From: a virus | DNA: 49,424 nucleotides | Strand: one strand, 5' to 3' | Virus record (IMG/VR): IMGVR_UViG_3300025652_000008 | Coordinates: 1 to 49,424 of that record | In this document: one piece after another, positions 1 to 49,424 of the stretch | Layout of the letters: each line of letters opens with the position of its first letter | Numbering within the stretch: the first letter of the stretch is position 1 | Position numbers and translations under genes: made by a program | Notes under the pieces: generated by a model | Told to the model about the DNA's origin: nothing | Databases searched by the model: none | The model's input: the letters and a program-made list of their open reading frames with translations, nothing else

Positions 1-127
1 AGTGAACGCTCATTTTTAAACTTCACCCGTATATGGTTTGAATTAATCCAAGGCGATAAACTACTAGTCAACTGGCATCATAGAATGATAGCTAGAGAGG
101 TCGACCAAGTCGTTCGCTTTGGCAATC
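1..127. repeat. 127-bp terminal repeat, left copy
   Basis: Identical to 49298-49424. It lies inside the coding sequence of the large terminase and its length equals a common assembler k-mer. It is most simply the overlap of a circular assembly, not a physical terminal repeat. Confidence 0.95.
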
Positions 128-1554
128 CATCGACCAACCTTGCAATAGCACTTCCTCCAGGTGGCACAAAAACCGAGTTCATGAGTATTCATTTGCCAGC
201 ATACACAAACATGCTTGTGCAAACTGGTGAACTTGATCGATTCCGCAATTTAAACCTATCATTCGCTGATTCACTTGTTCAGCGTAACTCGCGACGAACT
301 AAGGAAATTATTAGCAGTAAAGAATATCAAGAGTTCTGGCCTTGTTCATTTGGCGTGAGTAAAGCAGATGAGTGGGACATTGTTAACGATAAGATGAGAA
401 CGGTTGGTAACACTGTGTCACGCGCTATGGGTGGGCAGATTACCGGTGGTCGTGGTGGGTTCTTTGGTAAGAAGTTTAGCGGGGCGATTAGTCTTGACGA
501 TCCGCAAAAACCAGAAGATTTATTCTCGGAAGTAAAACGAAATGCCGATAAGCGTAAAATGGTTAACACCGTTCGATCCCGTCGTGGCGATAAATCAAAG
601 GAGCATCCTACACCATTCTTTTTGGTGCAGCAAAGGCTTCATATTGACGATGTAACAGCATTTTGTATGGCTGGCGAGTTAGGTGTCAAGTTCAAGCCTA
701 TTAAAGTGCCTGCATTGATTACAGAGCAATTTCTTAGTGAATTAGATGAACAATCACGCGCGGAATGTTGGGAGTCAATAAAGGATTCAGATTGCGTTGA
801 GCGTGCTGGTGTAAAGTATTGGTCATACTGGCCTGAAATGGAGCATATAGACCAACTACTAGATTTGTGGGATAGGTCAGAATACACGTTCATGTCTCAG
901 TATATGCAAGACCCTGTTGCGCTTGGTGGCAATATCTTTGATGCGGAATGGTGGAAGTTTTATGAGCCTAATAAATTCCAGGTTGGCGAAAATAGCCCAC
1001 CAATGTTTGAATATCGCTTTATTACTGCCGATACTGCGACCAAAACAAAGACATATAACGACTTCAGCGTGATGATGGAGTGGGGTGTATACAATGGCAA
1101 GGTTTACGCTATTAACCTCAAGCGCGGCAAGTGGGAGGCTCCAGAACTACGAACCGTGTTCAGCAAGTTCATTGATGAAGCTTATGAACGCAACGATCAT
1201 CAATGGGGCAATTTACGTGCTGCATATGTCGAGGATAAATCAAGCGGGACTGGGTTAATACAAGAGGTTGGAAGGTCGTCACCTTGTCAAATTGTCGCGC
1301 TACAACGTAACATTGATAAATTAACCCGTGCCATGGATACCGCGCCACAGATTAAAATGGGTAACGTATTCTTGCCAATGAATGCACCTTGGGTCACGGA
1401 GTTTGTTAGCGAGCATTCAACGTTTGCGGCAGATGATAGCCATAAGCACGATGACATAGTCGACAACACAATGGATGCTGTCGATATTGTATTACTCAAG
1501 CCTAAGAATGCAGTCTCTGAGTTCATAGCAATGCGCCGCTCAAGAAACCGATAA
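1..1554 (+). CDS. terL: Terminase large subunit, main part (gene continues from 49244)
   Basis: This is the DNA-packaging motor: ATPase plus headful or cos nuclease, acting at the portal. The reading frame is open from base 1 and joins in frame to the ATG at 49244 through the 127-bp contig overlap, giving 535 aa. The P-loop is PPGGTKTE at residues 70-77, an unusual form of the common PPRHGKTE. The Walker B candidate is GAISLDD at 179-185. The RNase H-like nuclease acids are D362 (ADTA), E429/D430 (VEDK) and D502/D503 (HDDIVDN). The small subunit lies just upstream, across the junction. No cos or pac site could be read from the sequence. Confidence 0.93.
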   Translation, partial: SERSFLNFTRIWFELIQGDKLLVNWHHRMIAREVDQVVRFGNPSTNLAIALPPGGTKTEFMSIHLPAYTNMLVQTGELDRFRNLNLSFADSLVQRNSRRTKEIISSKEYQEFWPCSFGVSKADEWDIVNDKMRTVGNTVSRAMGGQITGGRGGFFGKKFSGAISLDDPQKPEDLFSEVKRNADKRKMVNTVRSRRGDKSKEHPTPFFLVQQRLHIDDVTAFCMAGELGVKFKPIKVPALITEQFLSELDEQSRAECWESIKDSDCVERAGVKYWSYWPEMEHIDQLLDLWDRSEYTFMSQYMQDPVALGGNIFDAEWWKFYEPNKFQVGENSPPMFEYRFITADTATKTKTYNDFSVMMEWGVYNGKVYAINLKRGKWEAPELRTVFSKFIDEAYERNDHQWGNLRAAYVEDKSSGTGLIQEVGRSSPCQIVALQRNIDKLTRAMDTAPQIKMGNVFLPMNAPWVTEFVSEHSTFAADDSHKHDDIVDNTMDAVDIVLLKPKNAVSEFIAMRRSRNR

Positions 1555-1568
1555 AAACTAAATAGTAG

Positions 1569-1609
1569 TTGACAACATGATTTGTATATATTACGATTCG
1601 TGTTGTCAA
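1569..1609. promoter_or_regulatory. Symmetric TTGACA-N29-TGTCAA site 1
   Basis: TTGACA at 1569-1574 faces TGTCAA at 1604-1609. The symmetry extends to a perfect 12-bp inverted repeat, TAGTTGACAACA at 1566-1577 and its complement at 1601-1612. Read rightward, TTGACA has TACGAT 17 bp downstream as a -10. The site lies between the terminase stop and the gene at 1629. There is no T-run, so it is not a normal terminator. It is the most symmetric of six such sites. Confidence 0.75.
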
Positions 1610-1628
1610 CTAATTAGGAGTTATACCA

Positions 1629-1913
1629 ATGAGCATTAATAAAGTATCAAACAATATCATGTCGCCACTATCAGGAATGATTAGCAGCAAAACAAAACGC
1701 CATATGCCAGTTAATAAGATTGAAGTTAACTCTGACATATGCGCTGGCCAATCTGCGCTAATTTCAATACTCAAAGACCAACTGCTAATGATGTCTAAAA
1801 GCTTGGATTGCGTAATAGAGATTGAAGGAAATATGTCTTGCGGTTTCATAGACTGCTACGCTAACGGCCACCACTTTGTAAGAAGCTACCTACCAGAAGG
1901 TGCCGAATATTAA
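1629..1913 (+). CDS. Hypothetical protein, 94 aa
   Basis: Not recognised. A good ribosome site (TTAGGAG) precedes the ATG. The protein has no obvious membrane segment. The C-terminal half (IEIEGNMSCGFIDCYANGHH) looks like a compact beta-rich domain. It is the first gene after symmetric site 1, so probably early-expressed, and it overlaps the next gene by 14 bp. Confidence 0.7.
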   Translation: MSINKVSNNIMSPLSGMISSKTKRHMPVNKIEVNSDICAGQSALISILKDQLLMMSKSLDCVIEIEGNMSCGFIDCYANGHHFVRSYLPEGAEY

Positions 1914-2142
1914 AACAACAATCGACGCCGTTAATCACTTCGTAAAATGGCCTACTGCAGCACATAATCACAACTGGCTAGTATTTAGACGCATTGGATT
2001 GTTTGAACATTGGTCATGGTGGGGTGATGGAGAGCTAAACAAAAACTGGCAGCGTGTATGCACTCGTGAACAATTCGAGCAGCGCATAGCAGATAAACAA
2101 CGCAAGCCTTATGAATTTAATGAACATGTGAGTGGAGAATGA
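1900..2142 (+). CDS. Hypothetical protein, 80 aa, GTG start
   Basis: Not recognised. It starts at a GTG inside the end of the previous gene. It is rich in Trp and His in its first half (FEHWSWWGDGELNKNWQRV), followed by a charged helix. Start choice is uncertain, but the frame is open throughout and continues the tight packing of this gene string. Confidence 0.6.
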   Translation: MPNIKTTIDAVNHFVKWPTAAHNHNWLVFRRIGLFEHWSWWGDGELNKNWQRVCTREQFEQRIADKQRKPYEFNEHVSGE

Positions 2143-2143
2143 A

Positions 2144-2791
2144 ATGACAACAGTTAAAGAGTTTAAAGATTTGGGGGTGCATTTTGTTGGCGGTGACTCG
2201 TGCAAAAGCGTCGCGTATGAGAATGTGGTTAACAAGACATGTAATAAGATTTTTTTCTTGTATGCGTGTAATGGCTGCGAGGTTACATCATTCGCATGGC
2301 GACCACTTAACACACTGCCAGATAATCCGAAGTTTAAGTATGAAATAGGTGGACATATGCAACAATGGCGACCACTACTAGACCAATCAGCAGTAAAGCC
2401 TAGTGATGATAAACTAGTATTCACGCAAGCAATGGCTGATAGTGGGGTTATTCCGCAGGTTGGTGAGTTGGTGCAGATAAGGCGGTTCTTAAGTGGAGAC
2501 AATGAGTTTTATAATGGTAAAGTTGTTGCTTCAAATTTAAATACGGTGTGGTTTTGTTGCGATAAATATGGCGACAGACTTTATCATAAAGCAGAGGTTG
2601 AATTTAGGGTATTAGACACTCGCACACCAAAGCAAAAGGCGATTGATGAAATGTATTATGGGTGGATGAACTTTAAAAACGGAAAAGATGAGCAAGTAGA
2701 TTCGGTTCAATACGAATTATGTGAATATCTTTACGACCAATGTTACGCTGACGGCTCTACTTTCAATGATTCTTACGCCTTAAAATGCTAG
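2144..2791 (+). CDS. Hypothetical protein, 215 aa
   Basis: Not recognised. ATG 2144 is preferred over GTG 2132 because GGAG lies 5-6 bases upstream of it. The N-terminal part has cysteines in a CNKIFFLYACNGCEV context and two related WRPL segments (residues ~55 and ~79). The middle, VGELVQIRRF followed by YNGKVVASN, resembles a small beta-barrel. The C-terminus is helical and acidic. The last codons overlap the next start. Confidence 0.7.
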   Translation: MTTVKEFKDLGVHFVGGDSCKSVAYENVVNKTCNKIFFLYACNGCEVTSFAWRPLNTLPDNPKFKYEIGGHMQQWRPLLDQSAVKPSDDKLVFTQAMADSGVIPQVGELVQIRRFLSGDNEFYNGKVVASNLNTVWFCCDKYGDRLYHKAEVEFRVLDTRTPKQKAIDEMYYGWMNFKNGKDEQVDSVQYELCEYLYDQCYADGSTFNDSYALKC

Positions 2792-2994
2792 ACCTACCAC
2801 CAACACACTGCGACCTAAAACAAGTCGCAGCAGTTGAGATAATTACAGCAGTTAACCTCGCTGATTTGAGTAAAATCAAGTCAGCGAATACAGATAAGAA
2901 AATACTTAGACTAGCGCTTGATAACTTTGTTAATGAGCAATTGAGCGTTAGTGAGTTTTCAATAATGATTTATGGAGGATGTAACGATGAGTGA
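2785..2994 (+). CDS. Hypothetical protein, 69 aa
   Basis: Not recognised. It is predicted helical, without a membrane segment. The ATG overlaps the last codons of the gene upstream, and the 3' end overlaps the next gene, which suggests translational coupling. Confidence 0.6.
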   Translation: MLDLPPTHCDLKQVAAVEIITAVNLADLSKIKSANTDKKILRLALDNFVNEQLSVSEFSIMIYGGCNDE

Positions 2995-3331
2995 AGTTAA
3001 AGCATTTGACCCATACATATCAACAACTGTAGTCGGTACAGTTGCAGCTATGGCAGAAAGAAAGCTAGGCGGATTTATACAAAGATGTGATTACGACAAA
3101 CTAACCGAACAAAACAAGATATTGCGAGCTGAATTAAATAACTTCGTTTACTTGGCGGCAATGTTAAGGAATGGATGTAAATTAAGCGAGGCTCAATATA
3201 CTGCAAATCAGCTTCTAGGCGTGGGTGGGTGTGGTGGTTTCGATAAATATGAGAATGAGTTGCTTTATTATGAGTTGGTTGGTAAGTATATGACCAAGAT
3301 TGACGCGAAAACAATAGAGGCAATCAAGTGA
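2987..3331 (+). CDS. Hypothetical protein, 114 aa
   Basis: Not recognised. The start at 2987 (MSEVKAFDPY) has GGAGGA about 8 bases upstream. An ATG at 2972 is also in frame but would place the ribosome site inside the gene. Residues 30-60 form a probable coiled-coil helix (YDKLTEQNKILRAELNNF), followed by a Gly-rich loop (LGVGGCGGFDKY). Confidence 0.65.
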   Translation: MSEVKAFDPYISTTVVGTVAAMAERKLGGFIQRCDYDKLTEQNKILRAELNNFVYLAAMLRNGCKLSEAQYTANQLLGVGGCGGFDKYENELLYYELVGKYMTKIDAKTIEAIK

Positions 3332-3468
3332 CCTACTACGAACGAAAAATGGTCGAATGCCTGCAACGATACAACGATGCAATTGATGCAGAAGATACCG
3401 ATAAACAAGCAGAACACATGCGCGAATACTTAAACTATAAGCGCATGAGTAAAATGATTAAGGGGTGA
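3328..3468 (+). CDS. Small hypothetical protein, 46 aa, GTG start
   Basis: Begins MTYYERKMVECLQRYNDAID and continues as one charged amphipathic helix to a lysine-rich end. The GTG overlaps the TGA of the preceding gene (GTGA), typical of translational coupling. Function unknown. Confidence 0.55.
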   Translation: MTYYERKMVECLQRYNDAIDAEDTDKQAEHMREYLNYKRMSKMIKG

Positions 3469-3471
3469 TTT

Positions 3472-3648
3472 ATGAAAAAGAATAACTACTTTGTAAATGT
3501 TTTGAGTAATCATTTTTGCCACCAAGTAAAGAAGCAGTATGGAAATCAAGGATGCTCATCAAAAAGAAACCTAATACCAAGAGGAAAATGCTTTAATAAA
3601 GTTATTAACTTAGCGTTCAAAGGTGGAGGTCAAAATGAAAAAGAATAA
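3472..3648 (+). CDS. Small protein with MKKNNYF/PRGKC signature, copy 1 (58 aa)
   Basis: Starts MKKNNYFVNVLSNHF and carries LIPRGKCFNK in its second half. The gene downstream starts MKKNNYFENVFDNVL and ends LPRGKCYNK, so the two are diverged tandem copies. Their coding regions overlap by 14 bp in different frames. Function unknown. Confidence 0.6.
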   Translation: MKKNNYFVNVLSNHFCHQVKKQYGNQGCSSKRNLIPRGKCFNKVINLAFKGGGQNEKE

Positions 3649-3823
3649 CTATTTTGAAAATGTGTTCGACAATGTGCTAAACCATTGCATGATAGCGACA
3701 GGGAATAAGCACTATTCAGAGCAAAGTGTTGCTTCGCTGGCTGATAAAATTTACGCTAAGCATTTGCCAAGAGGGAAATGCTATAATAAAATGCACAACC
3801 AATATTGGACTAGACAAAAATAA
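3635..3823 (+). CDS. Small protein with MKKNNYF/PRGKC signature, copy 2 (62 aa)
   Basis: The paralogue of the preceding gene. The start at 3635 is chosen because GGTGGAGG lies just upstream and because it aligns with copy 1. Shared ends with a diverged middle suggest a short conserved fold with a variable centre. Function unknown. Confidence 0.65.
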   Translation: MKKNNYFENVFDNVLNHCMIATGNKHYSEQSVASLADKIYAKHLPRGKCYNKMHNQYWTRQK

Positions 3824-3848
3824 CCCACACTTTCACCTTTCCCCTATA

Positions 3849-3890
3849 ACATGTTAAACTCTAATCAATATCACTGAGGGTTTAACATGT
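3849..3890 (+). promoter_or_regulatory. 11-bp inverted repeat enclosing the portal ribosome site and start codon
   Basis: ACATGTTAAAC at 3849-3859 is the exact complement of GTTTAACATGT at 3880-3890. The right arm contains the portal ATG (3887-3889) and the 20-nt loop holds the ribosome site GAGGG. As RNA this would bury the start codon. A TATAAC at 3845-3850 could be a -10, which would place the left arm at or near the 5' end of a transcript. Confidence 0.6.
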
Positions 3891-5296
3891 CATCTAAAAA
3901 ACAACGGGCAGCTAAAAAAGCCATCACAAATAATGCATTAGCTCAATCAAACCGCAACCTGCAAAACTTATTTGCGGGTCGCGATGGCTTTATGGGCGAG
4001 CAATTAGAAACAACTCGCAACTTAATCTGCCAATATGGCTATCCAGAAGCGCCCACATTCAGCAATTACTACTCGCTATACCGACGCATCGGACTGGCTA
4101 AAGCTGGCTGTGATATGCCTGTTGATTCAGTTTGGTCAGATTGGCCAACGATTCGCGATGTAACAGAATTTGATTCTGATGGTGAGCCAGAATATAACGA
4201 TGAAGTTAAAACAGAGTTCGAGATTGAATTAAACAAGCTAATTAAAGACCAAAAGTTAGCATTTAAAGACCGCGTGCGTTCATTAGACCGTAAGCAACGT
4301 ATTGGTCAGTATGCTGGCTCGCTGATTGTTGCGCGTGATGTTAACAGCGCTAAGATGAATGAACCGCTTGATGGCCTAGTGCCAGGAAACTTAGTTAAGC
4401 TTGTGCCACTATTTGAATCGCAGCTAATCGAATCTGAGTGGGATACCGATTTAACGTCACCTAGCTATGGCGAGCCAACGATGTATCAGGTTGCGGAATT
4501 TGCAACTGGATCAAAGTCACGCGGTCAAAATAGATCCTTCAACTGCCATCCTAGCCGTTTAATTATGGCTGCAGAAGGTGCTGAGGACGGCACGATTTAC
4601 GGAACCCCTGCCATGATGGGCTGTTTTTATGCCTTAATGGATTGGGAAAAAATCCGCATGTCATCGGCCGAGGGCTCAAAGAAGAACGCTGACCAGCGAA
4701 GTGTATTGTCACTAAAGGATGGTTCGAACCTACCGACCGGCGCAACCGCCGAACTAATGGACGAGAACATTAACGATTTCGATCGCGGTGACTTATCAAC
4801 ATTGGTTATCAGTGACGCTTCAATGTCATCACTTAATTCATCAATGGGCGATCCAACTAAACCCGCTGAACTATGCGAAAAAGAGATTGCAGCAAACTAT
4901 CGCATACCAATGACCGTGTTAGTCGGCTTTCAAACTGGCAAGCTCGCAAGTGATAAAGACACGCTGCAATGGAATAGCTTCACAATGGAGCGTCGAGAGG
5001 GTTTCGGCAATCACTTATTAATGCAGCACATTAATCGATTTATTGAGATTGGTGTTTTGCCTATGCCTGATGGTGAAGTCGTTATTGATTGGCCAGACTC
5101 TCGTGAGGCTAGTCAGTCTGATAAATTAGCAATGGGTGAGCAAGCTGCAAATATTCGCCTTAATATATTTAGAGCGGGTGGCACTCCTGAGTCAGTTATC
5201 CCTGATAGCTATTTTCACGAGATGCTTGATATTGATGTTGTTGAAGTTGAAGGCGTCGATGATGAGCCTGACAATGGGCCTGCATTAGATGATTAA
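3887..5296 (+). CDS. Portal protein (DUF1073 / HI1409 family)
   Basis: The ring at the packaging vertex through which DNA enters and leaves the head. The 469-aa protein has the family layout: a basic N-terminus, NYYSLYRRIGLAKAGCDMPV near residue 65, the central wing, and IPMTVLVGFQTGKLASDKD in the stem region near residue 340. The acidic tail is common in this family. It overlaps the head-morphogenesis gene by 8 bp, as expected for partners in procapsid assembly. The start codon lies in an inverted repeat. Confidence 0.88.
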   Translation: MSSKKQRAAKKAITNNALAQSNRNLQNLFAGRDGFMGEQLETTRNLICQYGYPEAPTFSNYYSLYRRIGLAKAGCDMPVDSVWSDWPTIRDVTEFDSDGEPEYNDEVKTEFEIELNKLIKDQKLAFKDRVRSLDRKQRIGQYAGSLIVARDVNSAKMNEPLDGLVPGNLVKLVPLFESQLIESEWDTDLTSPSYGEPTMYQVAEFATGSKSRGQNRSFNCHPSRLIMAAEGAEDGTIYGTPAMMGCFYALMDWEKIRMSSAEGSKKNADQRSVLSLKDGSNLPTGATAELMDENINDFDRGDLSTLVISDASMSSLNSSMGDPTKPAELCEKEIAANYRIPMTVLVGFQTGKLASDKDTLQWNSFTMERREGFGNHLLMQHINRFIEIGVLPMPDGEVVIDWPDSREASQSDKLAMGEQAANIRLNIFRAGGTPESVIPDSYFHEMLDIDVVEVEGVDDEPDNGPALDD

Positions 5297-6296
5297 AGCA
5301 ATCGGCCGCCCAATCATTCACAGCGCAGACGATCCAACAGGTTTGGGTAGTCTGCGTGGTAAGTGCTTGCGGGAAATGAGAAAGCGGGTAAAGGTGATCG
5401 CTGACCAGGTTAAACCACTAATCAAAACGATACTTGAACAGTCTCTAGTTGATAAAGTGCAGGTTAATGTTGTCGAGCTATTACCATTAGCACATGTCGT
5501 CAACAAGACCCAATACGTGTACGAGATTAGCCCTCAACGAATGAGTGAGGTGGACAGGTTTATTAAAAACCTGATTTACCGCAACATGCTAGGACTTGAA
5601 GATAATCTTTGGTCAGCTCAATGGTGGTTCAATACGTATTCGCGTCAAGCAGTTGAAACTGGATATAAGGAATCACTACAAACAGCGCAGAACTTATCAC
5701 CAGCCTCAACAGTTGGCGCTGACATATCGAATGAAGTGCGCTCAATTGAATATGAGCAGATACTGCAGCAACCATACTATAAGCGCCGATTAGATGCAGT
5801 TTATGGTCGCACGTTCAATAGTATGGTTGGGTTTAGTGATGAATCAGCTAGGCAAGTATCGGGAATATTGTCACGGGCAATTACATCAGGCGTGGGTTAT
5901 CGCTCAGTGGCTAAAGATGTGACTAAGGCGTTTGATGATATGGCAGGTTGGCGCGCATTGCGTATCGTTAGGACTGAATTAAACAAGTCTGCTACTGATG
6001 CACATATGGCAAACACTAAAGACTTGAATCGTGATGTGTACGGTGCTGGTTCATTTGAGGTTGCTGTAATGCATTTATCTGCGCTTGCTGAAAACTCGCG
6101 TAAATGGCATATGTCACGAAGCGGTCAAATATTTACACCTCAAGAGCAGGAAGATTGGTGGAATGAAGGTTCGAACCGCCTGCAATGTCAATGTAGTGTT
6201 GTCGATATTCTGCGAGATAAAAAGACTGGTGAAGTGTTGCAGACTGCATTGCATAAGAAAGCTATTGAGCAAAGGGAAAGGCGGATTGGTACGTAA
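5289..6296 (+). CDS. Head morphogenesis protein, Mu F / SPP1 gp7-like
   Basis: A minor capsid protein that binds the portal and is packaged in the head. The 335-aa protein has the family's C-terminal block: RALRIVRTELNKSATDAHMA, then RKWHMSRSGQIFT, then NRLQCQCSVVDIL, at residues about 218-305. The start codon overlaps the end of the portal gene (ATGATTAA). A terminator follows the stop directly. Confidence 0.85.
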   Translation: MIKAIGRPIIHSADDPTGLGSLRGKCLREMRKRVKVIADQVKPLIKTILEQSLVDKVQVNVVELLPLAHVVNKTQYVYEISPQRMSEVDRFIKNLIYRNMLGLEDNLWSAQWWFNTYSRQAVETGYKESLQTAQNLSPASTVGADISNEVRSIEYEQILQQPYYKRRLDAVYGRTFNSMVGFSDESARQVSGILSRAITSGVGYRSVAKDVTKAFDDMAGWRALRIVRTELNKSATDAHMANTKDLNRDVYGAGSFEVAVMHLSALAENSRKWHMSRSGQIFTPQEQEDWWNEGSNRLQCQCSVVDILRDKKTGEVLQTALHKKAIEQRERRIGT

Positions 6297-6301
6297 AAGA
6301 A

Positions 6302-6327
6302 AGCCCTCTATGTGAGGGCTTATTGTT
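6302..6327 (+). terminator. Terminator after the portal/head genes
   Basis: AGCCCTC (6302-6308), loop TATGT, GAGGGCT (6314-6320), then a T-rich stretch. One of several near-identical AGCCCTC/GAGGGCT stems in this genome. Confidence 0.75.
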
Positions 6328-6439
6328 ATTTACATAATGAAGCGAATACGGCAAATCCTAGCACCATAAACACCAGCGCTGAAATCCCAACTGGAACGCC
6401 AATAACAATCAGAACCCATAACGGAATAGTAAAAGTCAT
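6326..6439 (-). CDS. Small membrane protein, 37 aa
   Basis: Starts MTFTIPLWVLIVIGVPVGIS and is almost wholly one hydrophobic membrane segment. It begins 2 bp after the stop of the membrane protein upstream and is the last gene of the minus-strand cassette. Function unknown; a small holin-like or superinfection protein is possible but nothing proves it. Confidence 0.5.
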   Translation of the reverse strand: MTFTIPLWVLIVIGVPVGISALVFMVLGFAVFASLCK

Positions 6440-6441
6440 AT

Positions 6442-6639
6442 CTAAAACCCGATCTCAATAAACGCCAAACAAAGTAAATAAACAATCCAAAGCATGACAG
6501 CAACTAAAAATGATGACGTTGCAGCATTCTCGACCATTCGCGGTAATCGTTTGCGCTTATTGATACAAACATCATAAGCCATAGTTAGCGCAACAAATAC
6601 GCTTAGTATCATTGCAATTGTAAATAGTGTTTCCATCAT
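6442..6639 (-). CDS. Two-span membrane protein, 65 aa
   Basis: Two hydrophobic segments (about residues 4-22 and 42-62) are separated by a strongly basic loop, CINKRKRLPR. The start overlaps the end of the upstream gene by 4 bp. Size and topology are holin-like, but it lies in the SSB cassette and not with the lysis genes, so the role is open. Confidence 0.6.
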   Translation of the reverse strand: MMETLFTIAMILSVFVALTMAYDVCINKRKRLPRMVENAATSSFLVAVMLWIVYLLCLAFIEIGF

Positions 6640-6890
6640 TTTGACTCCTTAGCAAATGGCCTGATATTTTTAAATACGTCTTTCAATATTTTATCTCTAC
6701 ATTTTTTGGCAATAGATTGAGGCATGTAACCGCAAATAAGAAGTCTTGTTACTGCATCAAGATTCTTTTCGTAAACATCGACCTTGTTAACTTCAAAACC
6801 TTGGTCAGATAGTTGCTCTGATAGTAGTGGAGCCATTGCGCCAACCGACACGCCAACCTCTAATGAATTTCTTTTGTTCGTTTCGTTCAT
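6636..6890 (-). CDS. Hypothetical protein, 84 aa
   Basis: Not recognised. Soluble, mixed alpha/beta. It follows the single-stranded DNA-binding protein with a short hairpin between (GCCTC 6905-6909 / GAGGC 6914-6918) and has a good ribosome site (AGGAG). It overlaps the downstream membrane protein. Confidence 0.65.
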   Translation of the reverse strand: MNETNKRNSLEVGVSVGAMAPLLSEQLSDQGFEVNKVDVYEKNLDAVTRLLICGYMPQSIAKKCRDKILKDVFKNIRPFAKESK

Positions 6891-6934
6891 TTAAATCTCC
6901 TATTGCCTCCGTAGAGGCGTTTGGTTAATTGGTG

Positions 6935-7444
6935 TTAAAAAGGGATCTCAGAATCATCCCAATCGTCACCAGCAGGCAATCCAGTTTGCACGTTCTGTTG
7001 TGGCTGCGGTGCTGGTCGTTGCTGCGGCTGTCTTTGTTGAGTATTATTCGGCGCACTATGTTGTTGCTGGCCGCTATTTTGAGTAGTATTTGATGCATTA
7101 TTGTCTGACTTGCTATCAAGCATCTGCATGTTATCAACAATGATTTTGGTTGCGTACTTTTCAACGCCATCATTACCAGTGTATTTTTCAGTACGCATTT
7201 TGCCGTCAATGTAAATCTTTGATCCTTTTTTAACATACTCGCCAATGATTTCTGCCAACTTGCCAAATGCAGAGCAGTTAACCCACTCGGTTCGCTCCTG
7301 TTTTTCGCCAGTGTTTTTGTCTTTCCATGATTCGCCAAGTGCAATGCTAAAACCAACAACCGCATTACCATTTGGCATGAAACGTACTTCTGGATCTTTA
7401 CCTAAGCGACCGATACACATAAATTTATTTAAATCGTTAGCCAT
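6935..7444 (-). CDS. ssb: Single-stranded DNA-binding protein
   Basis: Coats single-stranded DNA in replication and recombination. The 169-aa protein has the OB-fold at residues 1-105 (NKFMCIGRLGKDPEVRFMPN; ERTEWVNCSAFGKLAEIIGE). A Gln/Pro/Asn-rich linker follows, then the acidic tip DDSEIPF that recruits partner proteins in bacterial SSBs. The intact tip suggests it contacts host replication proteins. It belongs to the minus-strand early operon that starts at 8509. Confidence 0.95.
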   Translation of the reverse strand: MANDLNKFMCIGRLGKDPEVRFMPNGNAVVGFSIALGESWKDKNTGEKQERTEWVNCSAFGKLAEIIGEYVKKGSKIYIDGKMRTEKYTGNDGVEKYATKIIVDNMQMLDSKSDNNASNTTQNSGQQQHSAPNNTQQRQPQQRPAPQPQQNVQTGLPAGDDWDDSEIPF

Positions 7445-7484
7445 TTTTCATCTTCCTTTTATTAATCGTGTGGCATAGTGCCAA

Positions 7485-7724
7485 TTATTTTACGTAAAGT
7501 AAACCGTCTTGAACTAATTTATCGTGCAGTGCTGAAACACACTTAACAACTTTATACTCAGGTGCTGCAACTAGCTTTTTAAATAACTCGTAAAGCACGC
7601 TATCCTTTGTTGTGTCGCGTAATCGTCTGGCACACTTGCGAATGCTTGCGGCTTGATTTAAACCATCCACACGCGCTATTTGCCACGATATCATTAGTGT
7701 TGTTAGTTCGGATTGTGATTGCAT
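7485..7724 (-). CDS. Hypothetical protein, 79 aa
   Basis: Not recognised. All-helical, soluble. The middle segment has basic residues (SIRKCARRLRDTTKD), so nucleic acid binding is possible. It is abutted by the zinc-ribbon gene upstream and lies before SSB in the same operon. Confidence 0.6.
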   Translation of the reverse strand: MQSQSELTTLMISWQIARVDGLNQAASIRKCARRLRDTTKDSVLYELFKKLVAAPEYKVVKCVSALHDKLVQDGLLYVK

Positions 7725-7922
7725 TTAAGTTAGATCCCCCATTATGCTTTTTGGTCTATTATCTTTATTACCACAAACCCTGCACCTTTGCTGGGGAAGC
7801 ATGATAGTCGGATGAGCTTTTGGTCTAGCAGCCTTGCACCCTTCACATTTAACCCCAAACCGATCTTTCATGTTGCGCTTATACGACTTCATGTCACGGC
7901 ATAAATCACCATAATCACTCAT
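7725..7922 (-). CDS. Zinc-ribbon-like small protein, 65 aa
   Basis: Starts MSDYGDLCRDMKSYKRN. Two cysteine pairs, CEGC and CRVC, lie about 20 residues apart with PTIMLPQQR between, the pattern of a treble-clef or zinc ribbon found in many small phage proteins. Start 7922 is chosen because it overlaps the upstream stop (ATGA) and has a GGGGATC ribosome site. Probably an early nucleic-acid or protein-binding factor; exact role unknown. Confidence 0.75.
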   Translation of the reverse strand: MSDYGDLCRDMKSYKRNMKDRFGVKCEGCKAARPKAHPTIMLPQQRCRVCGNKDNRPKSIMGDLT

Positions 7923-8116
7923 GATAGATCCCCGCACCAAGGATAGCTTACACATAAATAAAGCGGCAAAATATGTATTGCAAAATTCCAACCATCATAA
8001 GGCATTAGCGACATTGATAGCTTTGGCTTTCCTTTGTAGTTTTCGCACCCAAAGCTCCAATCCCCATATCTGGTGGCAACATATAAGTGTTCAAAAAAAT
8101 TGACAAACTTTTTCAT
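7919..8116 (-). CDS. Conserved small phage protein, 65 aa
   Basis: Contains HLYVATRYGDWSFGCENYKG and then YDGWNFAIHILPLYLCVSY. The aromatic-rich pattern resembles a family of small phage proteins of unknown function often found in early regions. It overlaps its neighbours by 4 bp on both sides, so it is a genuine member of the operon. Confidence 0.6.
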   Translation of the reverse strand: MKKFVNFFEHLYVATRYGDWSFGCENYKGKPKLSMSLMPYDGWNFAIHILPLYLCVSYPWCGDLS

Positions 8117-8292
8117 AACATATCCCCTAACTCAATACCCAATTCGCGAGCCAATTTAATATCTTCAATCTTGCGCCTAGCCTCTTTGCGCTCTTTGCTT
8201 TCTTCGCTGACAGCCTTAGTTTTGGTGGGCGCTCTATGCATAAATTCTTGATAGCTGATTAATGCAGCCGTGTGATAGCCAGTTTTAGACAT
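8113..8292 (-). CDS. Small charged helical protein, 59 aa
   Basis: Begins MSKTGYHTAALISYQEFMHR, followed by a Lys/Glu/Arg-rich helix (SEESKERKEARRKIEDIKLA). Both start and stop overlap the neighbouring genes by a few bases. Function unknown. Confidence 0.6.
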   Translation of the reverse strand: MSKTGYHTAALISYQEFMHRAPTKTKAVSEESKERKEARRKIEDIKLARELGIELGDML

Positions 8293-8509
8293 TGTTTAGC
8301 GCCTCTTGTTTAAGTTTTTTGCTTATAGCTAACACTGACTCGTGTTCGAAATCTTGGTTTACATCAGCCATTTCAGACATATCAAGCGCGTAGCCATTAG
8401 ACGTAAGTACAGTCCTATTAATATCAAAATCAAGCTCATTACTGCTATACCAATCAATCTCAATCAGCCACTTATGGCCGTACATTTCAATCTCTACATT
8501 CTTAATCAT
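8285..8509 (-). CDS. Hypothetical protein, 74 aa; first gene of the SSB operon
   Basis: Start 8509 (MIKNVEIEMYG) is chosen because AAAGGAG lies about 8 bases upstream; a longer form is open but has no ribosome site. The N-terminal half is beta-rich and the C-terminal half helical. It is the promoter-proximal gene, fired leftward from symmetric site 2. Confidence 0.65.
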   Translation of the reverse strand: MIKNVEIEMYGHKWLIEIDWYSSNELDFDINRTVLTSNGYALDMSEMADVNQDFEHESVLAISKKLKQEALNNV

Positions 8510-8526
8510 TTTAAACTCCTTTCCTG

Positions 8527-8567
8527 TTGACAACTGAATCATATGTTATTAGTATTACCAGTGTCAA
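8527..8567. promoter_or_regulatory. Symmetric TTGACA-N29-TGTCAA site 2 (divergent promoter)
   Basis: TTGACA 8527-8532 and TGTCAA 8562-8567 lie between divergent gene sets. Rightward: TTGACA, 17 bp, TAGTAT. Leftward: TTGACA, 18 bp, TATGAT. The inverted repeat is 8 bp (TGTTGACA). It should drive the SSB operon leftward and the methyltransferase genes rightward. Confidence 0.75.
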
Positions 8568-8590
8568 CAATAAATAGGAAATAAATTAAG

Positions 8591-8659
8591 ATGAGCATGA
8601 CCCAAGAACAACAGCAAAAATTCGATGAGCAGTTTGATAAAATATTTGGAGATAAATAA
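8591..8659 (+). CDS. Very small protein, 22 aa
   Basis: MSMTQEQQQKFDEQFDKIFG plus two residues. Acidic, Gln-rich. It sits directly after site 2 and ends 1 bp before the next start, so it is probably translated as a leader gene of the methyltransferase operon. Confidence 0.4.
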   Translation: MSMTQEQQQKFDEQFDKIFGDK

Positions 8660-8660
8660 C

Positions 8661-8831
8661 ATGGCTAAAGTAACACTGTCAGTAATACTTCCTGTCGGAG
8701 TAAGTGAATTAGACCTAGAGCATTTTTTGCTATTTAAATTCATGGGTCATGGTGGTGATGATAAAGTATTGTCTAAATTCGATTGCGAAGAATTGAATGT
8801 TGATGATTTTGAAATAGATATGAGGGATTAA
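8661..8831 (+). CDS. Small acidic protein, 56 aa
   Basis: Starts MAKVTLSVILPVGVSELDLE and ends in a strongly acidic tail (CEELNVDDFEIDMRD). GGAG lies 9-10 bases before the ATG. Function unknown; acidic small phage proteins sometimes act as DNA mimics, but there is no direct support here. Confidence 0.55.
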   Translation: MAKVTLSVILPVGVSELDLEHFLLFKFMGHGGDDKVLSKFDCEELNVDDFEIDMRD

Positions 8832-8833
8832 GA

Positions 8834-9388
8834 ATGTCTAAAAAATATCAAGTAATCTATGCTGATCCACCTTGGTCATTTAATAGCAAGAAAACTGGCG
8901 GATCAATGACTTCTGGTGCCGCCGCTCAATACAATACAATGAGCATTGATGATTTAAAGGCTATGCCAATCGAATCAATGCTTGCTGATGATGCAATATT
9001 GATTATGTGGTACGTTAGTAGTCAACCACAAGAAGCGCTTGATTTGGCTAATGCTTGGGGGTTCACGGTTAAGAATATCAATGGCTTTGTATGGGGGAAG
9101 TTAACCGTGAAACTAATGAAGTTTTTTGGCATGGGATTTTATACCCGCGCAGGAACAGAATCAGCGTTAATTGCAATCAAGGGTAAGGCCAGTAATTTAA
9201 TAGTTGATCACAGTGTTCGTGCTTATCGTGAATCGGTTGTTGGTAAGCATTCTAAGAAGCCTGATGAGTTCCGCGATGATATTTTAAAGATGTGCGGCGA
9301 TGTTCCACGCCTTGAAATGTTTGCCCGCCAAGCAAGTGACGGTTGGGACGTATTCGGCAATGAAGCGCCCGACTCGATAGAGATTTAA
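8834..9388 (+). CDS. MT-A70 family adenine N6-methyltransferase
   Basis: Transfers a methyl group from S-adenosylmethionine to the N6 of adenine, most likely to mark phage DNA against restriction. The 184-aa protein shows the catalytic DPPW at residues 11-14, IMWYVSSQPQEALDLANAWGF in the core, and a C-terminal KKPDEFRDDI, all typical of the family. It is separate in family from the Dam-type enzyme at 47682. A terminator follows. Confidence 0.88.
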   Translation: MSKKYQVIYADPPWSFNSKKTGGSMTSGAAAQYNTMSIDDLKAMPIESMLADDAILIMWYVSSQPQEALDLANAWGFTVKNINGFVWGKLTVKLMKFFGMGFYTRAGTESALIAIKGKASNLIVDHSVRAYRESVVGKHSKKPDEFRDDILKMCGDVPRLEMFARQASDGWDVFGNEAPDSIEI

Positions 9389-9405
9389 TCAACATGTGAT
9401 AAACT

Positions 9406-9428
9406 AGCACTCTAACGGGTGCTTTTTT
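9406..9428 (+). terminator. Terminator after the methyltransferase gene
   Basis: AGCACTC (9406-9412), loop TAAC, GGGTGCT (9417-9423), then a T-run. A 7-bp stem with one G-T pair. Confidence 0.6.
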
Positions 9429-9439
9429 ACGGGTGGAAT

Positions 9440-9883
9440 ATGACCGAAGATATGCGGGTGATTGATGATGCAATCAAACGAACGCTGATTAAGATGAATC
9501 GTTATTCTGATGCGGCTAATACAGTATTACTAATGATAGCGGCTCATGAGTCAATGGGCGGTAAATATCGCAAACAGATTAATGGGCCAGCTTTAGGCGT
9601 GTTCCAAATTGAGCCAGATACTCATGACTCAATCTGGGATAATTGCGACTCAATCACTAGGTTGGCTAACAAATGCGGATTTACACGCGATGTTAGAAAG
9701 TTAGCAACTAACGAGGATTACTCGGTATTTGTCGCCAGGTGTTATCTATTAATGGACGTTAACCCGCTACCAACAGGTATTGATGCAATGGCCAGTTACT
9801 GTAAATCATACTGGAACCGAACTGGCAAGGCTTCACCATCGGCATACATGGCCGACTATATCCGATACGTAATAAGGAGTTAA
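9440..9883 (+). CDS. Endolysin candidate, lytic-transglycosylase-like
   Basis: A 147-aa soluble protein without a signal peptide. AAHESMGG around residue 37 supplies a likely catalytic Glu (E37), followed by GPALGVFQIEPDTHDSIW, the layout of small phage lysozyme/transglycosylase-like proteins. Holin-like and spanin genes follow immediately, so it should cut the cell wall at lysis. Start 9440 has a GGTGGAA ribosome site. Confidence 0.7.
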   Translation: MTEDMRVIDDAIKRTLIKMNRYSDAANTVLLMIAAHESMGGKYRKQINGPALGVFQIEPDTHDSIWDNCDSITRLANKCGFTRDVRKLATNEDYSVFVARCYLLMDVNPLPTGIDAMASYCKSYWNRTGKASPSAYMADYIRYVIRS

Positions 9884-9884
9884 C

Positions 9885-9959
9885 ATGCTATTAAAATTAT
9901 TAATGCTGACACATAAAGATGCTTACCAACAATTAATACTACTTGGTCGTGTGCTATGA
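9885..9959 (+). CDS. Very small protein before the holin, 24 aa
   Basis: MLLKLLMLTHKDAYQQLILL plus four residues. The AAGGAG ribosome site is strong, and the stop overlaps the holin-like start (ATGA). It may act as a leader peptide that couples holin translation, or be an amphipathic lysis accessory. Confidence 0.5.
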   Translation: MLLKLLMLTHKDAYQQLILLGRVL

Positions 9960-10189
9960 GCTTCCTAAATAACTGCAATGGAAAACGGTCAATGATGCGA
10001 TTAGGATTCATGGTGTCGATTATCGTTGGCTCAGTTGTTTCGTTGGCTGGCTGCATTGCCATGTTTATGTCATTGCCAGATGCTGGCATGGCGATCACAA
10101 TTGGCACTGGGTTAATTGGATCAAGTGCATTTGCTAAAGCCGTACAATCAAAATACGAGGCTAACAATGATAAATCTAGCAACGATTAA
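9956..10189 (+). CDS. Holin-like membrane protein, 77 aa
   Basis: Two membrane segments (about 14-36 and 44-62) with a short loop (SLPDAG) and a charged C-terminus (KYEANNDKSSND). This is the topology of class II holins, which form the inner-membrane lesion that releases the endolysin. Position between lysin and spanin supports the call. The 3' end overlaps the Rz-like gene by 23 bp. Confidence 0.7.
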   Translation: MSFLNNCNGKRSMMRLGFMVSIIVGSVVSLAGCIAMFMSLPDAGMAITIGTGLIGSSAFAKAVQSKYEANNDKSSND

Positions 10190-10550
10190 GGTTGTCGGCA
10201 TCATTGCAGGCCTAGTTCTTTATGGCTGGCTATCGTATGACTATGGATCAACCAAAGTACAATCTGAGTGGAATGATGCAATTGCAAAGTTAAACGCCTC
10301 AACCAGCGAGGCATTAATTGCAGTCAATATTAAAAATGCAGACTTGCAAGCTGACCTAGTTGCTAACCAAAATAAACAGGCCGAAGTCATTGAGGTGATT
10401 AAAACTCAAACGGTTGAGGTTGAAAAAGAGGTGCTTAAATATGTTACGAAATACCGTGATAATGATTGCAATGCTATTGATGATGAGTGGGTGCGCATCT
10501 ACAATCAATCAGTTGGACGCACAAAGACAGTTACCGCAAAAGCCGACTAA
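10167..10550 (+). CDS. Rz-like i-spanin, 127 aa
   Basis: One N-terminal membrane segment (TIKVVGIIAGLVLYGWLS), then a long periplasmic coiled coil (residues ~25-95). This is the inner-membrane half of the spanin complex that fuses the two membranes at the end of lysis. The start at 10167 lies inside the holin-like gene. The Rz1-like gene overlaps its 3' part in another frame. Confidence 0.8.
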   Translation: MINLATIKVVGIIAGLVLYGWLSYDYGSTKVQSEWNDAIAKLNASTSEALIAVNIKNADLQADLVANQNKQAEVIEVIKTQTVEVEKEVLKYVTKYRDNDCNAIDDEWVRIYNQSVGRTKTVTAKAD

Positions 10551-10719
10551 CTATGTGTGCGGCGAATTAACGCCACTTGATAAGATTAATAAGGCGATTG
10601 TATTGGCTGAATTAGTTAGATCTCACACTCAGTACGTTGAATGCCAACAAACGGTTAATAGCTGGTTACTTTGGTATGATGCTGTTAATAAATCATTTAG
10701 TGTTGACAGTAAAAAATAA
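10441..10719 (+). CDS. Rz1-like o-spanin lipoprotein, 92 aa
   Basis: The signal peptide MLRNTVIMIAMLLMM ends in lipobox SGC, with the lipidated Cys at residue 18, and a Pro-containing segment (RQLPQKPTN) follows. This is the outer-membrane partner of Rz. It starts inside the Rz-like gene in a different frame and runs past its end, a classic overlapping spanin pair. Its 3' end overlaps the promoter of the RNA unit downstream. Confidence 0.82.
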   Translation: MLRNTVIMIAMLLMMSGCASTINQLDAQRQLPQKPTNYVCGELTPLDKINKAIVLAELVRSHTQYVECQQTVNSWLLWYDAVNKSFSVDSKK

Positions 10720-10731
10720 TTGTTATATTGT
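10703..10731 (+). promoter_or_regulatory. Sigma-70 promoter of the structured RNA/tRNA unit
   Basis: TTGACA at 10703-10708, 17-bp spacer, TATTGT at 10726-10731; expected start near 10738. The left half matches the TTGACA box of the symmetric sites, but the facing TGTCAA is missing, so it fires one way. Confidence 0.7.
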
Positions 10732-11000
10732 TTGATTGTTCAGGCACAAATACTACTCAAAACTCTGGATTTAGCTTAGTTGAGTAGGCAAGTAAAAGAG
10801 TGAGACAACACTACGAAAACCGACTCACTCACGTTACGAGTGGATATTTTTAAAGTGTTTATCGATGGGCAAAGTCTGAAACGGTTGCAAACGTGCCTGA
10901 GAATTTCAGATATAGACACTTTAACAATGTGATAAGTTGAGTTCAAGTACAGTAAGGCTGATGCGCAATCATTAGCACTAATCACATTAATCTAATCCGT

Positions 11001-11012
11001 TAAGGAGGTGAT
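11001..11012 (+). promoter_or_regulatory. 12-nt perfect complement of the 16S rRNA 3' end
   Basis: TAAGGAGGTGAT pairs fully with the bacterial 16S tail ATCACCTCCTTA. An ATG follows at 11017 at ideal spacing but opens only a 6-codon frame (MPATRL, 11017-11037). An overlapping ATG at 11034 opens another 6-codon frame (MTSKLI, to 11054). It may serve leader peptides or be a ribosome-binding element of the structured RNA. Confidence 0.6.
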
Positions 11013-11086
11013 TTATATGCCAGCTACGAGGCTATGACTAGCAAGCTGATTTAACGTTGTGAAGCGTGAATGATGCAAACAAATTA

Positions 11087-11164
11087 CGGAGTGTAGCGCA
11101 GTCTGGTTAGCGTACGTGCCTTGGATGCATGTGGTCGTAGGTTCGAATCCTACCACTCCGACCA
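11087..11164 (+). tRNA. tRNA-Pro (anticodon UGG), CCA encoded
   Basis: Acceptor stem CGGAGTG/CACTCCG; D stem GCGC/GCGT; anticodon stem CGTGC/GCATG with loop CTTGGAT, so the anticodon is TGG; T arm GTAGG-TTCGAAT-CCTAC; then A and CCA. It reads CCA (with wobble, other CCN) proline codons. It is the only tRNA I found and lies within the structured RNA unit. Confidence 0.95.
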
Positions 11165-11317
11165 AATTACTCCACCCCTACGCAACATGGGCAGAGGCGA
11201 AAAGGTCATCTATAATAGCAAAAATCTCCTGCTTAGACCCTGACGAAATGTTGCAGACAAAGGTATTTGATTTGGCCTTCATGACGATTAACCATCGTGT
11301 CGATTCGGTAACAAGTG

Positions 11318-11337
11318 CCCTCATATGAGGGTTTTTT
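11318..11337 (+). terminator. Terminator of the structured RNA/tRNA unit
   Basis: CCCTC (11318-11322), loop ATAT, GAGGG (11327-11331), then six Ts. Confidence 0.8.
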
Positions 11338-11359
11338 ATTATCTTAAATTCAAGGTATT

Positions 11360-11381
11360 AAAAAGCCCATGTTAATGGGCT
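11360..11381 (-). terminator. Minus-strand terminator after the MazG-like gene
   Basis: AGCCCAT (11364-11370), loop GTTA, ATGGGCT (11375-11381). The run of As at 11360-11364 becomes a U-run on the minus strand. Confidence 0.75.
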
Positions 11382-11409
11382 TGAAGTTGTAAGTTAGGCT
11401 TACAGGTTG

Positions 11410-11832
11410 CTAAATAAATTTACCTAGGTTTGGCGGGGTATAATTAACTCCTTTCGATATTTTTCCTTGTGCGTTAAACACTGGCTTACCATCTTCAAAC
11501 TTTGAATGATTGGAGCGATTTACTTCTGCCAGTGCATTTTCAATATCCATACCAAGCATATGAGCCACGCCGATAGCTGTTACTATCTGGTCGCATAAAG
11601 AGTCAAGAAGCTCTATTTTGCTACTGCTTTTTGCGGAGTTGTAACACCAATCCATAATAGCCTTGTAGTTGTCAGCAGTTACTTCTAGCGAGTGCTGAGC
11701 TTCGCCATCCCCCATAGCCTCTGCCATTTCAGCAACTTCTTCATAGTGGCAACCAATCTGAATGCATGCCTGCTCAACTGTTGGTTCAGGTATAGCAGTC
11801 TCAAACCATTTCTTAATGTCTTTAATTTCCAT
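11410..11832 (-). CDS. MazG-like nucleotide pyrophosphohydrolase
   Basis: An all-alpha NTP pyrophosphatase-type protein of 140 aa that would hydrolyse nucleoside triphosphates or alarmones in the cytoplasm. HYEEVAEMAEAMG (residues ~29-41) and ELLDSLCDQIVTAIG (~75-89) supply the paired acidic metal-binding motifs. The C-terminal NRSNHSKFEDGKPV, then GKISKGVNYTPPNL, is a hallmark of the phage branch. It is the last gene of the minus-strand cassette 13116 to 11410. Confidence 0.85.
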   Translation of the reverse strand: MEIKDIKKWFETAIPEPTVEQACIQIGCHYEEVAEMAEAMGDGEAQHSLEVTADNYKAIMDWCYNSAKSSSKIELLDSLCDQIVTAIGVAHMLGMDIENALAEVNRSNHSKFEDGKPVFNAQGKISKGVNYTPPNLGKFI

Positions 11833-11884
11833 AATTCCTCAGTGTAACATCAGTTACTTTATTAATTTATATGCTGTAATTTGC

Positions 11885-11914
11885 GGCTAAAGTGTAAGTC
11901 GATACACCTTAGCC
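11885..11914. other. 12-bp hairpin with one mismatch
   Basis: GGCTAAAGTGTA (11885-11896), loop AGTCGA, TACACCTTAGCC (11903-11914). It lies in the gap between two minus-strand genes, with no T-run on either side. It could be a transcript-stabilising hairpin or a binding site. TGGCTAAT is repeated twice nearby (about 11920 and 11948). Confidence 0.5.
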
Positions 11915-11936
11915 AGTTTTGGCTAATATCGGTTAT

Positions 11937-12398
11937 TTAGCTTTTTTTGGCTAATTCGATAGCTCGAGTAATTGATTCTTTGGCCTCTAATAAGTCCTGA
12001 GCTGAATCCTTATGACCTCGAATACCAGTGCATAGCAATTTCTTTATTGCGTGCTGCATTGCTGGACAGGTTACTTCAAACGCCAATAAAACATCGTACA
12101 CATCAACGTGACATGTATTTGAATATCGATCCGTTAGTTCGCGTTCGTATTTGTTATGGGTGGAGTTTTGGATTGATCTAAAAATATCTTTAACACTTGT
12201 TAGCACAGAATCCTCATTAAGCAGTCTGTTTTCAATAACACTCCATGCGTTATCACCCATAATAAACTGAGAGCCATTTTCATTTACCCTAAAATATCCG
12301 TTGTTTGTTTTATTCGCAAACTGGACTATCCCAGTTATTTTGTTCTTTACCGCGCAATTAGCCCACTCTGGCGCTTCATCCCAATTAATATTACTCAT
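11937..12398 (-). CDS. Conserved phage protein, 153 aa
   Basis: Two parts: an N-terminal INWDEAPEWANCAVKNK followed by a small beta domain, and a C-terminal helical block (VDVYDVLLAFEVTCPAMQHA, then KKLLCTGIRGHKDSAQDLLE) that recurs in many phage early proteins of unknown function. A strong ribosome site (AAGGAG) precedes the ATG. Confidence 0.7.
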   Translation of the reverse strand: MSNINWDEAPEWANCAVKNKITGIVQFANKTNNGYFRVNENGSQFIMGDNAWSVIENRLLNEDSVLTSVKDIFRSIQNSTHNKYERELTDRYSNTCHVDVYDVLLAFEVTCPAMQHAIKKLLCTGIRGHKDSAQDLLEAKESITRAIELAKKS

Positions 12399-12415
12399 GC
12401 GTTTCTCCTTAAAAT

Positions 12416-12435
12416 GCGCCAGCGCTAACTGGCGC
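12416..12435 (-). terminator. Intercistronic GC-rich hairpin
   Basis: GCGCCAG (12416-12422), loop CGCTAA, CTGGCGC (12429-12435), followed on the minus strand by ATTTT. It probably attenuates or processes the message between the 12442 and 11937 genes. Confidence 0.5.
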
Positions 12436-12441
12436 TAATGG

Positions 12442-13116
12442 TTATTGTGTACGTAATCCAAGTTTAATTTCTTGATCTATCAGAAAATCAACGGCCTTTG
12501 TTAGCGTATCAAAGTATCCATAGTCAATTCTTTCAGTTCCACGACCCCATCCATCAGGAGCAAGTACAACGCGCCAATAGCTAGCAGCTGTTGATGCAAT
12601 ACCCTTTATTCCACTGGCTGATTTAGATTCCATATTATCAGGGCTTACTCCGTTAAAGTATCGGCTTCTTGCTAGTATAGCCTCGGTTGTTTGAAGTTGA
12701 TTTCCGTCGTAGCCAGATCGATTCCCTCGACAAGCGATAACTTCATCTGCCTCATCCTTAAATCTAGAGTTTGAAAAATGGTCGTCAATATTTCGGCTGA
12801 GTTCAATAGCTCTCAATCGCTGGTCAAGCTCTCTGTATGAGATTAACGGTTCTACACTGTATTTTATTTCATCCCAATAATTAACAATAACTACCGTTGA
12901 AGAAGGAAAAGCCTGTGCAACAAGAATGATAGAATCAACCCTTGTTAGGTTACACCTTCCGAACTCTTTAGCGTTTGGATCTGATGATATTATTCCTGCG
13001 CAGTATAACCTTGTTGCGATAGAATTTATTTCTTGATGATTATTTTTGCCAATCAATAAAGCAATTGCGTGAGCGCTTATTGTTGACTGAGGTTCTTCTT
13101 TTTTGAATTCTTGCAT
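12442..13116 (-). CDS. Putative AP2-like DNA-binding protein, 224 aa
   Basis: Not a clear family match. The N-terminal part (HAIALLIGKNNHQEINSIAT) looks like a helical DNA-binding or Rha-type start. The middle is charged and helical (ELDQRLRAIELSRNIDDHF). The C-terminal 60 residues carry SGIKGI, SYWRVVLAPDG, then IDYGYFDTLTKAVDFLIDQE, the strand-strand-strand-helix order and GYFDT-type turn seen in AP2 domains. A regulator or homing-type DNA-binding protein is possible. The promoter candidate is around 13300-13320 on the minus strand. Confidence 0.5.
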   Translation of the reverse strand: MQEFKKEEPQSTISAHAIALLIGKNNHQEINSIATRLYCAGIISSDPNAKEFGRCNLTRVDSIILVAQAFPSSTVVIVNYWDEIKYSVEPLISYRELDQRLRAIELSRNIDDHFSNSRFKDEADEVIACRGNRSGYDGNQLQTTEAILARSRYFNGVSPDNMESKSASGIKGIASTAASYWRVVLAPDGWGRGTERIDYGYFDTLTKAVDFLIDQEIKLGLRTQ

Positions 13117-13143
13117 TGTGAGTTACCTAATTTGGGCGAGCTA

Positions 13144-13227
13144 CTAAGGGTGGCGCGGAGGTGAAAGTGCCTCCTGTCCTTTTCGCTCATAGTCAAATTC
13201 TTTCGTTTTAAGGTTTGCTTTGTTCAT
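13144..13227 (-). CDS. Possible leader peptide, 27 aa
   Basis: MNKANLKTKEFDYERKGQEA plus seven residues (ending PPRHP). No good ribosome site. It lies in the 5' leader of the 12442-13116 gene and is flanked by a 7-bp stem, GTGGCGC 13150-13156 / GCGCCAC 13230-13236, with an inner GGAGG/CCTCC hairpin (13157-13161/13170-13174). It may be a structured leader and not a gene. Confidence 0.25.
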   Translation of the reverse strand: MNKANLKTKEFDYERKGQEALSPPRHP

Positions 13228-13868
13228 ATGCGCCACACATCCGAACTAGACAAATAATACTAACTAACCAGCCAAAGCGCAACAACTTCCGCAATTATTA
13301 TCAATATGCTGTAATTGACGTCAATTCAAACAAAATAAATATTAAATTATGGCAAATTCAAACAGGCGTAAAAATAACTGGATTTTAAATACCTTAGCTA
13401 TTCCATTTAATAAACATGCACTTACGGACATTTAAGGAAAACTGGATTTTACAGGGAAAATTTAAGGAAAACCAAAAGTCTTGCAAGCTATTGATTGAAT
13501 GATGTTTTAATGCGTTTCTAGCTCTGTTTAGGGCAAAAATACGGTCTAGTAGACTAAATACCTATCCAAAGATAAAAATCTACCTACAAAATAATTTAGT
13601 AGAATTAATAAATATAAAGAATTAGTAATAATTACCCCATTAATACATATATATACTAAATTCTTTATTATTTATAATAAGTTACCAAAAAATTAACATA
13701 TCCAACGATAATCCACAACATTTAGCAAATCGCCTGAAACCCTTGATACCACCAGCTTTGCGCTTAGGGCAACTTTTTCCCAATCGAATCCAAAAGAACC
13801 ACATAACTAAATTTTGTACTAAATCAGCGTTAAGCGGTATAATCAGTAAATCAACGCTGGAGGGCGCA
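13228..13868. other. AT-rich intergenic region with repeats; origin candidate A
   Basis: Almost no coding signal in 640 bp. It contains the palindrome AATTGACGTCAATT (13313-13326), AACTGGATTTTA twice (13376-13387, 13440-13451), TTAAGGAAAAC twice (13432-13442, 13462-13472), CAGGGAAAA (13452-13460), TTAGGGCAAA (13528-13537) and TTAGGGCAA (13764-13772). A very AT-rich stretch with an imperfect inverted repeat lies at about 13580-13680. The same repeat families occur at 45.6-46.1 kb. The region also holds the leftward promoter for the 13116 gene and the rightward capsid promoter. Confidence 0.6.
13814..13843 (+). promoter_or_regulatory. Promoter of the capsid module
   Basis: TTGTAC (13814-13819), 18-bp spacer, TATAAT (13838-13843), 26 bp before the prohead protease ATG. 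CAGCGTT (13825-13831) and AACGCTG (13853-13859) form a 7-bp inverted repeat around the -10, a possible operator. Confidence 0.65.
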
Positions 13869-15020
13869 ATGCAAAAAATTCGATTAATCACAAACGTTGG
13901 CAAAAGCCAGATCTCAGAATCAAAGGAGTTCTTTCACTTAAAGAAAATTCCTGTGACCGTGGACGGCGCTGTTATGAACGGCTTACTGTATCGAGCTGAG
14001 GATAATGCAAAGGGTATGCCGAGTATCAACGGTCGCGTTATGACTTTAGGCCACCCAAAGAACGATGCAGGCGAGTTCATTAGTGCATCGGAAGGTGAAG
14101 CCCTAGTAAATCACTTCTCTGGTGGCAGCGTTGAAAAGAATTACCATGTTAATGGCGTTCACTATGTCGATGCGAAAATCAGAAAAGCTACGCTGAAAGC
14201 ACAGAAAGACGGTGAGTGGTATTACAACCAGTTAGAAAGCAAAAAGCCGATTGGTGTTTCAACGGGTTTATTCAGTGGTCGAGAAATGACAGAGGGCGTT
14301 AATAACTCTGGTACGAAGTATTTTGCTATTGCGACCAATCAAAAATACGATCACCTTGCGTTATTGCACGAATCAGAAGCGCCTGCAGGCGGTAAAGATA
14401 CGTTTATTAACTTCAATGCTGATGCAACTGAAATCGTTGTAAACTTAGATGCGTTTGTTGAAGCTAACGAGGATCAAGGGTTGTTTGATAAACTGGTCAG
14501 CAAAGTGCTAGCAACGTTAAATTTTGCACACTCCGAAGAAACGCGATACAATCATACTGATGACGTAAATGTCACAGAAGAATTAAACACTAACGAGGAT
14601 AACTCAATGCACCAGAAACTTATTGCTTTGTTAGCTGCCAAGGGTTTTACTGCTAACGCAGATATGACTGTTGACCAGTTAACGGCTGAACTAGAAAAAG
14701 CACTGGATACTAATTCAGCCAATAAAGGCGATGAAGTTCCTGCATGGGCTAAAGACTTAGCCGCTAACATGGCTGACATGAAAAAAGAAATGTCGGACAT
14801 GAAGAAAAAAGAAATGACAGCCGAAGAAGAAGCTAAGGCCAAAAAAGCCAAAGCACTTGCTGGTAACTCTAAAATTGCCGCATTAGGTCTTGATGAAGCA
14901 TCATTACTCGCAATGAATAGCGCAACGTTAGATAATCTTTACGCCAAAAACGTTGGCACGATTACTGGTAACGCATTTGCTGGTGCTGGCGAATCAAAAA
15001 CCGAAGATGAGGTATTTTAA
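13869..15020 (+). CDS. Prohead protease/scaffold fusion (DUF2213-like)
   Basis: Processes the procapsid and carries the internal scaffold. The 383-aa protein starts at ATG 13869 after GGAGGG. The N-terminal half has LKKIPVTVDGAVMNGLLYRA, TLGHP (H62) and KKPIGVSTGLFS, the pattern of DUF2213 proteases. The C-terminal 137 residues are helical and Lys/Glu/Ala-rich (KKEMSDMKKKEMTAEEEAK), as in scaffolds. An internal in-frame start may make the scaffold alone. Confidence 0.82.
   Translation: MQKIRLITNVGKSQISESKEFFHLKKIPVTVDGAVMNGLLYRAEDNAKGMPSINGRVMTLGHPKNDAGEFISASEGEALVNHFSGGSVEKNYHVNGVHYVDAKIRKATLKAQKDGEWYYNQLESKKPIGVSTGLFSGREMTEGVNNSGTKYFAIATNQKYDHLALLHESEAPAGGKDTFINFNADATEIVVNLDAFVEANEDQGLFDKLVSKVLATLNFAHSEETRYNHTDDVNVTEELNTNEDNSMHQKLIALLAAKGFTANADMTVDQLTAELEKALDTNSANKGDEVPAWAKDLAANMADMKKEMSDMKKKEMTAEEEAKAKKAKALAGNSKIAALGLDEASLLAMNSATLDNLYAKNVGTITGNAFAGAGESKTEDEVF
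14607..15020 (+). CDS. Nested scaffold protein from an internal start, 137 aa (predicted)
   Basis: ATG 14607 (MHQKLIALLAAKGFTANADM) is in frame with the protease gene and has GAGGA 7 bases upstream. It begins exactly at the switch from the protease domain to the coiled-coil scaffold. The arrangement mirrors lambda C/Nu3, where scaffold is made from an internal start. Confidence 0.5.
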   Translation: MHQKLIALLAAKGFTANADMTVDQLTAELEKALDTNSANKGDEVPAWAKDLAANMADMKKEMSDMKKKEMTAEEEAKAKKAKALAGNSKIAALGLDEASLLAMNSATLDNLYAKNVGTITGNAFAGAGESKTEDEVF

Positions 15021-15022
15021 CC

Positions 15023-15430
15023 ATGGCTTATAAAACAGTTTTATTAGATGGCCGCGCTATCTCTCAAGTTGTGACGAATGCCGCAGCAGTTTTACCGGGT
15101 ACCTTAGGTAACGTTTCTAGTGCAGCAGCATTCGCAGCAGCAGCAGATAGCACAGCTCGCTTATTCGTGTTCGGTGATAATCAATACTCAACCGATGGTT
15201 GCGAATTAGTTGCAGCCGATGCTGGTGGTAGTGCATATCAGATTAATGATGGCGACTTACGCACGTTGATCCTTGCTGCTTCACAAACAGTGCTTAAAAA
15301 TGACAAGCTTTATATCGGTGCATCTGGTCAAGTTACCAAGGTTGTGACTGGTGGCTTGGTGGGCTATGCACAAGATAGCGTAACAACTGGCGCGGGCGTT
15401 ACTGCTCAAATCGCTGTAACAATGGCTTAG
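15023..15430 (+). CDS. Head decoration protein, 135 aa
   Basis: Ala/Gly/Val-rich small beta protein between the protease and the major capsid protein, where decoration (cement) proteins usually sit. It contains GDLRTLILAASQTVLKNDKL and then GGLVGYAQDSV. Starts 2 bp after the protease stop. Confidence 0.7.
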   Translation: MAYKTVLLDGRAISQVVTNAAAVLPGTLGNVSSAAAFAAAADSTARLFVFGDNQYSTDGCELVAADAGGSAYQINDGDLRTLILAASQTVLKNDKLYIGASGQVTKVVTGGLVGYAQDSVTTGAGVTAQIAVTMA

Positions 15431-15442
15431 GAGCTATAGAAA

Positions 15443-16531
15443 ATGAAGACTATTGTAATTAACAATGAGTTCCGCGAATTAGCCAAAACTGATGCCCGTA
15501 TGCAATCGCATATTGAGTTTATCGGCAATGCTCGTCGCTATGCAGCTCGACACGAACGTCATTTACTTGATTTACCTCGCGATGCACAAGTTCACGTAAA
15601 CGCTGGCATTCCGATCCTAGACTTCTTCCGTGAAACTGACCGCGCTGTTGAAGGCGTTCGTTTAGACGACAAGTTCTTATTCATGGATGACCTATCAGGC
15701 TTAGCCAAAACGGTTAGCGTTGGCAAGCTATCTGCTGTTTCATTAAAGTCTAGCGACATTAGTGATGATGTATCAGTGAGCATGGATTTCAATGCTGCAA
15801 TTAAGCATGACCATATCAGTGCTGATTCAGACCGCAACCCAATTCCAGCGTTTATGGCTGGTGTTACTATGGGCTACCGTCATCGTGCAGGTTTAGATTC
15901 TGAGAGCATCGATTTGTATGGTGATTCAGTTACATTGAAAACCCGCAAGCTTACTGAAAAAGTCGGCTCGTATATGCTTAATGGTGACATCACTATTAAA
16001 GCAGACGGTCAAGCTGGTGAAGGTATCAAGAATCACCGCAACACTAAGAAGATCAACTTAGGTGCTGCAGGTTATAACATTGATTTATCATCTAACACCA
16101 CGACTAACGATGAGTTGGTTGCGTTCTTTAACCAAGGGTTTGCTAAAGAATTAGATGATCAATCATTAGGCTTTGTAGATTCAATGGGTTTATCCCCTGC
16201 GATATACCGCCGTTTAATGGTGCCGATCTCTAAGACTGGTGAATTTAAAGGTGGTGTTGAAGGTGAGCCGTTGATGGATTACATCAAGCGCGTTTCTAAC
16301 GTTCGCAACTTCTTAAAAGACTTTGCGTTAGTTGGTAACGAGTTCTATGCATATCGCAAAGACTCAAGCATCATCCGTCCAATTGTTGCAATGGCTACAG
16401 GTTCATTCCTAATGCCTCGCCAGACTCCAGTTGAAGGTTATTCAACTCGCATCGTTACCGCTCAAGGTATTGAGATCAAGAAAACGATGAACGACAAGTA
16501 CGGCGTGTTCTATGCTAGCGTGATTAGCTAA
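15443..16531 (+). CDS. Major capsid protein (DUF2184-type, HK97 fold expected)
   Basis: Forms the icosahedral shell. The 362-aa protein has an N-terminal helical arm, then VNAGIPILDFFRETDRAVEG, and a C-terminal FLMPRQTPVEGYSTRIVTAQ typical of this capsid family. It follows protease and decoration genes in the usual order. Codon use is even and the ribosome site (AGGAG) is strong. The stop overlaps the next start (TAATG). Confidence 0.85.
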   Translation: MKTIVINNEFRELAKTDARMQSHIEFIGNARRYAARHERHLLDLPRDAQVHVNAGIPILDFFRETDRAVEGVRLDDKFLFMDDLSGLAKTVSVGKLSAVSLKSSDISDDVSVSMDFNAAIKHDHISADSDRNPIPAFMAGVTMGYRHRAGLDSESIDLYGDSVTLKTRKLTEKVGSYMLNGDITIKADGQAGEGIKNHRNTKKINLGAAGYNIDLSSNTTTNDELVAFFNQGFAKELDDQSLGFVDSMGLSPAIYRRLMVPISKTGEFKGGVEGEPLMDYIKRVSNVRNFLKDFALVGNEFYAYRKDSSIIRPIVAMATGSFLMPRQTPVEGYSTRIVTAQGIEIKKTMNDKYGVFYASVIS

Positions 16532-16686
16532 TGCCCTACCTAGTAACTAGGGCAGTTCCATCGCTTAAACTAAGTGTTGGTGATGAGCTAAAGCACGATC
16601 AAGGTAAGTTACCAGCAGCATTATTGTTTGATGCTGAGTGGATAGAACCTAAGCAAGAAGAAGAAAAGCCTAAAAAAGCTAAATAA
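16531..16686 (+). CDS. Small protein after the capsid gene, 51 aa
   Basis: MPYLVTRAVPSLKLSVGDEL, then a Trp-containing segment and a Lys/Glu tail (KQEEEKPKKAK). Similar short genes often follow phage capsid genes. It is translationally coupled by TAATG and followed by a terminator. Confidence 0.6.
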   Translation: MPYLVTRAVPSLKLSVGDELKHDQGKLPAALLFDAEWIEPKQEEEKPKKAK

Positions 16687-16693
16687 CAAAAAT

Positions 16694-16716
16694 GCCCTGC
16701 TCATGCGGGGCTTTTT
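16694..16716 (+). terminator. Terminator after the capsid genes
   Basis: GCCCTGC (16694-16700), loop TCAT, GCGGGGC (16705-16711), then five Ts. Confidence 0.85.
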
Positions 16717-16740
16717 ATTGTCTGCAATTTATTATGATAA

Positions 16741-16749
16741 TGGTATAAT
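16741..16749 (+). promoter_or_regulatory. Extended -10 promoter before the fibre/depolymerase genes
   Basis: TGGTATAAT, an extended -10 element 37 bp before the ATG at 16786. A weak TTGTCT lies 20 bp upstream of TATAAT. Confidence 0.55.
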
Positions 16750-16785
16750 TGATTAAACAACGTTCACGAATTAGGAATAAACACA

Positions 16786-17145
16786 ATGGCACAACGTTAT
16801 AAAATAGTCGGTTCAGTTGCTGACGGTACACATTACACTGAAACGCTTTCAGCAGATTTTCAATCTGGCGTTTTTGTCATTGCGTTTTATGATACTAGTG
16901 GCAATGCGGTAACGCCTACTGCTGGCACGATTACGCCTGCAATGTCACCGATTAAAGGTCAATGGCACGCACCATCATCAGGTGACTCTGTTATCGATGC
17001 GGTGAAGTGTAAAAAAGAAAGTGATGGCGTTGCTACTTACAACATGCCAGTTTTTGTTGCAGAGGCTATCCAAGGAAAATTAACTTTGGCTGGAATTACT
17101 GGCACAGCAACAACATTTGAGGCTCACTTCTGGAGAGTTAGCTAA
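16786..17145 (+). CDS. Fibre/decoration-type domain protein, 119 aa (paralogue of 18840 N-terminus)
   Basis: A small beta protein. MAQRYKIVGSVADGTHYTET, then PTAGTITPA and LTLAGITGTATTFEAHFWR, match the N-terminal 110 residues of the protein at 18840 (MSQRIYISGDVADG; PSAGKISV; ITLSGIVGATSFMAIVWR). Probably a virion surface or attachment domain. It overlaps the depolymerase start by one base. Confidence 0.65.
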   Translation: MAQRYKIVGSVADGTHYTETLSADFQSGVFVIAFYDTSGNAVTPTAGTITPAMSPIKGQWHAPSSGDSVIDAVKCKKESDGVATYNMPVFVAEAIQGKLTLAGITGTATTFEAHFWRVS

Positions 17146-18725
17146 TGGCATATCCTAAGCGTTTATTTCTTGGGCTTGGGCTGAGCATTGCTAACGGGTG
17201 GCCTAATAATCAAGGAGTAACTAAGATTCCTTATTTCACGGATATCATCTACGGTGAAGATGAGTGGAGCTATGGAGTTGTCACTCCAGATGGGAGTAAG
17301 GCGCAATATAGCTTGCTTGCAGGCAACTATAATGCTGTTGTTGATGGTAATGCAGACTATTATGTAAAAGTTGAATGGTCGGGGGTTACTGGTAAATTTT
17401 CTTGTAAACTTGCTGACACATTTGTTGTTTCTACTGGAACGCTCTCAAACTCAAGCGGTTATGTAGAAAGAGTTATGAGCGTCGGGAGCGGAACGACCTT
17501 ATGGATACAGGACGCTGTGGGAGGTACGACAGGCGGGACGATAACAGTGTCATGTAAGAAGGTTACGTATCCGTCATCGTTTTACGCTCCGATGGTGTAT
17601 AATGATTACGCCTCGCTTAACTCTAAGTTTGAGTCGGATTACTCAGTTAATAAACCATACATGACTAGCACAAACGCAAATGATGCAGATGAGTACGCAT
17701 GGCATTGTGTTTACTGGCTCCAATTTTATATCGAGATGCATAGATTGTCAGGCGATGTAAAATGGTATACCTACATGACAAATTTAATAAGCAGGATGTT
17801 TGATTATACAGACGAGGCTAGGCAGGCCAGAGGCGAGATTGACACATCAACCCAACTATACACGCAAGCCCCTACTCAGTATATGTTTACTAATGTTGGC
17901 GTTGCGGCTCCTGCGTGGAGAAGGAACCTAACATCTTATGAGGTGATAGTTTTAATCACAGGTCAAATATGCAGAGGGATAATGAAAGCGGTTGATTATA
18001 TTTTAGTAAAAAATAATCATCCTGCGTCAGTTAGTTTAGCAAATTCATATATACCAAAAATAAGGACTGCTTTAAATATTCACGATGATACTTGGCGGTA
18101 CGATAGGCAGGGTAACGGCTCAATACCTGGATCCTTTCATTATCAAAACCCAAATATACCAAATGGAACTTATAGTAATCCAGTTGCTAATAACCACAAC
18201 TTTGTTTGGGCTACTGCCGCGCTACTCACAAATAAATGGTCGACTCCTATTGTCGAATACACAAACCGCTCACAGGCAATACTCGACTTTATTCGTTTGT
18301 ATTGGATAGAGAAGCCAGATAACAATGCTTTGGTTTGGCGTTACGCATATGATGTTGCTAACCCAAATTCAAAAATTGAAGATATAAATCATGGTCATTT
18401 AGATTTATCGTTCTTCCTAACAGTTTATAAGCGGAAGTTTTTGAACATGACGGAGGATGAATACAACAAAATAGCAAATAATGTTGTCTACTGGTACATA
18501 GCCGACCAAAACGCTGCTGTTAAGATAGACGGAACTGATGGAGTTGCCATTCAAGCACATCAGATTGAAATAGCGCTTGAATACCCAGACTTGTCGGACA
18601 AAAGAAATGATATCCGAAGAATCGCAAGGGGAATATTAAATAAGCATTTAACAAGCCCTAGTTTTTCCATCCCTTACGCCGCGCTTGCCACTATCATACG
18701 GGTTGATAGCTTAGGCGCTTCATAA
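17145..18725 (+). CDS. Putative toroid-fold glycan depolymerase, 526 aa
   Basis: Likely a virion-associated enzyme that cuts a surface or matrix polysaccharide. Residues 1-140 form a beta-rich attachment domain; residues 150-526 are helical with many aromatic residues, as in (alpha/alpha) toroid glycosidases and lyases. IEDINHGHLDLSFFLTVYKR at 411-430 supplies Glu/Asp/His in the arrangement typical of such active sites. It is flanked by two related beta-domain proteins, which may anchor it. The substrate is unknown. Confidence 0.5.
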   Translation: MAYPKRLFLGLGLSIANGWPNNQGVTKIPYFTDIIYGEDEWSYGVVTPDGSKAQYSLLAGNYNAVVDGNADYYVKVEWSGVTGKFSCKLADTFVVSTGTLSNSSGYVERVMSVGSGTTLWIQDAVGGTTGGTITVSCKKVTYPSSFYAPMVYNDYASLNSKFESDYSVNKPYMTSTNANDADEYAWHCVYWLQFYIEMHRLSGDVKWYTYMTNLISRMFDYTDEARQARGEIDTSTQLYTQAPTQYMFTNVGVAAPAWRRNLTSYEVIVLITGQICRGIMKAVDYILVKNNHPASVSLANSYIPKIRTALNIHDDTWRYDRQGNGSIPGSFHYQNPNIPNGTYSNPVANNHNFVWATAALLTNKWSTPIVEYTNRSQAILDFIRLYWIEKPDNNALVWRYAYDVANPNSKIEDINHGHLDLSFFLTVYKRKFLNMTEDEYNKIANNVVYWYIADQNAAVKIDGTDGVAIQAHQIEIALEYPDLSDKRNDIRRIARGILNKHLTSPSFSIPYAALATIIRVDSLGAS

Positions 18726-18769
18726 GCAATAGCGCCGCCTAACAAGCGGCTAAACTTTAAGGATTAAAA

Positions 18770-18826
18770 ATGAGCTATCCACAAATAAGCGGCGGTTTAA
18801 CTGACGCAGATGTTGATTTAACTTAA
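18770..18826 (+). CDS. Very small ORF, 18 aa, possible remnant
   Basis: MSYPQISGGLTDADVDLT with a good AAGGA ribosome site. It looks like the first residues of a structural protein cut short by a stop. It could be a leader peptide for the 18840 gene or a relic. Confidence 0.3.
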   Translation: MSYPQISGGLTDADVDLT

Positions 18827-18839
18827 GGGGTCATTCCAT

Positions 18840-19697
18840 ATGTCTCAAAGAATTTACATAAGCGGTGATGTAGCTGATGGCGATTACGACTCACAAATAA
18901 TGAGCGCTGATTACCCCTCATTGCTTGTTTCTTCATTTGTGTTTACTGACACTGTAGGCGATCAGGTCGTGCCTAGCGCTGGTAAAATATCGGTATCAGT
19001 TTCTGTTGATGGCGTTAATTATATCAACGTTAGGAATCATCAGTTCAATGCAAATGATGCTTACTTGCCTGATCGTCAAATACCTGCGTTTTCAGGTATA
19101 GCCATCAAGTGTCGCATTACATTAAGCGGAATTGTTGGCGCAACTAGCTTTATGGCTATTGTATGGCGTGGCGAGTCAGACCAAATATTGCCAGTAACAA
19201 TCTCAGCAAACGGCAACGAAAGATTAAAGGTTGATGTTGGGCAAACTGGATTTTGGGATGGCAGGGAATTTAGAACTGGAATTGATAAAACGGCAGAATA
19301 CACATTGAAAATTGTTGCTCCAATTGATTTTATTCTAGAGCTGCAAACTCTGTTTAGTCATGACGGAACTGCGACATTTAACGCCTATAATGCGGATCAG
19401 ATTAGTGCGGAGGCGACTCCATTCAACGAGCAAATACAAGTATTGCCAAATAATGGAATGTCTACAACTCCACCTTATGCAAGGAAAACGTTAATAACTG
19501 GTGGCGGCTCAATAACACTTAATGGCACACAAACTCCAAGGGAATATATCAAGATTGTAACTGCAACCGCTACAGCACAGCAATCAACTGTTGGCGGAAA
19601 CTCTATTAAAGAGCGCGGACTACCAGCCGATACTTATTACTTGGTTTTTACTGGCGCAAATTACAGTTACAGATTGATATTTGAAGAACGCCCATAA
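18840..19697 (+). CDS. Virion structural/fibre-like protein, 285 aa
   Basis: Two domains. Residues 1-115 match the 119-aa protein at 16786. Residues 120-285 contain GQTGFWDGREFRTG and a beta-rich region ending DTYYLVFTGANYSYRLIFEE, a pattern common in phage head-fibre or decoration proteins of unknown role. A bidirectional terminator follows. Confidence 0.65.
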   Translation: MSQRIYISGDVADGDYDSQIMSADYPSLLVSSFVFTDTVGDQVVPSAGKISVSVSVDGVNYINVRNHQFNANDAYLPDRQIPAFSGIAIKCRITLSGIVGATSFMAIVWRGESDQILPVTISANGNERLKVDVGQTGFWDGREFRTGIDKTAEYTLKIVAPIDFILELQTLFSHDGTATFNAYNADQISAEATPFNEQIQVLPNNGMSTTPPYARKTLITGGGSITLNGTQTPREYIKIVTATATAQQSTVGGNSIKERGLPADTYYLVFTGANYSYRLIFEERP

Positions 19698-19702
19698 CAA
19701 AA

Positions 19703-19726
19703 AGCCCTCGTAATTGAGGGCTTTAT
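19703..19726. terminator. Bidirectional terminator between converging genes
   Basis: AGCCCTC (19703-19709), loop GTAATT, GAGGGCT (19716-19722), with T-rich sequence to the right and an A-run to the left. It serves the plus fibre gene and the minus phosphoesterase gene. Confidence 0.8.
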
Positions 19727-19757
19727 TGTTTATAGCGTGTAGCTTTTAGTTTAACGG

Positions 19758-21491
19758 TTATAACGTATCAAATCGCCACTTGCCATTTATGATAAATAAC
19801 AATGATCTCTTTCCATTAGCATATTGAATGGTATTACAATGCATCCAGCTAGATGGGCCAACATTATATCCCATGCGTATTTTTGAGTTTGTTCCATTCT
19901 GAAATTGATCATCCATTATTCCAGCAGTGTGAGAATGACCCCATTGAGCTGGGCACCCAAGTTTAATAAATGATTGCAAGCCACCTCTTGATCCATTAGC
20001 GCCTTTATCACCGTGGCCATCATGAGCAACTCCGCCAACAACAAAAACTTCGTCACGACTTAGAAATCGAACATCATCAAACGTCTGCATCATGTTTTCT
20101 GCAAAGTATTCATATGGGTCATGTCCATCAAGCATTGCGGTGAAAGCCTCGCACCAGGTTCGACAGTTCAACGGGTCGCGCCTAGGGTCTGTTTCCTTAA
20201 CCCACTTTTCAAAATGCTCATCATGATTCGATCGCTTAATGACTATTTTTGTATGGTCTGTTTCCATATCATCAAGCATTTTAAACGTGATCTTCAATTC
20301 ATTTTCAACGCTATTTAGCCCGCTTTTCATTAGATGGTATTGAATGATTGGATCGTTGCGCGAGTGATGACTGCATGACTGAAAGTCTAGCGAGTCATCA
20401 ACCGTCATCCACTCTGGGCGGAAATATTTAAGCATTGAATCGTTAGCAAAGAAAGTTGCAGATACTGCTTGCTCATCAGCGTTTATCGCGTGCAAGTCCC
20501 CTGTTGATAATACTTGTGCTTGTTGGGCTGGCAATGTTTTACCGTCTTTATATTCTGTTAGCATATCAATGAAATTGCCATTTTCATCTGCAATAACTTG
20601 GCGTTGGAAAAACATATCGCCGTCAACCTCAACTATGATTGCTGATAATGAATGTCGCTTACCGCCCTTGTATCCAGCCTTACTATCAGTATAGTTTGCT
20701 ACAGTGCAGCAGCCTGTTGAGATTAATAGTTTAGCCATTTTATTGGATGGAGTGGCTACCGACTTTAACTCGAGCTTAGTGTGCCCGATGATAGCAGACT
20801 TATCACCAGTAACCTGTTCAAGTCCTGATAGTGGCCTGACTGCCGTTGGTTGAGACTTTAGCTGTCCAAGCACGGATAGGTTGCCACACAACTCAAAATC
20901 ATCCTCGCATAAGTAAGGTGTTAATGATTCATCCCAATAATCTTTTGCGTTATTAACAAATACAGATGTCGGGTTCTTATATCTAAATGGTATAACTAAT
21001 ATTTTAGCTTTTATCTTGTTAGATAGTTTTTTAAGGTTTGCTAAAAAATTAACATGAACTGGTGTGCTATTTTGAGCAGATGTAACTATCATGTTGAAAC
21101 GTTTTTGCTTTACATACTCGTGATAATCTCCAGCCAAGGAATCAAGCTTTGCATTAATATTAAAATCATCACATGGTTTTATTTCAGCTTTTGGAACTAA
21201 ATAAATACTTGAGGTAGATTTTACATACCCTCCGCTAATTGCTTTGGCTTTAATATTCCTTAAATGACTTCTAACTCCAGATCTAGTTGCTCCAAGGCTT
21301 TTGGCGGCAGATGTTATTGTCTGGCTGTTACGGCAAGCTAAGAACGCTTCTTTTTGTTTGTTAGTGCAAAACTGTAAATAATTGTCATCATTAAAATCTA
21401 ATTGAGAAGAATTGTTTTGTAATGGTTCGCTTTTACGGTTATCAATTGACGGCTTATCGTATGTTCTGAAATCACCATAATGATCTGACAT
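19758..21491 (-). CDS. HTH-metallophosphoesterase, T5 A1-like (putative nuclease)
   Basis: A 577-aa protein. An HTH-like segment lies at residues ~44-85 (NKQKEAFLACRNSQTITSAA, then RSGVRSHLRNIKA). A calcineurin-like phosphoesterase domain occupies ~325-530, with GDLH (331-334), D370, HH (375-376), SNHDEH (421-426), DGHGDKG (491-497) and GHSHTAG (518-524), a full metal-binding set. Related phage proteins such as T5 A1 act in host DNA destruction or takeover. DNA-guided nuclease activity is inferred. It is the last large gene of a minus-strand cassette. Confidence 0.7.
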   Translation of the reverse strand: MSDHYGDFRTYDKPSIDNRKSEPLQNNSSQLDFNDDNYLQFCTNKQKEAFLACRNSQTITSAAKSLGATRSGVRSHLRNIKAKAISGGYVKSTSSIYLVPKAEIKPCDDFNINAKLDSLAGDYHEYVKQKRFNMIVTSAQNSTPVHVNFLANLKKLSNKIKAKILVIPFRYKNPTSVFVNNAKDYWDESLTPYLCEDDFELCGNLSVLGQLKSQPTAVRPLSGLEQVTGDKSAIIGHTKLELKSVATPSNKMAKLLISTGCCTVANYTDSKAGYKGGKRHSLSAIIVEVDGDMFFQRQVIADENGNFIDMLTEYKDGKTLPAQQAQVLSTGDLHAINADEQAVSATFFANDSMLKYFRPEWMTVDDSLDFQSCSHHSRNDPIIQYHLMKSGLNSVENELKITFKMLDDMETDHTKIVIKRSNHDEHFEKWVKETDPRRDPLNCRTWCEAFTAMLDGHDPYEYFAENMMQTFDDVRFLSRDEVFVVGGVAHDGHGDKGANGSRGGLQSFIKLGCPAQWGHSHTAGIMDDQFQNGTNSKIRMGYNVGPSSWMHCNTIQYANGKRSLLFIINGKWRFDTL

Positions 21492-21500
21492 GGTATATCC

Positions 21501-21569
21501 TTATTTAGTCATGCTAAGAAATTTAAACCAGTTGCGCGTGTTTTGTTGGTTGCGATATTGGAGTTTCAT
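21501..21569 (-). CDS. Very small basic protein, 22 aa
   Basis: MKLQYRNQQNTRNWFKFLSM plus two residues. Its ATG directly follows the stop of the 204-aa gene and it lies 9 bp before the phosphoesterase ATG. Possibly a coupling leader. No better evidence. Confidence 0.35.
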   Translation of the reverse strand: MKLQYRNQQNTRNWFKFLSMTK

Positions 21570-22184
21570 TTATTTAATCTCTGGCACTAGGCGTGTGATG
21601 TTGGAGCATAGGTTAAGTTTTATTAGTCTACCGTGAGATAGGTGAAATTCATTTTCTTTTTCACAATATATTCCAATAAATTTACCCGCGATATATTCAA
21701 ACTTGTAAGCCTCACCATCAATCAATTTTGTTGGTGCTGGTGTGATTGTGCCTATGTCATAAATTACTTCTTCGCACTCTTGATACCACTCCTTTAGATT
21801 GTCAATTGTAGTACAAAATTTTAAGCCACTCTCATTGTCTACATCAGCAAGAACCCCTACAAAATAATCATTTGCACGACTATCTTTGAACATGTAAAGT
21901 TTGCCAATCTCATAAACCATACCATCAACCTCAACCGTTTCAACTTTCGGCAATGTTGGCTGCCAGTTTGAAAGCTCGGCTATTAAGGCGTTAAATTCTG
22001 ATACTGTACAAACTAAATCACCCCAACATTCAGTTTTATTATTGGTGCATACGTATTTTTTTTGGATATTATCTTTATTTTTAATAGTGTATAAAAATTG
22101 ATCTGTTGAACGTCTTGGGCAATAAGTATTATTCAAATCACCTTTTAAACCATTAACAGCTTTCATCATTAATTCAATGTTCAT
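21570..22184 (-). CDS. Hypothetical protein, 204 aa
   Basis: Not recognised. The N-terminal part has cysteines (YVCTNNKTECWGDLVCTVSE). Two small beta domains follow (VDGMVYEIGKLYMFKDSRAN; LIDGEAYKFEYIAGKFIGIY), suggesting an internal repeat of the same fold. It abuts its neighbours within a base. Part of the cassette fired leftward from site 3. Confidence 0.65.
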   Translation of the reverse strand: MNIELMMKAVNGLKGDLNNTYCPRRSTDQFLYTIKNKDNIQKKYVCTNNKTECWGDLVCTVSEFNALIAELSNWQPTLPKVETVEVDGMVYEIGKLYMFKDSRANDYFVGVLADVDNESGLKFCTTIDNLKEWYQECEEVIYDIGTITPAPTKLIDGEAYKFEYIAGKFIGIYCEKENEFHLSHGRLIKLNLCSNITRLVPEIK

Positions 22185-22481
22185 TTATTTAATCTCCATG
22201 CATACTTTCAAAATCTTACTTTTAAAATCATTAATTGCACCGCTTCTATATGACTCAGTGCCATAGCGCGGTACATCATAAGCCAGCATAATGATAGGCG
22301 TCATATCAGACTCCATACCTTGCGCGATTACAACCTCCATTACTTGATCTAATGACGCGCCACTTTGACGGGCTTTCATTACTGATTCTGCTACGGTTGT
22401 GACGCCCTTGCACTGCTCATAGGTTGATGCCGATACGTTGGCCGATAGTAATAGTGCTGTTGCTAGTAATAGTGTTTTCAT
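22185..22481 (-). CDS. Secreted/periplasmic small protein, 98 aa
   Basis: Signal peptide MKTLLLATALLLSANVSAS with a cleavage site after ASA-type residues near 17-19. The mature part has two Cys (CKGV near the start, KVCMEIK at the end) that could form a disulfide, plus a helical core. Periplasmic phage proteins of this type often modify the envelope or block superinfection; no specific match. Confidence 0.65.
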   Translation of the reverse strand: MKTLLLATALLLSANVSASTYEQCKGVTTVAESVMKARQSGASLDQVMEVVIAQGMESDMTPIIMLAYDVPRYGTESYRSGAINDFKSKILKVCMEIK

Positions 22482-22744
22482 TATTTGCTATCCTTACTTT
22501 CTAGAGATCTAAGAAATTTTACCGACCATCTGTGAGTAAGCACTCTGTCATGATATTTTGTTGGTATCGCGTCTGCTGCTGGAAATAGGCCATGACTAAG
22601 GATGCTTCTCATGTGTACGTATGTCACGCCAATAATATCCGCTACCTCTCTGGATGTCATTGTTGCATTGTTATTCAAAGATTTAGTCCACTCTGGCATG
22701 GTAAATGTTCTATAACCATTTTTATCATATGCTACTTTTCTCAT
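22481..22744 (-). CDS. Helix-turn-helix regulator candidate, 87 aa
   Basis: TSREVADIIGVTYVHMRSIL (residues ~31-50) reads as a MerR/AlpA-like HTH, followed by a wing-like basic region. It is the first gene leftward of symmetric site 3, so it could act on that site and perhaps the others. Overlaps the next gene by one base. Confidence 0.6.
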   Translation of the reverse strand: MRKVAYDKNGYRTFTMPEWTKSLNNNATMTSREVADIIGVTYVHMRSILSHGLFPAADAIPTKYHDRVLTHRWSVKFLRSLESKDSK

Positions 22745-22765
22745 TTTCTTGCTTCCTTATGTTAG

Positions 22766-22806
22766 TTGACGATTGACAATGTAATTGTTATTAGTTATCT
22801 TGTCAA
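22766..22806. promoter_or_regulatory. Symmetric TTGACG-N29-TGTCAA site 3 (divergent promoter)
   Basis: TTGACG 22766-22771 faces TGTCAA 22801-22806. An extra TTGACA lies at 22773-22778, 17 bp before TATCTT. Leftward: TTGACA, 17 bp, TACATT. The site separates the HTH gene (minus) from the 80-aa gene (plus). Confidence 0.7.
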
Positions 22807-22833
22807 CATCAAATTAAATAAAAGGTTTAGAAA

Positions 22834-23076
22834 ATGAGCAATGTAGAATTAAAAGATTTCGAATCAGCGGTAAAGGTGTTGGTTGCTGGTGGTAGTAAGA
22901 TTAAAGGTAGTGTTATTCATTCGACCAAGTTGCATATGGTTTATGGTGTGCCAGTTGTTGACTGTGTTAAAGGCTCTGGCGCTGGTTGTGCTGGCGCAAC
23001 TGATGACATTAACCGCAATAGTGTTTACTCGTTTAAAGCACGAGTTGAGCGAGCTATTGAGTTTATTAAAGACTAA
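22834..23076 (+). CDS. Hypothetical protein, 80 aa
   Basis: Not recognised. Mixed alpha/beta, with a Gly/Cys loop (CVKGSGAGCAGATDD). It is first rightward of site 3, so likely early. Confidence 0.55.
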   Translation: MSNVELKDFESAVKVLVAGGSKIKGSVIHSTKLHMVYGVPVVDCVKGSGAGCAGATDDINRNSVYSFKARVERAIEFIKD

Positions 23077-23078
23077 AG

Positions 23079-23087
23079 TGCTATAAT
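23079..23087 (+). promoter_or_regulatory. Extended -10 promoter before the membrane-protein genes
   Basis: TGCTATAAT just after the stop of the 80-aa gene, 28 bp before ATG 23115. TTGAGT lies 19 bp upstream of TATAAT. Confidence 0.5.
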
Positions 23088-23114
23088 AAGAACTCACTAA
23101 TAAGAGGATTTATC

Positions 23115-23195
23115 ATGCCAGCTCAGCAACCTGTAAAGGTTAAACATCAGCAGCGTAAAAAAGATGATGACACCAAAGAGGAAAGTCAGGCGTAA
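23115..23195 (+). CDS. Very small charged protein, 26 aa
   Basis: MPAQQPVKVKHQQRKKDDDT plus six residues. A good ribosome site (AAGAGGA). Highly hydrophilic; short charged proteins like this occur beside phage neck genes. Function unknown. Confidence 0.5.
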   Translation: MPAQQPVKVKHQQRKKDDDTKEESQA

Positions 23196-23212
23196 CTTCC
23201 TGATTTAATCTA

Positions 23213-23713
23213 ATGGAAAACATTATTGCAATGATCGCTATTACAGCGGTCATTTTTTTATCTAAGCAAAAATTCATACCAATAATTATACTGGCTTACT
23301 ATGCTGCGTATTTATTGGTTGAGTATGCATCGTTTAGCATTATAAGAGATCTTTCCTTGAATATCACGGCAGGAAAGATTGAAGCAATAGTCTACTACAC
23401 ATCATCATCAGCCATTGAACTTCTAATCATCATTGCGCTATGCATTAACACCAATAAGTATAAGAAAGTCGGCATTATCTATGCAGTCTTTGTGCTTACA
23501 TCAATGATATTTAACGCAACTCAAGCTGTTAGCATGTCGATAGAATCAAACTGGTTTGTTAATTTTTATACAATTAGACAGCAAATTGCGATACCATTAG
23601 ATATAATATTTGCGATTCTAGGGAGTGATAACTTTGTCAGTCGAAAATTTTATATCACTCTTAATAATAGCAGTGATGGTAACAATGCTGATAATCGCAA
23701 TAACCCTGATTAA
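23213..23713 (+). CDS. Multi-span membrane protein, 166 aa
   Basis: Four or five hydrophobic segments (about 2-16, 20-36, 65-79, 86-105, 124-138) and an Asn/Ser-rich tail. No family recognised. It lies between the early cassette and the neck genes, with two other membrane-type genes downstream. Superinfection exclusion or lysis control are possible roles. Confidence 0.65.
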   Translation: MENIIAMIAITAVIFLSKQKFIPIIILAYYAAYLLVEYASFSIIRDLSLNITAGKIEAIVYYTSSSAIELLIIIALCINTNKYKKVGIIYAVFVLTSMIFNATQAVSMSIESNWFVNFYTIRQQIAIPLDIIFAILGSDNFVSRKFYITLNNSSDGNNADNRNNPD

Positions 23714-23798
23714 ATTAACAAAGGTGTTTCGTAATGACTGCCGAGAAGATTGCCCAAATAGAAGCCAAGCAAGCCGCACAAGAAAGAATGATATCTGA
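23634..23798 (+). CDS. Possible hidden membrane peptide, TTG start, 54 aa
   Basis: The frame starts at TTG with GGGAG about 9 bases upstream. It has one strong membrane segment (FISLLIIAVMVTMLIIAITL) and a basic, Cys-containing tail. It overlaps both neighbours in a different frame. The unusual start lowers certainty. Confidence 0.4.
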   Translation: MSVENFISLLIIAVMVTMLIIAITLIKLTKVFRNDCREDCPNRSQASRTRKNDI

Positions 23799-24096
23799 TG
23801 TTGTACTCTCGCTAAGGGAGGTTGGTAATCGGATGTCAGAGTCTACTACGGCATTGCTAGAGAATACTATTGAGCAGCGACATTCAAGAGAAGCTATTGC
23901 GCGTGTTCATGATAGACTAGACAGGCATGATGTTGAGTTAAAATCTATCAACCAAAGCAACGATAGAAACCAGCCACTAATTGACCTGATGCGATCAATG
24001 TATAACAAGGTTATTATGATGATTATTGGCGTGATGATTACGTCATCAATTGCTGTTGCTGGTGCTGGTTACGTACTTACTAAAGGGTTACATTAA
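23734..24096 (+). CDS. Coiled-coil protein with C-terminal membrane anchor, 120 aa
   Basis: Residues 1-85 form a long charged helix/coiled coil (EKIAQIEAKQAAQERMISDV); residues 92-114 are a membrane segment (KVIMMIIGVMITSSIAVAGA). The layout is like XhlA-type lysis or tail-associated proteins. It overlaps the next gene by one base. Confidence 0.6.
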   Translation: MTAEKIAQIEAKQAAQERMISDVVLSLREVGNRMSESTTALLENTIEQRHSREAIARVHDRLDRHDVELKSINQSNDRNQPLIDLMRSMYNKVIMMIIGVMITSSIAVAGAGYVLTKGLH

Positions 24097-24494
24097 TGGC
24101 AATTACAATTACAGTCGAGCAAGTGCGCGAGTTTATGGGGCCTGATTATGCAGACGTACCCACATCAACAATCGAGACTTACATTTGTTTAGTTAACAAA
24201 ATGGATGATTGTTTGGATGTAAACTATCTTGATGATACCTGCACACAAACAGCAATTAAATTAAATGCAATCGGCCACTTTACCGCGATTGGTTCTGGTC
24301 GGGTGATTAAATCACAAAGCGCTCCGTCTGGTGCAAGTCGTTCATTTGAATATATGAATAAGGTCGAAGGGCTTAAAATGACTGCTCAAGGCCGAATACT
24401 TGAAATGGTTGACAGTGCTGGATGCTTTAATAGTTTATTCCCTAGCGGCTCATTTGGGGTCGTTGGCTTAGGTCGTAAGTGTAAGGATTACTAA
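24096..24494 (+). CDS. Head-tail adaptor (gp6/DUF4054-like)
   Basis: A 132-aa, mostly helical protein that would bind under the portal ring. TVEQVREFMGPDYADVPTST at the N-terminus and AIKLNAIGHFTAIGSGRVIK in the centre match the connector-adaptor type. First of the head-tail joining genes. Confidence 0.65.
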   Translation: MAITITVEQVREFMGPDYADVPTSTIETYICLVNKMDDCLDVNYLDDTCTQTAIKLNAIGHFTAIGSGRVIKSQSAPSGASRSFEYMNKVEGLKMTAQGRILEMVDSAGCFNSLFPSGSFGVVGLGRKCKDY

Positions 24495-24862
24495 TGAGCA
24501 GCATTGCACGTTGGGCTAACACTAATTTACTGACTATTTGGCGTGCTGGTGTGCCTGATAAATTTGGCGCGGCTGTATTTGGCGATCCAGAATATTGCTG
24601 GTGTTCGTATCGTATCGGCGGCAAAGATAGTTATACTGACCAATACGGCGTTGAATTTATGCCAAGCACTATTTATTGGACTGAATTGCTTGAGGAAGAT
24701 AAAGCCACCTTTATAGCCGCTCCGACATTCGGTGATAAAATGGCGCTAGGGTTTTATACTGGATCGCCAATCGATACCGCAGCAGACATTAAGTCGATAA
24801 CGGTTGATGATGCTAGTATGTTTGGATCTGCTGAAATGCCTGATTATGTATTAGGGGTTTAA
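24494..24862 (+). CDS. Head-closure/stopper-like protein, 122 aa
   Basis: A beta-rich protein next in order after the adaptor. WRAGVPDKFGAAVFGDPEYC followed by a FYTGSPIDTAADIKSITVDD segment is typical of small neck proteins. It should plug the connector after packaging. Call rests mostly on gene order and size. Confidence 0.6.
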   Translation: MSSIARWANTNLLTIWRAGVPDKFGAAVFGDPEYCWCSYRIGGKDSYTDQYGVEFMPSTIYWTELLEEDKATFIAAPTFGDKMALGFYTGSPIDTAADIKSITVDDASMFGSAEMPDYVLGV

Positions 24863-24863
24863 T

Positions 24864-25247
24864 ATGCCAGTTAAGGGGGTTGCTCAGTTAAAGCGTAACG
24901 TAGGCAATTGGGTTACGCAAATTGAAGGTGCGCAGACTGAAAAGGTTTTGCTGGCCATCATTATGACTGCTGCTGGTTATGCCAAACTTGAAACTCCTGT
25001 CGATACTGCTGCATTGATAAATAGTTTAGATTACAAGTTAATAAATAACGGCAAAACTGGCGTAGTTTTTTATGGAGCAGGATTTACACCAAAGGGGTTT
25101 AACTACGGTTTGTTTTTGCATAACAATATTGATTGGAGTCCAGTTAAGAAAAAAGATGCTAAGCATCACTTTTTATCAGATGCGTTCGAGTCACCATCAT
25201 ACCAATCAGATTACCAACGAATAATCGTTAACGGGTACAAATTATGA
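24864..25247 (+). CDS. Neck/tail-completion protein (HK97 gp10-like)
   Basis: A 127-aa protein: helix, then TPVDTAALINSLDYKLINNG and the beta segment GKTGVVFYGAGF, the standard layout of gp10-like proteins. It overlaps the tail terminator gene by 4 bp. Confidence 0.7.
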   Translation: MPVKGVAQLKRNVGNWVTQIEGAQTEKVLLAIIMTAAGYAKLETPVDTAALINSLDYKLINNGKTGVVFYGAGFTPKGFNYGLFLHNNIDWSPVKKKDAKHHFLSDAFESPSYQSDYQRIIVNGYKL

Positions 25248-25669
25248 TAATTGAAGAAGATGTTGAACTGATATTGACCGATGGAGGTTTTTTATCAGCG
25301 TTCACTGATTACAACGGCGACACACAACCTGCACCTATATTACAGATTATATCGTTAGATGAAAAAGCCGCTTACGCTCAAGGTAAGCGGATTTTATTAA
25401 TTCGTGAAGGTGGCGGAGGTGGCGGTAGTCGATACGTTCAAAACTCAGGCGTTTCTATTGTTTTTGCTGGACTGCAATCTAAATCTGATGCAGCAATAGT
25501 CAAAGACTTTGCGGATCGCATATTTACGTATCTTTTGGAAACAAGAGAGAAATGCGGTATTATAGGTATTGATCCGCTAACTGGCGCGTCCCCTGTGATG
25601 TATACAGACTTGGGTCGTCCTGTTGTCGAAATACAATGCATCTTAAAAATTGATAGAGGAATAAAATAA
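25244..25669 (+). CDS. Tail terminator protein, 141 aa
   Basis: A tail-to-head joining protein that caps the finished tail tube. It sits between the completion protein and the tail tube gene. A glycine run (REGGGGGGSRYVQ) lies in the loop before the conserved SIVFAG strand. Confidence 0.65.
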   Translation: MIIEEDVELILTDGGFLSAFTDYNGDTQPAPILQIISLDEKAAYAQGKRILLIREGGGGGGSRYVQNSGVSIVFAGLQSKSDAAIVKDFADRIFTYLLETREKCGIIGIDPLTGASPVMYTDLGRPVVEIQCILKIDRGIK

Positions 25670-25670
25670 A

Positions 25671-26159
25671 ATGGCACTAATCCCAAAAGTCTGCGTTGTT
25701 GCGGGTCGTTTTGTCGGCGCGAAAGCAATGGTCGAATACGCTTATGGTTGCGCAGATGTAGATCCAGCAACACTAACATTTTTCCCTGTAATGTCGTTAA
25801 CATCAAAGTCTGATAGTGACTCAGTGCAAACCACTGGCACCCGCACAGACAGCGATTCAGGCGCATACACCCCAACATTTATGACTGGCGCAGAAGGTAC
25901 ATTCCAGTTTGACGGTCTTGTTGATGTTACTGATACTGACATTATCAACTTGCGCTTACAGTTTGAAGTTAACAAAGAAGCTAACGCTGGCCTCTATGGC
26001 TATGTTCGAGTGACTGAGCCAACTGGCGGCTTAACTAAGACCACGTTTACAATGATGAACTCTTTCGATGTTAACTATGACACAGAAAGCGCGTCAACTC
26101 ATAGCATGAGCTTTACTAAGCAAAACAGCATATACAACACTGCTGTTATCACCGCTTAG
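25671..26159 (+). CDS. Major tail tube protein, 162 aa
   Basis: Builds the tail tube by stacking rings around the tape measure. A beta-sandwich pattern with many Thr/Ser/Asp; size and place (before the chaperone and tape-measure genes) fit. A strong terminator follows, as is common after highly expressed tube genes. Confidence 0.72.
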   Translation: MALIPKVCVVAGRFVGAKAMVEYAYGCADVDPATLTFFPVMSLTSKSDSDSVQTTGTRTDSDSGAYTPTFMTGAEGTFQFDGLVDVTDTDIINLRLQFEVNKEANAGLYGYVRVTEPTGGLTKTTFTMMNSFDVNYDTESASTHSMSFTKQNSIYNTAVITA

Positions 26160-26181
26160 CAATCTAAAAGCCTCAAATACC

Positions 26182-26204
26182 AGCCCCTTTATTGGGGCTT
26201 TTTT
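26182..26204 (+). terminator. Terminator after the tail tube gene
   Basis: AGCCCC (26182-26187), loop TTTATT, GGGGCT (26194-26199), then a T-run. Confidence 0.85.
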
Positions 26205-26250
26205 GTATCCGTGATATTATAAAACATTGCAAATAACTAAGAATAAAATC

Positions 26251-26922
26251 ATGCGCACTGAAATTGGGCACTTTTCTATTGAATACAATTCGCACACATA
26301 CGAGTTTTACCCAACATTTAAAAACATGCGTAAACTTTGCGATCCAAAGCAGATGCCTGATTTTTTTAGCGGATTATTTGGTCGCGAAACTCAGCATACT
26401 GCCGATCTTGTTGATAGCGTTGGCGGCAATGTTTACGCGAAAGAGATCGGAAAAAAGCTGATATACAAAAGCATTAATAGAATTTATGAGGATGCTGCAT
26501 TCGTCCTGCAGTGCTGCTGTGACGATGACGTGAGCAAATTAACTGGCTTTGCTTCATATGATAAAGGGCGTAAAGCTTGGCGCTCTGGTGTAATGCATAT
26601 AGACAACGTCTTGAGCATTGCTAGGGCGCTGATTACTCATGGCGTTGTTGGCCAGCCAAAGAAAGGCGACCGCCAATCTAAAGGCAAGCCCACTGATACG
26701 ATAGACGTTTATGATTATGTTGAGAATGCTATAACTCATTTAGATGTATCATATGAACGCGCAGAGATGCTGACCAAAACAGAATATGACAGGCTGCTTG
26801 ATAAGAAATATCCAGACGCTAAGAAACAAAAAACCATGCCGACACTTGAAGAGCACAAACACAACATTCAAGTACTGAAAGAAATTAACGCAAGACGAGA
26901 AGCAGCAAAAGGGGCGAAATAA
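26251..26922 (+). CDS. Tail assembly chaperone (DUF6246-like)
   Basis: A 223-aa protein between tube and tape measure. MRTEIGHFSIEYNSHTYEFY and NMRKLCDPKQMPDFF start it; the C-terminus is Lys-rich and helical. Such proteins keep the tape measure soluble before tube assembly. I see no second overlapping frame of the G/GT type. The stop overlaps the tape-measure start. Confidence 0.7.
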   Translation: MRTEIGHFSIEYNSHTYEFYPTFKNMRKLCDPKQMPDFFSGLFGRETQHTADLVDSVGGNVYAKEIGKKLIYKSINRIYEDAAFVLQCCCDDDVSKLTGFASYDKGRKAWRSGVMHIDNVLSIARALITHGVVGQPKKGDRQSKGKPTDTIDVYDYVENAITHLDVSYERAEMLTKTEYDRLLDKKYPDAKKQKTMPTLEEHKHNIQVLKEINARREAAKGAK

Positions 26923-29201
26923 TGGCTGGTGAGAATTTAGGTACGGTTTTTTATGAAGTTCATGCCGATGTAACAACGGTTAGTGATGCAAAAACAGCGG
27001 TTGCATCATCCACAAAGTCGATGGTTAATAACTTCAAAGGCGTTGACACTCAAGTTACAAAAATGTCGTCATCAGTAAAGTCTGGTATGAATAATGTTAG
27101 CCGTGGAGCTGGTCAAGCTGGTATTCAGATCCAACAATTTATTGGTCAGGTTCAGGGCGGGCAGAGTGCAATTCTTGCATTTTCACAGCAATCAACCGAT
27201 TTAGGTTTTGTGCTTGGATTTCCTTTGGCGGGCGCTATTGCTGGTATAGCGGCCTCACTGGCTGGCATATTATTACCTGCATTATTCAAAGCCAATGATG
27301 CTGCTGATAAATTAGAGAAATCAATTGAGCGAGTTAGTGCAATTGCAACGCTAAGCGTTGATGGCGTTGTGACATTTGGTGATGCAGTTTTAGAACTTTC
27401 TAGGTATTCAGAAGAAGCATCAAATCAACTAATAAAACTAGCTATTGAGCAAAATGAAATATCAAAAATAAAAGCTGGTGAAGCGCTTTATGAGTCATTG
27501 AAAAATGTCAGCTCATTAGGTGGTTATACTAGACAGGCCCAAGAGCTTAGAGATATTGGCAAGGCTGCTGAATTATCTGATGGTCAAATAGTTGCCCTTG
27601 CAGGAACCACAAACAAACTGACAGGGGTAAAGCTTGATCCTTTATCAAATGCTTATCGTGATGCTGGTAAAAGTGTTTTATATCTGCAAACTGCTGTAGA
27701 GGATTTCAAGAAAACTCAAAATGAAGCAACAGCAAAAAATCTTTTACATGCGCTTGATGGAATAAAAGTTAATGGTAAGTTTGCTACTGATGAAGCTCGC
27801 GACTTGGCCAGTGAAGTATTCAAGCTAACAACTGCATTTTTTAAGGGTGAAGACCTAAGCCAAAAGTTAGCAAAAGGGCTTGGAACTGTTCAAACATCAG
27901 CTAATGAACTTGTTAGCTCTTTACAGATGCAAGTTCAAACGCTTGGCGCGTCAGACAGGGCTATTGCATTGCATATGGCTTCACTTAGGGGCGCTACACA
28001 AGCTCAATTTGATGAAATCAATGCTGCTTATGATGCTATTGAGGCTCATGATAAAAATGAAGCATCAGTTAAGCGTCTTGCATCAGAAGAACAAACTCTT
28101 GCTGATCAAAGAAAGCGAAATGCTGACGCTTATAATAAGCAAATGTTTGATCAATTTATTGCTGAAGAAAAACAAGCTCAAGCTGAAAGAGATAGAAAAA
28201 AAGCTAGAGGTGAAACAGTTACTGCTGGAGTAACTAGTTTAGCTGCTAGTCCACTTGCTAAATTACAAGCTGAGCAAAAGTCTAAGTATGATTTAATTGC
28301 TGAATATGAAGAACTGGAAACCGCCAATCATCAAATAGCTGTTGATGCTAGGGCTGCGGCGGATCGCGAATACGAAGCTAATAAAATGGCTGCACTTGAA
28401 CAGATGTTTGTTAATGAAAGTGAAATGAACGCTTTGATAATAGGGTCTCTTGACAGCCTACAATCAGCATCAACTAACGTCTTTAGCGGGTTATTGTCTC
28501 AGACAATGACGGCAAAAGAGGCTGTTTCAGCATTTTCAAACGCCATTGTTAATGAGCTTATTGGATCGCTGGTTAGCGTTGGCTTGCAATATGTTAAAAA
28601 CGCTATCATTAGTCAATCAGCAGATAAGGCAATGTTGACATCTCAGCTTGCAACCAAGGCAGCAGCGGCAACAGCGCACACGGCAGCAGTTGCAGCAACT
28701 GTCACTGAATTGGTTGCGCTTGGTGCTGCTGGAGCATTTGCATCAACTGCAGCGATCCCAATTGTCGGACTAGGACTAGCTCCTGCTGCATCAGCAACAG
28801 CCGCGGGGGCGATTGGCGCTATTGGTTCTGCAGCTATAGCTGCGGCTCCTATTGCTGGAATGCGCTTATACGGCGGTTACACTGCGCCCAATAGCATGTA
28901 TAAAGTAAACGAAAACGGCAAAGCTGAAATGTTCAGCGATGGCAAAAATGATTTCTTGATGACTGGCAGCAGTGGCGGCAAGGTAACGAGCGCAAGTGAT
29001 TTAGGTGGTAGTCAGCCAGTGATCAACATCACAACAGTCAATAACGCATCAGGAACTGATGTGCAAGTGCAGCAATCAACTTCTAACGGTCAAACAGACA
29101 TTAAGTTTATCATTGATACTGTTGCGGGAAATATCGCATCAGGCGGAAAGGTAAGAACTGCAATTACGCGATCAACATCAGCAAAAAACAAGGTGGTTTA
29201 A
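26922..29201 (+). CDS. Tape measure protein, 759 aa
   Basis: Sets tail length and is ejected with DNA. It has an N-terminal helical part, a hydrophobic stretch (FPLAGAIAGIAASLAGILLP, about 104-123), a long charged coiled-coil middle and an Ala/Gly-rich hydrophobic C-terminal region (~590-650). By the usual 1.5 angstrom per residue rule the tail would be roughly 110 nm. Longest gene of the tail but one. Confidence 0.85.
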   Translation: MAGENLGTVFYEVHADVTTVSDAKTAVASSTKSMVNNFKGVDTQVTKMSSSVKSGMNNVSRGAGQAGIQIQQFIGQVQGGQSAILAFSQQSTDLGFVLGFPLAGAIAGIAASLAGILLPALFKANDAADKLEKSIERVSAIATLSVDGVVTFGDAVLELSRYSEEASNQLIKLAIEQNEISKIKAGEALYESLKNVSSLGGYTRQAQELRDIGKAAELSDGQIVALAGTTNKLTGVKLDPLSNAYRDAGKSVLYLQTAVEDFKKTQNEATAKNLLHALDGIKVNGKFATDEARDLASEVFKLTTAFFKGEDLSQKLAKGLGTVQTSANELVSSLQMQVQTLGASDRAIALHMASLRGATQAQFDEINAAYDAIEAHDKNEASVKRLASEEQTLADQRKRNADAYNKQMFDQFIAEEKQAQAERDRKKARGETVTAGVTSLAASPLAKLQAEQKSKYDLIAEYEELETANHQIAVDARAAADREYEANKMAALEQMFVNESEMNALIIGSLDSLQSASTNVFSGLLSQTMTAKEAVSAFSNAIVNELIGSLVSVGLQYVKNAIISQSADKAMLTSQLATKAAAATAHTAAVAATVTELVALGAAGAFASTAAIPIVGLGLAPAASATAAGAIGAIGSAAIAAAPIAGMRLYGGYTAPNSMYKVNENGKAEMFSDGKNDFLMTGSSGGKVTSASDLGGSQPVINITTVNNASGTDVQVQQSTSNGQTDIKFIIDTVAGNIASGGKVRTAITRSTSAKNKVV

Positions 29202-30098
29202 ATGACTTGCGTATTAGGTGTCAATTGGCCTGAGATATTACCAAGCTGCGAGACCGCTACAAAGTCTCGCAGCCAGCCGAGCGGGTTTCAGTTTAATGAT
29301 TTAAACTCTGGCACGCCATTTTTGCAAATGGTCACTACTGATATGCCAACTCTATGGGATGTGACTTTTAAATTTACGCGCGATCATGCGCGTATATTTG
29401 CGTTATGGCTAGATCAGAATAATGTGCAAACTAACCCTTACTGGTTTGATTTTCCTATTCAGATTGAGTCTGGGTTAACGACTCAAAGTGTTAAGTTTGT
29501 CGGTTATCCGCAAAACACTAATCAAGACGGTGGCGTATTTACATACAATGCAAAGATGCTTGCTAAGGCATTAGTCGGTACTGATACGGTTAGCCCCATT
29601 ATTGGCGTGACAGTTGATGCTGATTGGCCGAGTGTTTTGCCATCTTGCGAGACACAAACAAAGTCACGCAATCAACCAGAAGGGTTTAAATTAAATGACG
29701 TTACGCAATCGGCAATAAAGCAAGAATTTTTCTCCGCTGACTTACCTACCGTTTGGGATGTTACATTTAAATTCACCCGTGAAAATGCACGGCTATTTAC
29801 ATTTTGGTTAGCCGAAAATGGACTAAGGAATCAATCAAAGTGGTTTAAATTTCCTATACAACTTGAGGAAGGGTTAACTACTCAAGAAGTCAGGTTTTTA
29901 GATTACCCGCAAGCAACAGGGCATGATGGTGATGCATTCAGTTATTCAGCTAAAATTATGTCTCGTGATATAGTAAGCAAGGATAAAGAATGTCCAGAAG
30001 GGACTATTTATATCATCATGAATAAAAACTGTAATACGACATTTGCCAAAGCAGCTCAATGCTTTGATGATGCGTTAAATATTGGATGGCCGTCATAA
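29202..30098 (+). CDS. Minor tail protein with internal duplication, 298 aa
   Basis: Two copies of a ~113-residue domain. Copy 1 (9-120) has WPEILPSCETATKSRSQP and PTLWDVTFKFTRDHARIF. Copy 2 (141-253) has WPSVLPSCETQTKSRNQP and PTVWDVTFKFTRENARLF. A Cys-containing tail follows. Probably part of the distal tail ring next to the tape measure. Confidence 0.72.
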   Translation: MTCVLGVNWPEILPSCETATKSRSQPSGFQFNDLNSGTPFLQMVTTDMPTLWDVTFKFTRDHARIFALWLDQNNVQTNPYWFDFPIQIESGLTTQSVKFVGYPQNTNQDGGVFTYNAKMLAKALVGTDTVSPIIGVTVDADWPSVLPSCETQTKSRNQPEGFKLNDVTQSAIKQEFFSADLPTVWDVTFKFTRENARLFTFWLAENGLRNQSKWFKFPIQLEEGLTTQEVRFLDYPQATGHDGDAFSYSAKIMSRDIVSKDKECPEGTIYIIMNKNCNTTFAKAAQCFDDALNIGWPS

Positions 30099-30595
30099 TG
30101 AATCAATTTTTTGAAACTCGTGAGCGAAAGATACGCTATGAAACTATAGAAATCTATCATCCAGCAATAGGCACTATCCGCTACGTCAATAAACAATTTA
30201 TTGATAAGCAGTTTACTATTGAAGCTGGTGCAAGCCGTGACGCAGGGCTAACTGTAACCTTTACTGCTGGTAATTTTACAGTCCAGCCTCCTAACGTAAG
30301 CGAAGATGGAGTTGCATCAATGACGGTGCAGCTAGGGCGTATTGGGACATTGATAAAGCAGGAATTAAAATCAATCCGCGATTACTCAATATTAAACCCT
30401 AACACAACGCCTGCTGAATTTGTTTACCGTGAATATGTTGATAATGTTCCGAGCATATTCAATTCATGGATCGGTGCTATAACAATCGAGGGCGATTCGG
30501 TTGCTATAACTGCAAGTGATGACAATCCAGCATCTATTAGCGTGGCAACGCGTTACTTGTCGCAAAATTTCCCAGGCTTGAGGGTGATTATATGA
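30098..30595 (+). CDS. Minor tail protein (DUF1833-like), 165 aa
   Basis: Beta-rich, starting MNQFFETRERKIRYETIEIY. The ATG overlaps the stop of the gene upstream (TAATG). Position between the distal-tail and NlpC/P60 genes matches tail-tip proteins of the DUF1833 type. Confidence 0.7.
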   Translation: MNQFFETRERKIRYETIEIYHPAIGTIRYVNKQFIDKQFTIEAGASRDAGLTVTFTAGNFTVQPPNVSEDGVASMTVQLGRIGTLIKQELKSIRDYSILNPNTTPAEFVYREYVDNVPSIFNSWIGAITIEGDSVAITASDDNPASISVATRYLSQNFPGLRVII

Positions 30596-31014
30596 TGGCT
30601 AAAGAATTTATTGAACATGCAAATGGTAAGCCGTGGGCTAATCGTGCTTGCGGCCCATCGTCATATGATTGCTGGGGGTTGGTTATTGCATCGTTTAAAG
30701 AGATCGAAGGTATTACTCTACCAGAAATAGCTTCATACTTGGATTATAGTCCGACGAGTGGAGCTGGGCATGACGGCATAAATATCGTTAAGACTGAAAT
30801 ATCGACAGGAGCTCACGGTGACATAATGCTGATGTTTGATGATAATGGGAACTTTCAGCACGTAGGTAGGGTTTTTTATGGATCAGTGCTGCACGCTTGG
30901 GGTCATGGTGATGACGGTACAGGGCAAGTAAAATTTGATAGAATAAGCTTACTAAAACGATTATATAAAAACAAAGTGGAGTTTAGACGCTATGCCTATC
31001 ATTGTTCGATTTAA
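30592..31014 (+). CDS. NlpC/P60 tail peptidase, 140 aa
   Basis: A Cys peptidase of the tail tip that would open peptidoglycan during entry. SYDCWGLV carries Cys27; QHVGRV carries His90, and HAWG (101-104) is also near the active site. It overlaps the tail-tip gene by 23 bp. Confidence 0.82.
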   Translation: MMAKEFIEHANGKPWANRACGPSSYDCWGLVIASFKEIEGITLPEIASYLDYSPTSGAGHDGINIVKTEISTGAHGDIMLMFDDNGNFQHVGRVFYGSVLHAWGHGDDGTGQVKFDRISLLKRLYKNKVEFRRYAYHCSI

Positions 31015-33469
31015 AGATCCGTCAAATCTTACTGATAAAGAAGTTTACTATCCAAACACAGGTGACAATTTCGGTGAGTTTTTAGCTAAAACATTCACGC
31101 CTGATTTTGGTGGGCTTGAGACTGACATTTATTTAAATGGTAAACCGTTTGCTTCAACGTTAGATACTGAATCTATCAATGAAACGATTGATGTTGAAAT
31201 GGCGCATGATGATAGGTTTACTATTATTAATAGGCCTGCAGGTATTGAGATTATAGCTTATGCCGTTATTGCTATTATCGCAATTACAGCTGTTATTCTG
31301 CTTGCTCCAGATATACCTGGAACAGCAGACGCTGCAGGTACATCACCAAACAGCCAGTTAAATGCGGCAACAAATGAATTTAGACCTGGGCAGGCAATCC
31401 CTGAAATATTTGGATCGCCTGTTTCATATCCTGACTTTATTCAGCCATCACATTATTTTTATGAGAATAACTTAAAGATACAGCGTGAGTTATTTTGCAT
31501 TGGAGTTGGTAGCTACGACATAACCGCCGTAAGAACTGGCGAGACATTAATTGATGATATCCCTAGCTCACTATACACAATTTATGATACTGCTGTTGAT
31601 GGCATACCTCCACAATCTCAGCGCATAACCGCACGTGAAACTAACGAAGTTACAAATCAAACATTGCCAGCAAAAAATGATAGTGCTGTTGCTGAAACAT
31701 CGTCAATAACAAGTGATGATGCAGTTACATCTAGCGGAGGGGATACAATAGTAAGAGTTGGTGAACCGCTAATTACAGCGCTATCACTTGAGATTGGTGA
31801 CTTTATTAATATTAAAGTCACTGAGCAAGTTGGGGCTGGTCCTGATAGCGTAATTTTAAATGGAACGTGGCAGATAACTGGAAAGACATCCAGTATGTTA
31901 ACACTTCCTACTGGATTGATTGTTAACACAACTGTTGGCGCATCAACTGCATTTGAAGTGTCAAGGGCTGACTCTGGTGGGGAAGTTGATAACTTTATTG
32001 GTTGGTTTGGCGTGTCTGGTGACGCGGTTAGTGAGGTGTGGTTTCATTTTTCAATGCCTACTGGAATACGCGGTGATGGCGGCGGGGATTTATCAGTAAC
32101 ATTGCGCGGTGAAATACGTGAAGTTGATGAGTTTGGTGTGCCTATTGTTGGTGGTTATACAGCAACCGATTCTGTAACTATTACTGGAAACACTCTTGAC
32201 GCTCAGTTTAGGACATTAAAGTTTGAAGGATTGCCAGTTGGCAGGTATCAAGGTCGCGCACGCAACTCAAGCGACGAGGTTGGAGGAAGTGCATCAGAAA
32301 AAGCAGCGTTTGAACAATTAGTCGGTGTTGAATATCAAGGTACACCGAACTATGGTGATGTGACATTATTATGGGTAGAACGTAAAGCAAGTGATCGCAT
32401 TGTTGGCGGTAGCAAGTCAAAGATTAACGTTGATTTAACTCGTAAGCTTCGAAACTATAACCGTAGCACAGGTAATCTAGAGCTAACAAAGGTTGCTACT
32501 CGAGATTTTGCAGATGCAGTGGCATATACATTAATTATAAAGGCTAATAGACCAGCATCAACAGTTGATCTTGATGATTTATATGCAATAAATGACGCGC
32601 TACCAGCAAACTTGAGGTCATTCGATTTTACATTTGATGATGCAAATGTTGGGCTACGTGAAAGGTTAACTGTTATCTGTAGTGTGGCGCGAACTTTGGC
32701 CTACCAGAATTATCAATTTTGGTCGTTTAATCGCGTTGAGGCTAAAGTATCACACTCAATGTTATTTAACCGTCGTAACACAATCGGAGATTCAACGCAG
32801 ACGTTTCCACAGTGGCTGCCAAGCAATAAAGATTCTATATCGCTAACTTATGTCACAGTTCCTGATAACGTTGAGAGAACGATATACAGACGCTTGCAAG
32901 GCAATGTTATTGTTGATACCGATGAAGGTTTGTACCCTGAAGAAATAACACTTGTTGGATGCCAAAGTGAAGATCAAGCCAACAACCGCGCCGACTATGA
33001 AATTAGGCGTTTACTGTACCAGCGTAATACAGTCGAGTTTCAGACTTACTATTTCGGCCTAACAGCAAGAATAGGTGACCGAGTTCGCTGGTGTGACATG
33101 AACGATCAAGATGTTTTTGGCGGCGAAATTCTAGATGTTTTCGGTGATGAATATTTAACGAGTGAGCCGATTAAGTTTGAAGCTGGCAAAACTTACTACT
33201 TGCAAACCACAAAACAAGACGGCACGATTAGCGGTCTAGTTACTTGTACAGCATTAAGTTATACTACTAAAGGCTTCAAATCCACAGCGTTAAGCGGTGC
33301 TTATACTGCTAATGATGGCGACTTTGAGCTTGGATCTAAATACGTAATTGCGCCAGATGATGAGTTAATTGGCACAGATTACACGCTAAAATCAGTGTCT
33401 AGCAGTGGTGACGGTTTAGTTACAATTTCACTAACAGAATATAACGATAAACTTTTCGAGGAAGATTAA
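30992..33469 (+). CDS. Tail tip protein, TipJ-like, 825 aa
   Basis: The central tail-tip protein that links tube to receptor-binding parts. Near residue 84-105 is a hydrophobic segment (IEIIAYAVIAIIAITAVILL) followed by small-residue and proline-rich sequence, and then RPGQAIPEIFGSPVSYPDF, features of the J family. The rest is beta-rich. Confidence 0.82.
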   Translation: MPIIVRFKDPSNLTDKEVYYPNTGDNFGEFLAKTFTPDFGGLETDIYLNGKPFASTLDTESINETIDVEMAHDDRFTIINRPAGIEIIAYAVIAIIAITAVILLAPDIPGTADAAGTSPNSQLNAATNEFRPGQAIPEIFGSPVSYPDFIQPSHYFYENNLKIQRELFCIGVGSYDITAVRTGETLIDDIPSSLYTIYDTAVDGIPPQSQRITARETNEVTNQTLPAKNDSAVAETSSITSDDAVTSSGGDTIVRVGEPLITALSLEIGDFINIKVTEQVGAGPDSVILNGTWQITGKTSSMLTLPTGLIVNTTVGASTAFEVSRADSGGEVDNFIGWFGVSGDAVSEVWFHFSMPTGIRGDGGGDLSVTLRGEIREVDEFGVPIVGGYTATDSVTITGNTLDAQFRTLKFEGLPVGRYQGRARNSSDEVGGSASEKAAFEQLVGVEYQGTPNYGDVTLLWVERKASDRIVGGSKSKINVDLTRKLRNYNRSTGNLELTKVATRDFADAVAYTLIIKANRPASTVDLDDLYAINDALPANLRSFDFTFDDANVGLRERLTVICSVARTLAYQNYQFWSFNRVEAKVSHSMLFNRRNTIGDSTQTFPQWLPSNKDSISLTYVTVPDNVERTIYRRLQGNVIVDTDEGLYPEEITLVGCQSEDQANNRADYEIRRLLYQRNTVEFQTYYFGLTARIGDRVRWCDMNDQDVFGGEILDVFGDEYLTSEPIKFEAGKTYYLQTTKQDGTISGLVTCTALSYTTKGFKSTALSGAYTANDGDFELGSKYVIAPDDELIGTDYTLKSVSSSGDGLVTISLTEYNDKLFEED

Positions 33470-33471
33470 CA

Positions 33472-35559
33472 ATGGCTGATTATAAAGATCCGCGACCATC
33501 ACCAACAGCATCTGCGGCAGACCCATGCGTCATTTATGATAATGCTGTTTCATTTAATGAAGTGGTTAATGGTGAAACGACTGTCACAACTTACACAGGT
33601 AAAGAGCTATTAACCATATCACAGGCTCTTGATAAGTTTGGCTTTGGTGTTGCGCCATTTACTTTCGCAATTGGCGGGACATTAGATAGTTTAAATTTAC
33701 TTGTATCAAACTCGCCTACAGATGGTTTTTTGTATAAATATGTTGGCGCTGGTTCTGCACCAATTATTGTTACAGCAGGAACAGACCCTACTATTAGCGC
33801 AGATTGGCAGGCATTTGCTGCAACTGGGCATCCATCACTTACAGGAAGAAACCCTGCCGATGGTTCAGCACATAACGCTGATGATATATTGTATGCTCCT
33901 TCAGGGTTTACTGTGGAAGCTGAAATATCAGCATCCAAATTAGTTAACATCGAATTAACAGATCTTACATCAGAGCTTGAATCAATCGTAACTGTTGAAT
34001 CATCAGCAGATATTGCAGCATTAAACAAAAGCTATTTATCATCAATAAGTTCATCACTTGATGGAAAGCACTACAACATATCGTCAACAGTAAACGGTTT
34101 AGAAAATACACCGGATACTATTAAAATGTTAGATGGTCGTTACGCTAACAGAGTAGGCGCGTTTAAAGCTAACCGAATTGGAGTCTTTAAAACTTCTGAC
34201 TCACTTGGTCACAGGGTTGGTGATATTTATTACTCAAAAATATCACAAACAGAAGCAAAGTTGATTACCAGTTTTGAAAAGTATAAGTCATACACTATTG
34301 CAGATACTAATAAAGCTGGTTTAGTTATAGCTTATACTGACTGGGCTAAAGTAAATGACAACACTGGTGATGGTTTTACTTGGGCAACTGCTAAAGCTTC
34401 TATTGCGCAAGCGTTGGCGTTAAACCCAGACATACTATTAATTAGGGGCGGTTTTTATAATAGAGTTAACAGGTTCAACAGCTTTTCTGTCAATAAAAAC
34501 TTAGCTGTTATTGCGGTAGGTGGGCCAGTTATTTGTGGCGTAATAGCGTCAGGTACATGGACAAAAACTGCTGGGCAAACTAATGTTTATCAACTTGACT
34601 ACGCAAGCGGTCTGACCAATGCAACAACTCAATTACACGATACAGTTCAACTTAATGCTCAGGGTGCACCTATCGGCTACACTAACGTTGCAAGTGTAGC
34701 CTTGGTTGACTCAACTCCAGCATCGTTTTATCACACTGGCACAACAACGTATGTCCATGCACTGGATTCTAGAGATTTAATATTTCATGGCGACGAGCTA
34801 AGACTTATGCAGCCTGTAGATAACTCAACAATTACCTTTAATGGAAACTATAAGCTTTATTTTGAGGGTATTGAAAACTGGGGCGGTTCTGGTGTTGGGG
34901 TAACACTAATTAGTAATGGTACAGCATGGGCTAATTCAGTGTTTTACAATAAAAACTGTAAATTTAATGCTGTAAGCGGGGGCGCATCTAACGGATTTAG
35001 CGTAAGAGATATAGGAATCTGCATATCTGAAAACTCAGAGTCCAGTGCGAACAGGCGAGATGGATTCAATTACCACAATTACCTGGCGGGAGCTAGTGGA
35101 GTAAACGGAGTAGCTCCGCACTTTGTGGAGATCAATTGTCAAGCTCACGGAAACGGACTACTAGGTTCCGAGGGTAATAATCAAGGCTCTACAGCTCACG
35201 AAGATTGTGTGGGGTTCCGTATTAATGGTGACTACTCAGGACATGCTGATGGAGGTTGTATCGTAGATATACAAGGCGTAAAAGTCTACAACGTATGCTG
35301 TAAAGCTAAAAATTCGTCAATTGTTGGAATGCTGCTGGCTGCGGATGGATTTGATAGAGGGTCTGGAATTTTACCAGCTACATGGTGGATTGATGGAGCT
35401 TACTGCTCAGGAAACCCATCGATATCAAATGCAGTAGGGGATATATCTCTAGATGGGTTTTACTCAGTTTTGCATATAGAGGATACTGTGACAGAAAAGC
35501 CGCTATCAACAAGAACATTTAGCGACTCAGTGCAACCACCTGATACCGACTTTAGTTAA
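33472..35559 (+). CDS. Tail spike/fibre with beta-helix-type body, 695 aa
   Basis: The likely receptor-binding or depolymerising spike. The N-terminal ~150 residues are the virion-binding part. From about residue 275 there is a DWAKVNDNTGDGFTWATAKA segment, typical of right-handed beta-helix tail spikes, then many short beta repeats and a Cys- and Gly-rich C-terminal region. The last of the tail genes, and a second possible glycan enzyme beside the 17145 product. Confidence 0.72.
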   Translation: MADYKDPRPSPTASAADPCVIYDNAVSFNEVVNGETTVTTYTGKELLTISQALDKFGFGVAPFTFAIGGTLDSLNLLVSNSPTDGFLYKYVGAGSAPIIVTAGTDPTISADWQAFAATGHPSLTGRNPADGSAHNADDILYAPSGFTVEAEISASKLVNIELTDLTSELESIVTVESSADIAALNKSYLSSISSSLDGKHYNISSTVNGLENTPDTIKMLDGRYANRVGAFKANRIGVFKTSDSLGHRVGDIYYSKISQTEAKLITSFEKYKSYTIADTNKAGLVIAYTDWAKVNDNTGDGFTWATAKASIAQALALNPDILLIRGGFYNRVNRFNSFSVNKNLAVIAVGGPVICGVIASGTWTKTAGQTNVYQLDYASGLTNATTQLHDTVQLNAQGAPIGYTNVASVALVDSTPASFYHTGTTTYVHALDSRDLIFHGDELRLMQPVDNSTITFNGNYKLYFEGIENWGGSGVGVTLISNGTAWANSVFYNKNCKFNAVSGGASNGFSVRDIGICISENSESSANRRDGFNYHNYLAGASGVNGVAPHFVEINCQAHGNGLLGSEGNNQGSTAHEDCVGFRINGDYSGHADGGCIVDIQGVKVYNVCCKAKNSSIVGMLLAADGFDRGSGILPATWWIDGAYCSGNPSISNAVGDISLDGFYSVLHIEDTVTEKPLSTRTFSDSVQPPDTDFS

Positions 35560-35726
35560 ATAAATATAGTTGCATATGTAGCAATCAAAAGCGCTAAACA
35601 GATTAAAAATTCTGCTCTGGCGCTTAATCTTGAAAGGCTAAAGCCAATGCCTTTATTGTTATAAGTGTCAGTTCTAGCATCGTAATGAGTAGATAATAAT
35701 GGTGCTTGATTTCGAATATTTTTCAC
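35556..35726 (-). CDS. Small membrane-tailed protein, 56 aa, GTG start
   Basis: Starts MKNIRNQAPLLSTHYDARTD and ends in a membrane segment (FLICLALLIATYATIFI). AAAAGG lies 8-9 bases upstream of the GTG. Its stop overlaps the spike stop head-on. No family recognised. Confidence 0.5.
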   Translation of the reverse strand: MKNIRNQAPLLSTHYDARTDTYNNKGIGFSLSRLSARAEFLICLALLIATYATIFI

Positions 35727-35744
35727 AATATATACCTTTTAATT

Positions 35745-35767
35745 AGCCCTCTTTCGAGGGCTTTTTA
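35745..35767 (+). terminator. Terminator after the tail operon
   Basis: AGCCCTC (35745-35751), loop TTTC, GAGGGCT (35756-35762), then a T-run. It can also form on the minus strand, downstream of the 35772 gene, with a poorer T-run. Confidence 0.8.
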
Positions 35768-35771
35768 TTAA

Positions 35772-36431
35772 CTAAAACTTACCTTCAATAAATTGTTCTT
35801 CTGCTGGCTGATATGCTGCTTGCTCAATTGGCGCAATGTCAGCAGCAGGAGTAAACCCCTTAACCTGCTCATCACTAACACCTAACGAATTAAGAGCATT
35901 CAGTTGACCATCTGTTAACGTACCCTTAGCACTGCATTTAGTAATCACTTGCGCAACGGTATATTTACCAGATGCAATGCTAGCTGCCATTGCGTCAAAG
36001 TTATTGTTGAATACTTCATCAGGATAATAATTTTCCTGCAAAATGTTGATCGTGTGCTGCTTCTTTTTGCCGCGCGTTTCAGATAGCGATAAAATCCAGC
36101 GCTTCTGAATATGTGACAAGTGACTAATACGAACTCCTCCAGACTCTTTTCCAGCCCACTTAACTGTTGGGTCATTGTAAACTGTCATTGAACGGCCAAT
36201 CCACTGGTTGCCATCTTCACCCCATATTGCCACCAATAATTTACGCATTGTTTTACATGGTTCGAATGGTCGGCCATTGTCTCCGCTGTAATTGATTGCA
36301 ATTGGCGAGTCTGCATTTTTACGGTAAACGTTTGTCACAGTGATAGTTAATGGGCCGCCAAGTAAGTCCTCTGCATTCAAGCGGTCAGATTTGGCTAGAA
36401 TTGTGTCGCTTAGGTTTGTAATGTCATTCAT
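35772..36431 (-). CDS. Conserved recombination-associated phage protein, 219 aa
   Basis: Contains LGGPLTITVTNVYRK, PCKTMRKLLVAIWGEDGNQW and GRSMTVYNDPTVKWAG, a pattern conserved in phages beside RecE-type nucleases, then a C-terminal helical domain (~145-195). It could be a single-strand annealing or exonuclease partner; this is inferred from context. Last gene of the minus-strand replication block. Confidence 0.65.
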   Translation of the reverse strand: MNDITNLSDTILAKSDRLNAEDLLGGPLTITVTNVYRKNADSPIAINYSGDNGRPFEPCKTMRKLLVAIWGEDGNQWIGRSMTVYNDPTVKWAGKESGGVRISHLSHIQKRWILSLSETRGKKKQHTINILQENYYPDEVFNNNFDAMAASIASGKYTVAQVITKCSAKGTLTDGQLNALNSLGVSDEQVKGFTPAADIAPIEQAAYQPAEEQFIEGKF

Positions 36432-36433
36432 GG

Positions 36434-37420
36434 TTATTCTTCCTCAACAATTGTCATAGAGTTATCTTCGAACTCATATCGGTTTGCTAAATATGCTGGT
36501 GTTGGCAAGTCAACAAAGCCATTGAAATATGCAGGCCATACGTTTGCATCACTGCTTTTTTTATACTGACTAAGCGCATATTGATATTGATCGCGGCCAA
36601 CTTCGAGTTGTTCATTAGTCAGCCAATACCACTGAGGAATATACGGCTTTGATTTACCTTGAGCTAATAAGGCTGGTCGAAACTCTTTTTTAAACACGGC
36701 TTCTAATACGTCTTTCTGCAATGCCATTTTAAGCCAATAGCCGTTATTGTGCGCGGTATTAGCGAACTTTTCAGGGTTCATATCTGCCGTTGTTTTGTAA
36801 TCAGGTACAGCGCGATCACCCGTAACAATATCTGGACGGATTTTAATGCCATACCAAACATCATCAATCATCACTTCGCAGATGATCGACATTTCAACAC
36901 GACAATCTTTTAATGCAGCTTGCAAGTCGCGGTCATTGAATATCACTTCACGCATTTGCATGATGTTTTGATAGTCATCGTATTTAACAATAGTCTTGCC
37001 AGCAAACTTGCACTCTGATTCAAGTATCATCGACTCAAGCTTTAATACTGTTGGGTATTCGCCAGTTTGCAGCATTTGATAAATCATATCAGAAAATGAT
37101 GCGGTTGATTTAATTGGAACGCCACGCACTTTGAACCAAGCTTTCAATGCTACATCGCTAGTTATAACGCTTTCGTCATTTTTGTTAATATCACACTGAA
37201 ATTCGCGCTCAAATTTTTCAGGCTCAAGTAATGCAGCATGTGACGCAATTCCGAAGTGTAATGCTGGTGATTCTGATTTATCTCCAAATTTCCAGGCCGC
37301 TAAGCAGTCGAAAAATATAGTAACTAATGAAGAACCGCTGATATATTCGTGCGCGTGATAAGCCTCGTTTGATAGCTCATCGGCGTTAAATTTTTGGATG
37401 TTTCTAATTTGTTGAATCAT
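36434..37420 (-). CDS. RecE-like PD-(D/E)XK exonuclease, 328 aa
   Basis: Digests one strand from double-strand ends to start recombination. ALHFGIASHAALLEP (53-67) is the N-terminal motif of RecE C-domain nucleases; the catalytic core is KIRPD (193-197) and DYK (D207, K209). ATG 37420 has AAGGA upstream. It pairs with the protein downstream and is driven from site 4. Confidence 0.82.
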   Translation of the reverse strand: MIQQIRNIQKFNADELSNEAYHAHEYISGSSLVTIFFDCLAAWKFGDKSESPALHFGIASHAALLEPEKFEREFQCDINKNDESVITSDVALKAWFKVRGVPIKSTASFSDMIYQMLQTGEYPTVLKLESMILESECKFAGKTIVKYDDYQNIMQMREVIFNDRDLQAALKDCRVEMSIICEVMIDDVWYGIKIRPDIVTGDRAVPDYKTTADMNPEKFANTAHNNGYWLKMALQKDVLEAVFKKEFRPALLAQGKSKPYIPQWYWLTNEQLEVGRDQYQYALSQYKKSSDANVWPAYFNGFVDLPTPAYLANRYEFEDNSMTIVEEE

Positions 37421-37430
37421 AATTGTTTCC

Positions 37431-37532
37431 TTAGTAATTCTCACCAAAATAATGAGTGTTGTCGGTGTAAGTAGGTTGGCTAGTTTTAGATTTTTTAAAC
37501 TCTGCTTTACGCTTAGATTGATTGGTGTTCAT
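37431..37532 (-). CDS. Very small basic protein, 33 aa
   Basis: MNTNQSKRKAEFKKSKTSQP plus 13 residues (ending HYFGENY). First gene leftward of symmetric site 4, directly before the RecE-like nuclease. Weak ribosome site. May bind DNA or RNA because of its Lys content. Confidence 0.45.
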   Translation of the reverse strand: MNTNQSKRKAEFKKSKTSQPTYTDNTHYFGENY

Positions 37533-37552
37533 AAAAAAATACCTATGCTTGG

Positions 37553-37593
37553 TTGACAGAGGTATTATTGATTAATATCGATATAATTGTCAA
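37553..37593. promoter_or_regulatory. Symmetric TTGACA-N29-TGTCAA site 4
   Basis: TTGACA 37553-37558 and TGTCAA 37588-37593. The right box overlaps the stop codon of the VRR-NUC gene. Both flanking genes run leftward. A rightward promoter here (TTGACA, 17 bp, TATCGA) would make antisense RNA to the VRR-NUC gene. Confidence 0.7.
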
Positions 37594-38009
37594 GCATTAT
37601 TAAGGTAATCTTTTATTGCCTCAAGTGCTGCACGAAAACCATAGGCAACAACGCATTTATATCCGAGTGATTGCTGGCGTATTAGAAAGGCTTTTTGCTC
37701 AGCTTTTAATGATCCAGCATGAGCCTGTTTAAGTTCAACATAAAGCCCGTGGTAATCATTTGTTGGGATTGCTACATGCCAGTCAGGTATGCCTTTTTTT
37801 CTACCTCTACGGTTCAGCAAGTCGCCAAAGTGCTTATTGGCTCTAATCTCGTTAATAACGTGGAACATTGATTCATATTCAACAGGCCAAAGTAATGCGC
37901 AGTGCGAGTTTAGATCTTGCTGCTCTAACGCTTCGTCACGCTTAGGTTGTTTTTCAGCTGGCTTATACGTGATAATGCCAGCGCGGTTTTTTGCGATTAT
38001 TACCTTCAT
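37590..38009 (-). CDS. VRR-NUC domain nuclease, 139 aa
   Basis: A virus-type replication-repair nuclease, likely acting on branched DNA. GIPDWHVAIP (D ~77) and LYVELKQAHAG (E and K of the ExK motif, ~91-95) then KAEQKAFLIRQQSLGYKCVV are family features. It overlaps the nuclease gene upstream by one base. Confidence 0.82.
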   Translation of the reverse strand: MKVIIAKNRAGIITYKPAEKQPKRDEALEQQDLNSHCALLWPVEYESMFHVINEIRANKHFGDLLNRRGRKKGIPDWHVAIPTNDYHGLYVELKQAHAGSLKAEQKAFLIRQQSLGYKCVVAYGFRAALEAIKDYLNNA

Positions 38010-38542
38010 TAAAACGACACCCCATATTCAGACCGCCAAAACCTATAACTGCATTTTCTAGCTATTTGGTATTTTTCGGCATCAGATAATTTATTTTTGT
38101 GAAGTTTGTCAGGCATTTTTAATATTGTTATAAGACCTTTGTCACAAACAGATATTAAACCAGCAAAACTTGGTATGTCATCAATACCTCCTATACCCTC
38201 CTTTATTGCATACCAAAAGTAATTCGCCATCATATTTCCATCTAATAGGGCTTCGTATTTTGGCTTTGTGTATGGGGCGAATTTTAGACCATCTTTTTTC
38301 CAATACCACTCACGCTCAACAGCTTGTCTAAAGTGAACTCTTTTGTTTTTATCGGCAAGCAAGTCTGACCTACTTGCTTTTATTTCTATTTCATCACACA
38401 GTCCGCTTTTCCTTATGAAGAATAAATCCGCCTCGTTATCATGGCTTGTGTAGCAATTCGGCACCCCAATATCGTAGCTAGTGCATAGGTATTTTTTAAA
38501 TCTAAATACCGCCGTTATTAATTCCTTTTCTGTACTGTTCAT
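38009..38542 (-). CDS. Putative PD-(D/E)XK nuclease-fold protein, 177 aa
   Basis: HDNEADLFFIRKSGLCDEIE, followed directly by IKASRSDLL, supplies D and ExK in the right spacing for a restriction-type fold. The helix FRQAVEREWYWKKDG follows. It is the second of three neighbouring nuclease-fold genes. A function in DNA repair or end processing is inferred. Confidence 0.6.
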   Translation of the reverse strand: MNSTEKELITAVFRFKKYLCTSYDIGVPNCYTSHDNEADLFFIRKSGLCDEIEIKASRSDLLADKNKRVHFRQAVEREWYWKKDGLKFAPYTKPKYEALLDGNMMANYFWYAIKEGIGGIDDIPSFAGLISVCDKGLITILKMPDKLHKNKLSDAEKYQIARKCSYRFWRSEYGVSF

Positions 38543-40419
38543 TATTCCGCTACCTTCTTATTACTAACATTAACTATCGATTCACCTTTTGCATTAATTC
38601 GGTGAGTCGCCATTTTTGGTGTGATAAATAAATCTTTATTCTGCATCAGTAACGCTGGCGTCATTTGAAGCAGCTTTTTCCATAATGCTGGCTTTGCATG
38701 TGCTTTTACAAACTTGCTATCCCACACACGTTTCCCGCCTGCCATAATAGCCCAATACTTACATTTTGCTATTTCTTGTTGCCCATCAATGCCGAACGAA
38801 TCAAACCAATATGTAACCTGGATTGCATCACTTCGAGCGCCAATTATTTCCATATCCATTTTTAAAACTGGCTTCCAATCTGCATCGGTATACGCCTTGT
38901 GTGATAAATTAGCGTTAGGATCAATCAAATATTTATTACAGTTACCGCATATTTTAGCTGCAATGTCATTTTTATGGCCGCAACCTTTCTCGATTAGGAT
39001 ATTGTTTAAGCGTAGATCTTCACATGCTCGGAATTTGAACCAATGATCGCAGGTATCACTTTTGCATTTTCTGGCATGAACACCGCATTCAGTGTCACAC
39101 TTAGGGCAATAAATAAAAGCATTATCCTTTTTGTCTTTGGCTTCCATCGCATCATTGAATGTCGGGTTGTTGAACAAATCGGCCATTGCTTCAAGTGTTC
39201 CGCTAAAGTCTAAAACTAAGTGTTCTTCTTTCTTGATACCCGCATCAATCATCCATTGTTTTAATAGTCTGCGTCCACGGCCCAGTAGCTGCTCAAGTAA
39301 AACAATGCTACCTATGCGGCGTAAAATTACCGATGTGTCAATGTAAGGTGAATTAAAGCCAACACTCAGGCAACCCACTTGCAACAAAAACTTAACATCA
39401 CCAACTTTAGCTGCATCAATAATATCTTTTCTTGTTTCGTGCTTGGTGTTTGATAAAACCTCTTTTGATGTAATGATGCCCCAAGGAATATCGCCCAAGA
39501 TGCTTGCGGCTTCCTTGGCGTGTTTTAATCCGCTACAAGTAACAAGAACACCATTTCTATCTTTAGTTAGTTCCATAACATCATGCATGATTGCTTGAGT
39601 AGTGGATAAATCCATTTTGGCTTGCATTCGTTCCATATCTGCTTTTGAATAGTCAGACATGCTATTTTCTTCAAATGTATTGAACTCAGATAAATCATAT
39701 TGATGATCCGTAAAACCAAAAACATCAGGCACAGTGAAGCCGTTTTCCTTTAAAAATTCACGGTCAATAACTGGCTTTAATTCTTCTGACCAGAATGTGC
39801 CAAGTATTGAGCTTGTCTTGCGCCAGGGAGTTCCAGTCACGCCAATAGTTACCATCCTAGGGTTGACATTTTGAAAGTGCTTAATTACGCGGCCATATGC
39901 AGATGTAGAATCATCAATATCTAAATCATCAATTGGGACTCGGTGGCACTCATCAATAAGCAGTACAGTTGGCACATTGCATAGCGTTTTATTAACTATC
40001 GAATTATCAACATTAACAACTTTCTTAGTGTATGGCACAAAGTCACGGTCAAGCACATTTAATACCGTGCCTACGGTCGCGCTAACCACGGTAAAATAAT
40101 TTGATTTAGCCTTAACGTAATCTGAATAATAAGATACCTTAACGTCCATGTCCCACATTTCTTTTCCGTTCTGGTCGCATAACTCACCAACATCAGTAAG
40201 AACCATACAGCGAACGCCAACCTTTTGGCAGTGATCAGCCACAGCCCCCATAATCAAACTTTTACCCGCAGAAACCGAGGCATTAAGAATGGCATTTTTA
40301 ACTAGCTTGCCATTTTTGTGGTTATCCAATTGCTCTCGTATAAACTGCTTAATATTTTGGATAGCCTCCCACTGATACGGGCGAGGCGTCATTGATCCGA
40401 AAGTTGGTATGTCGGTCAT
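38542..40419 (-). CDS. SF2 helicase with C-terminal zinc-binding region, 625 aa
   Basis: An ATP-driven DNA or RNA unwinding enzyme. Motif I SVSAGKS (48-54), motif II DECH (156-159), motif III TGTPWR (195-200), motif VI EQLLGRGRR (376-384). Cys-rich clusters at ~438-457 and 480-494 (CPKC, CGNC) probably bind zinc. It sits in the replication/recombination block between a nuclease and a nucleotidyltransferase-like gene. The start overlaps the preceding gene. Confidence 0.88.
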   Translation of the reverse strand: MTDIPTFGSMTPRPYQWEAIQNIKQFIREQLDNHKNGKLVKNAILNASVSAGKSLIMGAVADHCQKVGVRCMVLTDVGELCDQNGKEMWDMDVKVSYYSDYVKAKSNYFTVVSATVGTVLNVLDRDFVPYTKKVVNVDNSIVNKTLCNVPTVLLIDECHRVPIDDLDIDDSTSAYGRVIKHFQNVNPRMVTIGVTGTPWRKTSSILGTFWSEELKPVIDREFLKENGFTVPDVFGFTDHQYDLSEFNTFEENSMSDYSKADMERMQAKMDLSTTQAIMHDVMELTKDRNGVLVTCSGLKHAKEAASILGDIPWGIITSKEVLSNTKHETRKDIIDAAKVGDVKFLLQVGCLSVGFNSPYIDTSVILRRIGSIVLLEQLLGRGRRLLKQWMIDAGIKKEEHLVLDFSGTLEAMADLFNNPTFNDAMEAKDKKDNAFIYCPKCDTECGVHARKCKSDTCDHWFKFRACEDLRLNNILIEKGCGHKNDIAAKICGNCNKYLIDPNANLSHKAYTDADWKPVLKMDMEIIGARSDAIQVTYWFDSFGIDGQQEIAKCKYWAIMAGGKRVWDSKFVKAHAKPALWKKLLQMTPALLMQNKDLFITPKMATHRINAKGESIVNVSNKKVAE

Positions 40420-40790
40420 AATATTGGAATCCTTGCGTTATGTGCCATGGTGATTGCGCTTACGGCAGCTCTATAATCAACCGTTGGATCATATTCTTCA
40501 TCACCAGGTGATTCAGGAAAGAATATATCAAAATTAACGCCTTTATATTCTGACTTGTATATCCAACCAAACCACACAGGCTTACTAAATCCTGCAAAGT
40601 TAAGCGCTAAAAACAATCCTTGTAAGTCTATTTCTGGAGTTTGCCGAATGCGATAAAATAGAATATCAATATCTTTGCGATCGCCACCTTTGTATAAGCA
40701 GCCACCAGTTAGCGCAACGTGACAGCCATATAAAGGAGCAAAACTTTCAATTAGCGTACATGCTTCAATAGCAAAGTTTAGATCGGCCAT
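40416..40790 (-). CDS. Minimal nucleotidyltransferase-fold protein, 124 aa
   Basis: HVALTGGCLYKGGDRKDIDI shows the GG and the D-x-D (D40, D42) of the nucleotidyltransferase fold, followed by a later acidic strand (VNFDIFFPE) that could supply the third Asp. It would transfer a nucleotide to an unknown target. Linked to the helicase by a 4-bp overlap. Confidence 0.65.
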   Translation of the reverse strand: MADLNFAIEACTLIESFAPLYGCHVALTGGCLYKGGDRKDIDILFYRIRQTPEIDLQGLFLALNFAGFSKPVWFGWIYKSEYKGVNFDIFFPESPGDEEYDPTVDYRAAVSAITMAHNARIPIL

Positions 40791-41056
40791 TATTCACCCC
40801 GCGCTTTAGCTAGCAGTTCAATGATTTTGCCAGTTTTTATAATGCCCTCAAGGCAAAGAAAGCTTTTTAGCATCTCATACATTTCTGGGGCTGCTACAAT
40901 TAGGTGGGCGTTGGCTGTAGCTTCTGAAATCGTAGACTTGTACACCTCAGCTTTGCAAATTAATTTGCCATCATCAGTCTCTATCGACATTAAGCCCTCG
41001 TTAAGAACTTCGTGCGGGTAAAAAGCAATCCAATCACCTTTAGTAAACTTTTCCAT
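40790..41056 (-). CDS. Conserved small phage protein, 88 aa
   Basis: The C-terminal half has ANAHLIVAAPEMYEMLKSFL, then IIELLAKARGE, a signature common to many phage early proteins of unknown role. N-terminal half beta-rich (KFTKGDWIAFYP). Overlaps the next gene by one base. Confidence 0.7.
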   Translation of the reverse strand: MEKFTKGDWIAFYPHEVLNEGLMSIETDDGKLICKAEVYKSTISEATANAHLIVAAPEMYEMLKSFLCLEGIIKTGKIIELLAKARGE

Positions 41057-41059
41057 AAT

Positions 41060-41380
41060 CTAACCCTCCAATTCACTAAGCTTTAATTTAAGATCTGCAA
41101 TTTTACGCTGCTTGTTATTTTCTGCTAATTCGTTAGCCCATTGTGATGACTGGTCATTGTAATATTTTAGCGTTTCAAGCTGGCTGAATAGGTAGTTAAG
41201 CTCATCTTGATTGTCGGTCATAGCAAAGCCGATATTTAGCGCTTTACTGTTTTTATAGCCATTAACATAGGCGTAAATGTTGATCATGTTTACGTGGCCT
41301 GAGTAGTTAGCGATGATAGTAAAATCATCTTTGTCGTTATTTTCTACGCACCACGCTAGTATTTCTGTTGCTGTTTTCAT
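41060..41380 (-). CDS. Hypothetical protein with C-terminal coiled coil, 106 aa
   Basis: Not recognised. Residues 70-106 form a charged helix (ELAENNKQRKIADLKLKLSE). Stops 3 bp before the downstream start. Confidence 0.6.
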   Translation of the reverse strand: MKTATEILAWCVENNDKDDFTIIANYSGHVNMINIYAYVNGYKNSKALNIGFAMTDNQDELNYLFSQLETLKYYNDQSSQWANELAENNKQRKIADLKLKLSELEG

Positions 41381-41410
41381 TTTGAATACTCCAATTATGA
41401 TATTTATAAA

Positions 41411-41710
41411 TTAAACTCTAACCCAATTTTTTTTCTTAGTAACCTTTAGCGCAAATTCAAGAGCTGCTAAACTTTCTCTTGTAGATTCAATTTCGTTATT
41501 GAGCCTAGTTATCGCCTCTTTTCGGTCTGAATAGTATCCACTAAAATCAAACTCGTACATTGACCTTTGGTAGTTTCCTACTGTGCCCCTTACCTGTCGG
41601 TCATCTGCAAAACCATTAATAATGCTGTATTCTACACGATCCTGTTTGTTAACAACTTTTACATTAGCAAATGGGCCAATTAGCCCGACTACGAAATTCA
41701 TCTCTTTCAT
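41411..41710 (-). CDS. Hypothetical protein, 99 aa
   Basis: Not recognised. Beta-rich N-terminus (FVVGLIGPFANVKVVNKQDR) and helical C-terminus (RKEAITRLNNEIESTRESLA). Overlaps the upstream gene by one base. Confidence 0.6.
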   Translation of the reverse strand: MKEMNFVVGLIGPFANVKVVNKQDRVEYSIINGFADDRQVRGTVGNYQRSMYEFDFSGYYSDRKEAITRLNNEIESTRESLAALEFALKVTKKKNWVRV

Positions 41711-42072
41711 TAGTAGTTACCGCCGCTTTTAGAGTGGAATTTATCAACCCAATATTGAGTTGTCTCTTTTTCGCTTTTAACCAAACTTTCAAGTCGCTGT
41801 ATTTCTTGGTAAGCCATGTTGTTTATGTTTTCAATTAGGCCTCGGATAGCTAACTGTGTTGCTGTATTCGGCGATTCTCCGTAAGACATCCAGCCACTAT
41901 GGCCGTTTTCAGTACAACCATGAATAAGCTGGTCGGATACATGCTTGATAACTGATTCGCGGCAAGATAGTGACTCGATTAATTCTATCTTTTCATCATC
42001 GCTCATTAATTCCAGTAATTCGTTTGGCTCGGTAACTTCAATTGACATGTAGCTATTGATTTCAAGTTTCAT
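41710..42072 (-). CDS. Hypothetical protein, 120 aa; first gene after site 5
   Basis: Not recognised. N-terminal EVTEPNELLELMSDDEKIEL resembles phage proteins that begin with a short acidic helix. The rest is helical and ends SKSGGNY. Transcribed from site 5. Confidence 0.6.
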   Translation of the reverse strand: MKLEINSYMSIEVTEPNELLELMSDDEKIELIESLSCRESVIKHVSDQLIHGCTENGHSGWMSYGESPNTATQLAIRGLIENINNMAYQEIQRLESLVKSEKETTQYWVDKFHSKSGGNY

Positions 42073-42091
42073 GATAAATCCTTATTTGTGA

Positions 42092-42132
42092 TTGACAGTA
42101 CAAATACTAATAATTAGTTTGCACGCTGTCAA
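42092..42132. promoter_or_regulatory. Symmetric TTGACA-N29-TGTCAA site 5
   Basis: TTGACA 42092-42097 and TGTCAA 42127-42132. The right box lies inside the last codons of the primase gene (Leu-Asp-Ser). Both flanking genes run leftward, so a rightward start would be antisense to the primase. Confidence 0.7.
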
Positions 42133-43162
42133 GCAGTTTAAGTTTAAATAGTAAATTAAGTAATTCAATGCGGCCATATTTAACATCATAGTCGTTGAAG
42201 TCGCTAATGCCTTCGATAGCTGGCGGTGATATGAAGTCACTATTGATTGCTTTAGCTGCTGCCATTCCTTTAATCAATCCAACGTTACCGCATGGTTTAT
42301 GATTGTTACGCCAATCGTTATCGGCAATGATCAACTTTTTATTGGCTGGATAAAGGTTGTCAATGATTAAACTGACCGAGTGCAGGTTGTTAGAGTTGAA
42401 GCCTACCACGCAAGGCATCGATGTAGCAGCTCGCATTGTATCCATAGTCGCATAGCCCTCACCAATCAATATCGTGTCGCCAGCACGCACTGAACCAATC
42501 ATATGAAATGCGCCAGTGATTTGCGCATCCAATAAAAACATCTTAAAGCCATCAGGTTTAATTATCTGAACGTTAACCAATTCTCGACGCTCGTTGATCA
42601 CGGGTATAATTAGCGATCCAACAACATCAAGCGCTCGTCCGTCACTTATTGGAATGATAAATCTAGTCGGCATAAACCAAGCGGTTTTACCGGGTATTTG
42701 TTTTGTCGTTAAATAGTCGTGACCGCTATGTGGTATTGAATGTTGCATAATAAGGCTTGCACCATTAGCCGCAATTGATTGAGCCTCTAACTTTTGGCCA
42801 GCTTCATATTGTGCACGTAGTTTATTTTTAGCGGCTGTTTCGGCTTTACGTGCATCTATGGCGGATTGGTCGATGTTTGTTTCTTCTGATATGCCAAGAT
42901 ATCCAGCCACAAATTCAATGGCAGGTTTGAAGCTACCCATGTATAAGTCGATTAATCCAAGGCCGTCACCGCTTCCGTGGTGATTGCATATCCAAGTGCC
43001 ATCTCCTCGCAGATCGTCAAGCCTAAATCTTTTTACGCCATCACCGCATATGGGGCAGCCTTCATGACGGTTTTTTACTCCGTCAATATCCATGCCACAT
43101 GACCTTATTATGCTAAGCCATTGACCATTAGCCATTGATTTGATTTTCTCTATGTCGTACAT
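42107..43162 (-). CDS. Toprim primase with N-terminal zinc-binding domain, 351 aa
   Basis: Makes RNA primers for phage replication. Zinc ligands CPICG (C36, C39) and CNHH (C59, H61/H62). Toprim motifs: ILIGEGYATM with E233, then IADND (279-281) and SDFNDYD (318-324). ATG 43162 is chosen over an upstream start that overlaps site 6. No helicase domain is fused; the DUF3987 helicase is encoded divergently. Confidence 0.87.
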   Translation of the reverse strand: MYDIEKIKSMANGQWLSIIRSCGMDIDGVKNRHEGCPICGDGVKRFRLDDLRGDGTWICNHHGSGDGLGLIDLYMGSFKPAIEFVAGYLGISEETNIDQSAIDARKAETAAKNKLRAQYEAGQKLEAQSIAANGASLIMQHSIPHSGHDYLTTKQIPGKTAWFMPTRFIIPISDGRALDVVGSLIIPVINERRELVNVQIIKPDGFKMFLLDAQITGAFHMIGSVRAGDTILIGEGYATMDTMRAATSMPCVVGFNSNNLHSVSLIIDNLYPANKKLIIADNDWRNNHKPCGNVGLIKGMAAAKAINSDFISPPAIEGISDFNDYDVKYGRIELLNLLFKLKLLDSVQTNY

Positions 43163-43180
43163 AATAAATCTCGGTTGTTG

Positions 43181-43220
43181 TTGACGGGGTAACAATATTA
43201 CATTATTATCATTTCGTCAA
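43181..43220. promoter_or_regulatory. Symmetric TTGACG-N28-CGTCAA site 6 (divergent promoter)
   Basis: TTGACG 43181-43186 faces CGTCAA 43215-43220, with 28 bases between. Rightward: TTGACG, 17 bp, TATTAT. Leftward: TTGACG, 17 bp, TATTGT. It drives the primase and NinX/helicase operons apart from each other. Confidence 0.75.
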
Positions 43221-43252
43221 ACAAAATTAGATAATTGTTAGGGGTGGTTAAG

Positions 43253-43588
43253 ATGAATAAATATGATGAAATGAGCGATATGGATATTAACAAGGCTGTT
43301 GCAATAGCCCTTAGAGATAAGTCATGTGTTCATATGATGGGTGAGCATGTGATGATGTGGAGTGGAAACCCAAAATCAGATAATTGTGGATATAGAATAT
43401 TTAACCCTTGCAGAAACCCTGCTGATATGTGGCCTATTATTTTAGCTAATGATATTAGCCTTATAAATGATGGCGTTGGAAGTATTGGAGCAGCTCATGA
43501 TGATTATCAGCAAGTTTGGCTACCTAAAGATAAGGCACTACGAGCAGCCGCTATCGTATTTTTAATGATGAAGGACTCAACCAAATGA
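43253..43588 (+). CDS. NinX-like protein (DUF2591-type), 111 aa
   Basis: EMSDMDINKAVAIALRD at the start and NPCRNPADMWPIILANDISL in the centre match the NinX/DUF2591 pattern in phage early operons. Function unknown. Overlaps the next gene by 4 bp. Confidence 0.75.
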   Translation: MNKYDEMSDMDINKAVAIALRDKSCVHMMGEHVMMWSGNPKSDNCGYRIFNPCRNPADMWPIILANDISLINDGVGSIGAAHDDYQQVWLPKDKALRAAAIVFLMMKDSTK

Positions 43589-43833
43589 ACCAAATAAACG
43601 AATCAGGCGTTAAAAACCTAGTGCAATTTAATATGCCTATCTCAATATTCGCCAACACATCAGAAGATGGATCGATGACGCTATCTATCGGATGCCCTAA
43701 GTTGAATGTCGAGCCAAAACTATTAATCACAGCTCGCGGTGATGTTCGCAAATTCAAAACCTTTGATGCTGTGTTTTCAACTTGTCAGCGTATTGGGGTG
43801 GATCACTTTCCGCTAACCGTCGTAAAATACTAG
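43585..43833 (+). CDS. Hypothetical protein, 82 aa
   Basis: Not recognised. A small alpha/beta protein without membrane segments or Cys clusters. Coupled by ATGA to the NinX-like gene and 9 bp before the helicase ATG. Confidence 0.6.
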   Translation: MNQINESGVKNLVQFNMPISIFANTSEDGSMTLSIGCPKLNVEPKLLITARGDVRKFKTFDAVFSTCQRIGVDHFPLTVVKY

Positions 43834-43842
43834 GTGTTAATC

Positions 43843-45432
43843 ATGGATAAAAATCAAATTCTAACGGATTGGGCGTCTAACCATAAAGCTAACGGAATAT
43901 CGGCTGCACAAATGATAGCTGAATATTATCCTACGCAAGTTGGTATGCTGATTGATCCAGATATGTGGCCTCAAATTATTGACCAAACTGCATCAGCGTT
44001 CCATGTTGATATTGTTACGCCTAAGCAAGATACCTGGAGACTGAACATACTAGAGCAATATTCTGACAGCGTTAGACGTTCAGTGAAGTTCCCGCCAAAC
44101 ACTTGCTTTCTTCATGGTCTAGGTTGTTTGTCTGCTGCCATGAGCCGCCAGTTCACTTACATTCCATATCAAGGCAGTGACGAGCAACGACCAGTAAATT
44201 TATTTTGTGTTTCTGGCCAGCCACCGTCGACAGGTAAATCAGGTGTTAATAATGCTTTTATGCTGCCGATCCGAATTGCATACGAGTCAATCAATACAGC
44301 AAACGGAATTGAGCGTAAAAAGGCCGAGTCTCAAATTCAAGATTTACGCAAAGAACTAAAAAACGCTAGTGGGCCACAAGCCGACCATATTGAAAGTGAT
44401 TTAATCAAAGCTGCGCAAAAAATTGATATGTTGCCTGACTATGTGACTGATGTGAACGACGCAACGCCAGAAGGTTTAGAGAAGCTGATTTCAAAGCAGG
44501 GCGGTTGGGGCAATATTATATCAGCAGAAGCCGAGGCGATTAACGTGATGCTAGGCTCCGTTTACGGTGACTCAAGCAAGAAAGCCAACAACGGTTTATT
44601 CCTGGCAATGTGGGCGGGTGAATGGGTTTCGGTTCAGCGTTCAGGTCGTGACGGTTTTCGCGGTAATGTAAAAGGTACATGTGCAGTATTAGCGCAACCC
44701 GATACAGTTGACGCAATTTTAGAAGCTGGTAAGCAGGGCCGCGGAATTAGTGAACGATTTCTGTTAATCAAAGAACCACACATGCTTGGTGAGCGTAATC
44801 ATCATGAGTATATGCCAGTTGATAAGTCGCTAAAGTCTGCCTACATCGATTTGATTAATAATCTAGTTAATGACCAAGGCGTAACATTTACTTTTGATGA
44901 GCAGGCTCACAGCGCGATTAATGATTATCGTAATCATATTGAAGGTAAAATGGCCGATAACGGTTTGTATAATGATTCTATGATCCGCGGCACGATGGGG
45001 AAAGCTGGTGAGCAGGTTCAGAAAATCGCTAGTATAATGTGGGGCGCTCAAGAATGGTCTAAAAATGGCAAGCGTCGCAAAGTTATTGGCTATAAAACTA
45101 CATGTCGAGCGATTGAGATATTCGATGAGCTAAGCCGAACTTATTTAAAAGCGGCGGAGGATTCAGGGTGCGCAGGTTTAACACCTAAGCTTGATATTGT
45201 GATTAAGCAGCTTAAAAACCGTTTCCAGAAGGATGTGAAGGATCGCAAAATACCAAAAATTACCGTCCAGCAATTACAGCAAAACCTGAAAAGTAAAAAG
45301 GAATTTGCTTCAACTGGTGGGCTTACTAGCTATTTGCGTGAGGTTATTTTACCCGCTCTAGTTGCAGCAAACGTTGTGATGCTGTGTCGTGGGGAATGGT
45401 TGATTAATCCTAATGTGTTAGATGGAGAGTGA
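43843..45432 (+). CDS. DUF3987-type replicative helicase/ATPase, 529 aa
   Basis: Likely unwinds DNA at the origin and works with the divergent primase. P-loop SGQPPSTGKS (124-133), Walker B-like IISAEAE (225-231), sensor region VLAQPDTVD (282-290) and arginine-finger GRGISERFL (299-307). The C-terminus (~440-529) is a winged-helix-like, Lys-rich domain. ATG 43843. A terminator and an origin-like region follow. Confidence 0.82.
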   Translation: MDKNQILTDWASNHKANGISAAQMIAEYYPTQVGMLIDPDMWPQIIDQTASAFHVDIVTPKQDTWRLNILEQYSDSVRRSVKFPPNTCFLHGLGCLSAAMSRQFTYIPYQGSDEQRPVNLFCVSGQPPSTGKSGVNNAFMLPIRIAYESINTANGIERKKAESQIQDLRKELKNASGPQADHIESDLIKAAQKIDMLPDYVTDVNDATPEGLEKLISKQGGWGNIISAEAEAINVMLGSVYGDSSKKANNGLFLAMWAGEWVSVQRSGRDGFRGNVKGTCAVLAQPDTVDAILEAGKQGRGISERFLLIKEPHMLGERNHHEYMPVDKSLKSAYIDLINNLVNDQGVTFTFDEQAHSAINDYRNHIEGKMADNGLYNDSMIRGTMGKAGEQVQKIASIMWGAQEWSKNGKRRKVIGYKTTCRAIEIFDELSRTYLKAAEDSGCAGLTPKLDIVIKQLKNRFQKDVKDRKIPKITVQQLQQNLKSKKEFASTGGLTSYLREVILPALVAANVVMLCRGEWLINPNVLDGE

Positions 45433-45453
45433 TTCTATAATGACATACTATCA

Positions 45454-45478
45454 AGCCAGATTAATTTCTGGCTTTTTA
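45454..45478 (+). terminator. Terminator after the DUF3987 gene
   Basis: AGCCAGA (45454-45460), loop TTAATT, TCTGGCT (45467-45473), then five Ts. Confidence 0.85.
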
Positions 45479-45889
45479 TTGCCTAAAAATCGACACGTTA
45501 ACAATTCACGTACACAAAACACAATAATCTATACATATAACTAAAACGCATATACTTATACCAAAAAGTTATCAATCTAATTTATCAATCAATAACCCGC
45601 ATCCTAATCTAATTTTACGCAATAATCTCAGATTTAAGGGAAAAGTTAAGGCAGTTTGGACAACACTGGATTTATTTTGCCCGAAATTAAGTTGTTGATT
45701 TAAAAAAGGAATAGTGACTTTTTGGACGTTTGGACAGGTTTTAGATAAAAGTAACTATTAATACATAAATAAAATTCTGACCAAAAAGTGAAGGTGAAAA
45801 AACCACTGTATTTATTAAGTATAAATAGTAATATAAACTAACTAATACTATATAAGCTTATATGGTAGCTAAAACTATTTATAAATAAG

Positions 45890-45920
45890 GGCAACTTCTA
45901 AAGAGGTGGCTCTTTTTTTT
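45890..45920 (+). terminator. Orphan terminator inside the origin-like region
   Basis: GGCAACTTC pairs with GAGGTGGCT (one mismatch, two G-T pairs) and is followed by eight Ts at 45913-45920. No protein gene lies upstream after the 45454 terminator, so a small RNA from 45.5-45.9 kb is implied. Confidence 0.55.
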
Positions 45921-46151
45921 GATAAATTTTAAAGTAAATATGAATAATAGAGAAAAACATCCAATTATACCCTTAAAAGAGCGTAAACTATTGATTTATA
46001 TAAAGTAACAATCCAATCCAGTTTTCCTTAGCTTTCCCTGAAAACCTTGTTTCCTGTTAATAATCATAGAGTTAACTTAGGGCAAATAAAATCCAAAGTA
46101 TGATGGATTTTCCCTAAAGTGTATTATTTTACGTCTAATTGAAATTAATAG

Positions 46152-46180
46152 TTGTATTATTAAATTAGGCGTTGTATTCT
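46152..46180 (+). promoter_or_regulatory. Promoter candidate of the 46212 operon
   Basis: TTGTAT (46152-46157), 17-bp spacer, TATTCT (46175-46180), 32 bp before the first ATG. Confidence 0.45.
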
Positions 46181-46211
46181 TAACTCATCGAAACGAAACG
46201 GAGATTTAGAA

Positions 46212-46364
46212 ATGAAAGAGTTTAAAGTTACAGTAAGCGGTCAGTCAGGAGCTATCAGCTACGAAGTCCGTAAAACAGAAAAGGGCGCTCACTCATTTGC
46301 AAAGAGAATGGCAAATGAAGCATTTTTTGGGGAAGAAGTTGTTATAACAGTGGTTGCCATATAA
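46212..46364 (+). CDS. Small protein, 50 aa
   Basis: MKEFKVTVSGQSGAISYEVR, then a short helix and a beta strand (EEVVITVVAI). A small alpha/beta fold. GGAG lies 10 bases before the ATG. First gene of the promoter-proximal string; function unknown. Confidence 0.6.
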   Translation: MKEFKVTVSGQSGAISYEVRKTEKGAHSFAKRMANEAFFGEEVVITVVAI

Positions 46365-46396
46365 TGGGAGGCACAACTAAAAAGCGGAGTTTTGTA

Positions 46397-46552
46397 ATGG
46401 TGTCAGAGTTGCAAAATGGTGACACTGTTGAAGTAAACGGAAATCTAGAAACGGTATCTTGGCGACACATTAAATGTGGATTCACAGGTGTTACATACAA
46501 AGGCGACCCTCACCACAAGGGTATTATTAAGGTTATTTTTAAAAGGCAATAA
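46397..46552 (+). CDS. Small beta-rich protein, 51 aa
   Basis: MVSELQNGDTVEVNGNLETV continues as a small barrel-like sequence (KCGFTGVTYKGDPHHKG). Start 46397 has GGAG at good spacing. An in-frame ATG at 46364 that overlaps the upstream stop is the alternative. Function unknown. Confidence 0.55.
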   Translation: MVSELQNGDTVEVNGNLETVSWRHIKCGFTGVTYKGDPHHKGIIKVIFKRQ

Positions 46553-46566
46553 CCAAGGACTAAATT

Positions 46567-46737
46567 ATGAAATCAATACGAAACCTAAGCGAGTTTGCGC
46601 GACAAAATGACATCAGCCCACAGTTAGCCAAGCAGAAGCGCGATAATGGCTATTTGTTTGGTGTGCTGGATGGTAAGCAGGTTATTTATAACCCTAAGTC
46701 AGTGATGCAAGTTAAGGGGCAAAACAATGAAAACTAA
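46567..46737 (+). CDS. Putative small HTH protein, 56 aa
   Basis: MKSIRNLSEFARQNDISPQL reads as an HTH start and is followed by a wing-like GYLFGVLDGKQVIYNPKSVM, as in excisionase/AlpA-like proteins. It overlaps the next gene by 11 bp. A DNA-binding role is inferred. Confidence 0.5.
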   Translation: MKSIRNLSEFARQNDISPQLAKQKRDNGYLFGVLDGKQVIYNPKSVMQVKGQNNEN

Positions 46738-46870
46738 AAAACAACTTAAAGCCGATTTGCTTGTGTTCAAATCATTAGCATTATTTTTCGCTGGCCTATC
46801 GCTAATGTGTGCATTTGAAATATTAGACTTGCGGGATCAAATAAGCGCTATTGTTGGTGGTGCGTTATGA
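46727..46870 (+). CDS. Small membrane protein, 47 aa
   Basis: MKTKKQLKADLLVFKSLALF, a hydrophobic segment to about residue 33, then an acidic end. AAGGGG precedes the ATG. One membrane span with the N-terminus likely inside. Coupled to both neighbours. Confidence 0.5.
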   Translation: MKTKKQLKADLLVFKSLALFFAGLSLMCAFEILDLRDQISAIVGGAL

Positions 46871-47028
46871 TTCCACTATTGAAAGAGAAAATTATTCTAG
46901 CTGTATTTATATGGATTGTGATTAGTGTTACATCATCATCTTTAAAGGCTGGGGCTGGAAATTGCGGTAATGACTATCAAATTGATTATGTATTCAATAC
47001 AAACCTATTTTGCGAGATTAAACCATGA
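46867..47028 (+). CDS. Small secreted or membrane protein, 53 aa
   Basis: A hydrophobic N-terminus (IILAVFIWIVISVTSSSLKA) like a signal peptide or anchor, then a short tail with two Cys (NCGNDY, FCEIKP). Overlaps its neighbours by 4 bp. Function unknown. Confidence 0.5.
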   Translation: MIPLLKEKIILAVFIWIVISVTSSSLKAGAGNCGNDYQIDYVFNTNLFCEIKP

Positions 47029-47294
47029 ACCTATCACGCCTACGAAGCTTTAACCGCTTTATCTACAAAGAACCTGTCGAACGCTCACAACTGGCTGGAT
47101 TGCGTGAATCTACAATCGCTGTATCGACAATAGACGACGTTGTAACACATTGCAGGGGTAATCAGTCAATGGCAGCACGAATCCTAGGCATGACGCGAAC
47201 CACGTTGGCTTACATGCTAAAAGACCGCCGTCCTAATGTTGTTTTGATAAATGAAGTTGAACCGGGTATTTTTACCTATACTGTTTTGAGTTGA
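47025..47294 (+). CDS. Fis-type HTH / NinH-like regulator, 89 aa
   Basis: STIDDVVTHCRGNQSMAARI, followed directly by LGMTRTTLAYMLKDR, is a clear Fis-family HTH in its usual C-terminal position (residues ~34-68). Proteins like NinH are of this type. It could bend DNA or control late genes. Confidence 0.75.
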   Translation: MNLSRLRSFNRFIYKEPVERSQLAGLRESTIAVSTIDDVVTHCRGNQSMAARILGMTRTTLAYMLKDRRPNVVLINEVEPGIFTYTVLS

Positions 47295-47304
47295 GGAGAT
47301 TGAT

Positions 47305-47493
47305 ATGAATGACGTGATTGAAGTTAATGGAATAAAATATAGATCTGAAAACAACAAGCGAAACAACTGTTCTGGGTGTGCGGCTGAAAACAATAGATCA
47401 CTGTGCAGAACACTTCCATCTTGCATTCTACACTTTAGCACCCCGATAACAGATATTATATTTAAACGAGTAGAAATTCACGAGGTCAAATAA
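47305..47493 (+). CDS. Cys-rich small protein, 62 aa
   Basis: A CSGCAAENNRSLCRTLPSC segment at residues 22-40 holds four Cys, a probable zinc site. It follows short beta strands (VIEVNGIKYRSE). Similar small Cys-rich proteins are common in phage early operons; function unknown. Confidence 0.65.
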   Translation: MNDVIEVNGIKYRSENNKRNNCSGCAAENNRSLCRTLPSCILHFSTPITDIIFKRVEIHEVK

Positions 47494-47682
47494 ATGGAAA
47501 TCTACAAATTAACCGAGGCAGACATAAACCGATTTGATGTTGATGCAATATCATCGCTTGTTTTTGGCTGCCTGGATGATTCATGTAAAATTACGATTGC
47601 GAGTGACATTTTTCAAGACTTGAAGATGTTAGCGCCTAGTTGTTCTGATATTGTTACCGATGCGATTGCGGGGTGTGTGTGA
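47494..47682 (+). CDS. Small hypothetical protein, 62 aa
   Basis: Not recognised. A helical acidic protein, MEIYKLTEADINRFDVDAIS and onward. Its stop overlaps the start of the methylase gene. Confidence 0.55.
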   Translation: MEIYKLTEADINRFDVDAISSLVFGCLDDSCKITIASDIFQDLKMLAPSCSDIVTDAIAGCV

Positions 47683-48395
47683 TGAAATATATGGGAAGTA
47701 AGGCCAGAATTGCAAAATACATTTTGCCGATAATATTAAAAGACCGTAAAGATGATCAATGGTATGTCGAGCCGTTTGTTGGCGGTGCAAATATGATTGA
47801 CAAGGTTGATGGCAATCGGATTGGTGCTGATAGCAATACTGCAGTCATTGATGCACTTCAATTTATTAGAGACTGCAGTACACCAAAAAACAACAGTGAA
47901 TACTCAGAATTAGATTACATGCGCGATGCGAAACTAGCTAGGTCAAACTGCAGCATTAGCGGATTGTCTAGCTACGCATTAATAGCATTCAGTTTTGGAG
48001 CTAAATGGATCGGTGGATGGTCAAGAGGTAAAAACTCAAAAGGTGATCAACGTGATTATGTTACCGAGCAACACAAAGCAAGCGAAAAGCAAAAGCCACT
48101 ACTGCAGTCAGTAAATTTTATTGGCTGCGGTTATTCTGATTTAGACATTCCGCCGCAATCAATAATATATTGCGATCCACCATACGCAGGCACAACAAAA
48201 TACAAAGACGATTTTAACCATGATGAATTTTGGCAATGGTGCCGCGATAAAGTTGCGGAAGGTCATCAAGTATTTATCAGTGAATATAATGCGCCAGATG
48301 ATTTTGAGTGCATTTGGTCGAAAGAGATTCAATCAGGACTAAACACTAACTCGACAAAGAAAGGCGTTGAGAAATTATTCATCTACAAACCATAG
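47682..48395 (+). CDS. dam: DNA adenine methylase, Dam/D12 class, 237 aa
   Basis: Methylates adenine at N6, probably at GATC or a related site. MKYMGSKARIAKYILPII and PFVGG (31-35) form the cofactor site; DPPY (165-168) is the catalytic motif. ATG 47682 is chosen over a GTG 9 bp upstream because it aligns with the family start. A second adenine methylase (MT-A70) is at 8834. Confidence 0.87.
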   Translation: MKYMGSKARIAKYILPIILKDRKDDQWYVEPFVGGANMIDKVDGNRIGADSNTAVIDALQFIRDCSTPKNNSEYSELDYMRDAKLARSNCSISGLSSYALIAFSFGAKWIGGWSRGKNSKGDQRDYVTEQHKASEKQKPLLQSVNFIGCGYSDLDIPPQSIIYCDPPYAGTTKYKDDFNHDEFWQWCRDKVAEGHQVFISEYNAPDDFECIWSKEIQSGLNTNSTKKGVEKLFIYKP

Positions 48396-48502
48396 ACAAA
48401 AAAATGCCCTCAAATCGAGGGCTAAAAGGTGTCAACCAAGGAAACTATACAAATCATTAATAATGGGTTAATCTCAACGAAACAATAGCAGGTAATGAGA
48501 CT
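48396..48502 (+). other. Intergenic segment with a hairpin in reverse terminator orientation
   Basis: GCCCTC (48406-48411), loop AAATC, GAGGGC (48417-48422). The A-run at 48398-48404 gives a U-run only on the minus strand, where I see no gene. On the plus strand there is no T-run, so read-through to the terminase genes is likely. Confidence 0.55.
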
Positions 48503-48751
48503 ATGCGCAATAAGGACGATAAGATAACACGCTTAGCTGCTAGAATGATGCAGCCTAGATACGGATTTGGTCAGATGCATTATTCATCAGTGAGTATAGA
48601 GGATGCCGCAAATGCGTTTAAATCGACGCCCACTGATTTTAAATTGAATCACCGACTCAACATACCCCGCCGCGCTTATGATATAGTAGAGCATGGTAAA
48701 GGGTGCAAAATTGATGTTGTTGGTATTTATTGGATGATAGAGGAGATTTAG
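48503..48751 (+). CDS. Hypothetical protein, 82 aa
   Basis: Not recognised. It has a basic N-terminus (MRNKDDKITRLAARMMQPRY) and a C-terminal small domain. It lies 3 bp before the small terminase gene, so may belong to packaging. Confidence 0.55.
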   Translation: MRNKDDKITRLAARMMQPRYGFGQMHYSSVSIEDAANAFKSTPTDFKLNHRLNIPRRAYDIVEHGKGCKIDVVGIYWMIEEI

Positions 48752-48754
48752 ATT

Positions 48755-49231
48755 ATGGCTGGTGGCAGACCTACAAAATATAAGCAAAGTACTGCAAAAG
48801 CCATATGCTTAAGATTGATGTGTGGCGAGTCTCTAAAGTCAATTTGCCGAAGAAAACTATACCCAAGCCACGTTACTGTGCTGTCATGGACGATGAAGCA
48901 TCCTCGGTTTCTTAACCAATACGTGCAGGCGAGGGAATTGCAACAAGAATTATTATATGATGAGTTGTTTGAGATTGCAGATGATTCATCTTTAGACTAT
49001 TCAGAAAGCAAGGACGGCATTAGGCTTAATAGCGAACACGTAACAAGGTCAAGGCTCAGAATTGACACTAGAAAATGGGTTATGGAAAGAATGGCAGCCA
49101 AAAAATATGGAGCTAAGCAATCAATCAACCATCAATCTTCTGACGGCTCTATGACACCTAAAGCATTCTCTAAAGCTGACTATGATGCAGCGAGCCAAAC
49201 ACTTGCTAAAGATATGGACGGATTAGATTAA
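48755..49231 (+). CDS. terS: Terminase small subunit, 158 aa
   Basis: Recognises phage DNA for packaging. MAGGRPTKYKQSTAKAICLR followed by ESLKSICRRKLYPSHVTVLS is the HTH DNA-binding start; PRFLNQYVQARELQQELLYD and the following helix build the oligomer core. The C-terminus is charged. It is followed by terL after 12 bp. Confidence 0.87.
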   Translation: MAGGRPTKYKQSTAKAICLRLMCGESLKSICRRKLYPSHVTVLSWTMKHPRFLNQYVQARELQQELLYDELFEIADDSSLDYSESKDGIRLNSEHVTRSRLRIDTRKWVMERMAAKKYGAKQSINHQSSDGSMTPKAFSKADYDAASQTLAKDMDGLD

Positions 49232-49243
49232 TAGCGAGTAACC

Positions 49244-49424
49244 ATGAAAGAATTTGAAGAAATGGGATTAATGGAGCGCCTAGTAATTAAAAAAGCTAGT
49301 GAACGCTCATTTTTAAACTTCACCCGTATATGGTTTGAATTAATCCAAGGCGATAAACTACTAGTCAACTGGCATCATAGAATGATAGCTAGAGAGGTCG
49401 ACCAAGTCGTTCGCTTTGGCAATC
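49244..49424 (+). CDS. terL: Terminase large subunit, 5' end (continues at base 1)
   Basis: The first 60 codons, beginning MKEFEEMGLMERLVIKKASE. The last 127 bases equal bases 1-127, so the frame passes into the main part of the gene. The ATG is 12 bp after the small subunit stop, with AGCGAG as a weak ribosome site. Confidence 0.9.
   Translation, partial: MKEFEEMGLMERLVIKKASERSFLNFTRIWFELIQGDKLLVNWHHRMIAREVDQVVRFGN
49298..49424. repeat. 127-bp terminal repeat, right copy
   Basis: Identical to bases 1-127; marks a circularly closed assembly with unique length 49,297 bp. Confidence 0.95.

Follow-up and report, generated by a model that had tools for sequence, protein, structure and literature searches.

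A window of 49,424 nucleotides, the whole stretch analysed here, carries a unit of about 600 nt whose existence as a structured phage RNA is well supported by comparison with its relatives, and which on the same comparison represents a new, previously undescribed family of large phage noncoding RNA. The RNA appears to be built as a constant scaffold in which loops and tRNAs are swapped as cassettes, and one homologous site in it is complementary to the 3' tail of 16S rRNA. We give an even chance to the view that it is a modular scaffold docking on 30S subunits and carrying tRNAs together with tRNA mimics. The family is carried by marine phages, several of them lab-grown on Shewanella, and a description of it was not found in the open-access papers searched.

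The unit and its boundaries

The window is a 49.4-kb phage contig with terminase, portal, head, tape measure and tail genes, and the unit is flanked by the spanin genes Rz/Rz1 on one side and a convergent MazG-like gene on the other (Table 1). The earlier note, made from the sequence of the window, had described a promoter, a terminator, no convincing protein gene between them and a complete tRNA-Pro in the 3' half, all of which we could confirm. The promoter sequence recurs at the corresponding place in the relatives L002, L004 and L020, and L006 has TTGACA-16-TATACT there. This conservation is partly a coding effect, because the -35 box overlaps the last Rz1 codons; promoter-type matches in the window are at chance level (10 found vs 8.3 expected), and the automatic search gave a clear promoter match in about half of the copies. 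Coding on either strand was ruled out because of large non-triplet indels among the four close relatives and because of frozen blocks inside the unit, where 62/62, 62/63 and 51/51 positions in L002, L004 and L020 are identical to the window, while in the flanking genes of the four closest phages 4-fold degenerate sites differ by 16-44%. The unit is thus, by its predicted signals, autonomous, with its own promoter and terminator.

The dense series of stems in the earlier note fared differently. Minimum free energy by itself was rejected as evidence of structure, the total folding energy of the unit being barely better than that of shuffles (z = -1.24; 2/20 shuffles fold as well). Since the whole-unit fold is unexceptional, the claim of an ornate RNA was tested via relatives, and covariation in homologues upheld the structure and some of the individual stems, while others that the note had named were not reproduced.

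Table 1. Features of the RNA unit in the window
Feature	Position	Strand	Remarks
Sigma-70-type promoter TTGACA-17-TATTGT	10703..10731	+	-35 overlaps the 3' end of Rz1
5' variable hairpin CTACTCAA/TTGAGTAG	10753..10787	+	unrelated sequence in relatives
Frozen block B1 including hairpin H1	10797..10861	+	100/98/100% identical in L002/L004/L020
Hairpin H1, CACTC/GAGTG	10826-10830/10838-10842	+	alternative partner GAGTGAG 10798-10804
Possible P2 extension, AUAUU 10844-10848 with AAUGU 10926-10930	10844..10930	+	excludes P3
Core helix P2, 10849-10861 with 10913-10925	10849..10925	+	loop is an exchangeable cassette
Core helix P3, AAUGUGAU 10926-10933 with AUCACAUU 10981-10988	10926..10988	+	loop is a second exchangeable cassette
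Complement to whole 16S rRNA 3' tail, UAAGGAGGUGAUU against GAUCACCUCCUUA	11001..11013	+	dG -19.7
6-codon ORF MPATRL behind the 16S complement	11016..11037	+	probably not the point
Hairpin P4, CAGCU..AGCUG around GCUA/UAGC	11021..11048	+	other hairpins instead in relatives
Hairpin P5, 5 bp, GNRA loop (ACGUU-GUGA-AGCGU)	11054..11067	+	comparative
tRNA-Pro (UGG; gene TGG), encoded CCA	11087..11164	+	complete; 66 bits vs Rfam tRNA
3' domain, stems 11182-11188/11248-11254 (GCAACAU/AUGUUGC) and 11284-11288/11294-11298 (ACGAU/AUCGU)	11165..11316	+	
Intrinsic terminator	11317..11338	+	hairpin 11317-11332 plus T-run

Scaffold, cassettes and distribution

The covariation test proposed in the earlier note was run on an alignment of the anchored core (A1, 17 rows), in which the four helices H1, P2, P3 and P5 were scored, and it was passed. 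Segments were cut by hand with AUAUU and AAUGUGAU as anchors, L080, L089 and L006 each had a one-base bulge taken out, and L004 and L124 contribute two rows each because the module is present twice in each of them. In the four helices 96.2% of cells are paired and double-sided changes occur in 18/31 pairs, against a shuffle mean of 8.2 (0/500 shuffles reach 18); the covariation score is 0.385 vs 0.146, and sliding the partner strands by 1-3 columns lets pairing fall to 31-51%. Both sides have changed in 11/13 pairs of P2 and 4/5 pairs of P5, whose loop is GUGA, GCGA or GAGA in most copies, and H1 occurs as CACTC:GAGTG, CGCTC:GAGCG, CTCTC:GAGAG and ACCGC:GCGGT. P3 is near-invariant, with 95% of cells paired and one-sided wobbles as its only standard-pair changes. 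As predicted helices, H1, P2 and P5 are supported by covariation and P3 by conservation. In the distant copy L010 one core helix has changed in a compensatory manner, and the aligned sequences show a putative scaffold of H1, P2, P3, the 16S-tail complement and P5 that is maintained by compensatory change.

The possible extension of P2 is compatible with 17/17 rows, including changes from U-G to C-G and from U-G to U-A, yet it excludes P3; the P2-P3 junction may therefore switch between alternative pairings (the alternative folds have -34.9 and -31.4 kcal/mol). The P2-P3 core is not essential to the role of the 3' part, because it is absent from L020 and from the Shewanella phages 3/49 and ZP9. 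The 3' domain is restricted to the window and its three closest relatives.

The remaining parts turn over quickly. The slot that holds tRNA-Pro in the window contains Arg and Ser tRNAs in L002/L003, Gly, Ser and Arg tRNAs in L006, Ser and Thr tRNAs elsewhere among the relatives and none in L004/L005 and L020/L021, so that the tRNA does not form an integral part of the RNA. The P2 and P3 loops of the window and L002 are unrelated in sequence, with neighbouring genes 91-94% identical. In the cassettes of L124, L004, L061 and L128 we found tRNA-like domains with a T-arm and with an acceptor helix that continues into P2 or P3; this fold, with the acceptor helix fused to the scaffold, is the free minimum-energy fold in L124 (P3), L004 and L061. 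Outside tRNAs callable by ARAGORN, 8 T-arm motifs occur in about 20 kb of elements, compared with a background of 9 in 648 kb, real tRNAs included. The domains of L124 and L004 are unlikely to decode, because their anticodon-like arm has a loop of only 3 nt. The tRNA-like insert in the 5' region of L004 is found again in the P3 loop of L061, hence cassettes move within the RNA. A recognisable tRNA-like domain is absent from most copies, and in the window the real tRNA is the only part of this kind. On this comparison of copies, the scaffold is constant and the loops and tRNAs are swapped as cassettes.

When the stretch was compared with named phages by blastn, the tRNA alone was among the best matches. 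Relatives of the neighbouring spanin gene were used to reach IMG/VR contigs that preserve the stretch to either side of the tRNA slot, and motif scans after L010 yielded L061, L064, L067, L080, L081, L089, L105, L124, L127 and L128. Counted without redundancy, at least 15 further phage contigs of IMG/VR carry homologues, as do the cultured Shewanella phages 1/4 (133.8 kb), 1/40 (139.0 kb) and 3/49 (40 kb); phage 1/41 (43.5 kb) retains a remnant, and the copy of ZP9 is truncated. The unit occupies six or more different genomic positions. It follows Rz1 in the window group, separates a gpF-like head gene from the scaffold gene in L080, L081, L089, L127, L128 and 3/49, and adjoins baseplate-type genes in L061, L105 and L124. 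In L010 and L064 it precedes genes of putative membrane proteins and in L067 an HNH gene; phages 1/4 and 1/40 have it in their tRNA region, and 1/41 has it behind the major head gene. The sequence matches thus place the family at many sites in Shewanella and probable Shewanella phages that are otherwise unrelated, and the unit is best described as a putative independent cassette that often brings its own promoter and terminator.

Other matches were set aside. Viral pattern matches L057-L059, L062, L065, L066, L068 and L069, most of L077-L109, and L111-L113, L115-L120 and L122-L123 had no stem partner or promoter nearby and were attributed to chance. One exact motif, scanned in 84,980 bacterial and archaeal genomes, gave 7 matches, each attributed to chance for want of the partner strand, and no prophage copy was found by that motif. 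A covariance model (R1) over 43 loci returned zero further family members; on whole virus records few known copies scored, and the model is thus too insensitive for large screens.

Phage 1/4 is a lytic myovirus (PMC9963407), and annotation of its record at the element is limited to one 'pseudo tRNA' and two tRNAs. The feature labelled 'pseudo tRNA-OTHER' or 'putative vtRNA' (L137:3911-4032; NC_025436 41910-42031) folds as a T-arm ending a helix of more than 20 bp, and on this predicted fold it can be interpreted as a tRNA-like domain belonging to the 3' part of the RNA rather than as a failed tRNA gene. A peptidyl-tRNA hydrolase gene (L137:7712-8001) lies about 3.5 kb downstream of the element and tRNAs. 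Unlike most metagenomic RNAs, this one occurs in cultured Shewanella phages, and for phage 1/4 on S. glacialimarina a published infection model with tRNA-modification data exists.

Several cassettes and junctions have counterparts elsewhere. The sequence ATTTCATTCGATAATAAGGATGGTGATAATATCT at the junction with the 16S complement is common to L020 (1620-1700), L089 and the 134-kb phage 1/4 (L121), which points to recombination there between very different phages. The P3-loop cassette of L089 (6101-6280) shares 77-88% identity with unannotated DNA separating Q from the holin gene S in the lambdoid phages IME10 (L139, NC_019501, about 15981-16271) and CUS-3, and with a stretch of Arthrobacter phage Kumotta (L140, 39674-39780). 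It has no match in Rfam, lies inside long helices in those other phages too, and resembles an RNA domain passed from one phage RNA to another, unrelated one. Ahead of S, lambda-like phages have a region (L139:1480-1770; lambda NC_001416 44838-44995) whose ends are conserved in about 195 phage records, many of them from Klebsiella phages, and whose middle is variable. A CACAAC lies to each side of its central GUUGUG and either one can pair with it, a three-strand layout as in the P2 extension and P3. This region is possibly an undescribed modular RNA as well, and many phages may carry modular RNAs of this sort, with RNA cassettes that can be swapped.

The 16S complement and possible roles

The site facing GAUCACCUCCUUA, which we take to be the free 13-nt 3' tail of 16S rRNA in gammaproteobacteria, occurs at one homologous position between P3 and P5 in 17/17 copies compared, including those of ZP9, 1/4 and 3/49. 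Its dG is -9.7 in L080 and otherwise -12.6 to -20.2, and in the 14 copies scanned throughout, nothing else in the element reaches the energy of the complement. The site of the window is the strongest on either strand of the 49 kb (the next has -15.4), and the Shine-Dalgarno sites of the phage's own genes range from -1.3 to -11.6. The complement continues beyond GGAGG to GGTGATC, an extension that an ordinary Shine-Dalgarno site does not require, and several departures from it are A-to-G changes (GGTGAT to GGTGGT) that keep G-U pairing with 16S rRNA. The same stretch could instead pair within the RNA (AAUC..UCC..GGA..GAUU).

We hypothesize that, after transcription, the real tRNA would be released by normal tRNA processing, a plausible step because the tRNA is complete and its CCA is encoded. 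The remaining scaffold would dock on the 30S subunit through a duplex of 10-13 bp with the 16S tail and bring the tRNA-like modules to the translation apparatus, where they could act as mimics or decoys, either in a take-over of translation or against tRNA-cleaving defences. Such a mechanism would rest on complementarity and mimicry. The fast turnover of cassettes on a fixed frame is the outcome expected from an arms race between host and phage. Phage tRNAs evade or counter tRNA-cutting defences, as set out in two papers (PMC11555353, PMC10264068), and tRNA-Leu fragments occur in phage-infected Shewanella glacialimarina (PMC12907706); together with the ribosome binding reported for GOLLD RNA, these are parallels by analogy, not proof for the present RNA. 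In its full form, the idea of an RNA-only effector that clamps the 30S subunit via the entire 16S tail, presents exchangeable tRNA mimics and reprograms translation or shields it from tRNA-targeting immunity is possible, but we consider it rather less likely than not.

The cassettes could also serve solely as decoys, baiting or replacing tRNAs for host anticodon nucleases or other tRNA-cutting systems, with the 16S-like site being incidental. The rapid exchange of cassettes, the unannotated tRNA-like domains, the counter-defence by phage tRNAs and the infection-linked fragments just cited agree with this, but a normal 7-nt anticodon loop is missing from the tRNA-like arms examined, many cassettes, including both of the window, are not tRNA-like, and the 16S-tail complement is among the most constant parts of the RNA, so we regard the explanation as unlikely. 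An ordinary pre-tRNA transcript with debris of a tRNA array, whose fragments are shuffled by recombination around a functionless leader mistaken for a scaffold, would account for the real tRNAs of changing identity in the slot, the tRNA-derived fragments and the truncated copies in 1/41, 3/49 and ZP9. It is quite improbable in view of the compensatory changes in H1, P2 and P5 and the GNRA loop, the blocks frozen against a synonymous divergence of 16-44%, and the scaffold retained in the tRNA-less copies L004, L020, L010, L064 and L105.

Phage minigenes are known, e.g., lambda bar, and the 16S complement might be the strong Shine-Dalgarno sequence of a conserved minigene or leader peptide, the RNA regulating by its translation or stalling. 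In the window and L081 the spacing to the ATG of MPATRL-stop is good; however, most copies lack the ATG (L002, L004, L020, L067, L089, L105, L124, L127 and L128), neither a start codon nor a peptide is conserved behind the complement among the copies, and the window has no downstream gene on the same strand before the terminator, which leaves this reading a shade less credible again. That the RNA belongs to the GOLLD or ROOL family would suit its size, phage location and tRNA association, and their variable linkers are able to hold tRNAs (PMC12286853), but the covariance models of both found no match in the window (E<=10) or, with E<=5 or E<=1, in 14 other loci, and we consider membership very improbable.

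Comparison with known RNA families

The Infernal search against GOLLD and ROOL had been suggested in the earlier note, which took the RNA for a member of such a class or of a new one; its negative outcome speaks against the former, and the new class is supported. With gathering and relaxed thresholds tRNA was the sole Rfam family matching the window, and in the homologues tRNA and int-alpA alone reach the thresholds. Introns, RNase P RNA and riboswitches were discarded as candidates because none had any Rfam match. The int-alpA RNA (RF02996) is likewise a phage RNA, but it is short (71 positions), absent from the window and a neighbour, not the same RNA: it lies just 3' of the core in L067 (9310-9379, minus strand), followed by an HNH endonuclease gene, and it adjoins the truncated copy in Shewanella phage ZP9 (L141:1349-1418).

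In tmRNA, which acts on ribosomes, a tRNA-like domain is joined to other RNA domains, and the present family resembles it in this combination. Unlike tmRNA, however, its acceptor helices are closed inside longer scaffold helices and it has no tag ORF. ARAGORN called no tmRNA in the window or the scanned loci, and the Rfam tmRNA model gave a fragment match at the T-arm of L124 (14.8 bits, 18 positions only).

The large phage RNAs GOLLD and ROOL are among the closest known systems. GOLLD is also a large ornate phage RNA located near or containing tRNAs, with a variable linker that sometimes carries them, and it is reported to bind ribosomes in pull-downs (PMC12286853). It is often longer than 800 nt, compared with about 600 nt in the window family, and has one linker instead of two variable helix loops and a tRNA slot; the 16S-tail complement was compared within the window family only. 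ROOL env-120, with 659 nt, is similar in length, phage-encoded, often near tRNA islands and equipped with a variable linker (PMC12286853). GOLLD assembles as a 14-mer cage and ROOL as an octameric one. The new family, supported by covariation, is an addition to the small set of large phage RNAs described so far. By analogy it possibly works like GOLLD or ROOL, and its 16S-tail complement and tRNA-like cassettes provide concrete hypotheses for the role of large tRNA-linked phage RNAs.
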